Positions 1 through 64,000 of a stretch of DNA of 64,000 bases are shown piece by piece (the stretch's first letter is position 1; every line of letters starts with the position of its first letter). The stretch lies in NCBI GenBank assembly GCA_947500415.1, contig CANMRT010000002.1:682001-746000 (forward strand), in the 5' to 3' direction. Position numbers and translations under genes: made by a program. The notes beneath the pieces were generated by a model that ran no database searches, was not told the origin of the DNA, and was given only the letters and a program-made list of their open reading frames with translations. This DNA is from an uncultured Roseicyclus sp. GTDB lineage: Bacteria > Pseudomonadota > Alphaproteobacteria > Rhodobacterales > Rhodobacteraceae.

Positions 1-718
1 GGAACTGCACCATCTCCATATCGCGCAAGCTGAGGCCCGCGCGCAATGCCATGGCGAGGCCGTCCATCGTCTTGTCGCCAGAGGGCGTGTGATACTTATA
101 CATCGTGGGCCCGCCGCCGGTGCCCATCATCACGGTCTTGGCGCGCACAAAGCGGAACCCACCGGTGCGCATGTCGATCATCAAAACACCCGCCAAGGCG
201 CTGCCGTCCTTCGTGGGGATCAAACCCACGGCGCGATGCTCCTGCAGCTTTTCGACACCGCTGGCGAGTACCTTTTCCATCAGCCGGTTAATGATCTCAA
301 TGCCCGTCAGGTCGCCCTTGTGCACTGTGCGGTCGGCGGTTTGCCCGGCAAAGGCTTTCTGATGCAGCGAGCCGTCCGGATTGCGGTCGAAGAAACAACC
401 GACCTCATTCTCCAACTCACGGATGCGCACCACGGCCTGTTCGCACAGTCGCCACGCCATGTCCTGGTTCGGCAGCCACTTGCCACCGTTGATCGTATCC
501 ATGAAGTGCCGCTCGACCGTGTCGCCGCCACCCAGCGCCACGTTATATCCGCCCTGCACCATTCGCGTGCAGCCGCATTTCCCGATCAAGCCCTTAACGG
601 CGATGGTAATCTTCGTGCCCTCGGGCGCCGTCTGTTGCGCGTGAAGCGCCGCAAAGAGCCCCGCCCCTCCGGTACCGAGGATCAGGATATCCGTGTCGTG
701 ACGTTCAATCGAAACCAT
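1..718 (-). CDS. Succinate dehydrogenase/fumarate reductase-type flavoprotein subunit (partial)
   Basis: Only the first 239 residues lie in the window; the C-terminus is beyond position 1. The N-terminus has the FAD-binding loop GTGGAG at residues 15-20 and the QGG motif at 55-57, as in the SdhA/FrdA/aspartate oxidase family. The position that is the covalent-FAD histidine in classical SdhA aligns with Cys50 (GCTRMVQGG), so FAD is probably not linked in the usual way. It is the last gene of a B-C-D-A ordered operon, one base after the small membrane subunit. This order differs from the usual C-D-A-B operon, so it is probably a second, specialised complex. The exact substrate pair is not shown by the sequence. 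Confidence 0.88.
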   Translation of the reverse strand, partial: MVSIERHDTDILILGTGGAGLFAALHAQQTAPEGTKITIAVKGLIGKCGCTRMVQGGYNVALGGGDTVERHFMDTINGGKWLPNQDMAWRLCEQAVVRIRELENEVGCFFDRNPDGSLHQKAFAGQTADRTVHKGDLTGIEIINRLMEKVLASGVEKLQEHRAVGLIPTKDGSALAGVLMIDMRTGGFRFVRAKTVMMGTGGGPTMYKYHTPSGDKTMDGLAMALRAGLSLRDMEMVQF

Positions 719-719
719 C

Positions 720-1061
720 TCACACCGCCTGTAGGAAAAACGCGCCCGCAATCAGGAACGAGATTGCCGCCGCCCCCGCCGCCAGGCTCTTTTGTGCGGG
801 CCGCCAAGGCAGCCATTCCAATGCCAACACGCGCAAGCCGCCGAACATGTGAACCGCCAATAGGAAAACGAGGCCAAATTCAGCGACCTTCACCAGCGTA
901 GCTTCCGTCAGCGCCAAGAAACCATCGAGCCGCCCAGGATCGGAGACTGCCATGGCCAGCACCCAAAAATGCAGCGGCAGGAATGCCGCGAGGGCCACAC
1001 CGGACAGCCGATGAACGATGTAGGCAATCCACAAGGGATGGGCGCGGGCTGGGGCCTTCAT
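720..1061 (-). CDS. Succinate dehydrogenase-type cytochrome b membrane subunit (second anchor)
   Basis: 113 residues with three predicted membrane helices. The HRLSG motif near residue 17 and the later HMFGGLR motif are typical of SdhC-like anchors, whose histidines bind haem b, so this protein anchors the flavoprotein/iron-sulfur pair and passes electrons to or from quinone. The ATG at 1061 overlaps the stop of the upstream anchor gene as ATGA, which fixes the start. A longer reading to 1136 would run into the neighbour. Which of the two anchors is C and which D cannot be decided from sequence alone. Confidence 0.85.
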   Translation of the reverse strand: MKAPARAHPLWIAYIVHRLSGVALAAFLPLHFWVLAMAVSDPGRLDGFLALTEATLVKVAEFGLVFLLAVHMFGGLRVLALEWLPWRPAQKSLAAGAAAISFLIAGAFFLQAV

Positions 1062-1402
1062 GTTACCACCCCCGCGAATGTCACGGCCCAGACCGCGCGT
1101 GCGCCAAGGGCAAAGAACGCGAGGCCCATGCCCCACATCAAGACATCAAGCGCGCGGCCCTGAACCCTGCCCCATTCGTGCGCAATGACCCGCAATCCGA
1201 TCGCGCCATGGATCGACACCGCCACCACAAACAGACCGTAGAACAGGAACCACAGGACCGAGCCTTGCGTGCGCCCAAGTATCTCAGCCGCACTCAAACC
1301 GCCTTGGATCGCGTAGATCATCACAGCGATATGGCCGAGCACGAACGGTCCCATCAAAAGCGCCGTAATGCGCTGCGCCATATAGAGCCGCAAACCGAGC
1401 AT
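1058..1402 (-). CDS. Succinate dehydrogenase-type cytochrome b membrane subunit (first anchor)
   Basis: 114 residues with three predicted helices. QRITALLMG with a following histidine (residues ~9-24) and HGAIGLRVI near residue 85 are the quinone/haem motifs of the SdhC/FrdC family. Its ATG shares one base with the TAA of the iron-sulfur subunit gene (TAATG), and its stop overlaps the next anchor gene, so the genes are translationally coupled. It forms the membrane part of the complex with the 720-1061 product. Confidence 0.85.
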   Translation of the reverse strand: MLGLRLYMAQRITALLMGPFVLGHIAVMIYAIQGGLSAAEILGRTQGSVLWFLFYGLFVVAVSIHGAIGLRVIAHEWGRVQGRALDVLMWGMGLAFFALGARAVWAVTFAGVVT

Positions 1403-2112
1403 TAGCGCCCCCTCCAGAAGAAGTTCTTTGCCGTCTCGCGCTTCAACCCGGCGATAGCCGACATCGGATCAAGCTCATTCGGGCAATAGAGAGTGCAGGA
1501 CCCCATCGAATGGCAGTTGTGGCACCCACCATCGCCGGAAACGGCATCAAGGATCGCAACGCTACCCTCATCCTTCGCATCATTCAGTAGCGTCCAGGCT
1601 CGCTGCAGCGCCGCTGGCCCCAGGTAGTCCGCGTTGCCAGCGACCGTGTCGCAGGCAGCATAGCAGACTGAGCAATTGATGCATTCGATCCCGGCATTTG
1701 CCTCCACCCGCGTGGCGCTGCCTTCATCGACCACCGCAATCGAATCATCACGAGTCAGCCCGCCGTGGTGAACGCCTTCCGCCGCCACCCATTTGTCAAA
1801 GAATGGATCCATGTCGACGGCCAAATCTTTGATAATCGGTAAGTTTCGAAGTGGACCGACATGGATCGCGGCACCGTCAGTCACCTTTGATACATGGGTT
1901 CGGCACGTCCAGCGCGGCACGCCGTTCACCATCATCGCGCAACTCCCACACATCCCCACGCGGCAGGCGAAGCGGTAGCTCAGCGTCGGATCAGCATTCT
2001 GCTGCACCCAGCTGACAACATCGAGCACAGTCTGGTTATCGTAAGCCGGAACTTCGAAGCTCTCCGGCCCATTGGCTCGGTCAATTGTCACGTGGAGGAC
2101 GTCAGAAGGCAT
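1402..2112 (-). CDS. Succinate dehydrogenase/fumarate reductase iron-sulfur subunit
   Basis: 236 residues. The plant-type 2Fe-2S ligands are Cys50, Cys55, Cys58 and Cys70. A CxxCxxCxxxC cluster (CINCSVCYAAC) follows, then a C-x5-C-x3-CP motif (CHSMGSCTLYCP) of the 3Fe-4S type, so all three electron-transfer centres are present. The start at 2112 is chosen over 2127 because GGAG lies six bases upstream of it and nothing similar precedes 2127. It is the first gene of the operon and diverges from the nitroreductase gene across about 60 bp. Its position apart from a normal sdhCDAB operon suggests a paralogous complex. Confidence 0.9.
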   Translation of the reverse strand: MPSDVLHVTIDRANGPESFEVPAYDNQTVLDVVSWVQQNADPTLSYRFACRVGMCGSCAMMVNGVPRWTCRTHVSKVTDGAAIHVGPLRNLPIIKDLAVDMDPFFDKWVAAEGVHHGGLTRDDSIAVVDEGSATRVEANAGIECINCSVCYAACDTVAGNADYLGPAALQRAWTLLNDAKDEGSVAILDAVSGDGGCHNCHSMGSCTLYCPNELDPMSAIAGLKRETAKNFFWRGR

Positions 2113-2172
2113 CTTGGCTCCGCACATTGGCTTGGCTTAACGTTGGTCTACACCGAAAGCATGCCTTAATGA

Positions 2173-3027
2173 ATGCGAATATTTGTGACAGATGATGTAA
2201 GCCAAGCTAACGTAAACCTATTGCGAAAAGCGCTTCAGTCCCGCTTTGCAGATGCACCCGCTGTCGCGCCGCATGATGCGCTCACGACAATGGCTGCGCG
2301 GGGCTCTTGCCGGGATTTCAGCGACGCGCCGGTGTCGTCTGAGATTCTTGAAACGCTGTGCGCGGTCGCCCTTTCCGCACCGACCAAAAGCGACCTTCAG
2401 CAGCGTGACATCATCCTGCTTCATGATCCAGCAAAGCGGACGCGCCTTGCGGAACTTGTGGGTGGTCAGGCTTGGGTCGCCCAAGCGCCAATGCTTGCCG
2501 TGTTCTGCGGCAACAATCGTCGCCAAAGACTGCTGCATGAGGCCGCAAATGTGCCGTTCGCCAATGATCACTTGGATGCCTTCTTCAATGCGGCATGTGA
2601 TGCAGCCATCGCCCTTGGTGCGTTCACAGCCGCGGCGGACGCATTTGGTGTCGGCACCTGCCCGATCAGCGCCGTGCGGAATGAGGCGCGCGCGGTTGCC
2701 GACCTCCTTGATCTACCAGACCACGTTTTCCCATTCGCAGGGCTCGCAATCGGTTATCCCGCCCACGCTCCGCAAATCGCCAAACGCCTTCCGCTTGGCG
2801 TTACCGTCCACACGGACCATTACAACGAAGCCAATCTGCATGAAGACGTCGCTGCCTACGACGCCGACCGAGCGGCCAACCAGCCCTATGGCAACCAGCG
2901 GTTTCCCGAAATCTTCGGTAAATCAGACCCCTACACCTGGTCCGAGGATAAAGTTCGACAGTACAGCCAGCCGGAGCGTGCCAATTTCGGGGCCTATATC
3001 CGGTCGATTGGCTTCAAACTGGACTAG
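2173..3027 (+). CDS. Nitroreductase-family FMN oxidoreductase
   Basis: 284 residues. ARGSCRDFSDAPV at ~41-53 and SAPTKSDLQQRDI at ~76-88 are the FMN-binding motifs of NfsA/NfsB-like NAD(P)H-dependent nitroreductases. The glycine-rich GVGTCPISAVR segment near residue 158 is also typical. Such enzymes reduce nitro groups, quinones or flavins; the natural substrate is not evident. The first ~33 residues lie outside the core fold but resemble the N-terminal helix of close relatives. It diverges from the SDH-like operon and its last 4 bp overlap the end of the convergent alcohol dehydrogenase gene. Confidence 0.85.
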   Translation: MRIFVTDDVSQANVNLLRKALQSRFADAPAVAPHDALTTMAARGSCRDFSDAPVSSEILETLCAVALSAPTKSDLQQRDIILLHDPAKRTRLAELVGGQAWVAQAPMLAVFCGNNRRQRLLHEAANVPFANDHLDAFFNAACDAAIALGAFTAAADAFGVGTCPISAVRNEARAVADLLDLPDHVFPFAGLAIGYPAHAPQIAKRLPLGVTVHTDHYNEANLHEDVAAYDADRAANQPYGNQRFPEIFGKSDPYTWSEDKVRQYSQPERANFGAYIRSIGFKLD

Positions 3028-4058
3028 GCAGAAAAGTCCGTGATGACCGCCGTACCCGGCGCAGTTGGCCCCTTCATGGCGTGAAGCTCTGCGCTTGCGC
3101 TCGAAAGCGGCACCTTTCGCGCCAACATGGGGGATATATCGACTGCGCCGCGCTCGATCATCTCCAGAAGGCTCGGATATTTCCAAGACGGCATCCCACG
3201 TGTGCCAAAGAATGAGAGCTGTTTGGCGTAAATTGCGCGCATATTCACATCCATCATCCCGTCGCCCGCAGGCATACCGACCTGTACGTGACGGCCCAGA
3301 ATACGCAAACATTCCAATGATGCGTTTGTCGTCGGCCCAATCCCAAGCGCCTCGATGGAAACATGGGCGCCGCCGCCAGTAATCTCGCGGATCGCTTCCG
3401 CCGCATTAACTCTGGCGGCATTCACTACCGCTTCGGCCCCATGAGCCTTCGCGTGGTCCAGTTTCTCATCGACCACATCCACCGCCACAACACGCGCGCC
3501 GAGGGCCTGCGCCAGAAGCAGGGTCGCAAGACCGATGCCACCTGTTCCATGAACCGCAACCCATTCGCCGGCGCGAACCGACGCGCGATCCGTCAGGGCG
3601 TGCCAAGCCGTCGTCACCCGACAACCGAGCCCCGCCGCCAGGGCCGGCGACATCGTTTCCGGCAGGTCTACCAGGTTGTGGTCATACGGAACGGCAACGA
3701 ATTCTGCATAGGCCCCGGGCGTCCCGAACCCCGGCGTGATTTGGTTTGCACAGGTGTTCGATACGCCGGTCGCGCAGGCCGGGCACGCCCCGCAGGCCAA
3801 GATGAAGGGCGCAATCAGCCGCTCGCCAATCCTGTGGGTGGCATTAACTCCCGCTTCTACAACCGTTCCGCAATACTCATGGCCGAGGATTGAGCCGGGA
3901 CCGACCTTCGGATGCTCCCCAACCCACCCGTGGAAATCGGATCGACACACGCCGCAAGCTGCGACCTCCAATACCACGCCGTTCTCTGGACAGATTGGAT
4001 TTTCAACCGTTTCGATCGACAGGTCTTCACCGAATTCCCGCACCACTGCTGCACGCAT
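3024..4058 (-). CDS. Zinc-dependent medium-chain alcohol dehydrogenase
   Basis: 344 residues. Catalytic zinc ligands are Cys38 and the GHE motif (His60, Glu61). Structural zinc ligands are Cys89, Cys92, Cys95 and Cys103. The Rossmann motif GTGGIG lies near residue 172. This is the ADH family that oxidises alcohols or reduces aldehydes with NAD(P). It lies downstream of the bicupin gene on the same strand after a 114-bp gap, so the two may share a transcript. The substrate cannot be predicted from these motifs. Confidence 0.9.
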   Translation of the reverse strand: MRAAVVREFGEDLSIETVENPICPENGVVLEVAACGVCRSDFHGWVGEHPKVGPGSILGHEYCGTVVEAGVNATHRIGERLIAPFILACGACPACATGVSNTCANQITPGFGTPGAYAEFVAVPYDHNLVDLPETMSPALAAGLGCRVTTAWHALTDRASVRAGEWVAVHGTGGIGLATLLLAQALGARVVAVDVVDEKLDHAKAHGAEAVVNAARVNAAEAIREITGGGAHVSIEALGIGPTTNASLECLRILGRHVQVGMPAGDGMMDVNMRAIYAKQLSFFGTRGMPSWKYPSLLEMIERGAVDISPMLARKVPLSSASAELHAMKGPTAPGTAVITDFSA

Positions 4059-4172
4059 CTTGATCCTCCGTCGTTTTCCAACGGTGACGCTACGGCGCGT
4101 AGAGCTGCGAAATCAACCTGCGTCTAGACCGCGTCACGCTATGCAGAATATTGGCAAAGCCCGGACCGCAAT

Positions 4173-5165
4173 TCAGCCTGCCCATGTGGCCCCAGCGGGA
4201 TCGTCGGTGGCAACGACATGGTACATTGCAGCCTCCCCCGTCATCGACGGCATTGCAGAGCGCTCCAGACCCGCCGGCACTTTCATCGTATCACCCGAGG
4301 CAAGCGTAGTTTCGCCCGCATCGAACACGCCATTTCCGTCCCAGGTCACCCGCCAATGGCCCTTTACCGGCATCAAAACCGAGGCGCGGTCATGACTGTG
4401 TTTGGCGTCCGTCGCTGAGCCACGCGTGATGAAATCCACCTCAAAACCTGGCTTGTCGCGCAACATACCGTCGGCCCCTATGACCTTGGCAGGAGAGCGA
4501 TCCGACAATGCAACCATGTCCCAATACCGCGCCACGTAGTTGGGCACGACGTCGCTTGTCGTAGGCTCGGGAAAGGCCTTCAATTCTTCCGCGGTCGGCA
4601 CCGGCATCGGTTGCACATCGGCAGGCAAGGCCTCACCCTTTTTGGTGTCGTAGAGCTTGCCCTGTTCCGACAAAACGAGGCCATGGTTTGCTGCATCTTC
4701 AATCACTTGTGGGGCCCAGATCACGCCGCCGCCTGCGTCGTCACCACCGAGGATTGCCATTATCATTCCGTAGTCATCGCCGATATTCTCAAATCCCCGG
4801 AAAATGCCCGTGGGGATGTTGAAAATATCGCCTTCCTCCAACGTGACTTCGCCCGCATCGCCATACCTGCCCCAAAAGAACCGCCAGCGGCCTTTAAGAA
4901 CAAAAAACACCTCTGCCGTGCGGTGGCTGTGAAGCGAGTTCCGGCAGTTCGGCGGCTGGCCTGCCGCGCCGATGTTGAAGCCGATTTTGTCTTTGATATG
5001 AACATGTTGGTCCGCGCTTTCGCTGACACCACCGCCAATGATCGTGAAGTTTTCCTTCTGATCGCTGCCGGGCGTATGGGCGTCGATGAAGGCGGTTTTG
5101 CAGGGGCGCAGCTCTCCGTAGCGGACAATGTTGCGCTCCATCTGGGATTGGCCGAGGTCTTTCAT
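4173..5165 (-). CDS. Bicupin protein, putative metal-dependent dioxygenase or isomerase
   Basis: 330 residues with two cupin domains. The first has the HxHx3E motif (His79, His81, Glu85) followed six residues later by Gly, but the fourth ligand His of the second cupin motif is Arg123. In the second domain His256 and His258 remain while Glu is replaced by Ser262, so only the first domain is likely to bind metal in the standard way. ATG at 5165 is chosen because GGAGG sits just upstream; an earlier TTG at 5177 is inside that ribosome site. Its leader contains an 11-bp inverted repeat and an 11-bp-periodic repeat element. Bicupins include gentisate-type and quercetin-type dioxygenases; no specific match is claimed. 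Confidence 0.75.
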   Translation of the reverse strand: MKDLGQSQMERNIVRYGELRPCKTAFIDAHTPGSDQKENFTIIGGGVSESADQHVHIKDKIGFNIGAAGQPPNCRNSLHSHRTAEVFFVLKGRWRFFWGRYGDAGEVTLEEGDIFNIPTGIFRGFENIGDDYGMIMAILGGDDAGGGVIWAPQVIEDAANHGLVLSEQGKLYDTKKGEALPADVQPMPVPTAEELKAFPEPTTSDVVPNYVARYWDMVALSDRSPAKVIGADGMLRDKPGFEVDFITRGSATDAKHSHDRASVLMPVKGHWRVTWDGNGVFDAGETTLASGDTMKVPAGLERSAMPSMTGEAAMYHVVATDDPAGATWAG

Positions 5166-5235
5166 ATCATCCTCCAATAGATGGCTCGAGGTCGAAGATC
5201 GCGGCGACGAACACCACTTTTCTGGCCGTTTTGCG

Positions 5236-5264
5236 CTGTAATGAATCTGTAGTTTTTTTGTAGT
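5236..5264 (-). promoter_or_regulatory. Triple 11-bp-phased direct repeat ahead of bicupin gene (copy A)
   Basis: Read on the minus strand, three 7-bp units ACTACAA, ACTACAG and ATTACAG follow each other with 4-bp spacers AAAA and ATTC, giving an 11-bp period. The same 29-bp layout, 26 of 29 bases identical, is found upstream of cysI at 59247-59275 in the same orientation to the gene. It ends 70 bases before the bicupin ATG. A 7-4-7 direct repeat is the arrangement bound by OmpR/PhoB-type regulators, but the protein here is unknown. Confidence 0.6.
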
Positions 5265-5283
5265 TTTTTTATAACTACAAAAA
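5255..5283. promoter_or_regulatory. 11-bp perfect inverted repeat, probable operator
   Basis: The arm TTTTTGTAGTT at 5255-5265 is the exact reverse complement of AACTACAAAAA at 5273-5283, with a 7-bp spacer. The inner GTAGTT/AACTAC cores overlap the first unit of the direct-repeat element, so the whole 5236-5283 block may be one composite binding region. As a transcript it would make only an AT-rich hairpin without a following U-run, so an operator is more likely than a terminator. Confidence 0.55.
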
Positions 5284-5478
5284 CCTCACCAACTCCGTCT
5301 TCCCGCATGAAAAAGCCCGCCGCCATCGCCGGATTGGGGAGCATTCGTCTTTCCATCGCCAACTTGCCAATCCACCAAACACATCCGAATGGTGGGGCCA
5401 CAAGAGTGCCGTAACGGTTCTCAAATTGCCGTTGCATCGGTATTCAGATTTTGGAAGTTCGGGCCGTGCGGCACCTCG

Positions 5479-6216
5479 TCAGATGCGCCATAGGCGACCT
5501 GGATTGGTATGGGGCACCGACCTGCCAGCGCGGCGAAGCATGTGCCACGCCAGAACCTGATTGCTGGAAAGCACCGGTAGGTCGAGCGCCGCTTCGATCT
5601 CTTCAATAACATCAAGCGTCCGCAGATTGGTGCAAGATAGGAACACCGCGTCGCAATCCGCTTCTGCGGCGACTGAGATTGCCGCATCGCGGGTGGAGGA
5701 TGGGTCGATACGGACGACGCGCGCCTCTTCGGCCTCTTCGAAATTCACCACTGCAGGAAACTCCAGACCGCTCTTCTCTAACACCGCTTGCAAGTTGTCG
5801 GACACCGACGCGACGTAGGGGCTGACCAGTGCCAAACGGCGCACACCCAGATGCGCGCAGGCCGCTGCCAGGGCTGAGACGGGCTCGGTCACTGCGGCAG
5901 AGACACATCCCGCCTGCACCAATTTCGCGATCCGGTCCGATCCGATCTGAGCCGTGCCGGAGGTGCAGCCATATCCCACCGCTTCAAACCGGGCGGCACG
6001 TGGAAAGAGGGCGACAGCGCCCGCCAAGTCACCTTCCATCGCGGCAAGCGTTTCTGGCGTGACATCTTCGGCGGAGGGGATGCGCGTTACCAAGAGGTCT
6101 ACGTCATCGGGCAACAGCCTGCGCATATCGCGTTCAATGGTCTCATCAGATTGCAACACCACCAGACCCAGCTGGGGTGAATGTTCTTCGATGAGCTTGT
6201 AGGAGGCCTTGGTCAT
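5479..6216 (-). CDS. Asp/Glu racemase / maleate isomerase / arylmalonate decarboxylase-like enzyme (EutA-like)
   Basis: 245 residues. Two cysteines sit in the expected catalytic contexts: Cys84 in GYGCTSGTA and Cys195 in FLSCTNLRT. This pair is characteristic of the Asp/Glu racemase superfamily branch that holds maleate cis-trans isomerase, arylmalonate decarboxylase and the ectoine-utilisation protein EutA. The ATG at 6216 overlaps the stop of the M24 gene as ATGA; the longer reading to 6255 would run inside that gene. It is the third gene of a coupled trio. Isomerase versus racemase activity cannot be separated by these motifs. Confidence 0.82.
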   Translation of the reverse strand: MTKASYKLIEEHSPQLGLVVLQSDETIERDMRRLLPDDVDLLVTRIPSAEDVTPETLAAMEGDLAGAVALFPRAARFEAVGYGCTSGTAQIGSDRIAKLVQAGCVSAAVTEPVSALAAACAHLGVRRLALVSPYVASVSDNLQAVLEKSGLEFPAVVNFEEAEEARVVRIDPSSTRDAAISVAAEADCDAVFLSCTNLRTLDVIEEIEAALDLPVLSSNQVLAWHMLRRAGRSVPHTNPGRLWRI

Positions 6217-7358
6217 ATCACCCGGATCTCCCGACTGTCGCGGCGGCTCAACCACTCCGCCCCGCTCGCACCGATCACAATATCTTCTTCGTGGACCATA
6301 ATCTTGCCGCCGCCCATGTCCACGCCAGGCTCCAACGTCAGGACCATGCCGGGTTCTAGCACCGTGTGATCTGCCGGAATGATGGAGGGGCCTTCGGTAA
6401 GCTGCATCCCGAGGCCATGGCCCAAACGCCCGGCTTCCGAGACCGCGCCACCGGGGTTCACAACATCATTCATCGCGTGGAACAGCTCTGCAAAGGTGGC
6501 ACCGGGTTTGGCCGCTGCAAACCCCGCCTCGACCGCATCTATCAATTTGGAATGACCCGAGGCCACCGCATCCGAGGGGGCGCCGACGCTGAAATTCCGG
6601 TCGAAATCGCTGAAGTAGCCGTCGCGGATAACGCCTGTGTCCAGCATCAGAACGTCGCCCTTGCAAAGGGGTGTATCTGTCGCGGGAGAGATTACATCGC
6701 CGTAGCCGCCCTGCCCCGCAGCGCCCGCGAGGTACGGAACCCAATCTGCGCCTTCCTCAAGGCACAGCATTTGGAACCGGCGAAACACCTCGCTTAATGC
6801 GATGCCTTCGCGGGCGATTTCGCCGACGCGGTCAAAGGCGCGGTCGGCGACGGCCACCGCCGCTGCGACCTTCGCGATCTCGGCCTCGGACTTCACCATC
6901 CGCAGACGCCAAGTGATGGTATTGTCTGATACCAGCGCGCGGCCATCCAAGGCCTGTTCCAACACGCGCAGGCTTTCGCGGGGCATTCCGACGTGGCTTT
7001 CGATGTGATCGGCCAAGCCGATCCAGCCATTGGCCGACACGACCTCTCGCAGAGTCTCGGCCAGTAATCCCACCCCGTCGTCTTCATAATCCGGGGACGA
7101 CCACGTTCGGATGTCGGACACCCAGGTCTGGCCCATCAAATGCGCCCCGATGGAGGGGATGACCGCAATCGGCACGCCACTGGCCGGCAGGACGACAAAC
7201 CATGGCCGCGTCGGGCTTTCCCAGAACCGCGTCAGGAAGCCGGTATAGTAGCGGACTTCGACCTCAGTCGTCAGAAGCAGGGCCTCAAGACCCGCTTCCG
7301 CCATCGCGGCCTGTGCCCGATCGCAGCGTGCCTGAAACTCGGAAACGGGAAAGATCAC
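6213..7358 (-). CDS. M24-family metallohydrolase (creatinase/DoeA/Xaa-Pro peptidase-like)
   Basis: 381 residues. It has an N-terminal creatinase-type domain (about 1-150) and a C-terminal pita-bread domain. All five dinuclear metal ligands can be placed: Asp240, Asp251, His314, Glu343 and Glu358. The family splits Xaa-Pro peptides, creatine, or in DoeA/EutD the ring of ectoine. The gene overlaps both neighbours by 4 bp (ATGA), so it is translated with the PLP lyase and the racemase-like enzyme. With EutA-like and EutB-like partners, a small C-N substrate is more likely than a peptide; this is inference. Confidence 0.85.
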   Translation of the reverse strand: MIFPVSEFQARCDRAQAAMAEAGLEALLLTTEVEVRYYTGFLTRFWESPTRPWFVVLPASGVPIAVIPSIGAHLMGQTWVSDIRTWSSPDYEDDGVGLLAETLREVVSANGWIGLADHIESHVGMPRESLRVLEQALDGRALVSDNTITWRLRMVKSEAEIAKVAAAVAVADRAFDRVGEIAREGIALSEVFRRFQMLCLEEGADWVPYLAGAAGQGGYGDVISPATDTPLCKGDVLMLDTGVIRDGYFSDFDRNFSVGAPSDAVASGHSKLIDAVEAGFAAAKPGATFAELFHAMNDVVNPGGAVSEAGRLGHGLGMQLTEGPSIIPADHTVLEPGMVLTLEPGVDMGGGKIMVHEEDIVIGASGAEWLSRRDSREIRVI

Positions 7359-8392
7359 TCCGGCCCCTCGCTCAGAACAAGCAAAACCCGCGATGCGGCG
7401 TTCAAACCAACATCAGCAACCAACATCCCCGCGAGCCCCGCTGCACCGGAGGGCGTCGAGGGCATGCCGATCCGTTTCGCTATATCTGCGCCCGCCTGCC
7501 CCTCTGCTTCGGAAATCACCATGAAATCATCAGCATCGCGGGCGAGCCCGTTTAGGGCAATCAAAGAGGGCTCCTTACAATCGAGCCGCCCCATGGCAGA
7601 CGCCGGTCCGGGTGCGACAACTGAATGGCCTGCTTCCATGGACGCTTTCAGCGCCGGTGCAACATCAGGTTCCACAATGATGATACGTGGGCCGCTCCCC
7701 CACACCTTGCGCGCATAAGCGGCGCAGGCGCAGGCCAATCCGCCGACACCCGCTTGCAAGAAGATATGCGTGGGAGGCTCGGGCAGTTGCGCCACGGCTT
7801 CCTGCATCAGAACCAGATAGCCTTCCATCAGCCTATGGGGGCGTTCGAGATATCCGTCCCAGGAGGAGTCCGACAAAAGCACCGCGCCCTCGGCTTCAGC
7901 GTCCTTCGCCGCGGCTTCCATGCTGTCTTCGTAGATCGCGCCGCGCCAGCGCACCTCGGCGCCCAATGCTTCAAGCCGTGCTGCGAAAGCCGTCGGCACC
8001 GTTTCAGCGAGGTAGATCACCGCCCTTGCCCCGAAGGCCTGCGCGCCTGCCGCGACAGACAAGCCGTGATTTCCTGCGCTCGCCGTGAAGTAAGACGTGC
8101 CTTTCGCCTGCCCTGCTTCCGCGTCGCAGGCGATGACATAAGCCGCGCCCAGGGCTTTGAAGCTTCCCAGGCCCATGCGACCGCGTTCATCCTTGATGTG
8201 CAGGGATGCGACCCCGCGCGTCTGCGCAAGTTCGGGCTGCGAGACCAATGGTGTTTCCGCCGCTGCCGGGCATCGGGCGAGCAAATTCGCTGGCGCGTCG
8301 GCCGCGTCACTGGGGAATGGAACGTCGCGCAAGCTGCTTAGAACGGCATCACGCAAGGCGGGGGTTTTGTGCAAGATCTTCATGGGCGCCAT
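7355..8392 (-). CDS. PLP-dependent fold-type II lyase (diaminopropionate ammonia-lyase/threonine dehydratase-like)
   Basis: 345 residues. The Schiff-base lysine is Lys79 in GLGSFKALG. SAGNHG at 105-110 and the QAGVGGLA glycine loop bind PLP. The HIKDERGRMGLGSFKALG context is closer to diaminopropionate ammonia-lyase than to classic threonine dehydratase. It would eliminate ammonia from a beta-substituted amino acid. It is the first gene of the trio and overlaps the M24 gene by 4 bp. Two in-frame ATGs (8392, 8383) are possible and neither has a clear ribosome site, so the start is uncertain by three residues. Confidence 0.85.
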   Translation of the reverse strand: MAPMKILHKTPALRDAVLSSLRDVPFPSDAADAPANLLARCPAAAETPLVSQPELAQTRGVASLHIKDERGRMGLGSFKALGAAYVIACDAEAGQAKGTSYFTASAGNHGLSVAAGAQAFGARAVIYLAETVPTAFAARLEALGAEVRWRGAIYEDSMEAAAKDAEAEGAVLLSDSSWDGYLERPHRLMEGYLVLMQEAVAQLPEPPTHIFLQAGVGGLACACAAYARKVWGSGPRIIIVEPDVAPALKASMEAGHSVVAPGPASAMGRLDCKEPSLIALNGLARDADDFMVISEAEGQAGADIAKRIGMPSTPSGAAGLAGMLVADVGLNAASRVLLVLSEGPE

Positions 8393-8442
8393 CTAGCATC
8401 GAGGCGCGCGAGAAAATCCATACGAAACCGACACCCCAAACG

Positions 8443-8466
8443 AAAAGGACGCCCCGAAGGGCGCCC
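8443..8466 (-). terminator. Rho-independent terminator
   Basis: On the minus strand an 8-bp stem (GGGCGCCC with GGGCGTCC, one G-U pair) closed by a TTCG tetraloop is followed by TTTTCGTTT. It lies about 30 bp downstream of the stop of the small secreted protein gene at 8497. Confidence 0.8.
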
Positions 8467-8496
8467 GTTCCGGGGAGAGAGAGGGAGGTTTGGGTC

Positions 8497-8829
8497 TTAC
8501 TCGTCTTCGAGCGATGCAGCGCGGAGGCGTTCGAAGATGTCTGCGCCGGCGGCAGGTGTGCCCGATACGACGGTTGCGCCATTCACGCCCCGCAGGTCGC
8601 TAAGGCTGGTGGCGGAGTCGTTGAAGACACCGAATGCCGTGGCGAGTGCGCCGCCACCTGCGGTTGAGACGCGCTGCGAATTCTGACCCGAGGGGATGGA
8701 GACGATGTCGGACGTGCGCTCAGCAGAGAGGTTAAAGTGCTGGATGGCAGCCACGGTCGAGGCAGACTGGGCGAAAGCAGGGGCGGCGAGGGAAGCGGCG
8801 ACGGCGGCGATGATTGCGATGTTTTTCAT
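8497..8829 (-). CDS. Small secreted protein of unknown function
   Basis: 110 residues. Residues 1-20 form a clear Sec signal peptide (MKNIAIIAAVAASLAAPAFA) with cleavage expected after AFA. The mature ~90 residues are polar, rich in Ser, Ala and Gly, without cysteines or a known motif. An AAGGA ribosome site sits eight to twelve bases before the ATG, and a strong terminator follows, so it looks like a real monocistronic gene. I do not recognise a family. Periplasmic or exported location is the only supported statement. Confidence 0.7.
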   Translation of the reverse strand: MKNIAIIAAVAASLAAPAFAQSASTVAAIQHFNLSAERTSDIVSIPSGQNSQRVSTAGGGALATAFGVFNDSATSLSDLRGVNGATVVSGTPAAGADIFERLRAASLEDE

Positions 8830-9493
8830 GGTTCTATTCCTTTTCAGTGTGAGAGGGCCTCAGCTGGTGTTGGTGGCCCGGATTTGGTTGTTTGGTTTGG
8901 CTGGCCGGTGTGGCCTGCCGATGAGATGAATATGACGGCCATCTACCTCCTATTCCACACACGGAAACGCGAGAAATGCCAAATATTGGTGCGCCAATGC
9001 ACAATACGGGATTTGCGTCGCACGGACCCCACGACGGCGTGAGAATGGCTGTCGCGGGCGTGAGAAATGATGCGGAAACTGTAACCTTCATCGGTGGGGC
9101 GAGTCGCGACGGGTGGAGTGATTCCACCTGTCCCTGCCTGATTGAGCCTCACCCAAAGGAAATTGCCGCCCGTTTATTGGGCAGCGCCGGAATCTCTCGG
9201 CTAAATGCGTGCGCGCCCCTTCCAGATGACGATTGGACCGCACAGGATGATCTCAGCCATTGACTGCGGGATCGTCTCCTCCCTTCCTAGATCGCGCGGC
9301 TTGGCACGCCTTAGTGCTGGCGGCCCACCTCTTCGTCTCTCTTCCATCTAAGTGGGCTGTCAGCGCATTTTTCCCCGCAATCATTGGGCTTTGTCGTGGC
9401 CGGCCACAGTCTTGCCACATTGTTGCCCCGGGAATCGCCAGATTCGCGGCGGAGGGTCATCGCTACAAAACAAAAAAACTACGGAGCAGACCG
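8830..9493. other. 664-bp stretch with no convincing gene
   Basis: The ORFs here overlap one another in several frames and have no ribosome sites or family features. The part next to 8829 is a T/G-rich leader of the small secreted protein gene on the minus strand. A 10-bp direct repeat GGCGTGAGAA occurs at 9036-9045 and 9057-9066, exactly 21 bp apart. The rest shows nothing I can assign; a small RNA cannot be excluded. Confidence 0.5.
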
Positions 9494-9592
9494 ATGCCAA
9501 CCCAGAAACCCGCGCCGTCACCGGCAAAGGGACAGGCCCCCGCGAAAGAACGTCCCGTTCCGATCCGTTTCTCGGATTGGGCCAGTATCTGA
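9494..9592 (+). CDS. Possible 32-residue protein upstream of TfoX-like gene
   Basis: ATG at 9494 is preceded at a good distance by GGAG (9483-9486), and a 32-codon frame runs to a TGA at 9592. The product is basic and proline-rich, beginning MPTQKPAPSP and ending PIRFSDWASI. It ends 27 bp before the TfoX-like gene in the same direction, so it would be co-transcribed. No family is recognised; the ribosome site and spacing are the only support. Confidence 0.45.
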   Translation: MPTQKPAPSPAKGQAPAKERPVPIRFSDWASI

Positions 9593-9619
9593 TAGACCCG
9601 TGGCCCAAGGAGGCCCCGG

Positions 9620-9967
9620 ATGACAGATGAGACAGCGGATGACGCCCTAACGACGATCCGCAACATCGGCCCCGCATTGGCCGAAGCCCTGACACTTGCA
9701 GGGATCGAAAATGCACCTGCCCTGCGCCGCCTCGGCGCGCATGAGGCCTACCGGCGCATGCTGCAAACAGGCACGCGCGCGCACTTCATCACCTACTATG
9801 TCCTTGAGATGTCACTTCAGGGCCGCCCCTGGAACGACTGCAAAGGGGCCGAGAAGGACGCGCTTCGGGCGAAGTTCGATGCCCTGAAGGCCGAAGAGGC
9901 CGCAGCCGGGAATGACCCTGAGTTAGAGCAGTTCCTCAACCGCATTGGCACGGGGATGAAGCGCTAA
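9620..9967 (+). CDS. TfoX/Sxy C-terminal-domain protein
   Basis: 115 residues. TIRNIGPALAEALTLAGI (about 11-28), LGAHEAYRRML (~38-48) and LQGRPWNDC (~67-75) match the helix-hairpin-helix-like TfoX C-terminal domain found in competence regulator Sxy/TfoX. The N-terminal TfoX domain is absent, which is common in alphaproteobacterial single-domain versions. AAGGAGG six bases before the ATG supports the start. A role in competence is not implied by this domain alone; nucleic-acid contact is plausible. Confidence 0.8.
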   Translation: MTDETADDALTTIRNIGPALAEALTLAGIENAPALRRLGAHEAYRRMLQTGTRAHFITYYVLEMSLQGRPWNDCKGAEKDALRAKFDALKAEEAAAGNDPELEQFLNRIGTGMKR

Positions 9968-9971
9968 ATGA

Positions 9972-9999
9972 AAAAGGCCGCCCCGAGGGACGGCCTTAG
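9972..9999 (-). terminator. Terminator of ndk
   Basis: A stem with arms AAGGCCG (9974-9980) and CGGCCTT (9991-9997) around a C/G-rich loop is followed on the minus strand by TTTTT. It sits in the 53-bp space between the convergent TfoX-like and ndk genes. The T-run favours the ndk direction. Confidence 0.8.
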
Positions 10000-10020
10000 T
10001 CAATTCCGTCAGCAGGCCAA

Positions 10021-10443
10021 TTAGCCTACCAGTTCAAGACCCGAGAAGAAGAATGCGATTTCTTCTGCTGCGGTTTCAGGCGCGTCGGAGCCGTGGACCG
10101 AGTTTTCACCGATCGAGAGGGCGAATTCCTTGCGGATCGTGCCGGGGGCTGCATCGGCGGGGTTCGTGGCACCCATGACTTCGCGGTTCTTTGCAATCGC
10201 GTCTTCACCTTCGAGAACCTGAACGACGATCGGCTCGGAGATCATGAATTCGCAGAGTTCATCAAAGAAGGGACGCTCCGCATGCACGCCGTAGAAGGCT
10301 TGTGCCTGGGCCAGCGTCAGCTGGATGCGCTTGGAGGCGACGATGCGCAGGCCGGCCTCTTCGAATTTCGCGGCGATCTGGCCGGTCAGGTTGCGCTTGG
10401 TGGCGTCGGGTTTGATGATCGAGAAAGTGCGCTGGATAGCCAT
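10021..10443 (-). CDS. ndk: Nucleoside diphosphate kinase
   Basis: 140 residues, the usual family length. It transfers the gamma-phosphate between nucleoside triphosphates and diphosphates through a phospho-histidine. The catalytic signature NSVHGSD holds the active His, and FSIIKPDA near residue 6 and the [14 protein letters not shown] segment are conserved. The start at 10443 has CGGAG upstream; the longer reading to 10494 adds an N-terminal tail not seen in the family. It stands alone with its own terminator. Confidence 0.97.
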
Positions 10444-10512
10444 GTCATTGCTCCGTTCGGGCATTGGAATTTGCGCGCGGGCTAACATGCCCATCCAGCA
10501 TTGAAAAGGCCC

Positions 10513-11160
10513 CTACTCCACCCGGATCAGCGGCTGCTGCAATCCAACGGTCGGCCGGTTCTCAGGGTAATAGAAGCCGGTGCCGTCCACGTGCTTGCCG
10601 CCCATGAAGAGCATGTTGGGCGTATCTTCGCGAACGTAGAGGAAGTCGTGGTCAACTACGATGTCGGACCCATCGACGAAGTTCAGAAGAGCGCAGGGTT
10701 GGCCAAGGATGTCGCGCACGGCGTTCAACTCGAATGGTCCCTCCCCACAGGCCCCATCTGGCAGCTGGTTCATCTGCTCGACCATGGGCGGGGCGAGCAA
10801 GGTCAGCTCTAGCTGGCGGTTCAGGACGTAATCCTGGCTCCATGCTCCTTCGACAGCGGGATTGGGACCGTGCCATGCAATCTCGCCTGCGAAGTCGTAG
10901 GCGACGGCTGGGATCGCGCAGGCAGCATCTGCGTAAACGGTGATATTGGCGCTGAACCCGCCGTCGGCGTCGTAAGTGAAATCGCGCGTCAGGTAGCTTG
11001 GCGTTGGGGCACCGCCGTCGGGGTTCGGGTTCGGACGCATCTCGCATGCGATCGAGGTCCAGGTGCCGACTATGCGGTCCTGCAATCCTTCAAGCGAGGT
11101 ATCGGCGCTGGCCTGCATTCCGGCAAGGATCAGAGCAGTTGTGGTCAAAAGCCGTGTCAT
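10513..11160 (-). CDS. Secreted APCDD1-like domain protein
   Basis: 215 residues. A signal peptide covers residues 1-19 (ends MQASA). The mature part starts GLQDRIVGTWTSIACE, then LTRDFTYDADGGFSANITVY and DAACAIP. This order (LxGxW-S-CE, LTR-F-F, a D-C-P step, then a G-C turn) resembles the APCDD1 domain of animal Wnt inhibitors and their bacterial relatives. Cysteines lie at 39, 81, 138 and 156. GGAG precedes the ATG at 11160. It diverges from an HxlR regulator gene across 95 bp, so it may be that regulator's target. The bacterial role is unknown. Confidence 0.65.
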   Translation of the reverse strand: MTRLLTTTALILAGMQASADTSLEGLQDRIVGTWTSIACEMRPNPNPDGGAPTPSYLTRDFTYDADGGFSANITVYADAACAIPAVAYDFAGEIAWHGPNPAVEGAWSQDYVLNRQLELTLLAPPMVEQMNQLPDGACGEGPFELNAVRDILGQPCALLNFVDGSDIVVDHDFLYVREDTPNMLFMGGKHVDGTGFYYPENRPTVGLQQPLIRVE

Positions 11161-11223
11161 CTTGGATCTCCATTTGAGGAATTTGGATAGCCAAGACTTG
11201 GGGACGAAGATATGCTTTCCACA

Positions 11224-11248
11224 ACTACGCAATTTTTTTTGAGGTAGT
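11224..11248. promoter_or_regulatory. Candidate HxlR operator
   Basis: Inverted ACTAC (11224-11228) and GTAGT (11244-11248) flank a T-rich centre, with CAA/TTG also mirrored inside the arms. The centre lies about 20 bp before the hxlR-type ATG at 11256 and within the divergent promoter region, as expected for autoregulation by this family. Confidence 0.45.
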
Positions 11249-11255
11249 CTTCAAA

Positions 11256-11579
11256 ATGGAACTATTGGTGCCAAATCAGAGCGATCTGGGTTGTCCGGTT
11301 ACGCAATGCCTTTCGATGATCGGCGGCAAATGGAAGCCTGTGATCCTGTTTTTGGTGATGAACGGTGTGAATCGATTCGGCGCGATGCAGCGCGCGGCCC
11401 CGGGCTGCACTAAGCAGATGCTGACAAAGCAATTGCGAGAGATGGAGGCCGATGGCCTGCTTCACCGCGAGATATTCGCCGAAATCCCACCACGTGTGGA
11501 ATACAGCCTGACGGAAAAGGGGCGCTCGCTTTTGCCGGTTATTCAAGCGATGCGCGATTGGGGCGAGGCGAACGCCTAG
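11256..11579 (+). CDS. HxlR-family winged-helix transcriptional regulator
   Basis: 107 residues. GCPVTQCLSMIGGKWKPVIL at ~12-31 is the family signature, followed by the recognition helix region (TKQMLTKQLREME) and the wing segment PPRVEYSLTEKG. Cys13, Cys18 and Cys51 could act as redox or electrophile sensors, as in some members; this is inference. It is divergent from the APCDD1-like gene and followed nine bases later by the end of the convergent MFS gene. Confidence 0.9.
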   Translation: MELLVPNQSDLGCPVTQCLSMIGGKWKPVILFLVMNGVNRFGAMQRAAPGCTKQMLTKQLREMEADGLLHREIFAEIPPRVEYSLTEKGRSLLPVIQAMRDWGEANA

Positions 11580-11588
11580 GCCCGGTTA

Positions 11589-12752
11589 TCAGTCAGCAGG
11601 GGCCCATGCGCGCGCGGCTAATGCTGCGCCCAATGCGCCGAGCGCGATCACCCCCATCAGGCCAAGCAAGGCCGCAGGTGTCGTGACGCTTCCGATAATT
11701 GCTGTCGCCACAGACGTAAGTGCTGCCCCTAGCGCCAAGGTCGCAGCCCCCAGAAACCCTGAAGCGCTGCCTGCCAATTCGGGCCGCACCGATAAGGCAC
11801 CTGCCGCCGCATTTGGAACCGAGATGCCATTGCCCAGACCCACGCAGAGGGTTCCCACGAAAAGCGGCCAAAGGGCCTCTCCACCGCCCGCGAAATAGAC
11901 CCACGCGGCGGCGATACCGGCGACGGGCACCAATCGGCCGATAAGGATCAACCGCATCTCGCCCAACCGCTCAACCAGCCGCGCACTGGCACCGGCCCCC
12001 ACCAGAAAACCGGCGGTGGTCGTGCCCAAGACGATCCCGGTTTGCGCGGATCCAAGCCCGAAGACCGCAACCATCACGAAGGGCGCGCCCGTCAGGAAGA
12101 CGTAGAACACGCCGACGCCGAGCGCGTGAACGGCGACGTAGGCCCAGAACAGGCGTGATGCGAACAATGCGCCGTATTGTCTGCGAGAGGCTGACTTTTG
12201 CTTCGTTTCACCCAAGTCCCGCCAGCACCAGATCAGCAGCGCGGCACCAAGAACTGCATAGGTCAGGAAGATCGATCGCCAGCCGAACGCGGCCTCCAAC
12301 GCGCCGCCCACCATTGGGGCCAGCATCGGGGCCACTGCCATGGCCGAGGCGATAAGCGAGAGTTTCGCCGCCGCTGCACGCCCGTCGTAGAGATCGCGCA
12401 CGATGGCGGACGATAGAATGCCCCCGCCAACCGCCACGGCTTGCACAACGCGGGCCAGCAGGAACACCACGATATCATCGGCCAAAAGGCACATGACCGA
12501 GGCAAACGCGTAGACTACCAACATGCCCAGGATCACCGGACGCCGCCCGATCCGGTCCGATAGCGGGCCCAAAACCAGTTGCAACAAGGCCGCCGCCGCC
12601 ATGTAGAGCGAGATTGCCCAACCGATCACCGCCGCTGACACGCCAAAGGCCGCCTGCATCGCCGGAAGGGCGGGCAGGAACATGTTCAGCGTCAAGACGG
12701 TCAGCGCCGTGAGCAGAACTAGCGTCACCAGATGGGGGGCATTTCGGTCCAT
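11589..12752 (-). CDS. Bcr/CflA-type MFS multidrug exporter
   Basis: 387 residues with twelve predicted membrane helices. The N-terminal NMFLPALPAM and the loop-2 motif GPLSDRIGRRPVIL (~62-75) are typical of the DHA1 Bcr/CflA drug:proton antiporters of the inner membrane. The gene is convergent with the HxlR gene and divergent from the ABC-F gene. Substrate is unknown. Confidence 0.88.
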   Translation of the reverse strand: MDRNAPHLVTLVLLTALTVLTLNMFLPALPAMQAAFGVSAAVIGWAISLYMAAAALLQLVLGPLSDRIGRRPVILGMLVVYAFASVMCLLADDIVVFLLARVVQAVAVGGGILSSAIVRDLYDGRAAAAKLSLIASAMAVAPMLAPMVGGALEAAFGWRSIFLTYAVLGAALLIWCWRDLGETKQKSASRRQYGALFASRLFWAYVAVHALGVGVFYVFLTGAPFVMVAVFGLGSAQTGIVLGTTTAGFLVGAGASARLVERLGEMRLILIGRLVPVAGIAAAWVYFAGGGEALWPLFVGTLCVGLGNGISVPNAAAGALSVRPELAGSASGFLGAATLALGAALTSVATAIIGSVTTPAALLGLMGVIALGALGAALAARAWAPAD

Positions 12753-12834
12753 GCATTCCGCCTATCAGCGCCCTGCCCGGGCTGCCAGCGGGCAAGTGAT
12801 TGACGCGGCCGATGGCTTTCGTCATGTCCCCCCC

Positions 12835-14673
12835 ATGCTGCGCATCAAAGACATAAGCTATTCGGTCGCGGGCCGCCCTTTGCTTGAGGGTGCCTCAGCC
12901 TCCATTCCCAACGGCCACAAGGTCGGAATCGTAGGGCGTAACGGCACGGGCAAGACGACGCTTTTCCGTCTGATCCGGGGGGAGCTGACGTTGGATACGG
13001 GCGCGATCACCCTGCCCTCTGGCGCCAAGATCGGTGGTGTTGCGCAGGAAGTGCCTTCCTCGGACACCTCACTGATCGACACGGTGCTTGAGGCGGATAC
13101 GGAACGCGCGGAGCTTCTGGCCGAGGATCCGAGCGATCCCGCCCGCATCGCCGAGGTCCAGGAACGTCTAACGGCCATCGACGCCTGGGGTGCAGAAGCG
13201 CGTGCGGCAACGATCCTGAAGGGCCTGGGCTTCACCCATGCCGAGCAGCAGATGCCCTGCTCTGCCTTTTCGGGCGGCTGGCGGATGCGCGTGGCGCTTG
13301 CGGGGGTTCTTTTTGCGCAGCCTGATCTGCTGCTGCTGGACGAGCCGACCAACTACCTCGACTTGGAAGGGGCGCTGTGGCTTGAGGCCTACCTTGCGAA
13401 ATACCCCCATACAGTGCTGGTGATCTCTCACGACCGCGGCCTACTGAACCGCGCCGTGGGTCACATCCTGCACCTGACCGACAAGCAGTTGACGCTTTAC
13501 ACCGGCGGCTACGACACTTTCGCGAAGACCCGGGCCGAGCGTCGCGCCGTGCAGGCCGCTGCCGCGAAAAAGCAGGAGGCGCAACGCGCGCATTTGCAGA
13601 GCTTTGTGGACCGCTTCAAGGCCAAGGCGTCGAAGGCCAAACAGGCGCAGAGCCGCGTGAAGATGCTAGAGCGGATGGAAACGATCCGCGCGCCGGAGGA
13701 TGCGGCGCGCACGGTCTTCACATTTCCCGAGCCCGAGGAACTGAGCCCCCCTATCGTCAATATGGACGGGGCTGCTGTGGGTTACACCGAGGTGCCCGTG
13801 CTCAAACGCCTTAACCTTCGGCTGGATCAGGACGACCGAATTGCGCTTCTGGGGCGCAACGGGGAAGGCAAATCCACGCTGTCGAAGCTTCTGGCCAGCA
13901 AACTGAAGGTCATGGAGGGGCGCATCACCTCTTCCACCAAACTGCGCATTGGCTATTTCGCGCAGCATCAGGTGGATGAGCTGCACTTGGATGAAACGCC
14001 GCTCGATCACATCCGGCGGGAACGCCCGACCGATGCGCCGCCGAAGCTGCGTGCGCGCCTCGCCTCATTCGGTCTTGGCGCTGATCAGGCGGAAACGCTG
14101 GTTGCGAAACTCTCCGGTGGTCAGAAGGCACGCCTGTCGCTGCTGCTGGCCACGCTGGATGCACCACACCTGCTGATCCTGGATGAGCCAACCAACCACC
14201 TCGACATCGAAAGCCGCGAAGCGTTGGTTGAGGCGCTGACCGCGTATTCCGGCGCGGTCGTGCTCGTTTCCCACGATATGCACCTGCTCAGCCTTGTGGC
14301 GGATCGCCTGTGGCTGGTGAAAGACGGCCATGTCGCGCCCTATGAGCACGATCTGGAGACGTATCGCGCCTCGCTCCTCAGCACGGCGCCGCCAAAAGAA
14401 AAGGCGCCGAAGCCGAAGAAGAAGGTCAGCCAATCCGACATCAAAGACCTCAAGGCGGAGGTCAAACGCGCCGAGGCCCGCGTGGCCAAAATCGAAGACA
14501 TGCGCGATAAGCTGGCCAAGAAACTGGCCGACCCGAAGCTCTATGAGGATGAGAACGCCGACAGCCTACAAGTCTGGCAGGCCAAATATGCCGAAGTCTC
14601 CGAAGGACTTGAGCGCGCCGAGGCGCTCTGGATGAAAGCCGAAGAAAAACTGGAGAAAGCCCAAGTAATCTGA
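12835..14673 (+). CDS. ABC-F family ATPase (Uup/YheS-like)
   Basis: 612 residues with two ABC ATPase domains in one chain and no membrane part. The first domain has Walker A GRNGTGKTT (34-42), a signature SGGWRMR and Walker B LLLLDEPTNYLD. The second has GRNGEGKST, LSGGQKAR and LILDEPTNHLD. The linker is Lys/Ala-rich and the last ~100 residues are a charged coiled coil. ABC-F proteins act at the ribosome E site or on nucleic acids. ATG at 12835 starts the conserved MLRIKDISYSV; the longer frame from 12682 lies over the divergent promoter. Confidence 0.93.
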   Translation: MLRIKDISYSVAGRPLLEGASASIPNGHKVGIVGRNGTGKTTLFRLIRGELTLDTGAITLPSGAKIGGVAQEVPSSDTSLIDTVLEADTERAELLAEDPSDPARIAEVQERLTAIDAWGAEARAATILKGLGFTHAEQQMPCSAFSGGWRMRVALAGVLFAQPDLLLLDEPTNYLDLEGALWLEAYLAKYPHTVLVISHDRGLLNRAVGHILHLTDKQLTLYTGGYDTFAKTRAERRAVQAAAAKKQEAQRAHLQSFVDRFKAKASKAKQAQSRVKMLERMETIRAPEDAARTVFTFPEPEELSPPIVNMDGAAVGYTEVPVLKRLNLRLDQDDRIALLGRNGEGKSTLSKLLASKLKVMEGRITSSTKLRIGYFAQHQVDELHLDETPLDHIRRERPTDAPPKLRARLASFGLGADQAETLVAKLSGGQKARLSLLLATLDAPHLLILDEPTNHLDIESREALVEALTAYSGAVVLVSHDMHLLSLVADRLWLVKDGHVAPYEHDLETYRASLLSTAPPKEKAPKPKKKVSQSDIKDLKAEVKRAEARVAKIEDMRDKLAKKLADPKLYEDENADSLQVWQAKYAEVSEGLERAEALWMKAEEKLEKAQVI

Positions 14674-14715
14674 CGCGCCCTCCCCGTCATCTTGGCCGCC
14701 ACAACTCCGGGGTGG
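14674..14715 (+). repeat. Post-stop intergenic repeat, copy 1
   Basis: Directly after the ABC-F stop codon lies CGCGCCCTCCCCGTC, then CATCTTGGCC and ACAACTCCGGGG. Nearly the same block follows the stop of the dCTP deaminase gene at 52369. The CATCTTGGCC...ACTCCGGGG pattern is of the kind seen repeatedly after genes in Rhodobacterales. It is not a plain hairpin-plus-T terminator. Confidence 0.6.
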
Positions 14716-14774
14716 GCACATGAGTAATCGAATGCGGCGCAAGCTGCGCCTTTTGAAAACATGCGAAACGCCTA

Positions 14775-15401
14775 ATGGACCTCAGCTTCTACATCCCTGC
14801 CTTTGTGACCCTGTTCGTCGTGATCGATCCGATCGGCCTGACGCCGCTGTTCGTGGCGCTGACCAAGGGGATGAGCGACCGCCAACGGCGCATGATCGCG
14901 ATCCGGTCCGTTCTGGTCGCCTTTTCGATCCTTTTGCTGTTCGGCCTTGCCGGTGAAGCGGTGCTGAACTTCCTTGGGATTTCCATGCCCGCCTTCCGCA
15001 TGGCGGGCGGCATCCTTCTGTTCCTGACGGCCCTCGACATGCTGTTCGAGCGGCGGACCGAACGGCGGCAGGGACAGGCCGACACGGCGCAAGCCGAAGA
15101 TGCATCTGACGATCCTTCCGTCTTCCCCCTCGCCATTCCCTTGATCGGCGGGCCCGGGGCAATTGCCTCGATGATCTTGCTGACCGGGCAGGATAGCGGC
15201 GTTCTGCATATCGCCGCTGTGCATGGCGTTATGGTCCTGGTTCTTCTGATCGTCCTTGCCCTTTTCTTCCTTGCTGCGCCCCTAGAGCGCCTGCTTGGCC
15301 CGACTGGCATCACTGTTGTCACGCGTCTTCTGGGTATGCTGCTGGCCGCGCTTTCTGTGCAATTTGTCATCGATGGGCTGCGGGACCTGCAAGTCATCTG
15401 A
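14775..15401 (+). CDS. MarC-family inner-membrane protein
   Basis: 208 residues with six predicted membrane helices. FVVIDPIGLTPLFVALT (about 14-30) and the later FPLAIPLIGGPGAIASM are the MarC/NAAT signature. The function of MarC proteins is not settled: the name came from antibiotic resistance but that role was not confirmed, and archaeal relatives have been linked to amino-acid transport. It reads in the same direction as the following protease gene with a 36-bp gap, so the two may be co-transcribed. Confidence 0.9.
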   Translation: MDLSFYIPAFVTLFVVIDPIGLTPLFVALTKGMSDRQRRMIAIRSVLVAFSILLLFGLAGEAVLNFLGISMPAFRMAGGILLFLTALDMLFERRTERRQGQADTAQAEDASDDPSVFPLAIPLIGGPGAIASMILLTGQDSGVLHIAAVHGVMVLVLLIVLALFFLAAPLERLLGPTGITVVTRLLGMLLAALSVQFVIDGLRDLQVI

Positions 15402-15437
15402 TCTGCGCCTATATCTAACCAAGCGCAGGAGGCTCCC

Positions 15438-16013
15438 ATGGATATGGTCACTGGAAATCTCATCTATCTTATCGTGCTTTTGGTGGGCCTTGTTGGCTTC
15501 ACGCTGATCAATCGCCGCCCGAACGTCGGCCAGATGGGCAAGGCGCTGGCGCTTTGGGGCGTGATTTTTGTGACCATCCTTGTGGGGGTGCTGTTGTGGA
15601 ACGACATTCGGTCTGACATCCAGCCGCAGCAGGTGGTCCTGACCGACAGTGCCATTTCAGTGCCGCGCGCCAGTGACGGGCATTTCTATCTGACGCTTGA
15701 GGTGAATGGCACACCAACGCGCTTTGTTGTGGATACCGGGGCCAGCCAGATCGTGCTGACCCGCGCCGATGCTGAGGCCGCGGGGATCGACACAGATGGG
15801 CTGATTTTCTCAGGGCGCGCCAATACGGCGAATGGAACGGTTGAGACAGCGCCCGTGCGGCTTGACACGTTAGCCCTTGGCGGAGGGATCGAGACCGGTG
15901 TGCGGGCGGTGGTGAACAATGGTGAGATGAATGAGAGTCTGCTTGGCATGTCCTACCTCAGCCGCTTTTCCCGGCTTGAGATTGCCGATGGTCAGCTGGT
16001 GTTGGAACGGTAG
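15438..16013 (+). CDS. Membrane-anchored retropepsin-like aspartic protease (TIGR02281 type)
   Basis: 191 residues. Two N-terminal hydrophobic segments (about 8-24 and 36-53) precede a retropepsin-like domain. The catalytic motif FVVDTGASQIVL lies near residues 95-106, and the GMSYLSRF motif near 172 matches the typical GMSFL step of clan AA bacterial proteases. Like retroviral enzymes, it would need to dimerise because only one DTG is present. GGAGG is placed well before the ATG. Natural substrate unknown; periplasmic facing is inferred from the anchor. Confidence 0.85.
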   Translation: MDMVTGNLIYLIVLLVGLVGFTLINRRPNVGQMGKALALWGVIFVTILVGVLLWNDIRSDIQPQQVVLTDSAISVPRASDGHFYLTLEVNGTPTRFVVDTGASQIVLTRADAEAAGIDTDGLIFSGRANTANGTVETAPVRLDTLALGGGIETGVRAVVNNGEMNESLLGMSYLSRFSRLEIADGQLVLER

Positions 16014-16034
16014 AGGCCATTCACTACTAAGATG

Positions 16035-16499
16035 CTAAGCCCCGCCGCTTTCGGCCTTCATCTCCCACTTCCCGGATTCCTCCGACCAGTATTTTGCGGC
16101 CACGCCAGCGCCTGTGAGCGCTTTCCACTGCTCCCGCGCCGTTTGAAGCGCTGCTTCGTCGTGGCCATCGAACAGAACCATCACGCGGGTCATTTCGCTG
16201 ATTTCATCGGAGGTCACATCTGCGCCCTCGACCGAGACCAAACAGGTCGGGTTGTTCGAAGCTGTGCCAGTCGTCAGCAACACGGGCTGCGCCGTGTCAT
16301 GGGGCCCGCCTGCGCGACCATGGGGCAGGAAACCGTCTTCCGGTCGCAGCCAAAGCTGCGCGTCCAGGCGGTCGAGCATTGCGTCAGTCCGGCCACGCAC
16401 GGCCACGCGCCAATCGGCCTGCAGCGACTTGCCCAGCAGCGTCGCCAAAGTGACCTCAAGCGGCGCACGCGTCAGGTGATAAAAGTATGCTTCACCCAT
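16035..16499 (-). CDS. holC: DNA polymerase III chi subunit
   Basis: 154 residues. The opening YFYHLTRAPLEVTLATLLGKSL and the later LWLRPEDGFLPHG and PVLLTTG segments match HolC of alphaproteobacteria. Chi links the clamp loader to single-stranded-DNA-binding protein at the fork. It lies 29 bp downstream of pepA on the same strand, a neighbour pair widespread in Proteobacteria. Confidence 0.92.
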   Translation of the reverse strand: MGEAYFYHLTRAPLEVTLATLLGKSLQADWRVAVRGRTDAMLDRLDAQLWLRPEDGFLPHGRAGGPHDTAQPVLLTTGTASNNPTCLVSVEGADVTSDEISEMTRVMVLFDGHDEAALQTAREQWKALTGAGVAAKYWSEESGKWEMKAESGGA

Positions 16500-16528
16500 A
16501 ACTTACGCAGCGAAGTTCATGTGATCGG

Positions 16529-17995
16529 TCAATCCTCATAGCCATCCCGCACCAGGCGATCGAGCGCCATGACGCCCCAACCTGTGGCACCCTTTGGGGC
16601 CAGCATCGTGTCGGATTTCACCGAGGCCGTGCCCGCGATGTCGAGGTGGATCCATGGCGTTTCAGGCTTCACGAAGCGTTGCAGAAACTGGGCCGCTGTG
16701 ATTGAGCCAGCCGCCCGCCCGCCGACGTTCTTCATATCGGCAATCCGGCTTTTCAGCATATCATCGTAGGCCTGTCCCAAGGGCATGCGCCATGCGCCTT
16801 CGCCCTCTGCGTCGGCGGCTTTCAGGAAGGCTTTGCAGATATCGTCATTGTTCGAAAAGACCCCGGCGTTCTCATGGCCCAACCCGATGATGATGGCACC
16901 CGTGAGCGTGGCAAGGTCGATCATGCCGATGGGTTCAAACCGTTCCTGCGCGTACCACATGACGTCACACAGAACGAGGCGGCCTTCGGCGTCGGTGTTT
17001 ATGACCTCGATCGTGTCACCCTTCATGGATTTCACGACATCGCCCGGGCGCTGTGCGCGACCGTCGGGCATGTTTTCGACCAGGCCGACCAGCCCAACGA
17101 CGTTCGCCTTTGCACCACGCAGAGCCAGGGCCTTCATCACGCCCGAGACAACGCCTGCGCCGCCCATGTCCATGGTCATATCTTCCATGCCACCCGCGGG
17201 CTTCAGGCTGATGCCGCCGGTGTCGAACACCACGCCTTTGCCGACCAGTGCCAGCGGCTTCTCATCGCCGCCGCCGTTCCATTCCATCACGACGATTTTC
17301 GATGGGCTTTCAGAGCCGAGGCCCACACCCAGAAGCGAATGCATTCCGAGCTTTTCCATCTCGGCCTCTTCCAGCACTTCGACCTTCAGACCCGTAGATT
17401 TCAGGGCCTCCAGACGATCTGCGAATTCCTGCGTTGTCAGCACGTTAGCAGGCTCATTGACCAGATCGCGGGTGAAGAACACACCCTCTGCGACGGCCAT
17501 TGCAGCCTTGGCGGCCTCGCGCGCTTCATCGGGTTTGGAGCACATGATCGACGCGCCCTCGGAGGCTGTTTCGTCCGCCGTTTTGTGATCGGTGAAATCG
17601 TAGGCGCGCAAAGCCAGTCCGAGCGCCAGATCATCGATGCGTGTTGTGGCGCCCGCACAAACCGTCAGCGCGCCTTTGCCTTTGAATTTCGCCAGCGACG
17701 CTCCCGCCTTGCGCGCATCGTCGACACTTGGGCGACGATCAAGCTTCACAACCAGCAAGGATTTCGCCGCCAGTCCTGCCGGGAAACCTAAGGTAAACCC
17801 TTGGCCCAGCTTCACTTTCTCCCAGCGGTCACTCTCAACCAGGCGCGCAATGGCTTGTTTGGTCAACCGGTTCACGCGACGTCCGGCCGGGTCCAGCTTG
17901 CCGTCGGACGTGACCAAAACCGCGACCTTTCCCTCAACGCCAGCCAGCGCATCAAGGTCAGTTTCGGCAAAATCGATTGAGATCGGCGTGGTCAT
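16529..17995 (-). CDS. pepA: Leucyl aminopeptidase (M17)
   Basis: 488 residues. The M17 core is complete: KGVVFDTGGISLKP contains the metal-binding Lys/Asp, NTDAEGRLVL is the family signature with metal ligands Asp and Glu, and the C-terminal half carries the conserved DMKNVGGRAAGSITAAQFL. It is a cytoplasmic hexameric manganese/zinc exopeptidase; PepA can also bind DNA in some species. AGGAG is nine bases before the ATG at 17995. The longer frame starts at a TTG with no ribosome site. It leads the pepA-holC pair and diverges from lptF. Confidence 0.96.
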   Translation of the reverse strand: MTTPISIDFAETDLDALAGVEGKVAVLVTSDGKLDPAGRRVNRLTKQAIARLVESDRWEKVKLGQGFTLGFPAGLAAKSLLVVKLDRRPSVDDARKAGASLAKFKGKGALTVCAGATTRIDDLALGLALRAYDFTDHKTADETASEGASIMCSKPDEAREAAKAAMAVAEGVFFTRDLVNEPANVLTTQEFADRLEALKSTGLKVEVLEEAEMEKLGMHSLLGVGLGSESPSKIVVMEWNGGGDEKPLALVGKGVVFDTGGISLKPAGGMEDMTMDMGGAGVVSGVMKALALRGAKANVVGLVGLVENMPDGRAQRPGDVVKSMKGDTIEVINTDAEGRLVLCDVMWYAQERFEPIGMIDLATLTGAIIIGLGHENAGVFSNNDDICKAFLKAADAEGEGAWRMPLGQAYDDMLKSRIADMKNVGGRAAGSITAAQFLQRFVKPETPWIHLDIAGTASVKSDTMLAPKGATGWGVMALDRLVRDGYED

Positions 17996-18158
17996 CGGGC
18001 GGCTCCTGCGCAAGAAAAGCGTGACTTTCAGGTCGCGACATTAGGCCGGTGTTTCCGGGATGGCCAGATCACCCCTACGCTTCCCCGAAAATGTGTTTTA
18101 GAACATAGATGACGCGGTCGGTCTGCCAACCACACACCGCATATGGGGGTTCGCCTAC

Positions 18159-19277
18159 GTGGGTCAGTATGACCGATATGTGCTGCGACAGCTGGTCATG
18201 CTGTTCGGCTTTTTCAGCCTCGTGCTGGTGTCGGTCTATTGGGTCAACCAGGCGGCGCGCCTGTTCGACAGCCTGATCGCTGACGGCCAGAATGTGAGCG
18301 TTTTCCTTGAATTTTCGGCCCTCACACTGCCCTGGATCGTACAGCTGATCCTGCCGGTTTCGGCCTTCGTGGCGACGCTATATATCTTCAATCGGATGAT
18401 CGGTGAGAGTGAGCTGGTGGTTCTTCAAACCGCTGGCCTTTCGGCCTTCCGTCTACTGCGCCCCGTATTTTTCTTCGGCCTTCTCATGGCCTTACTGGTT
18501 GGGGCCTTGGGCAATGTCCTTGCACCCACGGCGCGCGCGCAGTTCATCGACAGGCAAGATGAGGTCCGCGATGATCTGACGGGGCGCTTCCTGCGGGCTG
18601 GTGAGTTCATTCATCCGACCGATGGGCTGACGGTCTATATTCGTGAAATCACCGAGTTGGGCGAATTCCGGGATCTGTTCCTACAGGATGCCTCCAACCG
18701 GGGGGTTGAAGTGACCTATTCCGCGACCAACGCACTGCTTGTCCGCTCACCCACCGGGCCGCGGCTGGTGATGTTCGACGGGCTCGCGCAGACGCTGGAT
18801 CTGGAAACCGGGCGCTTGGCGACCGTGTCGTTCAGCGATTTCACCTATGATGTGGGCGCGTTGATCGATTCCGGAGATTTCCGACAGGTTGATGTGCGCG
18901 AACTGCCAACGCCCCTGCTGCTCAGCGCCGATGCACCCATGGCCGATGCGCTCAACATCCCGCTGGCGCATATGGTGTTCGAGGGACATGACCGCATCGC
19001 GCAATCGCTTTTCGTGATTTTCGTGCCTTTGATAGGCGCCGCGTCCTTGATGCTTGGCTCTTTCAGTCGCTTCGGCGTCTGGCGGCAAATCCTAGTCGCG
19101 GTGTTGCTGGTGTTGCCCATGCAGATTGTGCGCAATGCAGGTGAATCCGCCGTTCGCGCGGACGCGGACGCTTGGCCGCTGACCTACGCCCAACCGGCCA
19201 TCGCGGCATTGGTTGCTGCGGGAATGGTCGCGCTCGCCATGCGACGCCGCAAGGGATGGAGGGCCGTGCCGGCATGA
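18159..19277 (+). CDS. lptF: LPS export ABC transporter permease LptF
   Basis: 372 residues of the YjgP/YjgQ family: helices at both ends of the chain around a periplasmic beta-jellyroll (~130-260). RYVLRQL at the N-terminus and the FNRMIGESELVVLQTAGLS coupling helix segment (~76-94) are characteristic. With LptG and LptB it extracts lipopolysaccharide from the inner membrane. The start is a GTG at 18159; no in-frame ATG fits near it. It opens the run lptF-lptG-lptD-surA-pdxA-rsmA. Confidence 0.93.
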   Translation: MGQYDRYVLRQLVMLFGFFSLVLVSVYWVNQAARLFDSLIADGQNVSVFLEFSALTLPWIVQLILPVSAFVATLYIFNRMIGESELVVLQTAGLSAFRLLRPVFFFGLLMALLVGALGNVLAPTARAQFIDRQDEVRDDLTGRFLRAGEFIHPTDGLTVYIREITELGEFRDLFLQDASNRGVEVTYSATNALLVRSPTGPRLVMFDGLAQTLDLETGRLATVSFSDFTYDVGALIDSGDFRQVDVRELPTPLLLSADAPMADALNIPLAHMVFEGHDRIAQSLFVIFVPLIGAASLMLGSFSRFGVWRQILVAVLLVLPMQIVRNAGESAVRADADAWPLTYAQPAIAALVAAGMVALAMRRRKGWRAVPA

Positions 19278-20368
19278 TCCTTCATTTCTACATCGCTGGT
19301 CGCTTCTTGCGTGCGTTCGGGATTGTGCTGGCAGTGTTCATCGCCATCCTTTTGCCAATCGACATGGCAGACCAGTTGCGCCGCATCGGCAGCGACCAGG
19401 GGTTTAGCGCGGTGCTGCAACTGGCCTTGTTAAACTTGCCGCGCAGTCTGAACGGTTTGATGCCGTTGTTTGTGATGTTGGCGACGCTCGTGCTGTTTCT
19501 TGGCCTTGCACGAACGTCTGAGCTGGTTGTCGTGCGCGCGGCGGGGCGGTCTGCCCTACGCTCGGCTGCGGCGCCAGTGATCACTGCGCTTTTGATCGGT
19601 GTGCTTTCCCTGCTGATCCTGAACCCCTTGGTCGCCGCGACCGCACGCCAATACGATTTGACACTTGCGCGACTGCTTGGGCAGGAAAGCCGGACCGTCT
19701 CTGTCACCGGTGAAGGCCTCTGGCTTCGGCAAGGTGTTGGCAGCGAGCAGACGGTGATCCGCGCCGCTGTGACCAATGGCGACGGCACACATCTGTTTGA
19801 AGCGTCCTTCTTTACGTTCAACGAGGATGGTTTGTTGCTGGAGCGCATGGATGCGTCCGAGGCCGTGCTTGAGGCTGGGGCTTGGACGTTGACCGGCGTG
19901 CGCGTTTGGCCGCTTGCGGGTTCAGACAACCCTGAGGCGGACGCGCGCAGTTTTGACACGCTCACCCTGCCCTCAACCCTGACCGCTGAGCAAATCCGCG
20001 ACAGTTTTGGCAAGCCCGAGACGGTGCCTATTTTCGAGCTGCCTGGGTTCATTCGCCAGCTGAATGACGCGGGCTTTGCCGCCCTTCAACATCGGACGTG
20101 GTTCCAGATGCAGCTGTCCTCGCCGCTTCTACTGGCCGCAATGGTCCTGATCGGCGCAGGTTTCACCATGCGCCACACGCGTTTTGGAAAGACTGGCGTT
20201 ATGGTTCTGAGCGCGATCCTTTTGGGGTTTGGCGTGGTCTTCATCCGGCGCTTCGCGGAGGTTCTCGGCGAAACCGGTCAACTTTCGGCAACACTGGTGG
20301 CCTGGACGCCCCCGATTGCCGCAATTCTCTTGGCCACGGGCCTTTTATTGCATACGGAGGACGGGTGA
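19274..20368 (+). CDS. lptG: LPS export ABC transporter permease LptG
   Basis: 364 residues, second YjgP/YjgQ permease. FYIAGRFLRAFG at the N-terminus, LARTSELVVVRAAGRSAL (~77-94) as coupling helix and a C-terminal bundle of three helices support the call. Its ATG overlaps the lptF stop (ATGA), so the two permeases are made in equal amounts. The stop overlaps the GTG of lptD. Confidence 0.94.
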   Translation: MILHFYIAGRFLRAFGIVLAVFIAILLPIDMADQLRRIGSDQGFSAVLQLALLNLPRSLNGLMPLFVMLATLVLFLGLARTSELVVVRAAGRSALRSAAAPVITALLIGVLSLLILNPLVAATARQYDLTLARLLGQESRTVSVTGEGLWLRQGVGSEQTVIRAAVTNGDGTHLFEASFFTFNEDGLLLERMDASEAVLEAGAWTLTGVRVWPLAGSDNPEADARSFDTLTLPSTLTAEQIRDSFGKPETVPIFELPGFIRQLNDAGFAALQHRTWFQMQLSSPLLLAAMVLIGAGFTMRHTRFGKTGVMVLSAILLGFGVVFIRRFAEVLGETGQLSATLVAWTPPIAAILLATGLLLHTEDG

Positions 20369-22521
20369 CGCGCCGCTTGCGCCATATGTTTGCGGCCTTA
20401 TTGGCCTTGTCCCTCTGCTGGGGTGCCCCCCTTGCAGCGCAGGGTGCCCCTTCGCTGGTGCCAGCGACGCTTATTGCCGACAATATCAGTTTTGACGGAA
20501 CCTCTTCAGTCGCCGCCAATGGCTCGGTCGAGGTGTTCTACAACGGGGCGCGGCTTCGCGCGCAGGCCATCACCTTTGATGGGGCCACAGAACAACTGCG
20601 GGTCCAAGGGCCCCTGACGCTGACCGATGCGGCCGGGAATACACAGATTTTCGCGGAGTTTGCGGAGCTTTCGGGCGACCTGCAAAACGGGGTTCTTCAA
20701 TCGGCCCGCTTGGTCCTTGACCGTCAGCTTCAGATCGCCGCCACCCAGATCGACCGCACCGATGGGCGCTATACGCAGCTTTACCAGGCGGTCGCATCTT
20801 CGTGCGAGGTCTGTTTCGAAAACCCGACGCCGCTTTGGGAAATCCGCGCGCGGCGGATCATCCATGATGAGGTCGAACAGCAGCTCTACTTCGACAACGC
20901 GACGTTCCGTATCATGGGCATCCCGGTGTTCTACCTGCCCCGGATGCGCCTGCCGGATCCGACGTTGGAGCGGGCCACCGGCTTCCTCGCGCCGTCGATC
21001 CGGGCAGATGACAGCACCGGCACCCAGTTGCGCGTGCCCTACTTCATCATGCTCGGCGATCATGCCGATGTGACCGTCACCCCATGGATCGGTCCCGGCA
21101 GCCAAACCATCGAGCTGCGTTATCGCCAGGCGTTCCGCAATGGCAGCCTGCAGGCCGAGGGGGCCGTGTCGTGGGACGATCTGACGGATGACGAGACACG
21201 CGCCTACCTGTTTGCCAATGCGCAGTTCGAATTGGGCGGCGGCTTCATTCTGGATTTGCAGGGGCAAGCCGTCTCTGACCGTGGGTATCTGACCACTTAC
21301 AGCTTTCCCGACCCGGACATCCTTGAAAGCTTCGCGCGCATCAGCCGCGTGCGCCGTGCTGAATATATCGAAGTCTATGGCACGCTGTATCAATCGCTTC
21401 GTGAGGGCGAGGACAACGATCTTCTGCCGACGCGCGTGGGCCATGCTGAGATCATCCGCCGCTACACTCCTGCTCTGATCGGCGGTGCGTTGACGGCTGA
21501 GCTTGAGGGCACCGGATTTTACCGCTTCTCGACCGTGGAAAGCATGGGGGCTGACGCGAACGGGCGTGATGTGTTCCGTGTGACCGGCGAATTGGATTGG
21601 CGCCGGACCGAGATTTTCGGCGGGCTTGAGGCGACCTTTGAAGGGGCTGTGCACGGCGGCATCTACTCCACACAGCAGGGCGGTGTGTTGAACGGGACAG
21701 AAACGCGCATCACACCCTACGCGGCGGTCGAATTGCGCTATCCGTTTCAGGCCACCTCGGCATCGGGCGTAAGCCATGTGATTGAGCCGGTCGCACAGCT
21801 GGTTTGGTCTGAGACATACGGCAATGAGGTTCCGAATGAGGACAGCTTCATCGTGGAATTCGACGAGGCCAATCTGTTCTCGCTGGATCGTTTCCCCGGC
21901 GCGGATGAGCGCGAGGTTGGACCGCGCGCCAACATCGGGCTGACCTACACCCGCTTCGCGCCCACAGGCATGAGCTTTTCGCTGGCTGGTGGTGTGGTTC
22001 TGCGGACAGACGAGCAGGGTCAGTTGACGGACGGCTCTGGCCTGAATGGGGCGCAGTCGGATTTTCTGGTCGCAGCCCATGTCCGCTTCAACGACCATCT
22101 GAGTTTGGTGAACCGCGCCCTCTTCGACACTGAATTTGATTTCACCTCGTCAGAGATGTCTTTGTATTGGATGGGTGACCAGCATCAGCTGGTTTCAACC
22201 TACACTTTCCTGGAAGCCGACCCGGGTGAGCAGCGGCCAGATGACTTGGCCGAATGGGCGTTCGACGCCGAATACGCTTTGCCAAGTGGCTGGGAGGCCG
22301 GTGTGAATTGGCGCTACGATTTCATTGAAAACTCGCCCACCCGCGCGGGTCTGTCGTTGGGCTATGGAAACGAGTGTGTTGATATGGAATTCTCGGTCTC
22401 GCGGCGTTATACGACAGGCTCAAGCGTTGCACCTGCGACAAGCTTCGGCCTGACCGTTTCGTTGGCCGGATTTGGCGCAGGGCGCGAAGGTCGATCGATC
22501 TCGCGCAGCTGTCGCGGATAG
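20365..22521 (+). CDS. lptD: LPS assembly outer-membrane protein LptD
   Basis: 718 residues. A signal peptide (to about LAAQG, residue 28) is followed by an OstA-type periplasmic domain (VPATLIADNISFDG onward) and a long beta-barrel. Cys pairs typical of LptD are present: the SSCEVCFENP segment and the C-terminal GNECVDMEFSVSRRY segment, which form interdomain disulfides in the family. The start is GTG at 20365, overlapping the lptG stop as GTGA, with GGAGG upstream; an in-frame ATG at 20386 has no ribosome site. It inserts LPS into the outer leaflet. Confidence 0.93.
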   Translation: MTRRLRHMFAALLALSLCWGAPLAAQGAPSLVPATLIADNISFDGTSSVAANGSVEVFYNGARLRAQAITFDGATEQLRVQGPLTLTDAAGNTQIFAEFAELSGDLQNGVLQSARLVLDRQLQIAATQIDRTDGRYTQLYQAVASSCEVCFENPTPLWEIRARRIIHDEVEQQLYFDNATFRIMGIPVFYLPRMRLPDPTLERATGFLAPSIRADDSTGTQLRVPYFIMLGDHADVTVTPWIGPGSQTIELRYRQAFRNGSLQAEGAVSWDDLTDDETRAYLFANAQFELGGGFILDLQGQAVSDRGYLTTYSFPDPDILESFARISRVRRAEYIEVYGTLYQSLREGEDNDLLPTRVGHAEIIRRYTPALIGGALTAELEGTGFYRFSTVESMGADANGRDVFRVTGELDWRRTEIFGGLEATFEGAVHGGIYSTQQGGVLNGTETRITPYAAVELRYPFQATSASGVSHVIEPVAQLVWSETYGNEVPNEDSFIVEFDEANLFSLDRFPGADEREVGPRANIGLTYTRFAPTGMSFSLAGGVVLRTDEQGQLTDGSGLNGAQSDFLVAAHVRFNDHLSLVNRALFDTEFDFTSSEMSLYWMGDQHQLVSTYTFLEADPGEQRPDDLAEWAFDAEYALPSGWEAGVNWRYDFIENSPTRAGLSLGYGNECVDMEFSVSRRYTTGSSVAPATSFGLTVSLAGFGAGREGRSISRSCRG

Positions 22522-22621
22522 GGAAAGACAAAGCCACAGGATCGTGGCAGTAATTCAAGGCAACGGCACAGACAAAAGGGCCGGATTGAGCATGACGCAT
22601 TTGAGCTGGGAGAACACGGGC

Positions 22622-23872
22622 ATGGTCGGGATTTTCAAACGGATCATGTTGGGATCACACCGCATCTGGGTGGCAGTTCTGACACTGCTGGCCCTGACGA
22701 TTTCAGTGCAATCCGTTCAGGCCCAAAACCCCTTTGCGGTGGCCGTGCGGGTCGACGATGCGGTCGTCACAAACTACGAAATCGACCAACGCGCGCGGTT
22801 CCTTCAAGTGCTCAACGCGCAAGGCGATCTGCGCCAACAGGCCACTGAGGCGTTGATCAACGAGCGCCTTCAGGTCAGCGCCGCTCTGGCGCTTGGGGCT
22901 GAGGCTTCTCCGGAAGACATCGAAAATGGTCTGACCGAATTCGCGGCCCGCGCCAACTTGGGGGCGGAACAGTTCCTGCGCCAGATGGCGTCGCAAGGTG
23001 TGGCTCCGGAAACCGTTCGCGATTTCGTGGCAAACGGGATCACCTGGCGCAACGTTGTGCGCGCCCGCTTCTCGGGGCAGAGGGAAGTCACCGACGAAGA
23101 GATTGATCGCGCCATGGAGTTGGGCACGATCCTTGGCGGTGGCATCGAATTGTTGCTGGCCGAGATCATTATTCCAGTCAGCCCGGAAAATCAGGAGAAC
23201 CTGGTTTCCGAATTGCTGCGGCTGCGCGGCCAGATCGCAGGCAGCACTGAAACGTTTTCAGAAGCCGCGCGGCGCTTTTCCGCGGCCCCGACACGCGAGA
23301 ACGGCGGCTTGACCGGGTGGCGTGGCGTTAACGAATTGCCGGAAGGGCTTCGTGATCTATTCATGACGATGCGTGTGGGTCAGGTGACAGAGCCCGTTCC
23401 GCTTGGGGGTGGACAGGCCTACGCCTTGTTCCAGTTCCGTGGACAGCGTGAAGTTGAAGCCCCGGACCTGCCAGTGACGGCCATCGACTATGTCTCCATC
23501 GCCATCCCAGGTGGCCGCAGTGCGGAAGCGCTTGCTGAGGCAGAGCGTCTGCGCAATGCCGTGGACACCTGCAACGATTTCAATGGCGTGATCCCTGGTG
23601 GGTTTCAGCGTCAGTCGGTGGCCCCGCGCGACCTGCCCGAAGATGTAGCGCTTGCGCTGCGGGCATTGGATGAGCGTGAGATGTCGACCTCGGTCACCCG
23701 TTCCGGTGGCACGGTCCTTTTGGCTGTCATGCTGTGCGACCGCGTGCGGTCTGAACCTGAGCAGGGTCGCGACGTAGTGCGTCAGCAGCTGATTGGTCAG
23801 CGGCTAGAGGCTTACGCGACCGGCTACCTTGAGGAATTGCGGGCCGAAGCGCGCATCTCCTTCGAGAATTGA
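22622..23872 (+). CDS. surA: SurA-like periplasmic chaperone/peptidyl-prolyl isomerase
   Basis: About 416 residues. An N-terminal hydrophobic segment ending SVQSVQAQ is a signal peptide. FAVAVRVDDAVVTNYEIDQRARFL opens the SurA N-domain, and a parvulin-type domain covers roughly 180-300 (LLAEIIIPVS, NGGLTGWRGVNELP, FQFRGQRE). SurA escorts outer-membrane proteins such as LptD, which is encoded just upstream. GGAG lies nine bases before the ATG at 22622; ATG 22592 is a possible longer start. Confidence 0.88.
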   Translation: MVGIFKRIMLGSHRIWVAVLTLLALTISVQSVQAQNPFAVAVRVDDAVVTNYEIDQRARFLQVLNAQGDLRQQATEALINERLQVSAALALGAEASPEDIENGLTEFAARANLGAEQFLRQMASQGVAPETVRDFVANGITWRNVVRARFSGQREVTDEEIDRAMELGTILGGGIELLLAEIIIPVSPENQENLVSELLRLRGQIAGSTETFSEAARRFSAAPTRENGGLTGWRGVNELPEGLRDLFMTMRVGQVTEPVPLGGGQAYALFQFRGQREVEAPDLPVTAIDYVSIAIPGGRSAEALAEAERLRNAVDTCNDFNGVIPGGFQRQSVAPRDLPEDVALALRALDEREMSTSVTRSGGTVLLAVMLCDRVRSEPEQGRDVVRQQLIGQRLEAYATGYLEELRAEARISFEN

Positions 23873-24867
23873 GCGCGCGGCCCGTGGGCCTTACGCACCC
23901 CATTGCAGTCAGCGTCGGAGAGCCTGCTGGTGTCGGGCCAGAGCTTGCTGCAATCGCGTGGCAACAGATTGGTTCCGCGCTTCCATTTTTTGTTATCGGC
24001 GATCCTAGGCATCTTTCGGGGCACGGCGCCCCACTGGTGGAAATTGAGACGCCCGCTGACGCGTTGGGCGCTGTCGAACGCGGGCTCCCTGTTTTGTCTA
24101 TGGAATTTGCGGGCGCCGTCTCACCCGGGATACCGGATCCGGCCAACGCGCAAGGCGTGATCGATGCCATCGCAATGGCTGCGGATTTGGTGACACGTGG
24201 CGAGGCTGCCGCGGTGACAACTGGTCCAATCCACAAGAAGGCGTTGATCGACGGTGCTGGTTTCGCCTTTCCGGGGCATACAGAGTTCCTGGCGCATCTG
24301 GCCGGGGTCAGCCGGGTTGTGATGATGCTCGCCTGTCCTGAGCTGCGCGTTGTTCCGGCCACCATCCACATTCCCCTGGCCGATGTTCCCGCCGCGTTGA
24401 GCGAGGCGTTGTTGGTTGAAACGCTCCAGATCACCGAAGCCTCGCTGCGTCGGGATTTCGGCATCCCTGTCCCAAGGATCGCCGTCGCGGGTCTGAACCC
24501 GCATGCGGGCGAAGGCGGTGTGATGGGGCGCGAAGAGATTGACCTGATCGCGCCGGTGTTGGAGCGGTTGCGGGGCCAGGGCATGGATCTGCTTGGGCCG
24601 ATGTCAGCCGACACGATGTTCCACGCGGGCGCGCGGGCGGGCTATGATGCAGCGGTTGCGATGTATCACGATCAGGCGCTGATCCCGATCAAGACCATCG
24701 ACTTTTCCGGCGGGGTGAATGTGACCCTGGGCCTGCCATTCATCCGCACCTCGCCCGATCATGGCACCGCCTTAGACATTGCCGGGCAAGGGAAAGCTGA
24801 TCCCACCAGCCTGATTGCGGCCCTTGAATTGGCCCGCGATATGGCCATCGCCCGGCAGTCCCCATGA
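23869..24867 (+). CDS. pdxA: 4-hydroxythreonine-4-phosphate dehydrogenase
   Basis: 332 residues. The family motifs are visible: GEPAGVGPE near residue 17, TGPIHKKAL (~119), FPGHTEFLA (~133) and the C-terminal [14 protein letters not shown] and [19 protein letters not shown] with metal-binding histidines. It oxidises 4-phosphohydroxy-threonine in pyridoxal phosphate synthesis. The start appears to be TTG, overlapping the surA stop as TTGA; a GTG five codons on is an alternative. The surA-pdxA-rsmA order is the same as in many Proteobacteria. Confidence 0.93.
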
Positions 24868-25706
24868 GCGCGATAGATGACCTGCCTCCCCTGCGTGAGG
24901 TGATCGCGACCCATGGCCTGTCCGCGCGCAAGGCCTTAGGGCAGAATTTCCTGTTGGACCTGAACCTGACGGCAAAAATTGCGCGCGTGGCTGGCGACTT
25001 GTCAGAGGTTGATGTGTTGGAGGTCGGACCCGGGCCCGGCGGGTTGACGCGCGGATTGTTGGCCGAAGGCGCGCGGCGGGTTGTGGCGGTTGAGAAGGAC
25101 GCGCGTTGCCTGCCAGCGTTGGCAGAGATTGCCGAAGCCTATCCCGACAAACTTGAAGTGCTTAACGCAGATGCACTTGAGGTGGATTGGGAAGCCGCCC
25201 TTGCCCCGCCGCGCAAGGTCGTGGCGAACTTGCCCTACAACGTCGGCACAGAACTGTTGGTGCGTTGGCTGACACCACCAAGCTGGCCCCCGCCCTGGCA
25301 AAGCCTGACGCTGATGTTTCAACGCGAAGTGGCAGAGCGGATCGTGGCACAGCCCGGCGGCAAGGCCTACGGGCGCCTGGCGGTTCTGGCGCAATGGCGC
25401 TGTTCTGTACGGATCGCCATGAATTTGCCGCCTGAGGCCTTCACGCCGCCTCCGAAAGTGCATTCTGCCGTAGTGCATCTGGAGGCCCTGCCAGAGCCAA
25501 AGTTCGAGGCAGATGCGAATGTCCTCAGCAGGGTCGTGAAAGCCGCCTTCGCCCAGCGGCGCAAGATGCTGCGTGCGGGGCTGAAGGGCTTTGCGCCGGA
25601 TATCGAGGAACGACTGCTCGCCGCCGGATTGAAGCCAACGGACCGGGCCGAACAGGTTCCAATCGAAGGGTTCTGCGCTTTGGCGCGCGAGATGGCCAAG
25701 ACATGA
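24864..25706 (+). CDS. rsmA: 16S rRNA dimethyladenosine transferase
   Basis: 280 residues. [12 protein letters not shown] (~23-34), the SAM-binding [13 protein letters not shown] (~50-62) and the catalytic motif [11 protein letters not shown] (~114-124) define RsmA/KsgA, which dimethylates two adjacent adenines near the 3' end of 16S rRNA. The ATG overlaps the pdxA stop (ATGA). It ends the envelope run and is followed directly by a strong hairpin. Confidence 0.96.
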
Positions 25707-25730
25707 AAAAGGGGCCCGCGGGCCCCTTCG
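25707..25730 (-). terminator. Terminator between rsmA and the DUF4167 gene
   Basis: The 16-bp perfect palindrome GGGGCCCGCGGGCCCC at 25711-25726 is bordered by AAAAA on its left, which is a T-run on the minus strand. It lies between convergent genes and best serves the DUF4167 gene that ends at 25733; it may also stop rsmA transcription. Confidence 0.8.
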
Positions 25731-25732
25731 TC

Positions 25733-26350
25733 TTATTCTGCTGCTTCCTGCGGGGGTTGATCGCCCCCACCGCCGCCTTCGCCTTCGCCGCCCTCAGGCT
25801 TGCGCCGACGACGCTGGCGCTTTGGCTTAGGCGCGCTTTCGGGCGTTTCCACCAGACCGCTTTCGCCGCCAGGATTGTCGATAACGGCATCGAATGAGCC
25901 CTGCTCAGCCGTGGGCTGTTCGGCCTGCTGTGGCGCATCACCCTGGCCTTCATGCTGAGGCTGCTGTTGGGGCTGATCCCCACCACCGGGCTGCTGGTCG
26001 CGATCACGGTCACGGCGGTTGTTCTTACCGCCCCCGCCGCCACCTTGCTGGTTGTTTTGTTGATTGTTCTGCTGCTGTTGCTGCGCTTCGCGCTTGGCAT
26101 CCTGTTCGCGCTGCGCTTCGGCCAGCATTCGCAAGTAATGCTCTGCGTGCTGCTGGAAGTTTTCAGCCGCGACGCGATCATTGCTCAGCTGCGCATCCCG
26201 CGTCAGCTGGTTGTACTTGTCGATGATCTGCTGCGGGGTGCCACGCACCTTGCCTTCGGGACCCGAGCTGTCAAACACGCGGTTGACGATGTTTCCGACA
26301 GAGCGGTTGCGGTTCCCTTTGGACCGCGAGCGGTTCTTCGATGATCTCAT
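25733..26350 (-). CDS. DUF4167-domain protein, low-complexity C-terminal part
   Basis: 205 residues. The first ~80 residues are the DUF4167 domain: basic start (MRSSKNRSRSKGNRNRS), NRVFDSSGPEGKVRGTPQQI, then an alpha-helical AAENFQQHAEHYLRMLAEAQ. The rest is Gln/Asn-rich, then Gly/Arg/Asp-rich and Lys/Arg-rich, so it is probably disordered and could contact RNA or DNA; that is inference. Its place after prfA-prmC is a constant alphaproteobacterial arrangement. The ATG at 26350 starts the conserved domain; longer readings cover the spacer and prmC. Confidence 0.88.
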   Translation of the reverse strand: MRSSKNRSRSKGNRNRSVGNIVNRVFDSSGPEGKVRGTPQQIIDKYNQLTRDAQLSNDRVAAENFQQHAEHYLRMLAEAQREQDAKREAQQQQQNNQQNNQQGGGGGGKNNRRDRDRDQQPGGGDQPQQQPQHEGQGDAPQQAEQPTAEQGSFDAVIDNPGGESGLVETPESAPKPKRQRRRRKPEGGEGEGGGGGDQPPQEAAE

Positions 26351-26615
26351 GTGTGTTTTGGTCCAGTGGTTCTGGTTTGTCGGCCACTGCACGTTGCGGG
26401 CCGGAAATGGTCTCAGTTTACGCTGTGGTCCGCATCCCCGCCGACCTCTGCGCTGTCTGGTAAGAAAGGCGCGGTGGGCCGGATCGGCCTGTAGTATCGC
26501 ACCTGTATTTGAGTAAGCATGAGGGCATGCGGCTGTCCAGCGCAAAGTCACGAAATGTTGGAAAAACACCGTGTTTCCGCGGGATATTGCCGGCAGGCGT
26601 TGCGTTTTCGCCGGT

Positions 26616-27455
26616 TCAGGGCCGATGGCCGCCGACCACGCGGTCGTGTCCATTGATGTCGGTGTGCAAGAGAACGGGATCAAGACCCGCATCGTCAAAA
26701 ATGCGATAAACGGCTGGCCCCTGGGCATAACCAATCTCAACGAGCAGCCGCCCGCCCGGTGTGAGGTGGGCCTGCGCGGCCTGGGTGATGGCGCGATAGG
26801 CGGCAAGGCCATCGCCGCCGGGGGTGAGCGCCAGATGCGGCTCCCATTCGCGGACTTCGGGGGCGAGCTCTGGCATTTCGGTTTCCGCGATGTAGGGCGG
26901 GTTTGAGACGATGAGGTCGAATTGGCCTTCGACCCGTTCAAACCAGTCGGACAAGATGAGGGTTGCGCGATCCCCTGCCCCATGCCGCGCCAGGTTGCGC
27001 GCGGCGATATCGAGGGCGGGCTGCGAAACATCTGTTCCAACACCGGTTGCCCCGGGGCGTTCGGATAGAAGAGTCGTAAGAATGCAGCCCGAACCGGTGC
27101 CGAGGTCGAGCACTCGGGTAAATGGCTCGGACAATGCAATATCGATCAGCGTTTCTGTGTCGGAACGAGGGGTGAGAACGTCCTGCGTCACTTCGAACGC
27201 CCGCCCGTAGAACTCCACCTCTCTCAGGATTTGGCTGAGCGGCTGACGCGCCTGCCGTGCCTCCAAGATCTCCTTCAACCGCCTGTCCTGCTCCCCATCC
27301 AGAGGAGCATTTGGATCGGCGATCAGGCTAGCCTGAGAACGACCCGTAACACGGCCCACGATCAAACGCGCTTCACGGTCTGCTTCATGGGATGGTAGGA
27401 ACTCCGACAATGCAGCGCGGCTTGTCTGGAGCGCGCCGCCGATAGTCGGGCTCAC
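26616..27455 (-). CDS. prmC: Release factor glutamine methyltransferase
   Basis: 279 residues. [15 protein letters not shown] (~116-130) is the SAM site and SNPPYIAE (~184) the catalytic NPPY motif of glutamine/adenine methyltransferases. [18 protein letters not shown] and VLTPRSDTE are PrmC-specific. It methylates the GGQ glutamine of PrfA, encoded immediately upstream; the ATG of prmC overlaps the prfA stop by 4 bp. Confidence 0.95.
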
Positions 27456-28507
27456 CCCTCCATCTCCGCCAGCTTCATGGCCTGATCCTCAGCAGTCAGA
27501 GCATCGATGATTTCATCCAGATCACCGGCCATCACTTGATCCAGCTTGTAGAGTGTCAGGTTGATGCGGTGGTCGGTCATCCGTCCCTGCGGGAAATTAT
27601 ACGTCCGAATGCGCTCGGACCGGTCGCCGGAGCCTACCTGCGATTTCCGATCCGCCGCGCGTTCGTCATCGATCTTTTGACGTTCCAGATCGTACAGCCG
27701 CGCGCGCAACACACCCATCGCGATCTCGCGGTTGCGGTGTTGGGATTTCTCTGAAGAGGTCACGACAATCCCCGACGGCAAATGGGTGATCCGCACCGCC
27801 GAGTCGGTGGTGTTGACGTGCTGCCCTCCTGCCCCGCTGGCGCGCATCGTGTCGATGCGGATGTCTTGCGCGGGGATGTCGATGTCGACGTCTTCAGCCT
27901 CAGGCAACACGGCGACCGTCGCAGCCGACGTGTGGATGCGCCCACCGCTTTCGGTTTCCGGCACGCGCTGAACGCGGTGTACGCCAGATTCGAATTTCAT
28001 CCGTGCAAAGACGTTTTCGCCCTCAATGCGCCCTGTGACCTCTTTGATGCCGCCAAGCTCCGTCTCGGCCAGATCAATGATCTCGAGCCGCCATCCGCGC
28101 GCCTCGGTGTATCGGGTATACATGCGCAGCAAGTCGCCTGCGAACAGGGCCGCCTCATCGCCGCCGGTTCCGGGGCGAATTTCGATCATGGCGGGCTTCG
28201 CATCGGCTGCATCCTTTGGCAGTAACGCGATTTGCAGGCTTTGTTCGGCGGCTGGGATCGCCTCGCGCAGGCGCGGCAGCTCTTCCTCCGCGAGCGGCTT
28301 CATGTCGGGATCTTCCAGCATGGCCTCTGCCTCGGACATATCTGCCAGCAATTGTTCATATCCCGCGATCTCGGCAACCACAGGCTTCAACTCGGCATAT
28401 TCTCGGCTGATCTGGGCGATCTCGGACGCCTCCGGCCCGGCATTCAACTGCGCTTCGAGGTATTCAAACCGATCAGTGATTTGGCGAAGGCGGTCACGGG
28501 GCAACAT
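27452..28507 (-). CDS. prfA: Peptide chain release factor 1
   Basis: 351 residues. The GGQ loop is in [19 protein letters not shown] (about residue 229), and the PET-type stop-codon recognition motif of RF1 is present as RVPETESGG (~184). The protein releases finished peptides at UAA and UAG. It leads the prfA-prmC pair with ATGA coupling. Confidence 0.96.
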
Positions 28508-28561
28508 GGGGACGGGCTTTCAGATCAGGGAATGAACGCAGAGACGGAAAAAGACCCGTCG

Positions 28562-29029
28562 CTAATCGCCGTCGCTGAAAACAGTCGCGCCGCGGGCGGC
28601 CTGCGACCAGCGATGGGCCCGCCGCGTGTTCACGCCCCAATCGGAATAGCCGTAGCGTGCACGCGAAAAGAGGTCGAGCTGCGTTCCATTGCCTTCAGCT
28701 CGCCAGCGCAGCGAGACGATGTCGGGGAACCCGAAAACCCGCGACCGCACGCTGTACGTCACATGACCCTCTTCAATCGACCCGGCGAGCAGTTCGGCGC
28801 CGTCCGCATCCGCCACGGCGGCAATGCGCGTGCCCACCTCATCAGGTGTCGCCTGGATGAACGCGCCTGACGTTCCAACCATCAACGCATGGTTCGGCGC
28901 AGCGGGCGGCGTGACAGCGCCTGGGTCCACATGCAACGCCTGCGCGTCCAACGGAGCGTTGCGAATGTAGAGGGCGGCCCCGACAACCAGAACCGCAATC
29001 GCGATCACGATATATAGCAAGATGCGCAT
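28562..29029 (-). CDS. DUF1499-family protein with N-terminal membrane anchor
   Basis: 155 residues. A single hydrophobic segment (residues ~3-24) is followed by a soluble domain with ATPDEVGTRIAAVA, YSVRSRVFGFPDIVSLRW and LFSRARYGYSDWGVNTRRA, which match DUF1499. Function unknown. ATG 29029 puts the anchor at the N-terminus; the longer reading to 29110 has no ribosome site. It stands upstream of prfA on the same strand with a 54-bp gap. Confidence 0.8.
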   Translation of the reverse strand: MRILLYIVIAIAVLVVGAALYIRNAPLDAQALHVDPGAVTPPAAPNHALMVGTSGAFIQATPDEVGTRIAAVADADGAELLAGSIEEGHVTYSVRSRVFGFPDIVSLRWRAEGNGTQLDLFSRARYGYSDWGVNTRRAHRWSQAARGATVFSDGD

Positions 29030-29091
29030 ATCCCTCAGATGCGACGGGCAAGGCGCGGCGTCAAGCCTTCCAAGCCGCGTCTTGCATCCCC

Positions 29092-29105
29092 TGACCAAAC
29101 GGTCA
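29092..29105. promoter_or_regulatory. Small inverted repeat before nucleoside hydrolase gene
   Basis: TGACC and GGTCA are separated by AAAC, 28 bp before the ATG at 29134, in the divergent space with the DUF1499 gene. It could be an operator. The half-sites resemble Crp/Fnr halves but the spacing differs from TTGAT-N4-ATCAA, so no regulator is named. Confidence 0.3.
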
Positions 29106-29133
29106 AACATCCGCCGAACAATCCGGAGCGCTT

Positions 29134-30069
29134 ATGCCACGCAAGATTATCATCGACACAGATCCCGGTCAGGACGACGCGGTCGCCATCCTTCTGGCGC
29201 TGGCTTCACCCGAAGTTGAGGTGCTGGGTGTTGTCGCTGTGGCAGGCAATGTGCCGCTGGATCTGACCTCCAAGAATGCGCGGATCGTGTGTGAGTTGGC
29301 CGGTCGCCCGGACATCAAAGTATTCGAAGGCTGTGACCGCCCGATGCGGCACACGCTTGTGACGGCCGAGCATGTGCATGGCAAAACCGGCCTAGACGGA
29401 CCCGCGATGCCTGATCCCACCATGCCATTGCAGGATGGACATGGCGTCGATTTCATCATCGAAACGCTGCGCGCCGAAGCCCCTGGGACCGTCACTTTGT
29501 GCCCGCTTGGACCACTGACCAATATCGCGACTGCCTTTGAAAAAGCGCCCGATATTGCCGATCGCGTTCAGGAAATCGTGCTGATGGGCGGGGCGTACTT
29601 TCAGGTTGGCAACATCACCCCGGCAGCGGAATTCAACATTTACGTCGACCCGGAAGCCGCTGATATCGTGTTCAAATCAGGCTGTCCCGTTACCGTCATG
29701 CCGCTGGATGTGACGCACAAGGCGCTGACAACAGCACCGCGTGTTGAGGCCTTCCGAGCCCTTGGCACGGAAGCCGGGCGCATGGTCGCCGAATGGACCG
29801 ATTTCTTTGAGCGCTTCGACAAAGAGAAATACGGTTCTGCCGGTGCACCTCTCCACGACCCATGCGTCATTGCCTACCTGATCCAGCCCGACCTTTTCTC
29901 GGGCCGCCACGTGAACGTAGAGATCGAGACGCTATCGTCGCTGACGCGCGGCATGACGGTCGCCGATTGGTGGCGTGTGACCGACCGCGCGCCCAACGCG
30001 ATGTTCATGGGGGACCTCGATGCGGAAGGGTTCTTTGCACTTTTGACAGAGCGGATCGGGGAGTTGTGA
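29134..30069 (+). CDS. Inosine/uridine-preferring nucleoside hydrolase
   Basis: 311 residues. The calcium-binding DTDPGQDDA motif is at residues 8-16, followed by GNVPLDLTSKNA and VLMGGAYFQVGNITPAAEFN. A C-terminal HDPCVIAYL completes the metal site. It splits ribonucleosides into base and ribose for purine/pyrimidine salvage. Specificity between inosine-uridine and other nucleosides is not decided by these motifs. No transporter or kinase of the pathway is nearby. Confidence 0.93.
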   Translation: MPRKIIIDTDPGQDDAVAILLALASPEVEVLGVVAVAGNVPLDLTSKNARIVCELAGRPDIKVFEGCDRPMRHTLVTAEHVHGKTGLDGPAMPDPTMPLQDGHGVDFIIETLRAEAPGTVTLCPLGPLTNIATAFEKAPDIADRVQEIVLMGGAYFQVGNITPAAEFNIYVDPEAADIVFKSGCPVTVMPLDVTHKALTTAPRVEAFRALGTEAGRMVAEWTDFFERFDKEKYGSAGAPLHDPCVIAYLIQPDLFSGRHVNVEIETLSSLTRGMTVADWWRVTDRAPNAMFMGDLDAEGFFALLTERIGEL

Positions 30070-30119
30070 TAGCTTGATCCCACATTGCCGTACCTGGAAC
30101 TCAGATTTGGAGAATTGGT

Positions 30120-30428
30120 ATGAAAATTTATTGGTCCGCAAACGCTGTCCCTGAGCTTCAGGGTCTCGACCGCAAGGAACAGATGAAGCGGTTCAAGGAA
30201 ATCAACAAACATGGCCGAAAGCACATCGGTGTGATGCCTTGGATCTATCTGACGATCACCGGACTTATCGTTGCAGTTGGTGCGGTTCTTCTCGGATTTG
30301 GCGGCGTTCTGATGGGTGCAATCGTCGGCGGGTGTATTGGTTTCGCGGTTGTCGTGTTCATCCAGTCGCCCTCCATCGAGCATGGCCGGTCGTGGTATCG
30401 GGAGCACTACGGGTCCGACGCTGAGTGA
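30120..30428 (+). CDS. Small membrane protein of unknown function
   Basis: 102 residues. A charged N-terminal third (EQMKRFKEINKHGRKH) is followed by two membrane helices (about 42-60 and 63-80, Gly-rich) and a short polar tail. GGAG precedes the ATG. Its stop overlaps the start of the next gene by 4 bp, so the two products are made together. No family is recognised. Confidence 0.7.
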   Translation: MKIYWSANAVPELQGLDRKEQMKRFKEINKHGRKHIGVMPWIYLTITGLIVAVGAVLLGFGGVLMGAIVGGCIGFAVVVFIQSPSIEHGRSWYREHYGSDAE

Positions 30429-30865
30429 ACGGGCGGGCTGCATTTGCGGCCATCGGGCTGTGGCTCACTTTTCTGCCGTCGCTCGTTCTCGCCGATGGCC
30501 CCGCCCTCGCTCATCTGACACTTGAGGGGCGGACGATTACACTGACCGCTGATAGCCAAGTGAACAATCCTCAAGCTGAGGGGGGCTCCCTCTATCTCCA
30601 CTTTGCTCAGCGTCACCTCGGGTTTCCGCTGCCGCCGATGTTGACTGTGGACTTACGCAACACGGATGGGACTTGGGTGTTGTCCGCCCTCACATTGGAC
30701 AGAACTGAGCCTGAAACACCGCTGATCTTCCCGCTTCAGTCCTTTGAAATCACCGGGATTCAGGGCGAAAGCCCAAACCTCTCGTTGACCATCGAAGGCG
30801 ATGCGATGGCCCTGAACCGCGGACCAATTCCAGTCCATCTGGAAATCACGCTGCGGTCTCCCTGA
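30425..30865 (+). CDS. Secreted protein of unknown function
   Basis: 146 residues starting at GTG (30425), overlapping the preceding stop as GTGA. A signal peptide ends near VLADG (residue 25). The mature part is beta-rich with [16 protein letters not shown] and [13 protein letters not shown], no cysteines and no recognised domain. Coupling to a two-helix membrane protein suggests a shared envelope task, but nothing more can be said. Confidence 0.6.
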
Positions 30866-30935
30866 CACCCGCCTCTGGTCGCTGGCCGCCTTCGCGCATA
30901 CATGTGGCGCACCGCAGCTTCGGGAGCGCTTACCT

Positions 30936-32378
30936 ATGTCCGCCCACTTCCCATTCGACAACAGCTACGCGCGTTTGCCCGAGCACTTCTTCACGCGACA
31001 AAACCCCGTACCCGTAGCGCAGCCTAGGCTGATCGCGGTGAACGAACCTCTTGCCGAGCGTCTCGGCCTCGACCTGCCAGAAGACGCTGACGCGCTCGCG
31101 CAGCTTTTCTCTGGCAACCAGATCCCCGACGGCGCGGCCCCGCTGGCGCAGGTCTACGCGGGTCACCAATTTGGCGGCTGGTCGCAGCAATTGGGCGACG
31201 GCCGCGCGGTTATGTTGGGTGAGGTTGTGGCCCCAGACGGCGCGCGTTTCGACATCCAATTGAAGGGCGCGGGCCAGACCCCCTATTCACGAATGGGCGA
31301 CGGGCGCGCATGGCTCGGGCCAGTTCTGCGTGAATACATCATCTCAGAGGCGATGGCGGCGCTTGGCATTCCCACCACTCGCGCGCTTGCCGCTGTGGAA
31401 ACCGGTGAAATCGTGCTGCGTGAGGGGCGGATGCCGGGGGCGATTTTCACGCGCGTCGCCTCCAGCCATATCCGCGTCGGCACGTTCCAGTTCTTCGCAG
31501 CGCGCGGTGACACTGAGGCGTTGCAAGCGCTGCTCGACCACACAATCGCGCGCCATTACCCGGACGCTGAGGGGCCAGCGGGTTTGCTGGACGCCGCAAT
31601 CGGCGCGCAGGCCAAACTCATCGCCGCCTGGATGGGCGTGGGCTTCATCCACGGCGTGATGAACACCGACAACATGACACTGTCGGGCGAGACCATCGAC
31701 TACGGCCCCTGCGCCTTCATGGACACGTACCACCCCGAGATGGTGTTCTCCTCCATCGACCAATTCGGGCGCTATGCCTACGCCAACCAGCCCCAGATCG
31801 GCGCGTGGAACTTGGCGCAGCTTGCCACATCCCTGCTGCCCCTGATGCCGGATCGCGATGCCGCCATTGAGACCTTCACTGAGGCTGTGAATGGCTTTGC
31901 CGGACGGTTCGATGCTGAATGGCACAGCGTTTTGGCCGCAAAGCTGGGGCTTGCGACGGTCGAGGATGGCGACGTCGCACTGGCGTTCGATCTGCTCAAC
32001 CGTATGACGCAGGGCGGCGCGGATTTCACGCGCACCTTCCGGGCGCTTTCATCGCCCACGCCCGAAAATGCAGCATCGGCCTTTGCGGCCCCCGCCGCGT
32101 TCGAGCCGTGGCTGGCCGAATACAAGGCGCGCCTTTCGCGGGAGACCCGGCCAGAGGCTGAGCGTATCGAGGCCATGCTGCCTGCGAACCCGGCCCTTAT
32201 CCCGCGCAATCACCGTGTGGAAGAGGCCATCCAATCCGCCGTTGCGGGCGATTACGCCCCTTTCAATCGCCTGAATGCCGCGCTGGCTGATCCATTCACC
32301 GACCGACCCGACATCGAAGATCTGCAATTGCCCCCGACGGAAGACGAGCGCGTGAAACAGACCTTCTGCGGCACCTAA
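30936..32378 (+). CDS. selO: Protein adenylyltransferase SelO (YdiU/UPF0061)
   Basis: 480 residues. [13 protein letters not shown] at the N-terminus, [30 protein letters not shown] and [13 protein letters not shown] are hallmarks of the SelO pseudokinase, which transfers AMP to Ser/Thr/Tyr of target proteins in redox defence. The catalytic/metal segment DYGPCAFMD is intact. The last residues are TFCGT, with Cys third from the end, the place where eukaryotic SelO has selenocysteine. Its end overlaps the convergent EamA gene by 4 bp. Confidence 0.93.
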
Positions 32379-33265
32379 CCCGTGCGCGGCGGTCGGTTGA
32401 TCAGGATCAGACCGCCACAAACCAAAGCCAGGGCGATCAGGATGCCCGACCCCACCTGCTCACCCAACAACATCCATCCAAGCAGTACGCCGAAAACGGG
32501 TGACAGGAACGAAAAGGCCGCGACTGAACTGGGTTGGTAGATCGACAAAAGCCACAACCAGAACAGGAAGCCCGCCGAGACAATGACGACGATCTGAAAG
32601 CCAAGCCCTGCCCAATGGATCAGCTCCGGCTCCCTCAAAAGCGGGCCGAAAAACAGCGCGGCGATCAACAAAAGCGGGGCCGAGATCGTGAGCTGCCAAA
32701 GCAATTGCACCTCTGGCCGCACTTCGCGCAGGGCTGATCCGCGCGCCAAAAGCGCCAATCCCGCCCACCCAAGGGCGCCAGCCAGTGCAAGCAGATCCCC
32801 GGCCAGCGAAGCCTCGCCGCTGTCCCCGCGCATCGATAACGCGATGACGACCCCGGCAAATGCGAGCACGAGGCCGGCGGATTTCGCAGGCGTCAGGCGG
32901 TCGCCGGGGATAAACATATGCGCCCCTAGCGCCATCCACATTGGCATGGTGTAAAAGATCACGGAGGTGCGGATTACGCTGGTCAGGTCAAGTGCCCAGA
33001 ACAGACAGATGAACTCGATAGCGAAAAGCGCGCCCATGAAGAGGCCGGGAATGATTGTGTTCGAGGGCAGCGTGAAGGCAATCCCGCGCAGGCGCATCCA
33101 TGCGAAGATCAAGAGCGCGCCACCGAGCGAGCGCAGACCCGCGAAGAACACCGGTTGCAGCCCCTCGTTCACCACTTTGATGATGACCTGATTGAACGCC
33201 AGAAGCAGCGCAAACCCGGTCAGGGAGACCGCGTCAAAGGCATCCATTCTAGGTCTTTCAGCCAT
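32375..33265 (-). CDS. EamA/DMT-superfamily transporter
   Basis: 296 residues with about ten membrane helices arranged as two EamA repeats (about 12-140 and 155-290). [21 protein letters not shown] and the C-terminal [21 protein letters not shown] are typical of RhaT/EamA carriers that export metabolites or amino acids. The start at 33265 (MAERPRM) begins the first helix; the much longer frame to 33931 runs antisense to the TerB-like gene. Substrate unknown. Confidence 0.85.
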
Positions 33266-33415
33266 AAGGCCTCCGCCGATTGCACTGGATTGGCAGTGGG
33301 CCGGAGCGTCGGCGGTGTCAAGCTGGGGGGAACTTCGCACCAAGGAAACCCTTCGCGCATTCACCGAAGTCTGCCATGCTGCCCCCCATTGATTTCGATC
33401 TGGGAGGATTGGGTG

Positions 33416-34279
33416 ATGAGCCTGATGAGAACTTTGGCCGCTGTGGCGGTGGGTGTTGCGGCCACCAAAGGCGCGCAAGCACTGGCGAACCGGAACCGTG
33501 GCGATGGTGGCGGCGGTAATCGCGCCGGCCTGCTCGACTCGCTGCGGGAACAGGCCGGTGGTGGCTCGGGCGGGCTTGGTCAGCTTCTGGGCGGTGGCGG
33601 TTCGGGCGGGCGCTCGGGCGGCGGTCTGGGCGATTTGCTTGAGGAATTTGGCGGCTCGAACGCCTTGGGCGGCTTGGGCGGAATGCTTGGTGGCGGCGCT
33701 GCGGCCGGTGGGCTTGGCGGCCTTCTGGGTGGGCTGGCCGGTGGTAGCCGTGGTCAGGAACCGGCCTTTGGGCGTCGTCTGAACCAGGCCTTGATGTCGG
33801 GTGGTGAGCCCGATGACCCGCCCACGGATGACGAAGAGGCAATGGCGGCCCTCATGATCCGCGCGATGATCATGGCTGCGAAGGCCGATGGTCGAATTGA
33901 TGGGGATGAACGGGAAGCTCTTACCCGACACTTAAGTGAGCTGGATCCCGGCGAGCGGGCTTTTGTCATGGAAGAACTGAACGCGCGCATCGACGTCCAT
34001 GATTTCGCCCGCGACGTGCCCGACCACCCTGCCTTGAAAGCGCAGATCTTTGCCGTGGCAATGTCCGCCATCGACGTGGACAGCGCGGCAGAGCGACAGT
34101 TTGCAGAAGATCTTGCGGGCGCGTTGGGGCTTGAGGATAAGGCCCGCGGACACGTGCAACGGCGGATGTCGGGCCACTATGGCGAAGTCCCGGATCAGCC
34201 TTGGGAAAAGTCGGAAAACACCCGCGCTTATTCGCAACCGATCCCGGCGCCACCGCTTCCGCCCGGCCGCAAATCCTGA
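33416..34279 (+). CDS. TerB-like/DUF533 protein with glycine-rich N-terminal region
   Basis: 287 residues. An N-terminal hydrophobic segment and a long Gly-rich stretch (about 30-115, many GGLGGLLGG repeats) precede a TerB-like domain: EEAMAALMIRAMIMAAKADGRIDGDEREAL, with acidic residues that could bind metal, then ELNARIDVHDFARDVPD and AFAVAMSAIDVDS-type helices. YebE/DUF533 proteins share this layout. GGGAGG precedes the ATG at 33416. Function is not established. Confidence 0.8.
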   Translation: MSLMRTLAAVAVGVAATKGAQALANRNRGDGGGGNRAGLLDSLREQAGGGSGGLGQLLGGGGSGGRSGGGLGDLLEEFGGSNALGGLGGMLGGGAAAGGLGGLLGGLAGGSRGQEPAFGRRLNQALMSGGEPDDPPTDDEEAMAALMIRAMIMAAKADGRIDGDEREALTRHLSELDPGERAFVMEELNARIDVHDFARDVPDHPALKAQIFAVAMSAIDVDSAAERQFAEDLAGALGLEDKARGHVQRRMSGHYGEVPDQPWEKSENTRAYSQPIPAPPLPPGRKS

Positions 34280-34362
34280 CGGAACCTGCGCGCGTGGGCT
34301 TTCACCGCGCGGGCAAATCCCATAGACCCTCCGGGCGTCCAACGCCGCCCGGAGTTATTGGC

Positions 34363-34776
34363 ATGAACGACACCATTGAGGATCGCTGCGCCCAGAAGGG
34401 TCTGCGCATGACCGAACAGCGGCGCGTGATCGCCCGTGTTCTTGAGGGCTCGGACGACCACCCGGATGTGGAAGAACTCTACGCGCGCGCCGTTGCCGTC
34501 GACCCAAAAATCTCCATCGCCACGGTCTACCGGACCGTGAAGCTGTTTGAGGAGGCGGGCATCCTTGAGAAGCTCGAATTTGGCGATGGGCGCGCGCGAT
34601 ATGAGGATGCGGAGCGCGATCACCACGACCATTTGATCGACATGAATTCCGGTGAGGTGATCGAGTTCGTGGACCCCGAGATTGAGGCCCTGCAAGAAAA
34701 GATTGCCGAAAAACTGGGCTATCGTCTGAAGGGCCATAGATTGGAGCTTTACGGGGTGCCCCTGAAGCGGAAATAG
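34363..34776 (+). CDS. fur: Fur-family metal-responsive repressor (Fur/Mur type)
   Basis: 137 residues. A winged-helix N-terminal half with MTEQRRVIARVL and ISIATVYRTVKLFEEAGILEKLEF is followed by DHHDHLIDMNSGEVIEFVDPEIE, the metal-binding sensor of Fur/Mur. No C-terminal CxxC structural zinc motif is seen, as in alphaproteobacterial Fur/Mur proteins, which often answer to manganese. The Irr-type haem motif is absent. GGAG precedes the ATG at 34363. Two palindromes follow the gene. Confidence 0.87.
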   Translation: MNDTIEDRCAQKGLRMTEQRRVIARVLEGSDDHPDVEELYARAVAVDPKISIATVYRTVKLFEEAGILEKLEFGDGRARYEDAERDHHDHLIDMNSGEVIEFVDPEIEALQEKIAEKLGYRLKGHRLELYGVPLKRK

Positions 34777-34791
34777 CGAGCCACTCCGTTC

Positions 34792-34809
34792 GGTATCACG
34801 CGTGATACC
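34792..34809. promoter_or_regulatory. 18-bp perfect palindrome, possible operator
   Basis: GGTATCACGCGTGATACC reads the same on both strands. It lies 15 bp after the fur stop and about 120 bp before the next EamA gene. It has no following T-run, so it is not a standard terminator. The half-site GGTATCACG is not one I can assign to a regulator. Confidence 0.5.
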
Positions 34810-34833
34810 ATAGGTTATCTATCTGTTTTCAAC

Positions 34834-34849
34834 ACGAAACTAGTTTCGT
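34834..34849 (+). promoter_or_regulatory. 16-bp perfect palindrome followed by T-rich tract
   Basis: ACGAAACTAGTTTCGT is a perfect palindrome; the next bases (CTTTACTCTTTCTTAA) are T-rich. It may be a weak terminator for fur or a second operator in front of the EamA gene at 34929. Confidence 0.4.
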
Positions 34850-34928
34850 CTTTACTCTTTCTTAACCCGAACACCTGCGAGGAGGGCCAACCCGGCCCGA
34901 GGAGCGGCGGACAAAACCCGGAGCGGGA

Positions 34929-35789
34929 ATGGACAACCTCAAGGGCATGGGATGGATGGTGCTGGCCAGCCTTGGCTTCGCGCTGGCCGATGCGTGCCTC
35001 AAGCTCAGCCTCAACAGCTTACCTGTGGGTCAGGTCATGGCCTTTTTCGGCGGCGGTGGCGCGCTCTTTTTCGGCCTATGGGCCAAGGCGAAGGGCCAGC
35101 GTTTCTTTGACCCGGCTCTGTTCACCGCACCCTTCATCGCGCGCCTTGTGGCCGAGGCGGTGGCGACCGTCTGTTTCGTGACCGCCCTTGCCCTGATCGA
35201 CCTTTCGCTTCTGTCGGCCATCATCCAGGCGAACCCCCTGCTGGTGACAATCGGGGCCGTGTTCTTCTTCGGTCAATCTGTTGGCTGGCGGCGCTGGATT
35301 GCCATTCTCATCGGGCTTGGCGGCGTTCTGTTGATCGTTCGCCCCGGTGCCGCAGGGTTTGAGCCTGCCGCGTTGCTGGCCGTTGGGGCCGCGATTGGCC
35401 TTGCTGTGCGTGATCTTGCCACGCGGGCCATCCCTGAGTCGGTCTCGACCCTGTTGCTTGCGGCTTGGGGGTTTGCGTCTGTCTGCGCCTCGGGCCTTGC
35501 GATCCTGGCCGTCCAGGGTGACACCGCCATCCCGAACCCAACGGTCGCCCTTTACCTGATCGGTGGGCTCGCCTTTGTGCTGGTGGCCTACTACGCCATC
35601 ACCGCCGCGATGCGCGTGGGGGAGATCGCGGTTGTCACGCCATTCCGCTACACACGGCTTGTCTTTGCGCTGGTCCTTGCCGTTGCCGTTTTTGGCGAAC
35701 GACCGGACGCGTGGACTTTGATTGGTGCGGGCATTGTGATTGCGACGGGGCTCTATACGCTCTGGCGCGAACGGGTGGCGGGCACCTAA
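34929..35789 (+). CDS. EamA/DMT-superfamily transporter
   Basis: 286 residues with about ten helices in two EamA repeats. GMGWMVLASLGFALADACLKL, the mid-repeat LSLLSAIIQANPLLVTIGAVFFFGQ and a C-terminal VVTPFRYTRLVFALVLAVAVFGE are typical. Inner-membrane exporter of unknown substrate. GGAGCGGGA precedes the ATG. It is not closely similar in sequence to the other EamA protein of this window. Confidence 0.87.
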   Translation: MDNLKGMGWMVLASLGFALADACLKLSLNSLPVGQVMAFFGGGGALFFGLWAKAKGQRFFDPALFTAPFIARLVAEAVATVCFVTALALIDLSLLSAIIQANPLLVTIGAVFFFGQSVGWRRWIAILIGLGGVLLIVRPGAAGFEPAALLAVGAAIGLAVRDLATRAIPESVSTLLLAAWGFASVCASGLAILAVQGDTAIPNPTVALYLIGGLAFVLVAYYAITAAMRVGEIAVVTPFRYTRLVFALVLAVAVFGERPDAWTLIGAGIVIATGLYTLWRERVAGT

Positions 35790-37157
<1,368 letters not shown>

Positions 37158-37181
37158 TTATCCCTTTTGAGTGAGAAAAGC

Positions 37182-37207
37182 AGGCCCGCCCCGCTCCGGG
37201 CGGGTCT
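37182..37207 (+). terminator. Probable terminator of eno
   Basis: A 10-bp GC-rich stem (37182-37191 with 37198-37207, one G-U pair) and a 6-base loop follows the eno stop by 24 bp. The T-run after it is weak, so termination may be partial. Confidence 0.6.
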
Positions 37208-37320
37208 GTCCATTTCGACAGGTTGCGGAACCGTGCGTTTCCTATGAATTTCGGCGCCAACCCATGGGAACCCCTATGGATTGATTAGCAAACGACCGAA
37301 TTGGACGCACGCCCGCACGC

Positions 37321-38652
37321 ATGAGTATGTCCTCTCCATCATTGGACCACGCGGACCCGCCCGAGCGCGGCCAACCGGATCTGTCCGGGCTGTGGGAGTC
37401 TGAGTTCGCGTCAATGCGCGAAGTCGCTTTGCGGTCGTTGGCCTGCCTTAGCGTTGTCGGACTTCTTTACTTCTATCAGCCATCACTCCTGTGGCCGATG
37501 TGGGCCTTCGCCTACCTCGGCTGTCTGGCACTTTGCTATGTAGGGCTGGATCAGGCGCGCAGTGTCTTGCCGGACACAGCGCGGGTCGCATTGTACATGA
37601 TGTTGCTGCTGATCTTCACGTCGCTGCCGACTTACATGGTGATCTCCGGCGATCAGGTTCTTGCCTTTTGCGGGACCTGCGGGCTGGTCGGTCTTGCAGT
37701 CTGGACGTTGTTTCGCGTCGACCCACCCCGGATTGTGCTGCCCGCCGACATTGCGCGGGGCTGGCTGGTGTGCGGCGTGGCGGCTTGGTCCGTGGCTTCG
37801 ATGAGTGAGACACTGGCTGCCAAGGCCACTGTGGTGGCAATCAGCATCGTGCTGGCAACCTATTACACTATGGCATTGGTGCAAAAGCGGGCGGCAGTGA
37901 TCAAACAGGAACGCAGTGCCCGGCGTGTGCATGAGGTGCGCCAGATGGAAGCTGTCGGCCGATTGTCCGGCGGAATTGCCCATGATTTCAATAATATCCT
38001 GACGGCAGTTCAAGGCAGCCTTGAGCTCTACCACGAGGTGCCAGAGGGCCCTGAGCGTGACGCGCTGGTCAAGGACGCGCGGGAGGCCAGTGCCCGTGCC
38101 TCAGCGCTGGTGACGCAACTCCTCAGCTTCGCACGGCGCGCCAAGCTGGAGGCAGAACCGATTGCGACGGCAGATGTTTTAGAAGAGTTGGCGAGCCTTT
38201 CCCGTCGCATGCTGCCAGCGACTGTGGCGTTTGAGTGCCGTGACGGGCCTGCGGGCCTGAAGGTGCTGGCCGACCACGACAGCCTGATCTCCGCCCTCTT
38301 GAACCTTGTTGCAAACGCGCGCGATGCCGTCGGGACGCGCGGTGAGGTCATTGTGTCGTGCGAGATGTGCGAAGGCTCGGCCCGCGACGGGGGCGACGTG
38401 CCGGCCCTGAACGGGCGCAACGCCCATGTGCGTTTCACTGTGGCCGATGACGGCCCCGGGATGCCGCCCGAAGTGGAAAGCCGCGCATTCGAGCCGTTCT
38501 TTTCCACCAAGGCAGTTGGCCAAGGCTCTGGCCTTGGGCTGCCGATGGCCAAGGGTTTCACTGAGCAATCTGGTGGAACACTGCGGCTGACGACGTCCGC
38601 GACCGGCACAACAGTCGCTATGCATCTGCCATTGGCAGTCTCTGAGGTCTAA
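37321..38652 (+). CDS. Membrane-bound sensor histidine kinase, orphan
   Basis: 443 residues. About six membrane helices lie between residues 36 and 188. The H-box RLSGGIAHDFNNIL gives the phospho-acceptor His221. The ATPase domain has an N-box NLVANARDAV, G1 DDGPGMPPE, F-box FEPFFSTK and G2 GQGSGLGLPMAKG. HDFNN-type kinases often phosphorylate a separate receiver or regulate through a hybrid. No response regulator or extracytoplasmic sensor domain is encoded here; the signal may be sensed in the membrane part. Confidence 0.9.
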   Translation: MSMSSPSLDHADPPERGQPDLSGLWESEFASMREVALRSLACLSVVGLLYFYQPSLLWPMWAFAYLGCLALCYVGLDQARSVLPDTARVALYMMLLLIFTSLPTYMVISGDQVLAFCGTCGLVGLAVWTLFRVDPPRIVLPADIARGWLVCGVAAWSVASMSETLAAKATVVAISIVLATYYTMALVQKRAAVIKQERSARRVHEVRQMEAVGRLSGGIAHDFNNILTAVQGSLELYHEVPEGPERDALVKDAREASARASALVTQLLSFARRAKLEAEPIATADVLEELASLSRRMLPATVAFECRDGPAGLKVLADHDSLISALLNLVANARDAVGTRGEVIVSCEMCEGSARDGGDVPALNGRNAHVRFTVADDGPGMPPEVESRAFEPFFSTKAVGQGSGLGLPMAKGFTEQSGGTLRLTTSATGTTVAMHLPLAVSEV

Positions 38653-38784
38653 ATCGGACTGGAACGGCCCAAAAGGGCGGGATTCACTCCGTTGCACCGC
38701 GCGTCTTCCGGCGTAATTCTACTTGAAACGCAGCCGATTGCGCATGCGTGCCCCTTGTAACGACCGCGTGAAGACCCATATTCG

Positions 38785-38800
38785 GTATACACCAGTATAC
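38785..38800. promoter_or_regulatory. Paired GTATAC sites before YqiJ-like gene
   Basis: Two self-complementary GTATAC hexamers are separated by ACCA, ending 20 bp before the ATG at 38820. The position over a promoter suggests a repressor site that controls the YqiJ/flotillin pair. The regulator is unknown. Confidence 0.4.
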
Positions 38801-38819
38801 AATCAAAGAAATGTAGAGA

Positions 38820-39566
38820 ATGCTCGACACCCTTCTGTCCGGGCCTTTTGTGCCCTTTACCGTTTCGCTTGCCCTGCTCTTCGGCCTTCTCGCGCTGGAG
38901 ATCATCCTTCTGTTGCTTGGCGGCTCCCTGATCGGGGACGGCGAGGCGGAGGTTGATGTGGATGTCGCCGATGGGTTGGACATGGACGTGGACCTTGATC
39001 TGGAGGTCGATCTGGACGCCTTCGATCTGGACCCCGGCGAGTTCGAGCTAGCCGTTGACGATTTTGAAGTTGAAGTAGAGGTCGAAACGCCGGGCACCGC
39101 GACCCCGGGCGCCATCGCGGCGCTGAGCTGGCTGGGGCTTGGCAAGATGCCAACGCTCATTTGGCTCGCCACGATATTCCTGTCGTTCGGTGTGGCAGGT
39201 ATCGCCCTGCAAGGCACCGTCCTGTCGTTGACCGGCAGCCCGTTGAACGTGCTGTTTGCCGCAGTCCCCTGCGGAGCCGCTGCCCTATGGTTCACCGGAC
39301 GCTTTGGTGCACTCTTTGCCCGCGCCCTGCCCAAGACCGAAAGCCAATCGGTCTCAACCCGCACCCTTGGTCGCCGCCGTGGGCTTGTAACCCAAGGCAC
39401 CGCGCGCCGGGGCAACCCAGCCGAGGTTCGCGTGACGGACCGCTATGGCAACACCCATTACGTGCGGGCAGAGCCGATGCAGGACCACGCAGAAATCGCC
39501 CAGGGCGAGGAAGTTCTTGTTCTTCGCCATCGCCCCACAGGCAGCTTCAGATTGATCCCGCTTTAA
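38820..39566 (+). CDS. YqiJ-like inner-membrane protein (NfeD-related)
   Basis: 248 residues. Helices lie near 9-40, 108-135 and 137-155. Between the first two is a highly acidic stretch (about 42-90) of alternating Asp/Val/Leu/Glu. The C-terminal ~70 residues (RRRGLVTQGTARRGNPAEVRVTDRYGNTHYVRAEP) look like an OB-fold domain of the NfeD/YqiJ group. Such proteins are encoded next to flotillins and work with them in membrane microdomains. The flotillin gene follows in the same direction. Confidence 0.75.
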   Translation: MLDTLLSGPFVPFTVSLALLFGLLALEIILLLLGGSLIGDGEAEVDVDVADGLDMDVDLDLEVDLDAFDLDPGEFELAVDDFEVEVEVETPGTATPGAIAALSWLGLGKMPTLIWLATIFLSFGVAGIALQGTVLSLTGSPLNVLFAAVPCGAAALWFTGRFGALFARALPKTESQSVSTRTLGRRRGLVTQGTARRGNPAEVRVTDRYGNTHYVRAEPMQDHAEIAQGEEVLVLRHRPTGSFRLIPL

Positions 39567-39656
39567 GCGGGGTCCGCTCAACCGCGCCGATGAGAGCGCA
39601 TTCATTGAAAGGCACCCTGCCCCTTCGGGCGCCGCATATTGAAAGGACACGTACAC

Positions 39657-41369
39657 ATGGAACTTGGTTTTCTTGGAATTATCGTCATCGCCGTCATCGC
39701 GGCGCTCGTTTTTGTCGGGCTGGTCATCGGTCGGCTCTACAAACGCACAACACGCGAGGTCTCGCTGGTGAAAACCGGTGCAGGCGGCAAGCAGGTCATC
39801 ATGGATGGCGGCACGCTGGTCATCCCGCTGCTGCACGAGGTTAGCCCCGTGAACATGAAAACCTTGCGTCTTGAAGTGAAGCGGACCGGTGAAGGCGCAC
39901 TGATCACGCAGGACCGTATGCGTGTGGACGTGGGCGTGGAATTCTACGTTTCGGTCATGGCCAACGAGGAAGGCATCGCGCGGGCGGCCCAGACCCTTGG
40001 CGACCGGACGTTCTACGTGGACCAGTTGCGCGAGATGATCGAAGGCAAGCTGATCGACGGTCTGCGTGCCGTGGCTGCGAAAATGACCATGGACAACCTC
40101 CATGAGAACCGTTCGGACTTTGTGCAGCAGGTGCAGAACGCGATTTCCGAGGACCTGTTGAAGAACGGTCTGTCGCTGGAATCGGTCTCGCTCACCGCTC
40201 TCGACCAGACACCATTTGAAAGCCTTGATGAGAACAACGCGTTTAACGCCGTTGGTATGCGCAAGCTGGCCGAAGTTATCGCAAAGTCCAAGAAAGAACG
40301 CGCCGAGATTGACGCGGAAGCCGAGGTTGCCGTGCGCCGTGCCGCGATGGAGGCCGAGCGTCAGAAGCTGAGCATTCAACAGGACGAAGAACAGGCCGCC
40401 ATTGCCCAGATCCAGCAGATTGAGACGATGAAGGCCGCGCAAGAGATGGAGATTGCCCTGCGTCGCGAGGATTCGATGCGTGAAAGTGAACGCGCGCGGA
40501 TTGCCCGGGAAGAGCAGGTCCGCTCGGCCGAGATTGGCCGCGAACGCAACATTCGTGACGCCGAGATCACCAAAGAACGCGAGTTGGAAGTGGCGGAGCA
40601 AGAACGCCAGATCATCATTCAGCAGAAATCCGAGGAAGAAAGCCGCGCGCGTGCCTCCGCTGACCTCGCCCGTGCTGAGGCCACCAAAGCGACCGAGGCC
40701 GTGGCCACGGCCCGTGAAGTGGCAGAAGCCGAGCGTGCCAAGCAGATTGCACTGATCGAGGCCACCCGCGAAGCCGAGCGCGAAGCCACCCGCATTCGCG
40801 TGGCCGCCGAGGCCGAAAAGGTTGCCGCAGCCGACCGCGCCGAAGCGCGCCGCGAAGAAGCACAGGCCGAGGCCGACGCAATCTCCATCCGGGCAGACGC
40901 GAAGAAGAAGGACATGCTGGCCGAAGCCGAAGGTACGCGTGCGATCACCGAGGCCGAGAATGCACTGAGCACCGAGATCGTGGCGATGAAGGTCGATATG
41001 GCCCGCATCGACGCGCTGCCGGGCATCATGGAGCAGATGGTCAAGCCCGTGGAGAAGATCGACTCGATCAAGATCCACCAGGTCGGCGGTCTGGGCGGCG
41101 GCAATGGGGCCGGCGGATCCGCTGGTGCCGGTGCAGGCGCAGGCGACAAGCCAGTGGTCAACCAGGCGCTCGACAGCATCATGGGCATGGCCGTTCAGAT
41201 GCCCGCCCTGCGGAAGTTGGGTGATGAGTTGGGTCTGAGCCTTGAGAACGGCGTCGAAGGTCTGGCGGACTCTGCGCTAAAGGACCGACCTGCTGCCCCC
41301 GCGCCCGAGGCGATTGACCTGCCCGCACCGGAAGCGCCCGCCAACGGCGCCGATCCGCGTCCCGTCTGA
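39657..41369 (+). CDS. Flotillin-family protein (YqiK-like)
   Basis: 570 residues. One N-terminal membrane helix (~5-24) is followed by an SPFH/PHB domain (LVKTGAGGKQVIMDGGTLVIPLLHEVSPVN onward, about 35-210), a long charged coiled coil of Glu/Ala/Arg repeats (about 215-455) and a Gly-rich, Pro/Ala-rich tail. This is the flotillin layout, scaffolding membrane microdomains. AAAGGA precedes ATG 39657. The stop shares one base with the next gene's ATG (TGATG). Confidence 0.9.
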   Translation: MELGFLGIIVIAVIAALVFVGLVIGRLYKRTTREVSLVKTGAGGKQVIMDGGTLVIPLLHEVSPVNMKTLRLEVKRTGEGALITQDRMRVDVGVEFYVSVMANEEGIARAAQTLGDRTFYVDQLREMIEGKLIDGLRAVAAKMTMDNLHENRSDFVQQVQNAISEDLLKNGLSLESVSLTALDQTPFESLDENNAFNAVGMRKLAEVIAKSKKERAEIDAEAEVAVRRAAMEAERQKLSIQQDEEQAAIAQIQQIETMKAAQEMEIALRREDSMRESERARIAREEQVRSAEIGRERNIRDAEITKERELEVAEQERQIIIQQKSEEESRARASADLARAEATKATEAVATAREVAEAERAKQIALIEATREAEREATRIRVAAEAEKVAAADRAEARREEAQAEADAISIRADAKKKDMLAEAEGTRAITEAENALSTEIVAMKVDMARIDALPGIMEQMVKPVEKIDSIKIHQVGGLGGGNGAGGSAGAGAGAGDKPVVNQALDSIMGMAVQMPALRKLGDELGLSLENGVEGLADSALKDRPAAPAPEAIDLPAPEAPANGADPRPV

Positions 41370-41788
41370 TGACGGGTGACGAGATCATCGCGGAACTGGA
41401 TCTGGCTCCCCACCCTGAGGGGGGCCATTTCCGTCAAACCTGGGTGGCCGAGAATGAGGGCCGCCCGTCCGGCACGTGCATCTATTTTCTGTTGAAGCAA
41501 GGTGAGGCGAGCCATTGGCACAGGGTCGATGCGACGGAGATCTGGCTGTTCCACGCGGGCGCGCCTTTGGTGTTGTCGATGGCAGAGAAGGATGAAGGAC
41601 CAGCCGTGGATCACCTGCTGACGCCTAAATTGTCAGAGGGCGCGCCACAGTTGATCGTGCCCGAGGGCCATTGGCAGGCGGCGCGCAGCACCGGGGCGTT
41701 TACGTTGGTGTCCTGCACCGTATCGCCCGGATTTACCTTCGATGGCTTCACCCTTGCGCCCGGAGGGTTCGACATCCCACGCGGCTAG
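41369..41788 (+). CDS. DUF985/cupin_5 family protein
   Basis: 139 residues forming one cupin barrel. PHPEGGHFRQTW at ~14-25 and SHWHRVDATEIWLFHAG at ~48-64 (HxH and downstream Glu) are the signature of the DUF985 family, whose yeast and bacterial members are small cupins of unclear enzymatic role. The ATG overlaps the flotillin stop by one base, so it is translated after flotillin although no functional link is known. Confidence 0.85.
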   Translation: MTGDEIIAELDLAPHPEGGHFRQTWVAENEGRPSGTCIYFLLKQGEASHWHRVDATEIWLFHAGAPLVLSMAEKDEGPAVDHLLTPKLSEGAPQLIVPEGHWQAARSTGAFTLVSCTVSPGFTFDGFTLAPGGFDIPRG

Positions 41789-41879
41789 GGCAGGCGCGAT
41801 CCACCGATATCAGCGCAGGCTGAGCCTACGCAGCCATCTGGCGGACCAGGCACGGCCCTTGGCGGGGCCGCGCGTCGCG

Positions 41880-42983
41880 TCAGGAGGGGCGACTTCTGCG
41901 GCCGCCGCCAACCGGGGCGGCAACGCCCGTGGTACCGGGGGCGGACGTGGGCAGGCCGCGCGCGACGCGGACGGCGAGGTAGGCGAAGGCCTGAGCTTCC
42001 AGTGCATCACCGTCGAGGCCGACTTCTTCCACCGCTTGCACCTCGGCAGCAGTGGCGTCGGCAATCATAGCCATGAACGTGGCATTGCGGCGTCCACCGC
42101 CGGTGGCGAGGATCGTTTGTGGGTGCTGCGGCAGGTGACTAAGGGCGCGCCCGACGGCTCCGGCGGAGCACGCTGTGAGAGTGGCTGCGGCGTCTGCATC
42201 GGGCAGGTCGGCCACTTCAGTGGCGAGGGCAGCGAAGGCGTCGCGATCAAGGGATTTGGGAGGGGCAATATCGAACCAAGGGTCAGCCAGCATGCGTTCG
42301 AGGATATCCATGTCGATTTGGCCCTGCGCGGCAAGGGCACCATCTTTGTCGAAACGGCCCAAGTTGCGGGCGGACATCAAGTCGTCGATGGGGGCGTTGG
42401 CGGGGCCTGTGTCAAAGGCAAGGCAGGCGTCAGTCGCTTCGGACGCATCCAAGCGAGGATCGACGTAAGAGATGTTGGCCACGCCGCCAAGGTTGAGAAA
42501 CACAGTCGGCCCATCCGCGCTGATCCAGCGCGCGCAGGCCCAGTGGTAGAAGGGCGCAAGCGGCGCGCCCTGCCCGCCAAGGCCCATATCGGCAGAGCGG
42601 AAATCCCAAATGACCTCCAGACCCAGCGCATTGGCGAGGACCTGCCCGTCACCGACCTGATGGGTGCGGCCCCCAGCTGGATCATGGGCGAGGGTTTGGC
42701 CGTGGAAGCCGAGGAGTTCTGCGTTTTCTAGGCCTGAAAGCGCCAAAATATGCGCGGCCTCGACCACATGCGCGGCCTTGTCGACCCGCGCCTCGCCGGG
42801 CCAGGCACCCATGGCGGCGCGCAGCACTTCGCGGTCCTCTTCCGAATACTCCGACGACCGCGTTTCACCGAAATCCACGATCTCCACACCGTCTGTTTCG
42901 ATCACGGCCACGTCGACCCCATCGAAGGATGTGCCGGACATCGCGCCCGCAGCCCATATCGGCCTCTTTTCCTTGCCTGCCAT
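41880..42983 (-). CDS. anmK: Anhydro-N-acetylmuramic acid kinase
   Basis: 367 residues. [19 protein letters not shown] near the N-terminus is the phosphate-binding signature of Anm[23 protein letters not shown] and [11 protein letters not shown] complete the kinase fold. The enzyme opens and phosphorylates 1,6-anhydroMurNAc during cell-wall recycling. ATG 42983 is preceded by GAGGG; a longer reading to 43028 would overlap the divergent tyrS start. It is convergent with the DUF985 gene. Confidence 0.93.
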
Positions 42984-43026
42984 TCCCGCTAGACCCTCCA
43001 CTCGCAAACAATGGCCCGGACGCAGC

Positions 43027-44280
43027 ATGACCTACCACCCCAAATCCGACTTTCTTCGTGTGATGATCGAGCGCGGCTTTCTGGCCGATTGCACCGACTA
43101 CCAGGGCCTCGACGACGCCCTGATCGCGGGTGTGGTGCCGGGTTATATCGGGTTCGACGCTACGGCGACCTCGCTGCATGTGGGCTCGCTAATGCAAATC
43201 ATGACGCTGCGCTGGATGCAGAAGACCGGGCACAAACCGATCACGCTGATGGGCGGTGGCACAACGAAGGTGGGCGATCCGAGCTTTCGCGCGGATGAAC
43301 GTCCACTTCTAACCCCCGAAAAAATCGATGAAAACATCGCTGGCATCAAAAAGGTCTTCTCGACCTACATCACCTATGGCGATGGCCCGACCGACGCGCT
43401 GATGCTCAACAATTCCGAGTGGCTGGATGAGCTGAACTATCTCGATTTCCTGCGCGATATCGGGCGGCATTTCAGCGTGAACCGGATGCTCTCGTTTGAA
43501 TCCGTTAAGTCGCGGCTGGATCGGGAGCAATCGCTCAGCTTCCTCGAATTCAACTACATGATCTTGCAGGCTTACGATTTCCTTGAGCTGAACCGGCGCT
43601 ATGGGTGCCGCGTGCAATTCGGCGGCAGCGATCAATGGGGCAATATCGTCAATGGTATCGATCTGACCCGCCGGGTGCTCGACAACGAGATTTTCGGCAT
43701 GACCACGCCGCTTCTGACCAAATCGGACGGCACCAAGATGGGCAAATCGGCGAGCGGGGCGACCTGGCTCGATGCCGATTTGCTGAGCCCATACGAATTC
43801 TGGCAATTCTGGCGCAACATGCCCGATGCCGATGTGGGCCGGTTCCTGAAGCTCTATACCGAGCTTCCGGTGGACGAATGCGACCGACTTGGTGCGCTTG
43901 AGGGGGCCGAGATCAATGAAGCCAAGATCATTCTCGCCCGTGAAGTGACCGCACTGTTGCATGGGATGGAGGCGGCTACGACGGCGGAAGCCACAGCGCG
44001 TGAGGTCTTCGAGAAGGGCGGTGCCGGGGACGATTTGCCGACGCTGAGCCTGACGGCAGAGGAGATTGGCGAGGGCATTTCCATCGTGCAGCTTATCACC
44101 CGTTCGGGCCTTGCGAAGTCCGGTAAGGAGGCCAAGCGCCTGATTGCCGAGGGCGGCGCGCGCCTGAACGATGAGGCTGTGACGGATACCGGCCTGATGA
44201 TTGGCGCGGGCGACCTGGATACACCGATCAAACTGAGCGCGGGCAAAAAGCGGCACGCCTTGGTGACTTTGGCCGAATAA
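43027..44280 (+). CDS. tyrS: Tyrosyl-tRNA synthetase
   Basis: 417 residues. The HIGH-like [10 protein letters not shown] (~46-55), the tyrosine-site segment [16 protein letters not shown] and the KMSKS-like TKMGKSASG (~236-244) are present. The C-terminal ~80 residues form an S4 RNA-binding domain ([20 protein letters not shown]). The start at 43027 gives the family N-terminus; the gene diverges from anmK across 43 bp, a pairing common in Rhodobacterales. Confidence 0.96.
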
Positions 44281-44330
44281 CCGCGGCGTCGTTAACCAAA
44301 TTTTCGGGCTTCGCGTGAAGGTTGGTGGGC

Positions 44331-45299
44331 ATGTTCGATATGTCACCTCCGCCCAGCCCGCGCGTCCAACCATCTGCCGCCTTGCAGCAGAGCGATTTGT
44401 GGCTGAAGGCCACGCGACGCCTCGGCTCAGACGCGGATATGGAAAACATCGTAGGCACGCGCGCATTGGTTCTGCGCAAGGCGCTACCGTTTTGCGGGGA
44501 GCTGGCGTTGCTGTCGCGGGCGCAATTAGACCTCGACGTGTCGGAGGCTGCTGCGTTGCGAAAGCAGCTTAGTGCGCGACATCTGATCGTAAATTCCGAG
44601 ATTGTGGAGGATGCCGTGGCAATGGCTGGGGCGGGGTTCCACCGGATCGGGGCCTCGCGCATAATCGCCGAATTGCCGCTGTCGCCGTCGACCGAGGATA
44701 TGGCGCGACGACTGGCCCCGAAATGGCGCAACAGGCTCCGCCACGGACAATCTCAAGGGCTGGAGTTGCGGCGTCGCCCCCTGCCCGCCGATCCGAACCA
44801 TTGGATATTGAAGGCTGAAGCGAAGCAATCCGCGCGGCTGTGGTATCAACCCTTCCCGCCCGAGATGATCGCGGCGTTGGCCGCCAGCGCCCCCGGTGCC
44901 GCGCAGCTGTTCACGGCCTACCATCTGGGTCGGCGGGTGGCGGGTATGGTGTTTCTGCGGCACGGGCAGAGTGCAACGTATCAGATCGGCTGGACCAGCG
45001 GAGAGGGGCGCAAACGCTCTGCCGGGCCGGTTCTGATGTGGCGTGCGATGGTGGAATTGCAGCAGATGGGTATGGACCGGATCGACTTGGGCGCAGCTGA
45101 TCCTGTTGGCGCACCCGGCCTGACCCGTTTCAAACGCGGCACCGGCGCAGAACTGCGCGCCTTGGGCGGCACCTGGATCGACACGGCCTGGGCCAGACGC
45201 AAAGGCCCCAAAGCACGTGCTAGGGCGATTTCGCATCTGCGCGGGGCCAAGCACCGGCATTTGCTGTCCGGTGTGGGGTCTGTTTGGGCAAAAGCTTAA
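44331..45299 (+). CDS. GNAT/FemAB-like acetyltransferase-fold protein
   Basis: About 322 residues. The C-terminal half contains RLARLWYQ-type and FTAYHLGRRVAGMVFLRHG, then GPVLMWRAMVELQQMGMDRIDLGAADPVGAPGLTRFKRGTGAELR, typical of the FemAB/BioF2-like GNAT fold in which the second GNAT repeat recognises aminoacyl or acyl donors. The N-terminal half is more diverged. ATG 44331 is preferred to an upstream TTG at 44322. The target is unknown; it ends only 4 bp from the convergent olsB gene. Confidence 0.7.
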   Translation: MFDMSPPPSPRVQPSAALQQSDLWLKATRRLGSDADMENIVGTRALVLRKALPFCGELALLSRAQLDLDVSEAAALRKQLSARHLIVNSEIVEDAVAMAGAGFHRIGASRIIAELPLSPSTEDMARRLAPKWRNRLRHGQSQGLELRRRPLPADPNHWILKAEAKQSARLWYQPFPPEMIAALAASAPGAAQLFTAYHLGRRVAGMVFLRHGQSATYQIGWTSGEGRKRSAGPVLMWRAMVELQQMGMDRIDLGAADPVGAPGLTRFKRGTGAELRALGGTWIDTAWARRKGPKARARAISHLRGAKHRHLLSGVGSVWAKA

Positions 45300-45303
45300 T
45301 CGG

Positions 45304-46035
45304 CTAGCCTGCAACGCTTCGCAGCAAGCGTGCGCGGGCGGGCGGCACGGCGCTGATCTCCAGCCCCGTGAACACATGCAGCGTGCCAAGGTCGTCGTCG
45401 ATCACAGCGTGGTCGCTGACCCACCCTCCCATCAACAGGTAGGTGCGCAGAAGCGGCGGCATCTTGGCCTGCGCCGCCTTCAGATCAGGCTTGCCTGTCA
45501 AACGCCGCGCGAATTGGAACACGCTTGGCGCCTTGACCCTCGGCAGCCAGCGCTTGGGGGCCAGGTGGCGGTCGCGCAGCAAGGCGAAGGCATCATGGTA
45601 TTCCCGCGCCTCGGTGCCATGGAAAGAGGCGCAGCCAAACAGCATTTTAACCCCTTCAGCATCGACATAAGCCGTCATCGCGCCCCAAGCGACCCGCAGG
45701 ATATCGGCATCCTTCCACTCCGGATGGATACAGAACCGCCCCATCTCAACCATTGGGCCATCGAAATCCTTCAGCGCGGAAAGCTCATAGAACTGTGCGG
45801 AATAGCTGCGCCCGATGTCAGCGCCTGAGGGCAAATGTAGCATCCGAAAGCAGCACACAATGGTGCCAGAGCGCTGATCCTCAACAAGCATATGCGCGCA
45901 TTCCGCGTCGAACGGGTCGCTATCCTGCGCCCCTGATCCACGAAACACCTGTGCCCGCAAAGCATAGACGGCGCGCAGATCATCTGCGCTGTCAGCCAAT
46001 CGCGCCGCGTATCGCCCTTTCAGCAAGGTCAGCAT
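45304..46035 (-). CDS. olsB: Ornithine acyl-ACP N-acyltransferase OlsB
   Basis: 243 residues of the OlsB/hemolysin-type acyltransferase family (PF13444). LRAVYALRAQVFR, FDAECAHMLVED and EMGRFCIHPEWKD, followed by LFGCASFHGTE and YHDAFALL, are conserved positions. It puts a 3-hydroxyacyl chain on ornithine as the first step of ornithine-lipid synthesis, common in Rhodobacterales membranes. The partner OlsA is not encoded next to it. It lies downstream of bamE on the same strand. Confidence 0.88.
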   Translation of the reverse strand: MLTLLKGRYAARLADSADDLRAVYALRAQVFRGSGAQDSDPFDAECAHMLVEDQRSGTIVCCFRMLHLPSGADIGRSYSAQFYELSALKDFDGPMVEMGRFCIHPEWKDADILRVAWGAMTAYVDAEGVKMLFGCASFHGTEAREYHDAFALLRDRHLAPKRWLPRVKAPSVFQFARRLTGKPDLKAAQAKMPPLLRTYLLMGGWVSDHAVIDDDLGTLHVFTGLEISAVPPARARLLRSVAG

Positions 46036-46147
46036 TCATCCGCTCCGGCGCAGGCCCAATCCGTATCAACCCTCCCACGGCATGGTGACGTAGGAGTGAC
46101 GACCACAAGATGTGTGCCATAGCTTGCGCGCGCAAGACGTCTTTGCG

Positions 46148-46606
46148 TCAGCCGCCAATATCGCCCAGATTGATGCGGCCAAAGTTCGACAGGATCTGGC
46201 GCAGGAAGCCCACATCGCGGACCGAGGCCTCGGTTACACGGCGCGAAAGCTGAACGATTTGCCCGTCTTCCAACCCGAAACGTTCGATATTCGTCACGCG
46301 GCCCGCGTCGCTGAACGAAATGGCGACGATGTCGCGTTCGATCACCTGCGGCGCGTTGTAGGTGAAATTGCGCACGCGGTATTGGGTGTAGAACCAAGCC
46401 TCATCCCGCACGACGCCCGCCGATCCCGGCGCGCCGGCCAATTCGGCCACCTGATCGCGGCTGGCCCCGATACCAATTTCCGACAGGACTTCGGGCGGTG
46501 GCACATAGCCGTGGTTGGTGTAGGTCGCCGAACAGGCCGCAAGGCCCACGGCCAGACCAAGGGCCATAACCCCGCCCCGCGCCTTTGAAATCAGAAAATC
46601 AATCAT
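46148..46606 (-). CDS. bamE: Outer-membrane assembly lipoprotein BamE (SmpA/OmlA)
   Basis: 152 residues. A lipoprotein signal with lipobox LAAC (Cys25) is followed by the SmpA domain: IGIGASRDQVAELAGAPGSAGVV, then YTQYRVRNF and ISFSDAGRVTNIERF. It is part of the BAM complex that inserts beta-barrels. It is divergent from the DUF177 gene. The longer frame in this reading phase passes through that gene and is not real. Confidence 0.9.
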   Translation of the reverse strand: MIDFLISKARGGVMALGLAVGLAACSATYTNHGYVPPPEVLSEIGIGASRDQVAELAGAPGSAGVVRDEAWFYTQYRVRNFTYNAPQVIERDIVAISFSDAGRVTNIERFGLEDGQIVQLSRRVTEASVRDVGFLRQILSNFGRINLGDIGG

Positions 46607-46762
46607 CTCGAATATTCCTGCCTGAACTGCACGTCCGGCCCCATCGGGGCTCAATTGGGCGGCGGCCTGCTTGCGGCAGGCGAAAAACCGCAATATCGGC
46701 TTACCCCAGTGGCACGCATGGGGCAAGCGAGGACCCCACAGACAGCTGCCGGAGGAAAGATC

Positions 46763-47311
46763 ATGCCCCCCACCACATTGCCCCTGTCCCGTTTGGGTCG
46801 CGCATCGACGACCAGCTTCGATGTCCAGCCAGACGCCCCGATGCGTGAGACAATCGCCAAGGATCTGGGCATACGCGGCCTGCGCAAAGCACGCTTGACG
46901 GGCGAGCTGATAGCGGAGGGTAAGGCCGATTGGCGGCTGGACGCCAAATTGGGGGCCACAGCCGTTCAAGATTGCGTGGTGACCCTCGAACCCGTCACGA
47001 CCCGCATCGACACCGGTGTGACCCGCTCCTACCGCGTCAACCTGCCCGAGCCTTCCGGTGATGAGTGGGAAATGCCCGAGGATGACACGATCGAGGCCCT
47101 GCCGGACACGCTCGACCTGCTCCAGGTGCTGAGCGAGGCGCTGGCGCTTGCCCTGCCCGACTACCCGCGCGCCGAAGGCGTGGAGCTGGGACAAGCCGTT
47201 TTTGCCGCTCCCGGCGTAGTGCCCATGACCGATGAAGAGGCCAAGCCGCTGGCCGGTTTGGCAAGCCTGCGTGACCAACTGGCAAAGGGCGGCGAGGACG
47301 AAGAAAACTAG
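46763..47311 (+). CDS. DUF177 (YceD)-family protein
   Basis: 182 residues. RKARLTGELIAEGKADWRLDAKLGATAVQDCVVTLEPVTTRID is the conserved DUF177 block with the Cys of QDCVVTLEPV. The C-terminal half is acidic. GGAGGA lies six bases before the ATG. YceD proteins are encoded next to rpmF across bacteria and are linked to 23S rRNA processing in plants and some bacteria. Here rpmF follows after 210 bp that includes a possible promoter. Confidence 0.87.
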   Translation: MPPTTLPLSRLGRASTTSFDVQPDAPMRETIAKDLGIRGLRKARLTGELIAEGKADWRLDAKLGATAVQDCVVTLEPVTTRIDTGVTRSYRVNLPEPSGDEWEMPEDDTIEALPDTLDLLQVLSEALALALPDYPRAEGVELGQAVFAAPGVVPMTDEEAKPLAGLASLRDQLAKGGEDEEN

Positions 47312-47348
47312 GGTTACACCCACCCTGAAAGGCCTATAGGAAAAGGGC

Positions 47349-47376
47349 TTGCATGGGCGGGGAATCGGAGTATGTT
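47349..47376 (+). promoter_or_regulatory. Possible sigma-70 promoter for rpmF
   Basis: TTGCAT (47349-47354) and TATGTT (47371-47376) with a 16-bp spacer lie about 145 bp before rpmF, in the only sizeable gap of the DUF177-rpmF-plsX run. The match is moderate and rests on consensus only. Confidence 0.35.
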
Positions 47377-47521
47377 CCCGGCCTCATTCGCCCCCGGTTT
47401 TTTTGACCCTTTCGGGCTTGCAGCGCACCCCGCGCGCAGGTCCAAATCGGCACCCGGTTGCGAGACGGAATTTTGACAAGCAGGGCGCATGGCTTCGCGT
47501 CCACTAACCCGAGGTTGTGAC

Positions 47522-47728
47522 ATGGCTGTCCCCCAGAATCGAGTGACGCGTTCCAAGCGTAACATGCGCCGCGCCCACGATGCGCTTGACGGTGCAAACC
47601 CTAACGAATGCCCGTCCTGCGGCGAGCTGAAACGCCCGCACCACGTGTGCCCGTCCTGCGGCACCTACAATGACCGCGAAGTCATTGCGCAGGCTGACGA
47701 AATCGACCTCGACGAAGACGCGGCCTGA
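47522..47728 (+). CDS. rpmF: Ribosomal protein bL32
   Basis: 68 residues. [21 protein letters not shown] is the family N-terminus, then a zinc ribbon with CPSCGEL and CPSCGTY. The C-terminus is acidic, as in alphaproteobacteria. It is the start of the lipid-synthesis run with plsX and fabH, a conserved pairing of ribosome and phospholipid supply. Confidence 0.97.
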
Positions 47729-47760
47729 TCGCCGCCTGACCCAAGGGCGGGCCCGATCAC

Positions 47761-48858
47761 ATGACCGATGGCGCAGCGTTGACAGGAGAAACGGTGAACG
47801 GCACCGTTTTGTCTGTGGACGCGATGGGGGGCGATCTTGGCCCCTCTGCTGTCATTTCGGGTCTCGCCAAAGCCGTCTCCAAAAATCCCGATCTGCGCTT
47901 TATCGTGCACGGCCCCAAAGCCGAGTTGGAACCGTTGATCGCCCGCAAACGCGGCCTTTCCGAAAAATGTGAGATCCGTCACGCTGAAGGTGTGGTCACG
48001 ATGGGCGCCAAACCGTCCCACGTGATGCGCAATGGCAAAGACACCTCCATGTGGTCCACGATCGAAGCCGTCCGCTCAGGCGAGGCCACTGTCGCCGTCT
48101 CTTGCGGGAACACCGGCGCGCTGATGGCGATCTCGATGATCCGCTTGCGCAAGATCGAAGGCGTGAACCGCCCCGCCATTGCCTGTCTTTGGCCCTCGCG
48201 CAATCCGCAGGGCTTCAATGTCATGCTGGACGTGGGCGCAGACATTCGCGCCGATGCTGAAGACCTGTTGCAGTACGCGCTGATGGGGGCAAGTTACGCC
48301 CGCAACGGCATGGACCTGCCCCGCCCTCGCATCGGCCTGCTGAATGTCGGCACCGAAGAGCATAAGGGCCGCGCAGAGTTGAAGGTCGCATCCGAGCTGA
48401 TCGATCAGGCCGCCGACGCCGCCGATTTTGAGTTTGTTGGGTTCGTCGAAGGTAACGACCTGCCCTCTGACCGGGTCGACGTGATTGTTACCGACGGGTT
48501 CACTGGCAATGTGGCCCTGAAGACCGGCGAAGGCACAGCACGATTGATCCGCGAGTTGCTGGGACAAGCCTTCAAGAAAACCCCGTTTTCGCGCGTCGCG
48601 GCCCTTCTGGCCTACACCTCGCTGCGCCGTCTGTCCAAACGGATCGACCCGCGCCAGGTCAACGGCGGGGTGTTTCTGGGGCTGAACGGCACGGTCGTAA
48701 AATCCCACGGATCCGCTGATCCCACGGGCGTGGCCGCAGCCATCAAGCTTGCCGAACGCCTGTCTGCGACCGGTTTCCACAAACGCCTTGCCGCGCGCAT
48801 TGCTCAATCCGAGGCCGCCGTTTCGAACATCATCCAGCCGGAGGATTCGCAGCAATGA
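47761..48858 (+). CDS. plsX: Phosphate acyltransferase PlsX
   Basis: 365 residues. LSVDAMGGDLGPSAVI (~18-33), SCGNTGALMAISMIRL (~117-132), LDVGADIRADAEDLLQYA and VTDGFTGNVALKTGEG are the PlsX hallmarks. It makes acyl-phosphate from acyl-ACP for phosphatidic-acid synthesis by PlsY. The start at 47761 lies 32 bp after rpmF; the few extra N-terminal residues before the core are not conserved, so a later start is possible. It overlaps fabH by ATGA. Confidence 0.95.
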   Translation: MTDGAALTGETVNGTVLSVDAMGGDLGPSAVISGLAKAVSKNPDLRFIVHGPKAELEPLIARKRGLSEKCEIRHAEGVVTMGAKPSHVMRNGKDTSMWSTIEAVRSGEATVAVSCGNTGALMAISMIRLRKIEGVNRPAIACLWPSRNPQGFNVMLDVGADIRADAEDLLQYALMGASYARNGMDLPRPRIGLLNVGTEEHKGRAELKVASELIDQAADAADFEFVGFVEGNDLPSDRVDVIVTDGFTGNVALKTGEGTARLIRELLGQAFKKTPFSRVAALLAYTSLRRLSKRIDPRQVNGGVFLGLNGTVVKSHGSADPTGVAAAIKLAERLSATGFHKRLAARIAQSEAAVSNIIQPEDSQQ

Positions 48859-49835
48859 CCATTCGTGCGGTCCCCGTCGGCATCGGCCACTACCTGCCCG
48901 AACGCGTCGTTCCCAACGCCGAGTTCGAGGCAATGGAGAGCATCGAAACCTCCGATGAATGGATCAAGGCCCGCTCCGGGATTGAACGGCGCCACTTCGC
49001 GGCCGAAGGTGAGACGACAAGCCAAATGGCAATTGCCGCGGCAGAGCGCGCCCTGGCCCATGCGGGGCTGAGCGCCGATGATCTGGATGCTGTCATTGTT
49101 GCCACTTCCACCCCCGACCTGACCTTCCCGTCGGTCGCCACGATGGTGCAGGCCGGCCTCGGCATGACGGGGGGATTCGCGTTTGACGTGCAGGCAGTCT
49201 GCGCCGGTTTCGTCTACGCGCTTTCCAATGCCAACGCGCTGATCCTGTCCGGCCAAGCCAAACGCGTGGCCGTAATCGGCGCCGAAACCTTCAGCCGCAT
49301 CATGGATTGGACCGACCGCACCACCTGCGTCCTGTTCGGCGACGGCGCGGGCGCACTGATCCTTGAAGCACAAGACGGCCAAGGCACCTCCGCCGACCGC
49401 GGCATCCTTGCGACCGACCTGCATTCCGACGGCACACACCGCGATTTGCTTTACGTCGACGGCGGCGTCTCGGCCACGCAATCCACCGGCGTGCTGAAGA
49501 TGCAGGGCAAGGAAGTTTTCCGCCACGCCGTTGAAAAACTTACGAAAACCGCCGAAATTGCCCTCGAAAAAGCTGGCATCGGTATCGCGGATGTGGACTG
49601 GGTCGTGCCCCATCAGGCCAACATTCGTATCATCACTGGCACCGTGCGCAAATTCGGCCTGCCCATGGATAAGGTCATCGTCACCGTACAAGACCACGGC
49701 AATACCTCCGCCGCCTCGATCCCGCTTGCCATGAGCGTGGGCGTGGGTGATGGGCGCATCCAAAAGGGCGATCTTCTGGTGACGGAAGCCATCGGTGGCG
49801 GTCTCGCCTGGGGCGCCGTGATCCTGCGCTGGTAG
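48855..49835 (+). CDS. fabH: Beta-ketoacyl-ACP synthase III
   Basis: 326 residues. The catalytic triad is visible as Cys in [12 protein letters not shown] (~115), His in [11 protein letters not shown] (~252) and Asn in [13 protein letters not shown] (~282). It condenses acetyl-CoA with malonyl-ACP to begin fatty-acid synthesis. The ATG overlaps the plsX stop. Confidence 0.96.
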
Positions 49836-49941
49836 GCCCCAATCGGCGTTGAAGCGCTACCGAAATGCCCCCCTGCAACACACTGGATTGACTAAGGAAA
49901 CCGCCTCCTTCATCCTGTCCCAAACTAGGGGGACACGATTA

Positions 49942-50244
49942 ATGGCGGCTAAGACCTTGACCCGGATGGACCTGAGCGAAGCGGTGTTCCGCGAAGTTGG
50001 TCTGTCTCGCAATGAATCCTCGCAATTGGTTGAGCGCGTGCTTGAGATGATGTCCGACTCGCTTGTCGAAGGGGAGCAGGTCAAAATCTCGTCCTTCGGC
50101 ACCTTCTCGGTCCGCTCCAAGACGGCGCGTGTCGGCCGCAACCCCAAGACCGGGGAAGAGGTTCCGATCAGTCCGCGCCGGGTTCTGACCTTCCGCCCCT
50201 CGCATCTGATGAAAGACCGCGTTGCGGCAGGCAACCGCGGCTAA
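49942..50244 (+). CDS. ihfA: Integration host factor subunit alpha
   Basis: 100 residues. [19 protein letters not shown] opens the fold; [29 protein letters not shown] is the DNA-binding beta-arm with the RNPKTG motif and the Pro that intercalates DNA. Downstream of fabH and upstream of a MerR gene, as in most Rhodobacterales. Confidence 0.95.
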
Positions 50245-50245
50245 A

Positions 50246-50292
50246 GCATGTCGCTCAAAAGTGGGAACCGGTTTTGAGCTTCCCGGACATGC
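50246..50292. repeat. Nested palindromic intergenic repeat after ihfA
   Basis: Outer arms GCATGT (50246-50251) and ACATGC (50287-50292) enclose inner arms CTCAAAA (50254-50260) and TTTTGAG (50272-50278), with GTGGGAACCGG as loop. The pattern GCATGTCGC...CAAAAGTG...GGTTTTG...ACATGC is that of short palindromic elements scattered in alphaproteobacterial genomes. It begins at the ihfA stop and could also act as a 3' stabiliser. Confidence 0.65.
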
Positions 50293-50379
50293 GAAAGACT
50301 AGAGACTTGGCGCATTATCCCGAAAGAGGATGAGCGCACCGTAGGCAAAAACGACACCTCCGAGCAGGAGTGACAAGCC

Positions 50380-51051
50380 ATGGCCAAATCCGCGCAAGCG
50401 TTCCGCACCATTCGGGAGGTCGCCGATTGGCTTGGCGTCGCCGCCCATGTGCTGCGGTTCTGGGAATCCAAATTCAGCCAGATCAAGCCCGTGAAACGTG
50501 CCGGAGGCCGTCGGTATTACCGCCCCTCCGACATGGAACTCGTGGGCGGGATCAAGGTGTTACTACACGATCGCGGCATGACGATCCGCGGCGTGAAGAA
50601 GATGATCTCCGATGAAGGGTTGGATGCAATCACCGCCCTGTCGCCCCCCATCGACACGCTACTGGAAGACCCAGACGTCATCGACATCACGCCGGATGAG
50701 GCGTGGGAAGCGGACGCTGCCGCGGAAAGCGTTGAGGAGCCAGAAGGCGCAGAAGTTCCGGAAGAAATCCCGGTCGAGACTGCTCTGGACGACGAAAATG
50801 AGACGGAGGTTGCGGCCCAGTCCGAAGAATCGCCCGAAGCGGTGGCAGAACCAACGCCTGACCCCGTTGCCGCCGACCCGGCGCCCCGGCCCTCCGCCCC
50901 AATCCAAACGCCATCGCCCTTGCCGTCCTCCAGCGAAGGCCGCCTTGGCCTACTCGCCCACAGGGCACGCGCGTCCGATGATCTTGTGCCACATCTGGCC
51001 GCCTTGAAGGCCCTGCGTGACCGGCTCGCCCTCGGCCCCGGCCAGCAGTAG
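50380..51051 (+). CDS. MerR-family regulator, long C-terminal low-complexity tail
   Basis: 223 residues. The winged helix [28 protein letters not shown] and [31 protein letters not shown] cover residues ~8-80. The rest is Glu/Pro/Ala-rich and likely disordered, with a short helical end. No metal-binding cysteines are present, so it is not a CueR/MerR-type metal sensor. It follows ihfA as in other Rhodobacterales, and its targets are unknown. AGGAG precedes the ATG. Confidence 0.88.
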
Positions 51052-51111
51052 CGCCCTTTCCCCAAAGCGACCCTTGCGCCGCCCCGGGAAATGAGTAGAA
51101 GGGCTGGCAGT

Positions 51112-51188
51112 CGGGCTATGGCGCAGCCTGGTAGCGCGTCCGTCTGGGGGACGGAAGGTCGCAGGTTCGAGTCCTGCTAGCCCGACCA
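51112..51188 (+). tRNA. tRNA-Pro (anticodon GGG)
   Basis: 77 bases including encoded CCA. Acceptor arm CGGGCTA pairs with TAGCCCG; the D-arm has GCGC/GCGC, the anticodon arm TCCGT/ACGGA encloses loop CTGGGGG with anticodon GGG; the T-arm GCAGG/CCTGC encloses TTCGAGT. Discriminator base is A. Confidence 0.97.
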
Positions 51189-51291
51189 AATCATCGCACT
51201 ACCGCCTCTATTTTCGCCGCGCACCCTTGCGCGCGCGGGGCTTTCCCGCTTTTCTCTGGCGCCAAGCCAGCCTGACGGAGCGCGACACCAC

Positions 51292-52368
51292 ATGACCACG
51301 ACCGACGCCTCCGGGGTGCTGCCCGACAACGCAATTGCCGCAATGCTCGACGCGGGCCAGATCATTGCATCTGAGCCCCTGCCCGACGGCCAGATTCAGC
51401 CAGCCAGCCTCGACCTGCGCCTTGGCCACACCGCCTACCGCGTGCGCGCATCTTTCCTTGCCGGTGAGGACCGCCCGGTCGCCGACCGCCTGCCCGAATT
51501 CACCATGCATCAGATGGACCTGACCCACGGCGCAGTGCTGGAAAAGGGCTGCGTCTACGTGGTGCCCCTGATGGAGGGCCTCTCCCTACCCTCAGATGTC
51601 ACCGCCGTCTGCAATGCCAAGTCTTCCACCGGCCGTGTCGATTGCCTGACCCGGGTGATCGCGGACGGCGGCGTCGAATTCGACCGCATCCCGGCCGGCT
51701 ACAAAGGTCCCCTCTACGCCGAAATTTGCCCCCGCTCTTTCTCCGTCAAGATCGAGCCGGGCCTGCGCCTCAACCAAATCCGTTTCCGTCGCGGCCAGGC
51801 CACGCTGTCTGACGCCGACCTCGCCGCGCGTCATGCGAAAACCCCGCTCGTGGACCAGCCCCCACTGATCGACGAAGGTCTCGGCTTCTCGGTCGACCTT
51901 TCGCCGTCCGAAGGCACTCTCGTCGGCTACCGCGCCAAACCTCATACCGGCGTGATTGACCTGACCCAAATCGGCACCCACCCAACCGCCGATTTCTGGG
52001 AGGAACTACACTCAACCAACGGCCAGATCATCCTCGACCCCGGCGCCTTTTATATCCTTGTCAGCCGAGAGGCCGTGACGATACCGCCCGATTGCGCCGC
52101 CGAAATGGCGCCCTACCTCGCGATGGTTGGTGAATTCCGCGTCCACTACGCAGGCTTCTTCGACCCCGGCTTCGGCCATGGCGTGCCTGCGCGCGGCGTC
52201 CTCGAAGTCCGCTGCCACGAGAGTCCCTTTGTCCTCGAACACGGCCAAACCGTGGGCCGCCTGGTCTACGAGGCCATGGCCGCCGCCCCGACCCAACTGT
52301 ACGGGCAGGACATCGCGTCGAATTACCAGGGCCAGGGCCTGAAACTTTCCAAACACTTCAAACCCTGA
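51292..52368 (+). CDS. dcd: 2'-deoxycytidine 5'-triphosphate deaminase, long two-domain type
   Basis: 358 residues, about twice the usual Dcd length. Two dUTPase-like halves are visible: QIQPASLDLRLG and NAKSSTGRVDCLTRVIADGG in the first, and EMAPYLAMVGEFRVHYAGFFDPGFGHG in the second. This fused form is typical of alphaproteobacteria. It deaminates dCTP to dUTP for thymidylate supply. ATG 51292 follows the tRNA gene by about 100 bp. The post-stop repeat at 52369 follows it. Confidence 0.9.
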   Translation: MTTTDASGVLPDNAIAAMLDAGQIIASEPLPDGQIQPASLDLRLGHTAYRVRASFLAGEDRPVADRLPEFTMHQMDLTHGAVLEKGCVYVVPLMEGLSLPSDVTAVCNAKSSTGRVDCLTRVIADGGVEFDRIPAGYKGPLYAEICPRSFSVKIEPGLRLNQIRFRRGQATLSDADLAARHAKTPLVDQPPLIDEGLGFSVDLSPSEGTLVGYRAKPHTGVIDLTQIGTHPTADFWEELHSTNGQIILDPGAFYILVSREAVTIPPDCAAEMAPYLAMVGEFRVHYAGFFDPGFGHGVPARGVLEVRCHESPFVLEHGQTVGRLVYEAMAAAPTQLYGQDIASNYQGQGLKLSKHFKP

Positions 52369-52410
52369 CGCGCGCCCTCCCTTCATCTTGGCCGGTACAA
52401 CTCCGGGGGA
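52369..52410 (+). repeat. Post-stop intergenic repeat, copy 2
   Basis: Directly after the dcd stop lie CGCGCGCCCTCCCTT, CATCTTGGCC and ACAACTCCGGGGG, nearly the same block as at 14674-14715. Both copies start at the stop codon of a plus-strand gene, which suggests a role in 3' ends of transcripts or a mobile repeat with a preferred site. Confidence 0.6.
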
Positions 52411-52507
52411 ATCGCGCCTGCGCGGTGGGTGCAGCGCCCTCCAACCCTGAGCCTAAGGCGCGCAAGTGCCGACGCGAGGCGAAAAACCTGCGGCGCAAGC
52501 CGCGCCA

Positions 52508-53299
52508 TCAACTCACATGCGCAACATCGGCCAGACCCGCGCGCTGTACTGGCGTCAGCCGATCCATCGGCACCACATAGGTGTGGATCGAAAACACCAC
52601 GGCCTGCGTCTCAAGCAATCGCAGCAGAACCTGCCGTTCGGATCGCAAATACTCTCCACCCTGCCTGACCCTCGGCGCCTCCATCCGGCGCGGCTGAAAC
52701 AGCGCTGGATCATCATAGATCAGCGCATTCTGCCGCCACACCGGCGTGTCCCCGCGCAGATTATCAAACACCCGCTGCACCCGCCGCGCCATGCCTCCGT
52801 CGTATTCCACAACAGGCCCATGTATCTCCGACAAAGGCCGTCCGATCTTCTCGGCCAGAGTCCAGCTGGCCGGGAAACACAATACCGCCGCCGTAAGTAT
52901 ATGCTCCTCTGCACCTTCCGGCTTTTCCAGAACGCAGAAATCCTGCTGCACCAACCGCGCCAGAGTGCCCAATGGGTCGCTGTCATCCAGGCGTACGAGC
53001 ACCCCGTCCGGGCGAATGCAGCCCTCCTCACACCACCCGTAGGCCTCCCGTCCACCAAGGAAGTACAGCACCTCTTCATACAGCTCCCGCACCGCCTCTT
53101 TCGAACCCGGAACCGCGGCGATCACTTCATCCCGGCGCTGCGTCAGCAAATGCTCTCGCACCGTCATTTGGCCCGCGAACGCCTCATCATGGGGCAACCA
53201 ATCATGGTAGCCCTCTAAGGGCTGCAACCCCGGCAAACGACGCGTGGCCTCCGACATCCAGGGCGCGCTTGGCAAGTGATCTTGTAGAACTTTGTCCAT
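52508..53299 (-). CDS. DUF3445 protein, haem-dependent oxidative N-demethylase family
   Basis: 263 residues. The single conserved domain (LEGYHDWLPHDEAFAGQM, EEVLYFLGGREAY, VQQDFCVLEKPEG, then FSIHTYVVPMDRLTP near the end) matches DUF3445, the catalytic alpha part of haem-dependent N-demethylases acting on methylated amines. The reductase subunits that usually accompany it are not seen nearby, so its substrate and electron donor are open. ATG 53299 begins the family N-terminus. It is divergent from dddP across 80 bp. Confidence 0.8.
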   Translation of the reverse strand: MDKVLQDHLPSAPWMSEATRRLPGLQPLEGYHDWLPHDEAFAGQMTVREHLLTQRRDEVIAAVPGSKEAVRELYEEVLYFLGGREAYGWCEEGCIRPDGVLVRLDDSDPLGTLARLVQQDFCVLEKPEGAEEHILTAAVLCFPASWTLAEKIGRPLSEIHGPVVEYDGGMARRVQRVFDNLRGDTPVWRQNALIYDDPALFQPRRMEAPRVRQGGEYLRSERQVLLRLLETQAVVFSIHTYVVPMDRLTPVQRAGLADVAHVS

Positions 53300-53379
53300 T
53301 TCCGACGCCTTTGATGCCGCATTCCGGCGCGATTGCCCCCTCTCCCCTGCGTCACGCTGAAGGGGCAAGGGAGACGACA

Positions 53380-54711
53380 ATGAACCAAGCCTATCGCCGC
53401 CACACCCGCAAGATTGACCCGGCCCATGGTTTGAACCTGCCCGACGGCACGCTCAACGACAATGACCGGATCGAGATTGGGCCGACCCCGCTGGCCTATG
53501 CCGAATGGGCTGCCGCAGGCCTGACGCTTCCCAACCTGCCGAACTTGCGCCAATTCCGGCTCGACCGGCTGGTGGCGCAGTTGCAGGCGAATGGTTACGG
53601 CGGTGTGCTGGTCTTCGATCCACTCAACATCCGCTACGCCACCGACACCACAAACATGCAGCTGTGGAACACCCACAACCCCTTCCGCGCCTGCCTTGTC
53701 TGCGCCGACGGGCATATGGTGCTGTGGGAATATAAAAACGCGCCATTTCTGGCCGATCACAACCCTCTGGTGCGCGAAGTCCGGTCAGGCGCGTCGATGT
53801 TCTACTTCTCGGTCGGCGACCGGGGCGATGAGACTGCGGAGGCCTTCAGCGGCGAAGTAGCCGAGATCATGGCCGCCCATGCGGGCACGAACAAACGCCT
53901 CGCCGTCGATAAGATCCTGCTCCACGGTGCCCGCGCGCTTGAGGCGCGGGGCTTCGATCTCAAAGACGGCGAGTTCATCACCGAACATGCCCGCAAGGTG
54001 AAGGGTCCCGATGAAATCCTCGCCATGCGTTGCGCCGTTGATGCTTGCGAGAAAAGCCTCAAGGCCATGGAAGACGCCATTCAACCGGGCAAGACGGAGG
54101 ATGAAATCTGGGCCGTCCTCCATGCCGAAAACATCAAACGCGGTGGGGAATGGATTGAGACGCGCCTCTTCTCCTCCGGCCCGCGCACCAATCCTTGGTT
54201 TCAGGAATGCGGCCCCCGTACGCTTCAGGCCAATGAAATCAGCGCCCTCGATACCGACCTGATCGGCTGCTACGGCCTTTGCGTCGACATTTCCCGCACC
54301 TGGTGGACCGGCCCTGATAAGCCGCGCCCGGATATGATCGAGGCCATGAAGCACGGGATGGAGCATATCCAGGTCAACATGGACCGCTTGCGCCCCGGCA
54401 TCACGATCAACGATCTGGTCCACAACGGCCACAAGCTCGACCCGAAATACGACAAACGGAAATATTCCTGCCAGATGCACGGCGTTGGGCTCTGCGATGA
54501 GTGGCCCCACGTGGGCTACCCTGATCACCACCATGACAGCGCGTGGGAATATGCGCTGGAGCCGGGGATGATGCTGTGTGTGGAGGCGCTGATCGGTGAA
54601 GAAGACGGCGATTTCTGCATCAAGCTGGAGGATCAGGTGCTGATCACCGAAGATGGGTACGAGAACCTGACGAAATATCCGTTCGATGCCGCATTGATGG
54701 GCGAAGCTTAA
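53380..54711 (+). CDS. dddP: Dimethylsulfoniopropionate lyase DddP
   Basis: 443 residues of the M24 fold. RYATDTTNMQLWNTHNPFRA at ~85-104 and the spacing of metal ligands Asp291, Asp293, Asp303, His367, Glu402 and Glu417 with catalytic Asp373 match DddP of roseobacters, each at a constant offset from the studied enzyme as I recall it. It cleaves DMSP into dimethyl sulfide and acrylate. GGGAG precedes the ATG. Sulfur-assimilation genes lie 3 kb downstream. Confidence 0.9.
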   Translation: MNQAYRRHTRKIDPAHGLNLPDGTLNDNDRIEIGPTPLAYAEWAAAGLTLPNLPNLRQFRLDRLVAQLQANGYGGVLVFDPLNIRYATDTTNMQLWNTHNPFRACLVCADGHMVLWEYKNAPFLADHNPLVREVRSGASMFYFSVGDRGDETAEAFSGEVAEIMAAHAGTNKRLAVDKILLHGARALEARGFDLKDGEFITEHARKVKGPDEILAMRCAVDACEKSLKAMEDAIQPGKTEDEIWAVLHAENIKRGGEWIETRLFSSGPRTNPWFQECGPRTLQANEISALDTDLIGCYGLCVDISRTWWTGPDKPRPDMIEAMKHGMEHIQVNMDRLRPGITINDLVHNGHKLDPKYDKRKYSCQMHGVGLCDEWPHVGYPDHHHDSAWEYALEPGMMLCVEALIGEEDGDFCIKLEDQVLITEDGYENLTKYPFDAALMGEA

Positions 54712-54720
54712 CCGCCTTGC

Positions 54721-55599
54721 TCAATCCCACCCGATCTGCGCCACTAAACCGTAGTGGTCCGACCCGAGAAGGGGCCTGCGCTCCACCATGCCCTCGCCGT
54801 TGGTCAGCACATGGTCGATCTGAAACGGCACGTCTCGCACTTCGATCGTCGTGAACAAAGGCCCGATCCGTTCCGTGCCCGTTGTCTCGGCGATCTGACG
54901 AACAGAATGCCCCCAAGGCACCATATTGAAATCGCCCGCCACAATGACCCGCCCCTCGACGCTCTCCAAAAAGGGCAGCGCCTCTTCCAGGTGGCTCGCC
55001 TGCGCGTGGGGATAAGGCCAGACCAGATGTGTCGAGACAGCCCAAACCGGCCCGCCCGGCGCATCGACCCGCGCAGCGGCAAAGGATCGATGGGGCGAAC
55101 AATAGGTCTCCAACAACGGCCATCGCGTCATTACCGCCATTCCAGAGCGATCCGAGAACCGGCAGACATGCTGATGGGGGTGGCTTTCCAATAGCGCTGC
55201 GCCGAAATCACTGCGCGTGCGGCTTAGCTCCTGCAGCAGGACGATATCCGCACCGGTTTGCAGAATATCTGCCGTGATGGCCCCATCATCGCCCCACCCG
55301 CCCAAGGTGTTCTTAGTATAGACTGTCACCGCACCGCTTGGTGTCTCGGAGTTGGGTCCATAGACCATCGCGGCAATCGGCCCGCCCGCAACCAATGCGA
55401 AGAGGATTGCCGTCCAACCGGCCCGTTTTACGGAGAGCATCAGCGCAAGCAACCCCGCCACGGCCACGCCTCCTGCGATCCAGGCGCGGAACACGGCCAG
55501 CGAATCGCCCACAGGGTGAACGGCGCCCAGATAGCTCGCCAATAGGGTCAAACCGCCCAACACCGCGCACAGGCGCACGAACCCTCTCAATAGACGCAC
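54721..55599 (-). CDS. Membrane-anchored endonuclease/exonuclease/phosphatase-family protein
   Basis: About 292 residues. Three N-terminal helices (about 10-90) precede an EEP domain: DIVLLQELSR (metal Glu), VSTHLVWPYP, VIVAGDFNMVPWG and the final GSDHYGLVA. The fold hydrolyses phosphodiester bonds in nucleic acids or lipids; the target is unknown. GTG 55599 is chosen because GAGG lies eight bases upstream; a GTG at 55608 would sit on that ribosome site. Confidence 0.82.
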   Translation of the reverse strand: MRLLRGFVRLCAVLGGLTLLASYLGAVHPVGDSLAVFRAWIAGGVAVAGLLALMLSVKRAGWTAILFALVAGGPIAAMVYGPNSETPSGAVTVYTKNTLGGWGDDGAITADILQTGADIVLLQELSRTRSDFGAALLESHPHQHVCRFSDRSGMAVMTRWPLLETYCSPHRSFAAARVDAPGGPVWAVSTHLVWPYPHAQASHLEEALPFLESVEGRVIVAGDFNMVPWGHSVRQIAETTGTERIGPLFTTIEVRDVPFQIDHVLTNGEGMVERRPLLGSDHYGLVAQIGWD

Positions 55600-55724
55600 T
55601 AAAACCACCTCGATTCATCACGTCTTAGCCACGTAGGTGCACGGGGCCGTGAGAACAATGTCACAGATGTTGCGGCAAGCGGGCCTCCGCCCACATGGTC
55701 GATCCAATACAAGGGACAAAGACC

Positions 55725-56957
55725 ATGCCAACCGAACGCTTCACCTTCCCGGGCCACTCCGGGGAACTGCTCGCCGCCCGCCTCGACCTGCCTGACGGGC
55801 CCCATCTCGCCACAGCTTTGCTGGCCCATTGCTTCACCTGCGGCAAAGACATCATGGCCGCCCGACGCATCGCCGCGCGCCTTGCCGCGCAGGGCATCGC
55901 GGTACTGCGCTTCGATTTCACCGGGTTGGGGCATTCGGGCGGGGAATTCGAAAACACCTCCTTCACCTCCAACGTCGCCGACTTGATTGCCGCTGCCGAC
56001 ACGCTGGATGAACGCGGCATGGCCCCCTCGCTCATCATCGGCCACTCCCTCGGCGGGGCGGCCGTGTTGCGTGCCGCCGGTCAGATCCCTTCGATCAAGG
56101 CCGTAGCCACCATCGGCGCGCCTTTCGATCCCGAGCATGTCACTCACAACTTCAACGACGCTTTGGATGACATCGTCACCAATGGCGCGGGCGAGGTTAT
56201 CCTTGGCGGTCGCCCGATCCGCATCGGCGCCGAGTTTATCGAAGACGTGAAAGCCTCGGAACTTGCCCCCGATATCGCCAACCTGAACAAGGCCTTGCTC
56301 GTGATGCACGCGCCGTTGGATGAGGTCGTGGGTGTGGAGAATGCGACGCGCATCTTCCTGGCCGCTAAACATCCGAAATCATTCGTAACTTTGGACGATG
56401 CAGACCATCTCGTCAGTCGTCAGCAGGATGCGGACTACGCCGCCGATGTGATCGCCTCCTGGGCGGGCAAATACCTCGACCTGCGCCACCCTGCTCCACC
56501 CATTGGCGCGCCCGAAGGTGTCACCCGTACCGACGAGGTCGACCCGAACGGGTTCCGGCAGGACGTGTTCGCAGGGCCAAAGCACCATGTGACGGCGGAT
56601 GAGCCGGAGAGCTATGGTGGCACAGATCAAGGTCTCACGCCCTACCAGTTCCTCGCCGCTGGTCTTGGTGCCTGCACATCCATGACGATCCGCATGTATG
56701 CCCGCCGCAAGAAATGGCCGCTGGAGCATGTCAGCGTCGATGTCACCCACAACCGTGTCCACGCACAGGATGCGGGCGTCGATATCGGCCCGCTCGACCA
56801 GTTCACGCGGAAAATCACCCTCAAGGGCCGTCTCGATGACGATCAGCGCCAGCGCTTGTTGGAGATCGCTGACAAATGCCCCGTCCACCGCTCGCTAGAG
56901 GCAGGCGCCAAGATCAAGACGGAACTGAAGCCAGTGGCAGAAGTGGCGTTGATTTGA
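55725..56957 (+). CDS. Bifunctional alpha/beta hydrolase - OsmC fusion protein
   Basis: 410 residues. Residues ~1-255 are an alpha/beta hydrolase with nucleophile elbow GHSLGG, acid and LDDADHLVS histidine region. Residues ~270-410 are an OsmC domain with the redox cysteines in GLGACTSMT and DKCPVHRSL. OsmC domains reduce organic hydroperoxides. A two-in-one enzyme against peroxidised esters is plausible but unproven. The start at 55725 fits GGGA upstream. Its last 44 bases overlap the convergent Lrp gene. Confidence 0.88.
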   Translation: MPTERFTFPGHSGELLAARLDLPDGPHLATALLAHCFTCGKDIMAARRIAARLAAQGIAVLRFDFTGLGHSGGEFENTSFTSNVADLIAAADTLDERGMAPSLIIGHSLGGAAVLRAAGQIPSIKAVATIGAPFDPEHVTHNFNDALDDIVTNGAGEVILGGRPIRIGAEFIEDVKASELAPDIANLNKALLVMHAPLDEVVGVENATRIFLAAKHPKSFVTLDDADHLVSRQQDADYAADVIASWAGKYLDLRHPAPPIGAPEGVTRTDEVDPNGFRQDVFAGPKHHVTADEPESYGGTDQGLTPYQFLAAGLGACTSMTIRMYARRKKWPLEHVSVDVTHNRVHAQDAGVDIGPLDQFTRKITLKGRLDDDQRQRLLEIADKCPVHRSLEAGAKIKTELKPVAEVALI

Positions 56958-57390
56958 TCTCTTCCATGCTCAAGAGGGCCGTGACGTTGTAGATCCGCAC
57001 TTCCGAGATAAGGGCCTGGTAGAATTCGTCATAGGCCCGCGCGTTCGCCACGCGTACTTTCAGAATGTAATCGATGTCGCCCGCCAGCCGGTGCGCCTCC
57101 ATCACCTCCGCACGTTCCCTGAGCGTGCGGAGGAACTTATTCTGCCACTCCGCTTCGTGCTCAGACGTCCGGATAAGCACGAAAAAACACGCCTCTAGCC
57201 CCAAAGCTTCTGCATCCAGCAGCACCGTGTGCTGGCCAATGATCCCGCCTTCACGCATCTTGCGAATCCGTGTCCAGACGGGCGTCTTGGACGAGCCCAC
57301 AATCTTGGCGATTTCGTCCAAGGACCGGCTTGCGTCTTCCTGCAAGGCGACGAGGATTTTCCGGTCTAGCGCATCGATCTGGACGGTCAT
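56914..57390 (-). CDS. Lrp/AsnC-family transcriptional regulator
   Basis: 158 residues. The N-terminal helix-turn-helix (IDALDRKILVALQEDASRSLDEIAKIVGSSKTPVWTRIRKM) and C-terminal RAM sensor (VMEAHRLAGDIDYILKVRV) define the family. It diverges from cysG across 142 bp and is the only regulator near the sulfite-reduction operon, so it may control it with an amino-acid effector, for example a sulfur amino acid; that is inference. ATG 57390 starts the conserved MTVQIDALDRKIL. Confidence 0.9.
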   Translation of the reverse strand: MTVQIDALDRKILVALQEDASRSLDEIAKIVGSSKTPVWTRIRKMREGGIIGQHTVLLDAEALGLEACFFVLIRTSEHEAEWQNKFLRTLRERAEVMEAHRLAGDIDYILKVRVANARAYDEFYQALISEVRIYNVTALLSMEEIKSTPLLPLASVPS

Positions 57391-57475
57391 TCGGGCAATC
57401 CTTGCTTTGGCGAACGCTGGTTCCAGCCTCACCGCAATACAGAACGCATGTCCCTTTCAGCAAGCCTGATCTGCC

Positions 57476-57500
57476 AATTATTAGGAAAAAATTCTATATT
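57476..57500. promoter_or_regulatory. AT-rich candidate Lrp-type site before cysG
   Basis: A/T-rich sequence with GAA-AAAA-TTC symmetry (TTAGGAAAAAATTCTATA) lies about 35-55 bp before the cysG ATG, in an otherwise GC-rich region. It is the obvious candidate for the divergent Lrp/AsnC protein, but the match is loose. Confidence 0.35.
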
Positions 57501-57532
57501 GATCGGAGCAAACGCTTCCGAGGTTCTGAACC

Positions 57533-58927
57533 ATGCGCCATTTTCCGATCTTCCTCGACCTGCGCGGCCGCCGCGTTGTTCTGGCCGGTGGCGGTGATGC
57601 GGCCTTGGCCAAGCTTCGCCTCATCCTGAAGACCGAGGCGAAAGTGACCGTCTTCGCCGAGGACGCAGCGCCCGAGATCATTCAGTGGGACACAGACGGC
57701 AAACTTCGCCTCATCAAACGCGCCTTTGCGCCGGGTGATGCCCTTTGCGCATCGCTCGCCTATGCCGCGACGGAGAATGATGCCGAAGACGCCCGCATCG
57801 CCACGCTGGCCCGCGCGGACGGCGCGCTCGTCAACATCGTCGATAACCTCGACGGCTCCCAATTCATCACCCCCGCCATAGTAGATCGTGACCCTGTCAC
57901 AGTTGCGATCGGCACCGAAGGCGCCGCGCCTGTGCTGGCCCGCAAGATCAAGGCTGACCTTGAGGCTGCGCTCCCACCGTCGCTCGGCATCCTTGCCCGC
58001 ATCGGCCAAGGATTCCGCTCCGCCGTAAACGTCCTGCCCATGGGCCGTAAACGCCGTGATTTCTGGCGCGCGTATTACTTCAAGACCGGCCCGGAAGCCC
58101 TTGTAAGCGCTGGTGAAACCGGCGTGGAACAGGCTCTTGCCGACTTGCTGGTCGACCACATCACCGCTGACGACCGCAAAGGCCATGTGGCCCTTGTCGG
58201 CGCTGGCCCGGGCGACCCGGAACTCCTGACCCTCAAGGCCCGCAAGCTTCTGGATGAGGCCGATGTCGTCATCCACGACCGCCTCGTTGCCCCCGAAATC
58301 CTGGAGCTCGCACGGCGCGAAGCCACGCTTCTAAACGTCGGCAAGCAGGGATTCGGTCCGTCCACCCGGCAGGAAGACATCGGCGCGCTGATGGTCGAAC
58401 ACGCCCAAACCGGCGCGCAAGTTGTACGCCTGAAATCCGGCGATCCCGGTGTTTATGGACGGCTGGACGAAGAACTCGACGTGCTCGACGCGCATGGCAT
58501 CGAACGGTCCATCGTCCCTGGCATCACCGCCGCCAATGCCGCCGCAGCGCAACTTGGCCAAAGCCTCACCAAACGGGGTCGCAACTCCGCCATGCGCTTC
58601 CTGACGGGCCACGATGTGAAAGGTTTCGCCGAACACGATTGGCGCAACCTGACCAAACCCGGCCAGGTCGCCGCAATCTACATGGGCGCAAAAGGCGCGC
58701 GGTTCCTGCAAGGCCGCCTGATGATGCATGGCGCCGCCCCCGATACGCCGGTCTCCGCCGTCGAAAACGCCTCCCGCGCGGGCGCCCGTATCATCAACAG
58801 CACGCTTGCGACCCTGCCCGCCGACATCGAGGCGGCAGAAACCACCGGCCCCGTCATCCTGATGCTTGGCCTGTCCCCCCGGGCAGCCGCCGCACAACTC
58901 CCTGCCCTACAAGAGGAATTTGCATAA
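57533..58927 (+). CDS. cysG: Siroheme synthase (multifunctional CysG)
   Basis: 464 residues. Residues ~1-150 form a precorrin-2 dehydrogenase/ferrochelatase (VVLAGGGDAALAK, then NIVDNLDGSQFITPAI). Residues ~215-464 are uroporphyrinogen-III methyltransferase with VALVGAGPGDPELLTLKA, VRLKSGDPGVYGR and GPVILMLG. It makes the siroheme used by the sulfite reductase encoded next. It is the first gene of the operon, and its stop shares a base with the DUF2849 start (TAATG). Confidence 0.95.
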   Translation: MRHFPIFLDLRGRRVVLAGGGDAALAKLRLILKTEAKVTVFAEDAAPEIIQWDTDGKLRLIKRAFAPGDALCASLAYAATENDAEDARIATLARADGALVNIVDNLDGSQFITPAIVDRDPVTVAIGTEGAAPVLARKIKADLEAALPPSLGILARIGQGFRSAVNVLPMGRKRRDFWRAYYFKTGPEALVSAGETGVEQALADLLVDHITADDRKGHVALVGAGPGDPELLTLKARKLLDEADVVIHDRLVAPEILELARREATLLNVGKQGFGPSTRQEDIGALMVEHAQTGAQVVRLKSGDPGVYGRLDEELDVLDAHGIERSIVPGITAANAAAAQLGQSLTKRGRNSAMRFLTGHDVKGFAEHDWRNLTKPGQVAAIYMGAKGARFLQGRLMMHGAAPDTPVSAVENASRAGARIINSTLATLPADIEAAETTGPVILMLGLSPRAAAAQLPALQEEFA

Positions 58928-59247
58928 TGGCCCGCGCTTTCACGCCCAAAGTCCTCACCGCCAATGCCCTGCTTGAGGGCGATGTCGTCTACCTCGACGC
59001 GCAGGGTCACTGGACCCGCGATCATTTGAAGGCGACCCTTATCGAAGATGAGGCCACCGCCGACATCCGCCTTCTGGAGGCGCAGGCCCAAGGACATGAA
59101 ATCGTCGGCGCCTACCTCGCCGATGCCAAAGCCGGCCCAGACGGCCCCGAGCCCATCCATTTCCGCGAAGCGTTCCGCACCCGCGGCCCGTCCAACTATG
59201 CCCACGGAAAGCAAGCCGCGGGCCCGGACGAAGAACTACAATTGTAA
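58927..59247 (+). CDS. DUF2849 protein of the sulfite-reduction operon
   Basis: 106 residues. FTPKVLTANALLEGDVVYLD and PIHFREAFRTRGPSNYAHGKQ match DUF2849, a small protein found between cysG and the sulfite/nitrite reductase in alphaproteobacteria. No motif suggests catalysis; a role in siroheme handover is a guess. It starts on the cysG stop. Confidence 0.85.
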   Translation: MARAFTPKVLTANALLEGDVVYLDAQGHWTRDHLKATLIEDEATADIRLLEAQAQGHEIVGAYLADAKAGPDGPEPIHFREAFRTRGPSNYAHGKQAAGPDEELQL

Positions 59248-59275
59248 CTACAGAAAAACTACAGGTTCACTACAG
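59235..59275 (+). promoter_or_regulatory. Phased direct-repeat element ahead of cysI (copy B)
   Basis: ACTACA occurs at 59235, 59247, 59258 and 59269. The last three are exactly 11 bp apart with full ACTACAG units and spacers AAAA and GTTC. The first overlaps the DUF2849 end and includes the palindrome TACAATTGTA. The block 59247-59275 shares 26 of 29 bases with 5236-5264 read on the minus strand. It ends 41 bases before cysI, so it probably drives or controls an internal promoter. Confidence 0.65.
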
Positions 59276-59316
59276 GATCTTGCAGCCCATTTCGCGCCCT
59301 AAGGAGGCCCGAGCCC

Positions 59317-60978
59317 ATGTACGCCTATTCCGATTTCGACCGTGATTTCCTGGCAGAGCGCAACGCCCAGTTCCGCGCCCAGGTCGAGCGCCGCATCGAC
59401 GGCTCGCTGACCGAGGATGAGTTCAAGCCGCTGCGCCTGATGAACGGCCTCTACCTACAATTGCACGCCTACATGCTGCGCGTGGCGATCCCCTATGGCA
59501 CTCTGAACGCTGGACAAATGCGGCAACTGGCCATGATCGCCGACCGATGGGACAAGGGCTATGGCCACTTCACCACGCGCCAGAACATCCAGTACAACTG
59601 GCCCGAACTGCGCGACGTGCCCGATATGCTCGACGCGCTGGGTGAAGTTGGGATGCACGCCATCCAGACCTCGGGCAACACGATCCGAAACGTCACCGCC
59701 GACCATTTCGCAGGTGCTGCCGCCGAAGAGGTCGCGGACCCGCGCCCCATTGCCGAATTGATCCGCCAATGGTCCACCGACCACCCGGAATTCCAGTTCC
59801 TTGGCCGCAAGTTCAAGATCGCCGTGACGGGCTCCGATCAGGACCGCGCGGTGACGGCTGCGCACGACATCGGTCTGCGTCTGGTGGAACGTGACGGCCA
59901 ACTTGGCGCGACCGTTCTGGTCGGCGGCGGACTGGGCCGCACACCGATGATCGGTAAAACCCTCAATGAATTCGTGGGCTTGGACGATCTGTTTCCCTAT
60001 CTGGAGGCCATCGTCGCCGTCTACAATCTGCTGGGTCGGCGCGACAACAAATACAAGGCGCGCATCAAGATCACGGTGCACGAGAACGGCATCGAGGAAA
60101 TTCGCCGCCGCGTCGACGCCGAGTTCCCCGCCCGCAAAGCCGCCTTCAACGGCGCCGATATGGCACTGCTTGAGGAAATCGAAGCGGATTTCGCGGCCCC
60201 TGCCTTTGAGGAGGGCCAGGGCGCCTTCCCCACGCACTACCAGCATGACCCCGTCTTCCGCAGCTTCGTGGATACCAACACCAGCGCCCACAGGCATCCC
60301 GATTACGCGATCCTGACGGTCTCGACGAAGGCCCATGGTGCCACGCCGGGGGACGCCACGAGCGATCAAATGCGTGTGCTGGCCGACATCGCCGCGCAAT
60401 ACGCCCATGATGAGCTGCGCATCTCCCACGAGCAGAACGTCATCCTGCCCCACCTGCCCAAACGCCACCTGCCCGCAGTCCATGCAGCACTGGCCGAAGC
60501 CGGCCTGGCCACAGCGAACGTTGGCTTGATTTCCGACATCATCGCCTGCCCCGGCATGGATTACTGCGCGCTGGCCACAGCCCGCTCCATTCCCGTCGCA
60601 CAGGAAATTGCCCAACGGTTTGAAGCACTTAAGCTCGAACACGAAGTCGGCCCCCTGAAGATCAAGATCTCCGGCTGCATCAACGCCTGTGGCCACCACC
60701 ACGTGGGACACATCGGGATCCTCGGCCTCGACCGGGCCGGTGTGGAGAACTACCAGATTACCCTTGGCGGTGACGGTGGCCCTGACGCGGTGATTGGCGA
60801 ACGGGCGGGACCGGGCCTTGCCTATGACGAAGTGACCGATGCCATCGAGCGGCTGGTGCGTGCGTATCTCGACATCCGGCAGGATGCGTCTGAGACCTTC
60901 CTCGAAACCTACCGCCGCCTCGGCTCCGCGCCGTTCAAGGCCGCCCTCTACCCCGAGGAAAAAGCCAATGCCGCTTAA
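59317..60978 (+). CDS. cysI: Sulfite (or nitrite) reductase hemoprotein, ferredoxin-type
   Basis: 553 residues. Siroheme/4Fe-4S ligands lie in CPGMDYC and GCINACGHHHVGH (C-x5-C and C-x3-C). GLYLQLHAYMLRVAIPYG and TTRQNIQYNWPEL are the N-terminal substrate-lobe motifs. In this operon with cysH and siroheme synthase the natural reaction is sulfite to sulfide, with a ferredoxin or the FPR encoded downstream as donor; a nitrite role cannot be excluded from sequence. AAGGAGG lies nine bases before the ATG. Its end overlaps cysH by 11 bp. Confidence 0.92.
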   Translation: MYAYSDFDRDFLAERNAQFRAQVERRIDGSLTEDEFKPLRLMNGLYLQLHAYMLRVAIPYGTLNAGQMRQLAMIADRWDKGYGHFTTRQNIQYNWPELRDVPDMLDALGEVGMHAIQTSGNTIRNVTADHFAGAAAEEVADPRPIAELIRQWSTDHPEFQFLGRKFKIAVTGSDQDRAVTAAHDIGLRLVERDGQLGATVLVGGGLGRTPMIGKTLNEFVGLDDLFPYLEAIVAVYNLLGRRDNKYKARIKITVHENGIEEIRRRVDAEFPARKAAFNGADMALLEEIEADFAAPAFEEGQGAFPTHYQHDPVFRSFVDTNTSAHRHPDYAILTVSTKAHGATPGDATSDQMRVLADIAAQYAHDELRISHEQNVILPHLPKRHLPAVHAALAEAGLATANVGLISDIIACPGMDYCALATARSIPVAQEIAQRFEALKLEHEVGPLKIKISGCINACGHHHVGHIGILGLDRAGVENYQITLGGDGGPDAVIGERAGPGLAYDEVTDAIERLVRAYLDIRQDASETFLETYRRLGSAPFKAALYPEEKANAA

Positions 60979-61681
60979 GGAACTCGCCGAACGCCGGTCG
61001 CTCCTGCACCGCAAAAGCGACGCGCCCACACTGCTGCGCCACGCGCTAGATGACATGTCCATCGGGCCGGTCGCTATGGTCAGCAGCTTTGGCGCGGACA
61101 GCGTCGTGTTGCTGCATATGATCAGCGAGATCGACCCGACGACGCCGATTTTGTTCATCGACACTGAGATGCTGTTTGATGCCACGCTTGCCTATCAACG
61201 TGAGGTGACGAAACAACTGGGCCTGACCGATATCCGCGTCATCAAACCATCGCGCGAGGCGCTGCTGGAACGCGACGTTGACGGCACGCTGCACCACTTC
61301 AACCCTGACGCCTGCTGCGCCCTGCGCAAGACTGAGCCGTTGGAACGTGCGCTTGATGGCTTCGGTGGCTGGATCACGGGCCGCAAACGCATCCATGGTG
61401 GCGCGCGTAAGTCTTTGCCATTGTTCGAGAAAAGCGAACGGCGCATTAAGATCAATCCGCTAGCAAATTGGACTACGGCCCAGATCGCCGACTACATCAA
61501 TCAGCACAACCTGCCGCGCCATCCGATGGTGGCGCAGGGCTTCCCGTCCATCGGGTGCCAGCCTTGCACCACACCTGCAGAGGCCGACGAGGACCCGCGC
61601 GCCGGACGTTGGCGTGGCCAGGAAAAGACCGAATGCGGCATTCATTTTGTGGACGGCAAGCCCGTCCGCAGCGCTGCTTGA
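60968..61681 (+). CDS. cysH: Adenylyl-sulfate (APS) reductase
   Basis: 237 residues. FGADSVVLLHMI is the PAPS/APS-binding loop. Cys116-Cys117 and Cys197-Cys200 are the 4Fe-4S ligands that mark APS rather than PAPS reductases, and Cys223 in ECGIH is the catalytic residue. It reduces adenylyl sulfate to sulfite with thioredoxin. ATG 60968 overlaps the cysI end by 11 bp. Confidence 0.95.
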   Translation: MPLKELAERRSLLHRKSDAPTLLRHALDDMSIGPVAMVSSFGADSVVLLHMISEIDPTTPILFIDTEMLFDATLAYQREVTKQLGLTDIRVIKPSREALLERDVDGTLHHFNPDACCALRKTEPLERALDGFGGWITGRKRIHGGARKSLPLFEKSERRIKINPLANWTTAQIADYINQHNLPRHPMVAQGFPSIGCQPCTTPAEADEDPRAGRWRGQEKTECGIHFVDGKPVRSAA

Positions 61682-61697
61682 GCAAAGGTAAAGACAA

Positions 61698-62114
61698 ATG
61701 AGCAACGCAGTTCTTGTGACCGATGCAGGCTTCGCCGACGACGATTGGTCGGGCGAATTTACACCACTTTCCGAAGGGGTTGCGGCCAATGCCGCAGCCG
61801 TGGATGTCGCCAGTTCCGACGATGTTTTGGGGCTGCACAACCACCTTGATACCGTGCAGATGATCCGCGTGGATTTCCCCAGCTTTGCGGATGGGCGCGG
61901 CTTCACCCTCGCCCGCCAGTTGCGCCAGATGGGATATACCGGACGGCTCCGCGCGCGCGGTCACGTTCTGGCGGATCAATACGCCATGGCCCGGCGATCC
62001 GGCTTCGATGAGGTCGAAATCGACACAGCCCTCGCCGCGCGTCAGCCTGAAAGCCAATGGCAGTACCGCGCGGACTGGCGCGCCCACGACTATCAGGCTC
62101 GCCTGCGCGGCTAG
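61698..62114 (+). CDS. DUF934 protein of sulfite-reduction operon
   Basis: 138 residues. IRVDFPSFADGRGFTLARQLRQMGYTGRLRARGHVLADQYAMARRSGFDEVEID is the DUF934 signature. The family always sits beside sulfite reductase genes, and is thought to be an accessory factor of sulfite reduction. No cofactor motif is visible. It is the last gene before a hairpin. Confidence 0.9.
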   Translation: MSNAVLVTDAGFADDDWSGEFTPLSEGVAANAAAVDVASSDDVLGLHNHLDTVQMIRVDFPSFADGRGFTLARQLRQMGYTGRLRARGHVLADQYAMARRSGFDEVEIDTALAARQPESQWQYRADWRAHDYQARLRG

Positions 62115-62131
62115 TATCAAGAATTTCAATA

Positions 62132-62171
62132 GAGCGTTTGTATCATCAAGTTTCTCGATGATGCGACGCTC
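62132..62171 (+). terminator. Nested hairpin after DUF934 gene
   Basis: Outer arms GAGCGT (62132-62137) and ACGCTC (62166-62171) enclose inner arms ATCATC (62142-62147) and GATGAT (62157-62162). CTTCCCC follows, not a T-run. It could be a Rho-aided terminator of the cys operon or a leader element for fpr; the role is not settled. Confidence 0.45.
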
Positions 62172-62176
62172 TTCCC

Positions 62177-62190
62177 CTGACCCAGATCAA
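62177..62190. promoter_or_regulatory. FnrL-like site before fpr
   Basis: CTGAC-CCAG-ATCAA matches the FNR/FnrL layout TTGAY-N4-RTCAA except for the first base. It lies 45 bp before the fpr ATG, in a sensible promoter position. Oxygen control of fpr is inferred, not shown. Confidence 0.4.
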
Positions 62191-62235
62191 TGCGTATCAA
62201 GATGAGGCAGGTGTAAATCGCACCTGACAGATGAC

Positions 62236-63093
62236 ATGACCGAGCAACGCCCCGTGAAAGACACAGATGCATCGCCCGTAAAGGCGACCCCGACCCTCCC
62301 CGACGCGCAGACCGTGACGGATGTGAAGCACTACACAGACCGCCTGTTCAGCTTCCGCTGCACGCGCCCCGCTTCGTTGCGGTTCCGCTCGGGCGAGTTC
62401 GTGATGATCGGCCTGATGGGCGACCCGCACCCGGAAACGGGCAAGCAAAAGCCGCTTCTGCGCGCCTACTCCATCGCGTCGCCAAGTTGGGATGAGGAGC
62501 TGGAATTCTACTCCATCAAGGTGCAGGACGGTCCGCTGACCTCAAAACTACAGCACATCGCAGTCGGAGATGAGATCATCCTGCGCCCGAAGCCCGTCGG
62601 CACACTCGTCCATGACGCGCTGTTGCCTGGCAAGCGGCTCTGGTTCTTCGCCACCGGCACCGGGTTTGCGCCCTTCGCGTCCCTCCTGCGCGAGCCGCAG
62701 ACCTATGAGGATTACGATGAGATCATCATCACCCACACTTGCCGCGAAGTGGGTGAGCTGACCTATGGTCGCGACCTGATCGAAGCGCTCAAAGAGGACG
62801 AGCTGCTGAATGAGGTCATCGGCGAAGGCTTCTGGAAGAAGATCAAATACTACCCTACCACCACACGCGAAGAGAGCGCGAAGATGGGCCGGATCACCGA
62901 CCTGATGCGCTCGGGCACAGCGTTTGAGGATCTGGGTGTTCCGCCACTGAACCCCGACACAGACCGCGCCATGATTTGCGGGAATCTGGCCTTCAATCTT
63001 GAGCTGAAGGACATGCTGGAAGACTACGGGCTTGTCGAAGGGGCCAATTCGAACCCGCAGCACTACGTAGTTGAAAAGGCGTTCCTGGATTAA
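62236..63093 (+). CDS. fpr: Ferredoxin-NADP reductase
   Basis: 285 residues. RAYSIASPSW is the FAD motif, FATGTGFAPFASLL the NADP motif, and MICGNLAFNLELKDML plus the C-terminal VVEKAFLD are typical of subclass bacterial FPRs. It exchanges electrons between NADPH and ferredoxin, and so could supply the sulfite reductase encoded just upstream. Its first ~25 residues are polar and not conserved. A gap with a hairpin and FnrL-like site separates it from the cys genes, so it may have its own promoter. Confidence 0.95.
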   Translation: MTEQRPVKDTDASPVKATPTLPDAQTVTDVKHYTDRLFSFRCTRPASLRFRSGEFVMIGLMGDPHPETGKQKPLLRAYSIASPSWDEELEFYSIKVQDGPLTSKLQHIAVGDEIILRPKPVGTLVHDALLPGKRLWFFATGTGFAPFASLLREPQTYEDYDEIIITHTCREVGELTYGRDLIEALKEDELLNEVIGEGFWKKIKYYPTTTREESAKMGRITDLMRSGTAFEDLGVPPLNPDTDRAMICGNLAFNLELKDMLEDYGLVEGANSNPQHYVVEKAFLD

Positions 63094-63136
63094 GGTTCTA
63101 CTTTAACAACGCCCGAAATCATCCTCTAAAATAAGA

Positions 63137-63175
63137 AAAACCTCCGCCAGAACAGCGGGGGTTTTCCTTTTCTTT
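63137..63175 (+). terminator. Bidirectional terminator
   Basis: An 11-bp stem (AAAACCTCCGC at 63137-63147 with GCGGGGGTTTT at 63155-63165, one G-T pair) with 7-base loop is followed by CCTTTTCTTTTT on the plus strand and TTCTTATTTTA on the minus strand. It can stop fpr and the convergent Ala/Glu-rich gene. Confidence 0.85.
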
Positions 63176-63191
63176 TTCGAGGGGCTCGGGC

Positions 63192-64000
63192 TTATTCGAG
63201 GCCCAGTGCTGCGCGGGCCTGCTCGAGAGCAGCGGCCAGCAGGTCGGGGTTGTCACGTGCGCCTTCCAGCGCGGTCGTCACAGCCAAACGGACCGGAGCC
63301 GAGATGTCGGCCTCGTCCAAAGCAGCAGTTGCCTGGTCGAAGTCAAAGCCTTCTGCGGTGAACAGATCGGACAGACCGGCGGTCGCTTCATCTGCGGCAC
63401 CGGCGGCAGCGTCAGCAGCGGCTTCCGTGCCTTCTGCGGCAGCGTCAGCGGCTTCCTCAACGGCTTCAGCAGCAGCCTCAGTGGTTTCCTCGGCAGCGGC
63501 GGCAGCTTCTTCGGCGGCAGCAGCGGCTTCAGCTTCGGCGGCAGCAGCAGCTTCTGCAGCGGCCTCTTCCGCCGCGGCGGCTTCGGCTTCAACGGCGGCA
63601 GCGGCTTCGGCGGCTTCCGCCTCAGCGGCAGCAGCAGCTTCTTCTGCGGCAGCGGCAGCAGCGGCGGCCTCTTCCTCAGCGGCAGCAGCAGCGGCAGCGG
63701 CTTCTTCTTCGGCAGCGGCAGCAGCGGCAGCCGCTTCTTCCTCAGCAGCGGCGGCAGCGGCGGCGGCCTCTTCTTCGGCGGCAGCGGTAGCTTCTTCAGC
63801 GGCTTCGGTTGCCTCATCGGCAGCACCAGTCACCTCTTCAACCGCGCCTTCGACGGCATCAGCCGCGCCTTCAACCACTTCTTCAGCGGCCTCGACAGCA
63901 CCTTCAACGGCGTCGCCCGCCGCGTCAGCTGCATCACCTGCGGCATCGCCGACAGCTTCGACTGCATCTTCAACCGAAGGCGCTTCGCCTTGGGTCAGGA
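63192..64000 (-). CDS. Ala/Glu-rich repeat protein (5' end beyond window)
   Basis: The frame stays open from the stop at 63192 to the window edge, so at least 269 residues are encoded and the start is not visible. The upper part repeats short VEGAxDA units; the middle holds at least four 11-residue repeats of three Glu and eight Ala, then Ala/Glu mixes. The last ~65 residues (GLSDLFTAEGFDFDQATAALDEADISAP onward) form a normal globular-looking domain. A long, very acidic alpha-helix or stalk is expected. No enzyme motif is present. The internal GTG at 63878 is not the start. Confidence 0.75.
   Translation of the reverse strand, partial: LTQGEAPSVEDAVEAVGDAAGDAADAAGDAVEGAVEAAEEVVEGAADAVEGAVEEVTGAADEATEAAEEATAAAEEEAAAAAAAAEEEAAAAAAAAEEEAAAAAAAAEEEAAAAAAAAEEAAAAAEAEAAEAAAAVEAEAAAAEEAAAEAAAAAEAEAAAAAEEAAAAAEETTEAAAEAVEEAADAAAEGTEAAADAAAGAADEATAGLSDLFTAEGFDFDQATAALDEADISAPVRLAVTTALEGARDNPDLLAAALEQARAALGLE

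Follow-up and report, generated by a model that had tools for sequence, protein, structure and literature searches.

Phased four-unit repeat arrays in Roseicyclus and other Rhodobacteraceae: fixed places, changing dialects and a candidate ribbon-helix-helix reader

The analysed window is a stretch of 64,000 nucleotides from an uncultured Roseicyclus sp. (contig CANMRT010000002.1, positions 682,001 to 746,000). A siroheme synthase gene, a DUF2849 gene and a cysI-type reductase gene follow each other in this window, with a repeat array in front of cysI; another copy of the array lies upstream of a bicupin gene (Table 1). The first-pass annotation had described three ACTACAG units spaced 11 bp apart before cysI and a related block before the bicupin gene. 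Both blocks are present: the one at cysI (59247-59275, plus strand) has no mismatches to ACTACAGN4ACTACAGN4ACTACAG, and the other (5236-5264, minus strand) has two mismatches to it and shares 26 of 29 bases with the cysI block. The opinion that such a block hardly arises by chance was well founded, as none of 100 window shuffles matched at three or fewer mismatches, and the block recurs at orthologous places. It forms the central part of an array of 44 bp, in which TGTA is followed by four 7-bp units at 11 bp spacing; at cysI the fourth, looser unit is TTGCAGC (59280-59286), 11 bp further on. The consensus of 39 aligned sites is TGTA, then RYTACRG-RAWA-ACTACAG-RWTC-ACTACAG-RWTC and the looser fourth unit. 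The TAA stop codon of the translated DUF2849 gene falls within the cysI element. Judging from aligned copies, the sequence ACTACAATTGTA to the left of the array is typical of the accent of this genome (G000) and G010.

Table 1. Features of the window at the two copies of the array
Feature	Position in window	Strand	Basis and remarks
Siroheme synthase (cysG-like), upstream of DUF2849	57533..58927	+	Pfam TP_methylase, CysG_dimeriser
DUF2849 gene	58927..59247	+	Pfam PF11011 1.1e-29
ACTACAATTGTA, left of array, contains inverted half-site	59235..59246	+	read directly from sequence
Full element before cysI	59242..59286	+	TGTA, units at 59247, 59258, 59269, 59280 (loose); model match E 3.9e-13; G000:C2:741242-741286
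cysI-type sulfite/nitrite reductase gene, downstream neighbour	59317..60978	+	Pfam NIR_SIR 1.9e-55
Cupin-domain gene downstream of second copy	4173..5177	-	Pfam Cupin_2 3.1e-12; start codon provisional
Second copy, upstream of bicupin gene	5235..5280	-	model match G000:C2:687235-687280, E 5.0e-12
Arylmalonate decarboxylase or Asp/Glu racemase-like gene	5479-6255	-	

A hairpin RNA element was considered and rejected: the TTGTAGTT/AACTACAA hairpin, read by eye, is present in some copies and is broken in the TGTAACTAC form. No Rfam matches were obtained in six loci searched. The spacers of three elements (L011, L013, L022) make GTTC-N7-GTTC, which resembles the alphaproteobacterial LexA box; this pattern is not a conserved part of the element, because the spacers of other copies are too variable.

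The array was then sought in 13 genomes of Roseicyclus or close relatives, G000 included. In G000 the register is matched 25 times, 14 times in forward and 11 times in reverse orientation, and the reversed pattern has no match. A sequence-only model (E<=0.05; 150 candidates scored per genome) gave 22 distinct matches in G000, 24 in G002, 16 in G003, 22 in G004, 29 in G005, 18 in G010 and one in G012; at this threshold there were none in the six other genomes. In G000, G002 and G010 hardly any match falls in the range from the strong ones down to the threshold, and tails of weaker matches are seen in G003 and G005. The copies of G003 are weaker than those of its relatives and its cysI copy is degenerate, which would fit a system that is disappearing or one with a separate accent. 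Flanking regions were fetched for 117 of the 132 model matches, the omitted ones (10 from G003, three from G005, one each from G002 and G004) being mostly weak. When 84,980 named genomes were scanned for an exact 21-base match, 36 stretches emerged, only three of them in named Rhodobacterales or Roseicyclus (L094, L100, L105); the others are taken as chance or unrelated repeats.

At the cysI place, the element is found between DUF2849 and cysI in four of the 13 genomes (G000, G002, G005, G010), G003 has a degenerate remnant, and eight genomes have no element. The gap from the DUF2849 stop codon to cysI is about 65-70 bp in the four genomes with the element and 3-4 bp in seven of the eight without it. 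The eighth, G006, has a longer spacer carrying another repeat: its cysI upstream region (L250) contains units of about 15 bp, GATTTCGCCCCGCCA, and two inverted repeats, and may represent a different element. The copy at the bicupin place is confined to G000 among the fetched sites; the decarboxylase- or racemase-like gene adjoining it may belong to an acquired block.

The neighbours of the arrays are diverse. Gene calling around the arrays was crude, and by these calls the 117 sites comprise 77 between co-directional genes (unit on the coding strand at 51, on the opposite strand at 26), 29 between convergent genes, seven between divergent genes (several doubtful) and four unclear cases. By the same calls, 20 sites are located within an ORF, and at 36 sites at least one frame stays open over 40 codons to either side; ORFs overlapping the arrays are taken to be open by chance, the genome being GC-rich. 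The fetched sites form 27 groups with shared flanks, one of which consists of two loci, and 12 single sites. Convergent contexts confirmed by Pfam include metG against an FAD oxidase, dnaJ against malic enzyme, and GST against an HI0933-like flavoprotein. Other Pfam-confirmed neighbours are RNase E/G against a transglycosylase, ABC transporters, serS, chorismate mutase, an argC-like dehydrogenase, Lhr helicase, and an HU/IHF gene behind a tRNA read by eye. Core identity of orthologous copies is 0.77 (156 pairs), barely above the 0.72 of copies from different loci, and the flanks show 0.35-0.55, values lowered by the ungapped comparison. A second count gave 0.755 for different loci of the same genome, 0.779 for the same locus in different genomes, and 0.73 for neither.

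These contexts bear on a global transcription regulon, in which a ribbon-helix-helix (RHH) protein would repress or activate the genes adjoining each array, as BrnA does its operon. Several arrays do have a start codon 20-100 bp downstream (that of cysI, serS, chorismate mutase or the argC-like gene). However, conserved arrays also occupy the space between convergent 3' ends and positions within ABC operons, and the neighbours have no evident common function. Only four of 28 conserved loci were scored as divergent; since in each of these one or both of the neighbouring ORFs are weak (37-144 bits), no certain divergent promoter is left among the 28. The last observation, that divergent-promoter places are few or absent, also speaks for a small dispersed mobile repeat (MITE- or REP-like) that enters at the replication fork in a single orientation and is only passively kept, as does the short cysI gap in the seven element-free genomes.

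The orientation of the arrays follows strand composition. At 101 of the 117 sites the unit lies on whichever strand is C-rich in the 3-4 kb around it, and at 99 if about 150 bp around each site are excluded; by locus groups the figure is 32/40 (p 1.8e-4). The C-rich strand is the lagging-type strand, and local strand composition serves here as a proxy for DNA replication. Polarity by whole replichores, counted from the dnaA origin, is weaker: 18/23 in G002 (19/23 with skew-based ends), 12/15 in G007 and 14/21 in G004 (p 0.19). Sampled skew in G002 shows local reversals. Fork-coupled insertion yields an orientation bias, and this counts for the mobile repeat. Against it, Y1/RAYT transposases (PF01797), the family covered by the search in the six ACTACAG genomes, are absent from G000, G002, G003, G004 and G010 and below the cut-off in G005, and there are few decayed copies outside G003.

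For a regulon, the polarity is an obstacle: it holds alike where the neighbouring genes are parallel to the unit (43/51), antiparallel (23/26) or convergent (26/29). The same applies to the regulon joining cysI and the bicupin gene that had been suggested for this window. That suggestion was dropped, as it is disfavoured by copies between convergent genes, within ABC-transporter operons and near a tRNA, by an orientation that tracks local GC skew irrespective of gene direction, and by the bicupin copy itself, which is private to G000 and is one of the 16 among 117 sites that oppose the local skew. The recommended scan of the genome and its relatives did recover the block upstream of cysI in several of them, but as one place among many without an evident functional theme. 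The original observation is right and its regulon reading is unsupported; what was seen is real and, on other grounds, of greater interest than had been proposed.

Among relatives the unit changes at constant places. G007 groups with four ACTACAG genomes on the cysI and dnaA trees, though it has no ACTACAG model matches. Its chorismate mutase gap contains TATACCG GAAA TATACCC CGGA TATACCG GTTC CATATCG, that is, the same spacing with another unit. From this array at one orthologous place it was predicted in advance that G007 would hold many TATACC arrays. Indeed, there are 30 TATACC register matches in G007, 18 in G011 and 14 in G012, with none in the six ACTACAG genomes and none in the reversed control. 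Twenty arrays of G007, G011 and G012 were examined; two were loci of the candidate reader described below, one had no comparable neighbour, and in all 17 comparable cases the place and orientation were those of the ACTACAG array. G012 retains one strong ACTACAG element (L142, G012:C3:509759-509803, E 2.2e-11) inside a sugar ABC operon, which is a relic or a transfer. Places kept across dialects within the genus would suit a regulon. Insertion of a mobile repeat does not explain the dialects, as the unit sequence changes while positions and orientations stay. Considering all of the above, we regard a regulon as rather unlikely and a mobile repeat as more improbable still.

Arrays with 11-bp phasing, read individually, were found in eight further genera in other dialects. 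The dialect TACCGACGYGA occurs in G163, G131, G137 and G188, with a related form in G067; others are TACGGGGGGTG (G198), TACGGAACTCN (G078) and TACAGAACCCG (G209). Arrays of G158, G142, G133 and G022 are similar in look. The underlying scan used a loose pattern (TACNG x3) over 198 genera of the family and detects only dialects containing TACNG; its reversed-pattern control was an unfair null, being commoner than the pattern, so the dialects rest on the reading of the arrays. An earlier impression of a lineage-restricted repeat, hinted at by a hit in one of the 198 genera, was overturned by the finding of the dialects. Among 71 sites examined outside the genus, nine match the place, five are shifted and one is in the opposite orientation. 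One match, labelled g5, was due to the reader gene itself and is excluded from this comparison. In the cysI operon of G078 an array (L360) stands one gene earlier than in the window, right before the start of a DUF2849-like gene, with an offset of 349 bp. No known dialect was found in G001, G006, G008 and G009. In 400 kb of G008, about one tenth of the genome, there was no 11-bp array by a filter that passes only 64 of the 117 known sites.

The unit is on the C-rich strand at 79 of 91 sites of the other dialects, taken together over 12 genomes: G163 15/18, G198 23/25, G007 8/8, G011 6/6, G012 6/6, G137 5/5, G078 5/5 (including two poorly matching arrays), G131 4/5 and G158 1/1. It was not seen as a polarity in G209 (0/2), G188 (3/5) and G067 (3/5). 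A strand bias driven simply by composition was considered and rejected, since the G198 dialect is extremely G-rich and its units are still on the C-rich strand (L353, L359, L365, L371, L377, L400-L419); the unit's own composition is thus not the cause of the polarity. Polar arrays could also serve, like KOPS, as orienting sequences for FtsK, recognised through its gamma domain. However, among 16 genomes compared, those with ACTACAG and those with TATACC have the same gamma recognition region, from which some of the other dialects depart by one G/A, and the sites are few and not clustered in one region. Constancy of the gamma region while the dialect changes contradicts reading by FtsK, and we give this explanation practically no weight.

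One gene recurs beside arrays of several dialects despite differing neighbours. It encodes a protein of 99-170 amino acids scoring over the cut-off of the BrnA antitoxin family (PF14384) in all five cases scanned, and is called the reader below. It follows an alpha/beta hydrolase gene in G002 (G004 has the same gene by sequence), a class II aminoacyl-tRNA synthetase gene (proS by reading) in G007 and G012, and a glycine dehydrogenase gene in G209. The reader is probably an orphan RHH DNA-binding protein of the BrnA family, an assignment based on Pfam PF14384 and a sequence pattern; among solved structures the search yielded no relative, its matches being weak and unrelated. It was met in 11 of the 18 genomes with fetched arrays, and in all 11 the gene is preceded, within about 120 bp of its start, by an array in the dialect of that genome (10/10 loci, plus G137), the gene having been seen only because loci were fetched around arrays. 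It was not met in the loci fetched from G198 (25), G188 (14), G078 (9), G003 (6), G011 (6), G067 (5) and G158 (1). An array before the reader gene resembles autoregulation, which would also fit a regulon. The 7-4-7-4-7 geometry on a single helix face, pointed out in the first-pass annotation, is compatible with an oligomeric DNA-binding protein. As to the OmpR/PhoB-type operator proposed there, the direct repeats 11 bp apart on one face stand, the promoter location does not, given conserved convergent and intra-operon sites, and with a BrnA-family candidate beside the arrays an RHH protein is likelier than an OmpR/PhoB-type one.

In RHH proteins a beta-strand enters the major groove, and alternate residues of the strand face DNA. 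The presumed contact strand is QLTVRF (QTR) in all five ACTACAG genomes, KICFSV or KICMAV (KC[SA]) in both TATACC genomes, RVTARF (RTR) in the single G209 protein, and KVTLYL (KTY) in the three genera of the TACCGAC dialect with a reader (G163, G131, G137). The last three proteins are elsewhere only 43-45% identical. The G137 reader, with the expected KVTLYL, turned up among seven more loci fetched from that genome; nine further G188 loci and four further G078 loci contained no reader. Contrary to the species trees, the readers of G007 and G012 share 78% identity with one another and 44-52% with those of ACTACAG genomes. Strand residues of the reader sort by dialect, a correlation among phylogenetically non-independent sites and readers for which specific recognition would be the cause. 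From the co-location and covariation we infer that the reader binds the arrays.

The array would then be an operator of four 7-bp units 11 bp apart, on which predicted RHH dimers sit side by side on one helix face. As the reader's own gene carries an array just upstream, the protein may repress itself. About 15-30 arrays per genome would form one chromosome-wide network at fixed places, with the unit mostly on the C-rich, lagging-type strand, as at the fetched sites. Different contact residues of the beta-strand would entail different units at all places, producing lineage dialects. The joint change of about 20 sites could have proceeded by gradual drift together with the protein, or by transfer of a reader followed by re-targeting. 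The least certain part is function: the network may be a ParR/MatP-like nucleoprotein system marking or organising the chromosome for replication or segregation. The sites between convergent genes and the orientation by strand composition favour such a chromosome-level role, and on sequence evidence we consider a chromosome-wide, replication-polar, ParR/MatP-like network with self-repression somewhat more probable than otherwise, in preference to a regulator of neighbouring genes. The fuller proposal is more tentative, though a serious possibility: in this view Rhodobacteraceae have a chromosome-wide, replication-polar, centromere-like site system whose reader is an orphan RHH protein of an antitoxin family; the protein and about 20 sites would change dialect jointly, with places and direction kept, forming a private chromosome-marking code of each lineage.

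Were this so, the chromosomes of an abundant marine bacterial family would carry a conserved layer of information that escapes sequence alignment, since its letters differ from lineage to lineage. The four dialects with strand residues would be a natural protein/site series for in-place specificity change of a whole network, and the system would be a testable candidate linking replication direction and chromosome organisation outside the MatP, ParB and KOPS systems. Nothing on such a system was seen among the matches listed in open-licence literature.

Several known systems are similar in part. ParR, from the type II partition system of plasmid R1, is an RHH protein acting on the tandem direct repeats of parC; here, repeats are present, the RHH fold is suggested through the Pfam BrnA family, and binding is predicted. 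Excerpts of one article state that two or more 11-bp repeats are required by R1 ParR and that ParR families have their own repeat sequences setting incompatibility (PMC9426499). Unlike parC, about 20 four-unit arrays are spread here over a chromosome and the protein belongs to the BrnA family; no ParM-like gene was found among 18 ORFs scanned near eight readers. MatP of E. coli is likewise a chromosomal DNA-binding protein with a limited number of dispersed sites. MatP has an RHH fold, and its approximately 23 matS sites are palindromes that stand singly and are restricted to Ter, whereas the arrays are polar, four-unit, dialect-changing and spread over the chromosome (G002, G004, G007). REP/RAYT elements are also short dispersed repeats, mainly intergenic, but the present element is a direct-repeat array, with a sequence switch in place and no clear RAYT. 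The BrnA antitoxin of BrnTA shares the PF14384 domain with the reader, which differs in its extra N- and C-terminal parts and many distant sites; Pfam gave no match to the BrnT toxin among the same 18 ORFs near eight of the 11 readers. Relatives of the RHH part of the reader, with 35-49% identity, were observed in four viral contigs (L456-L459).
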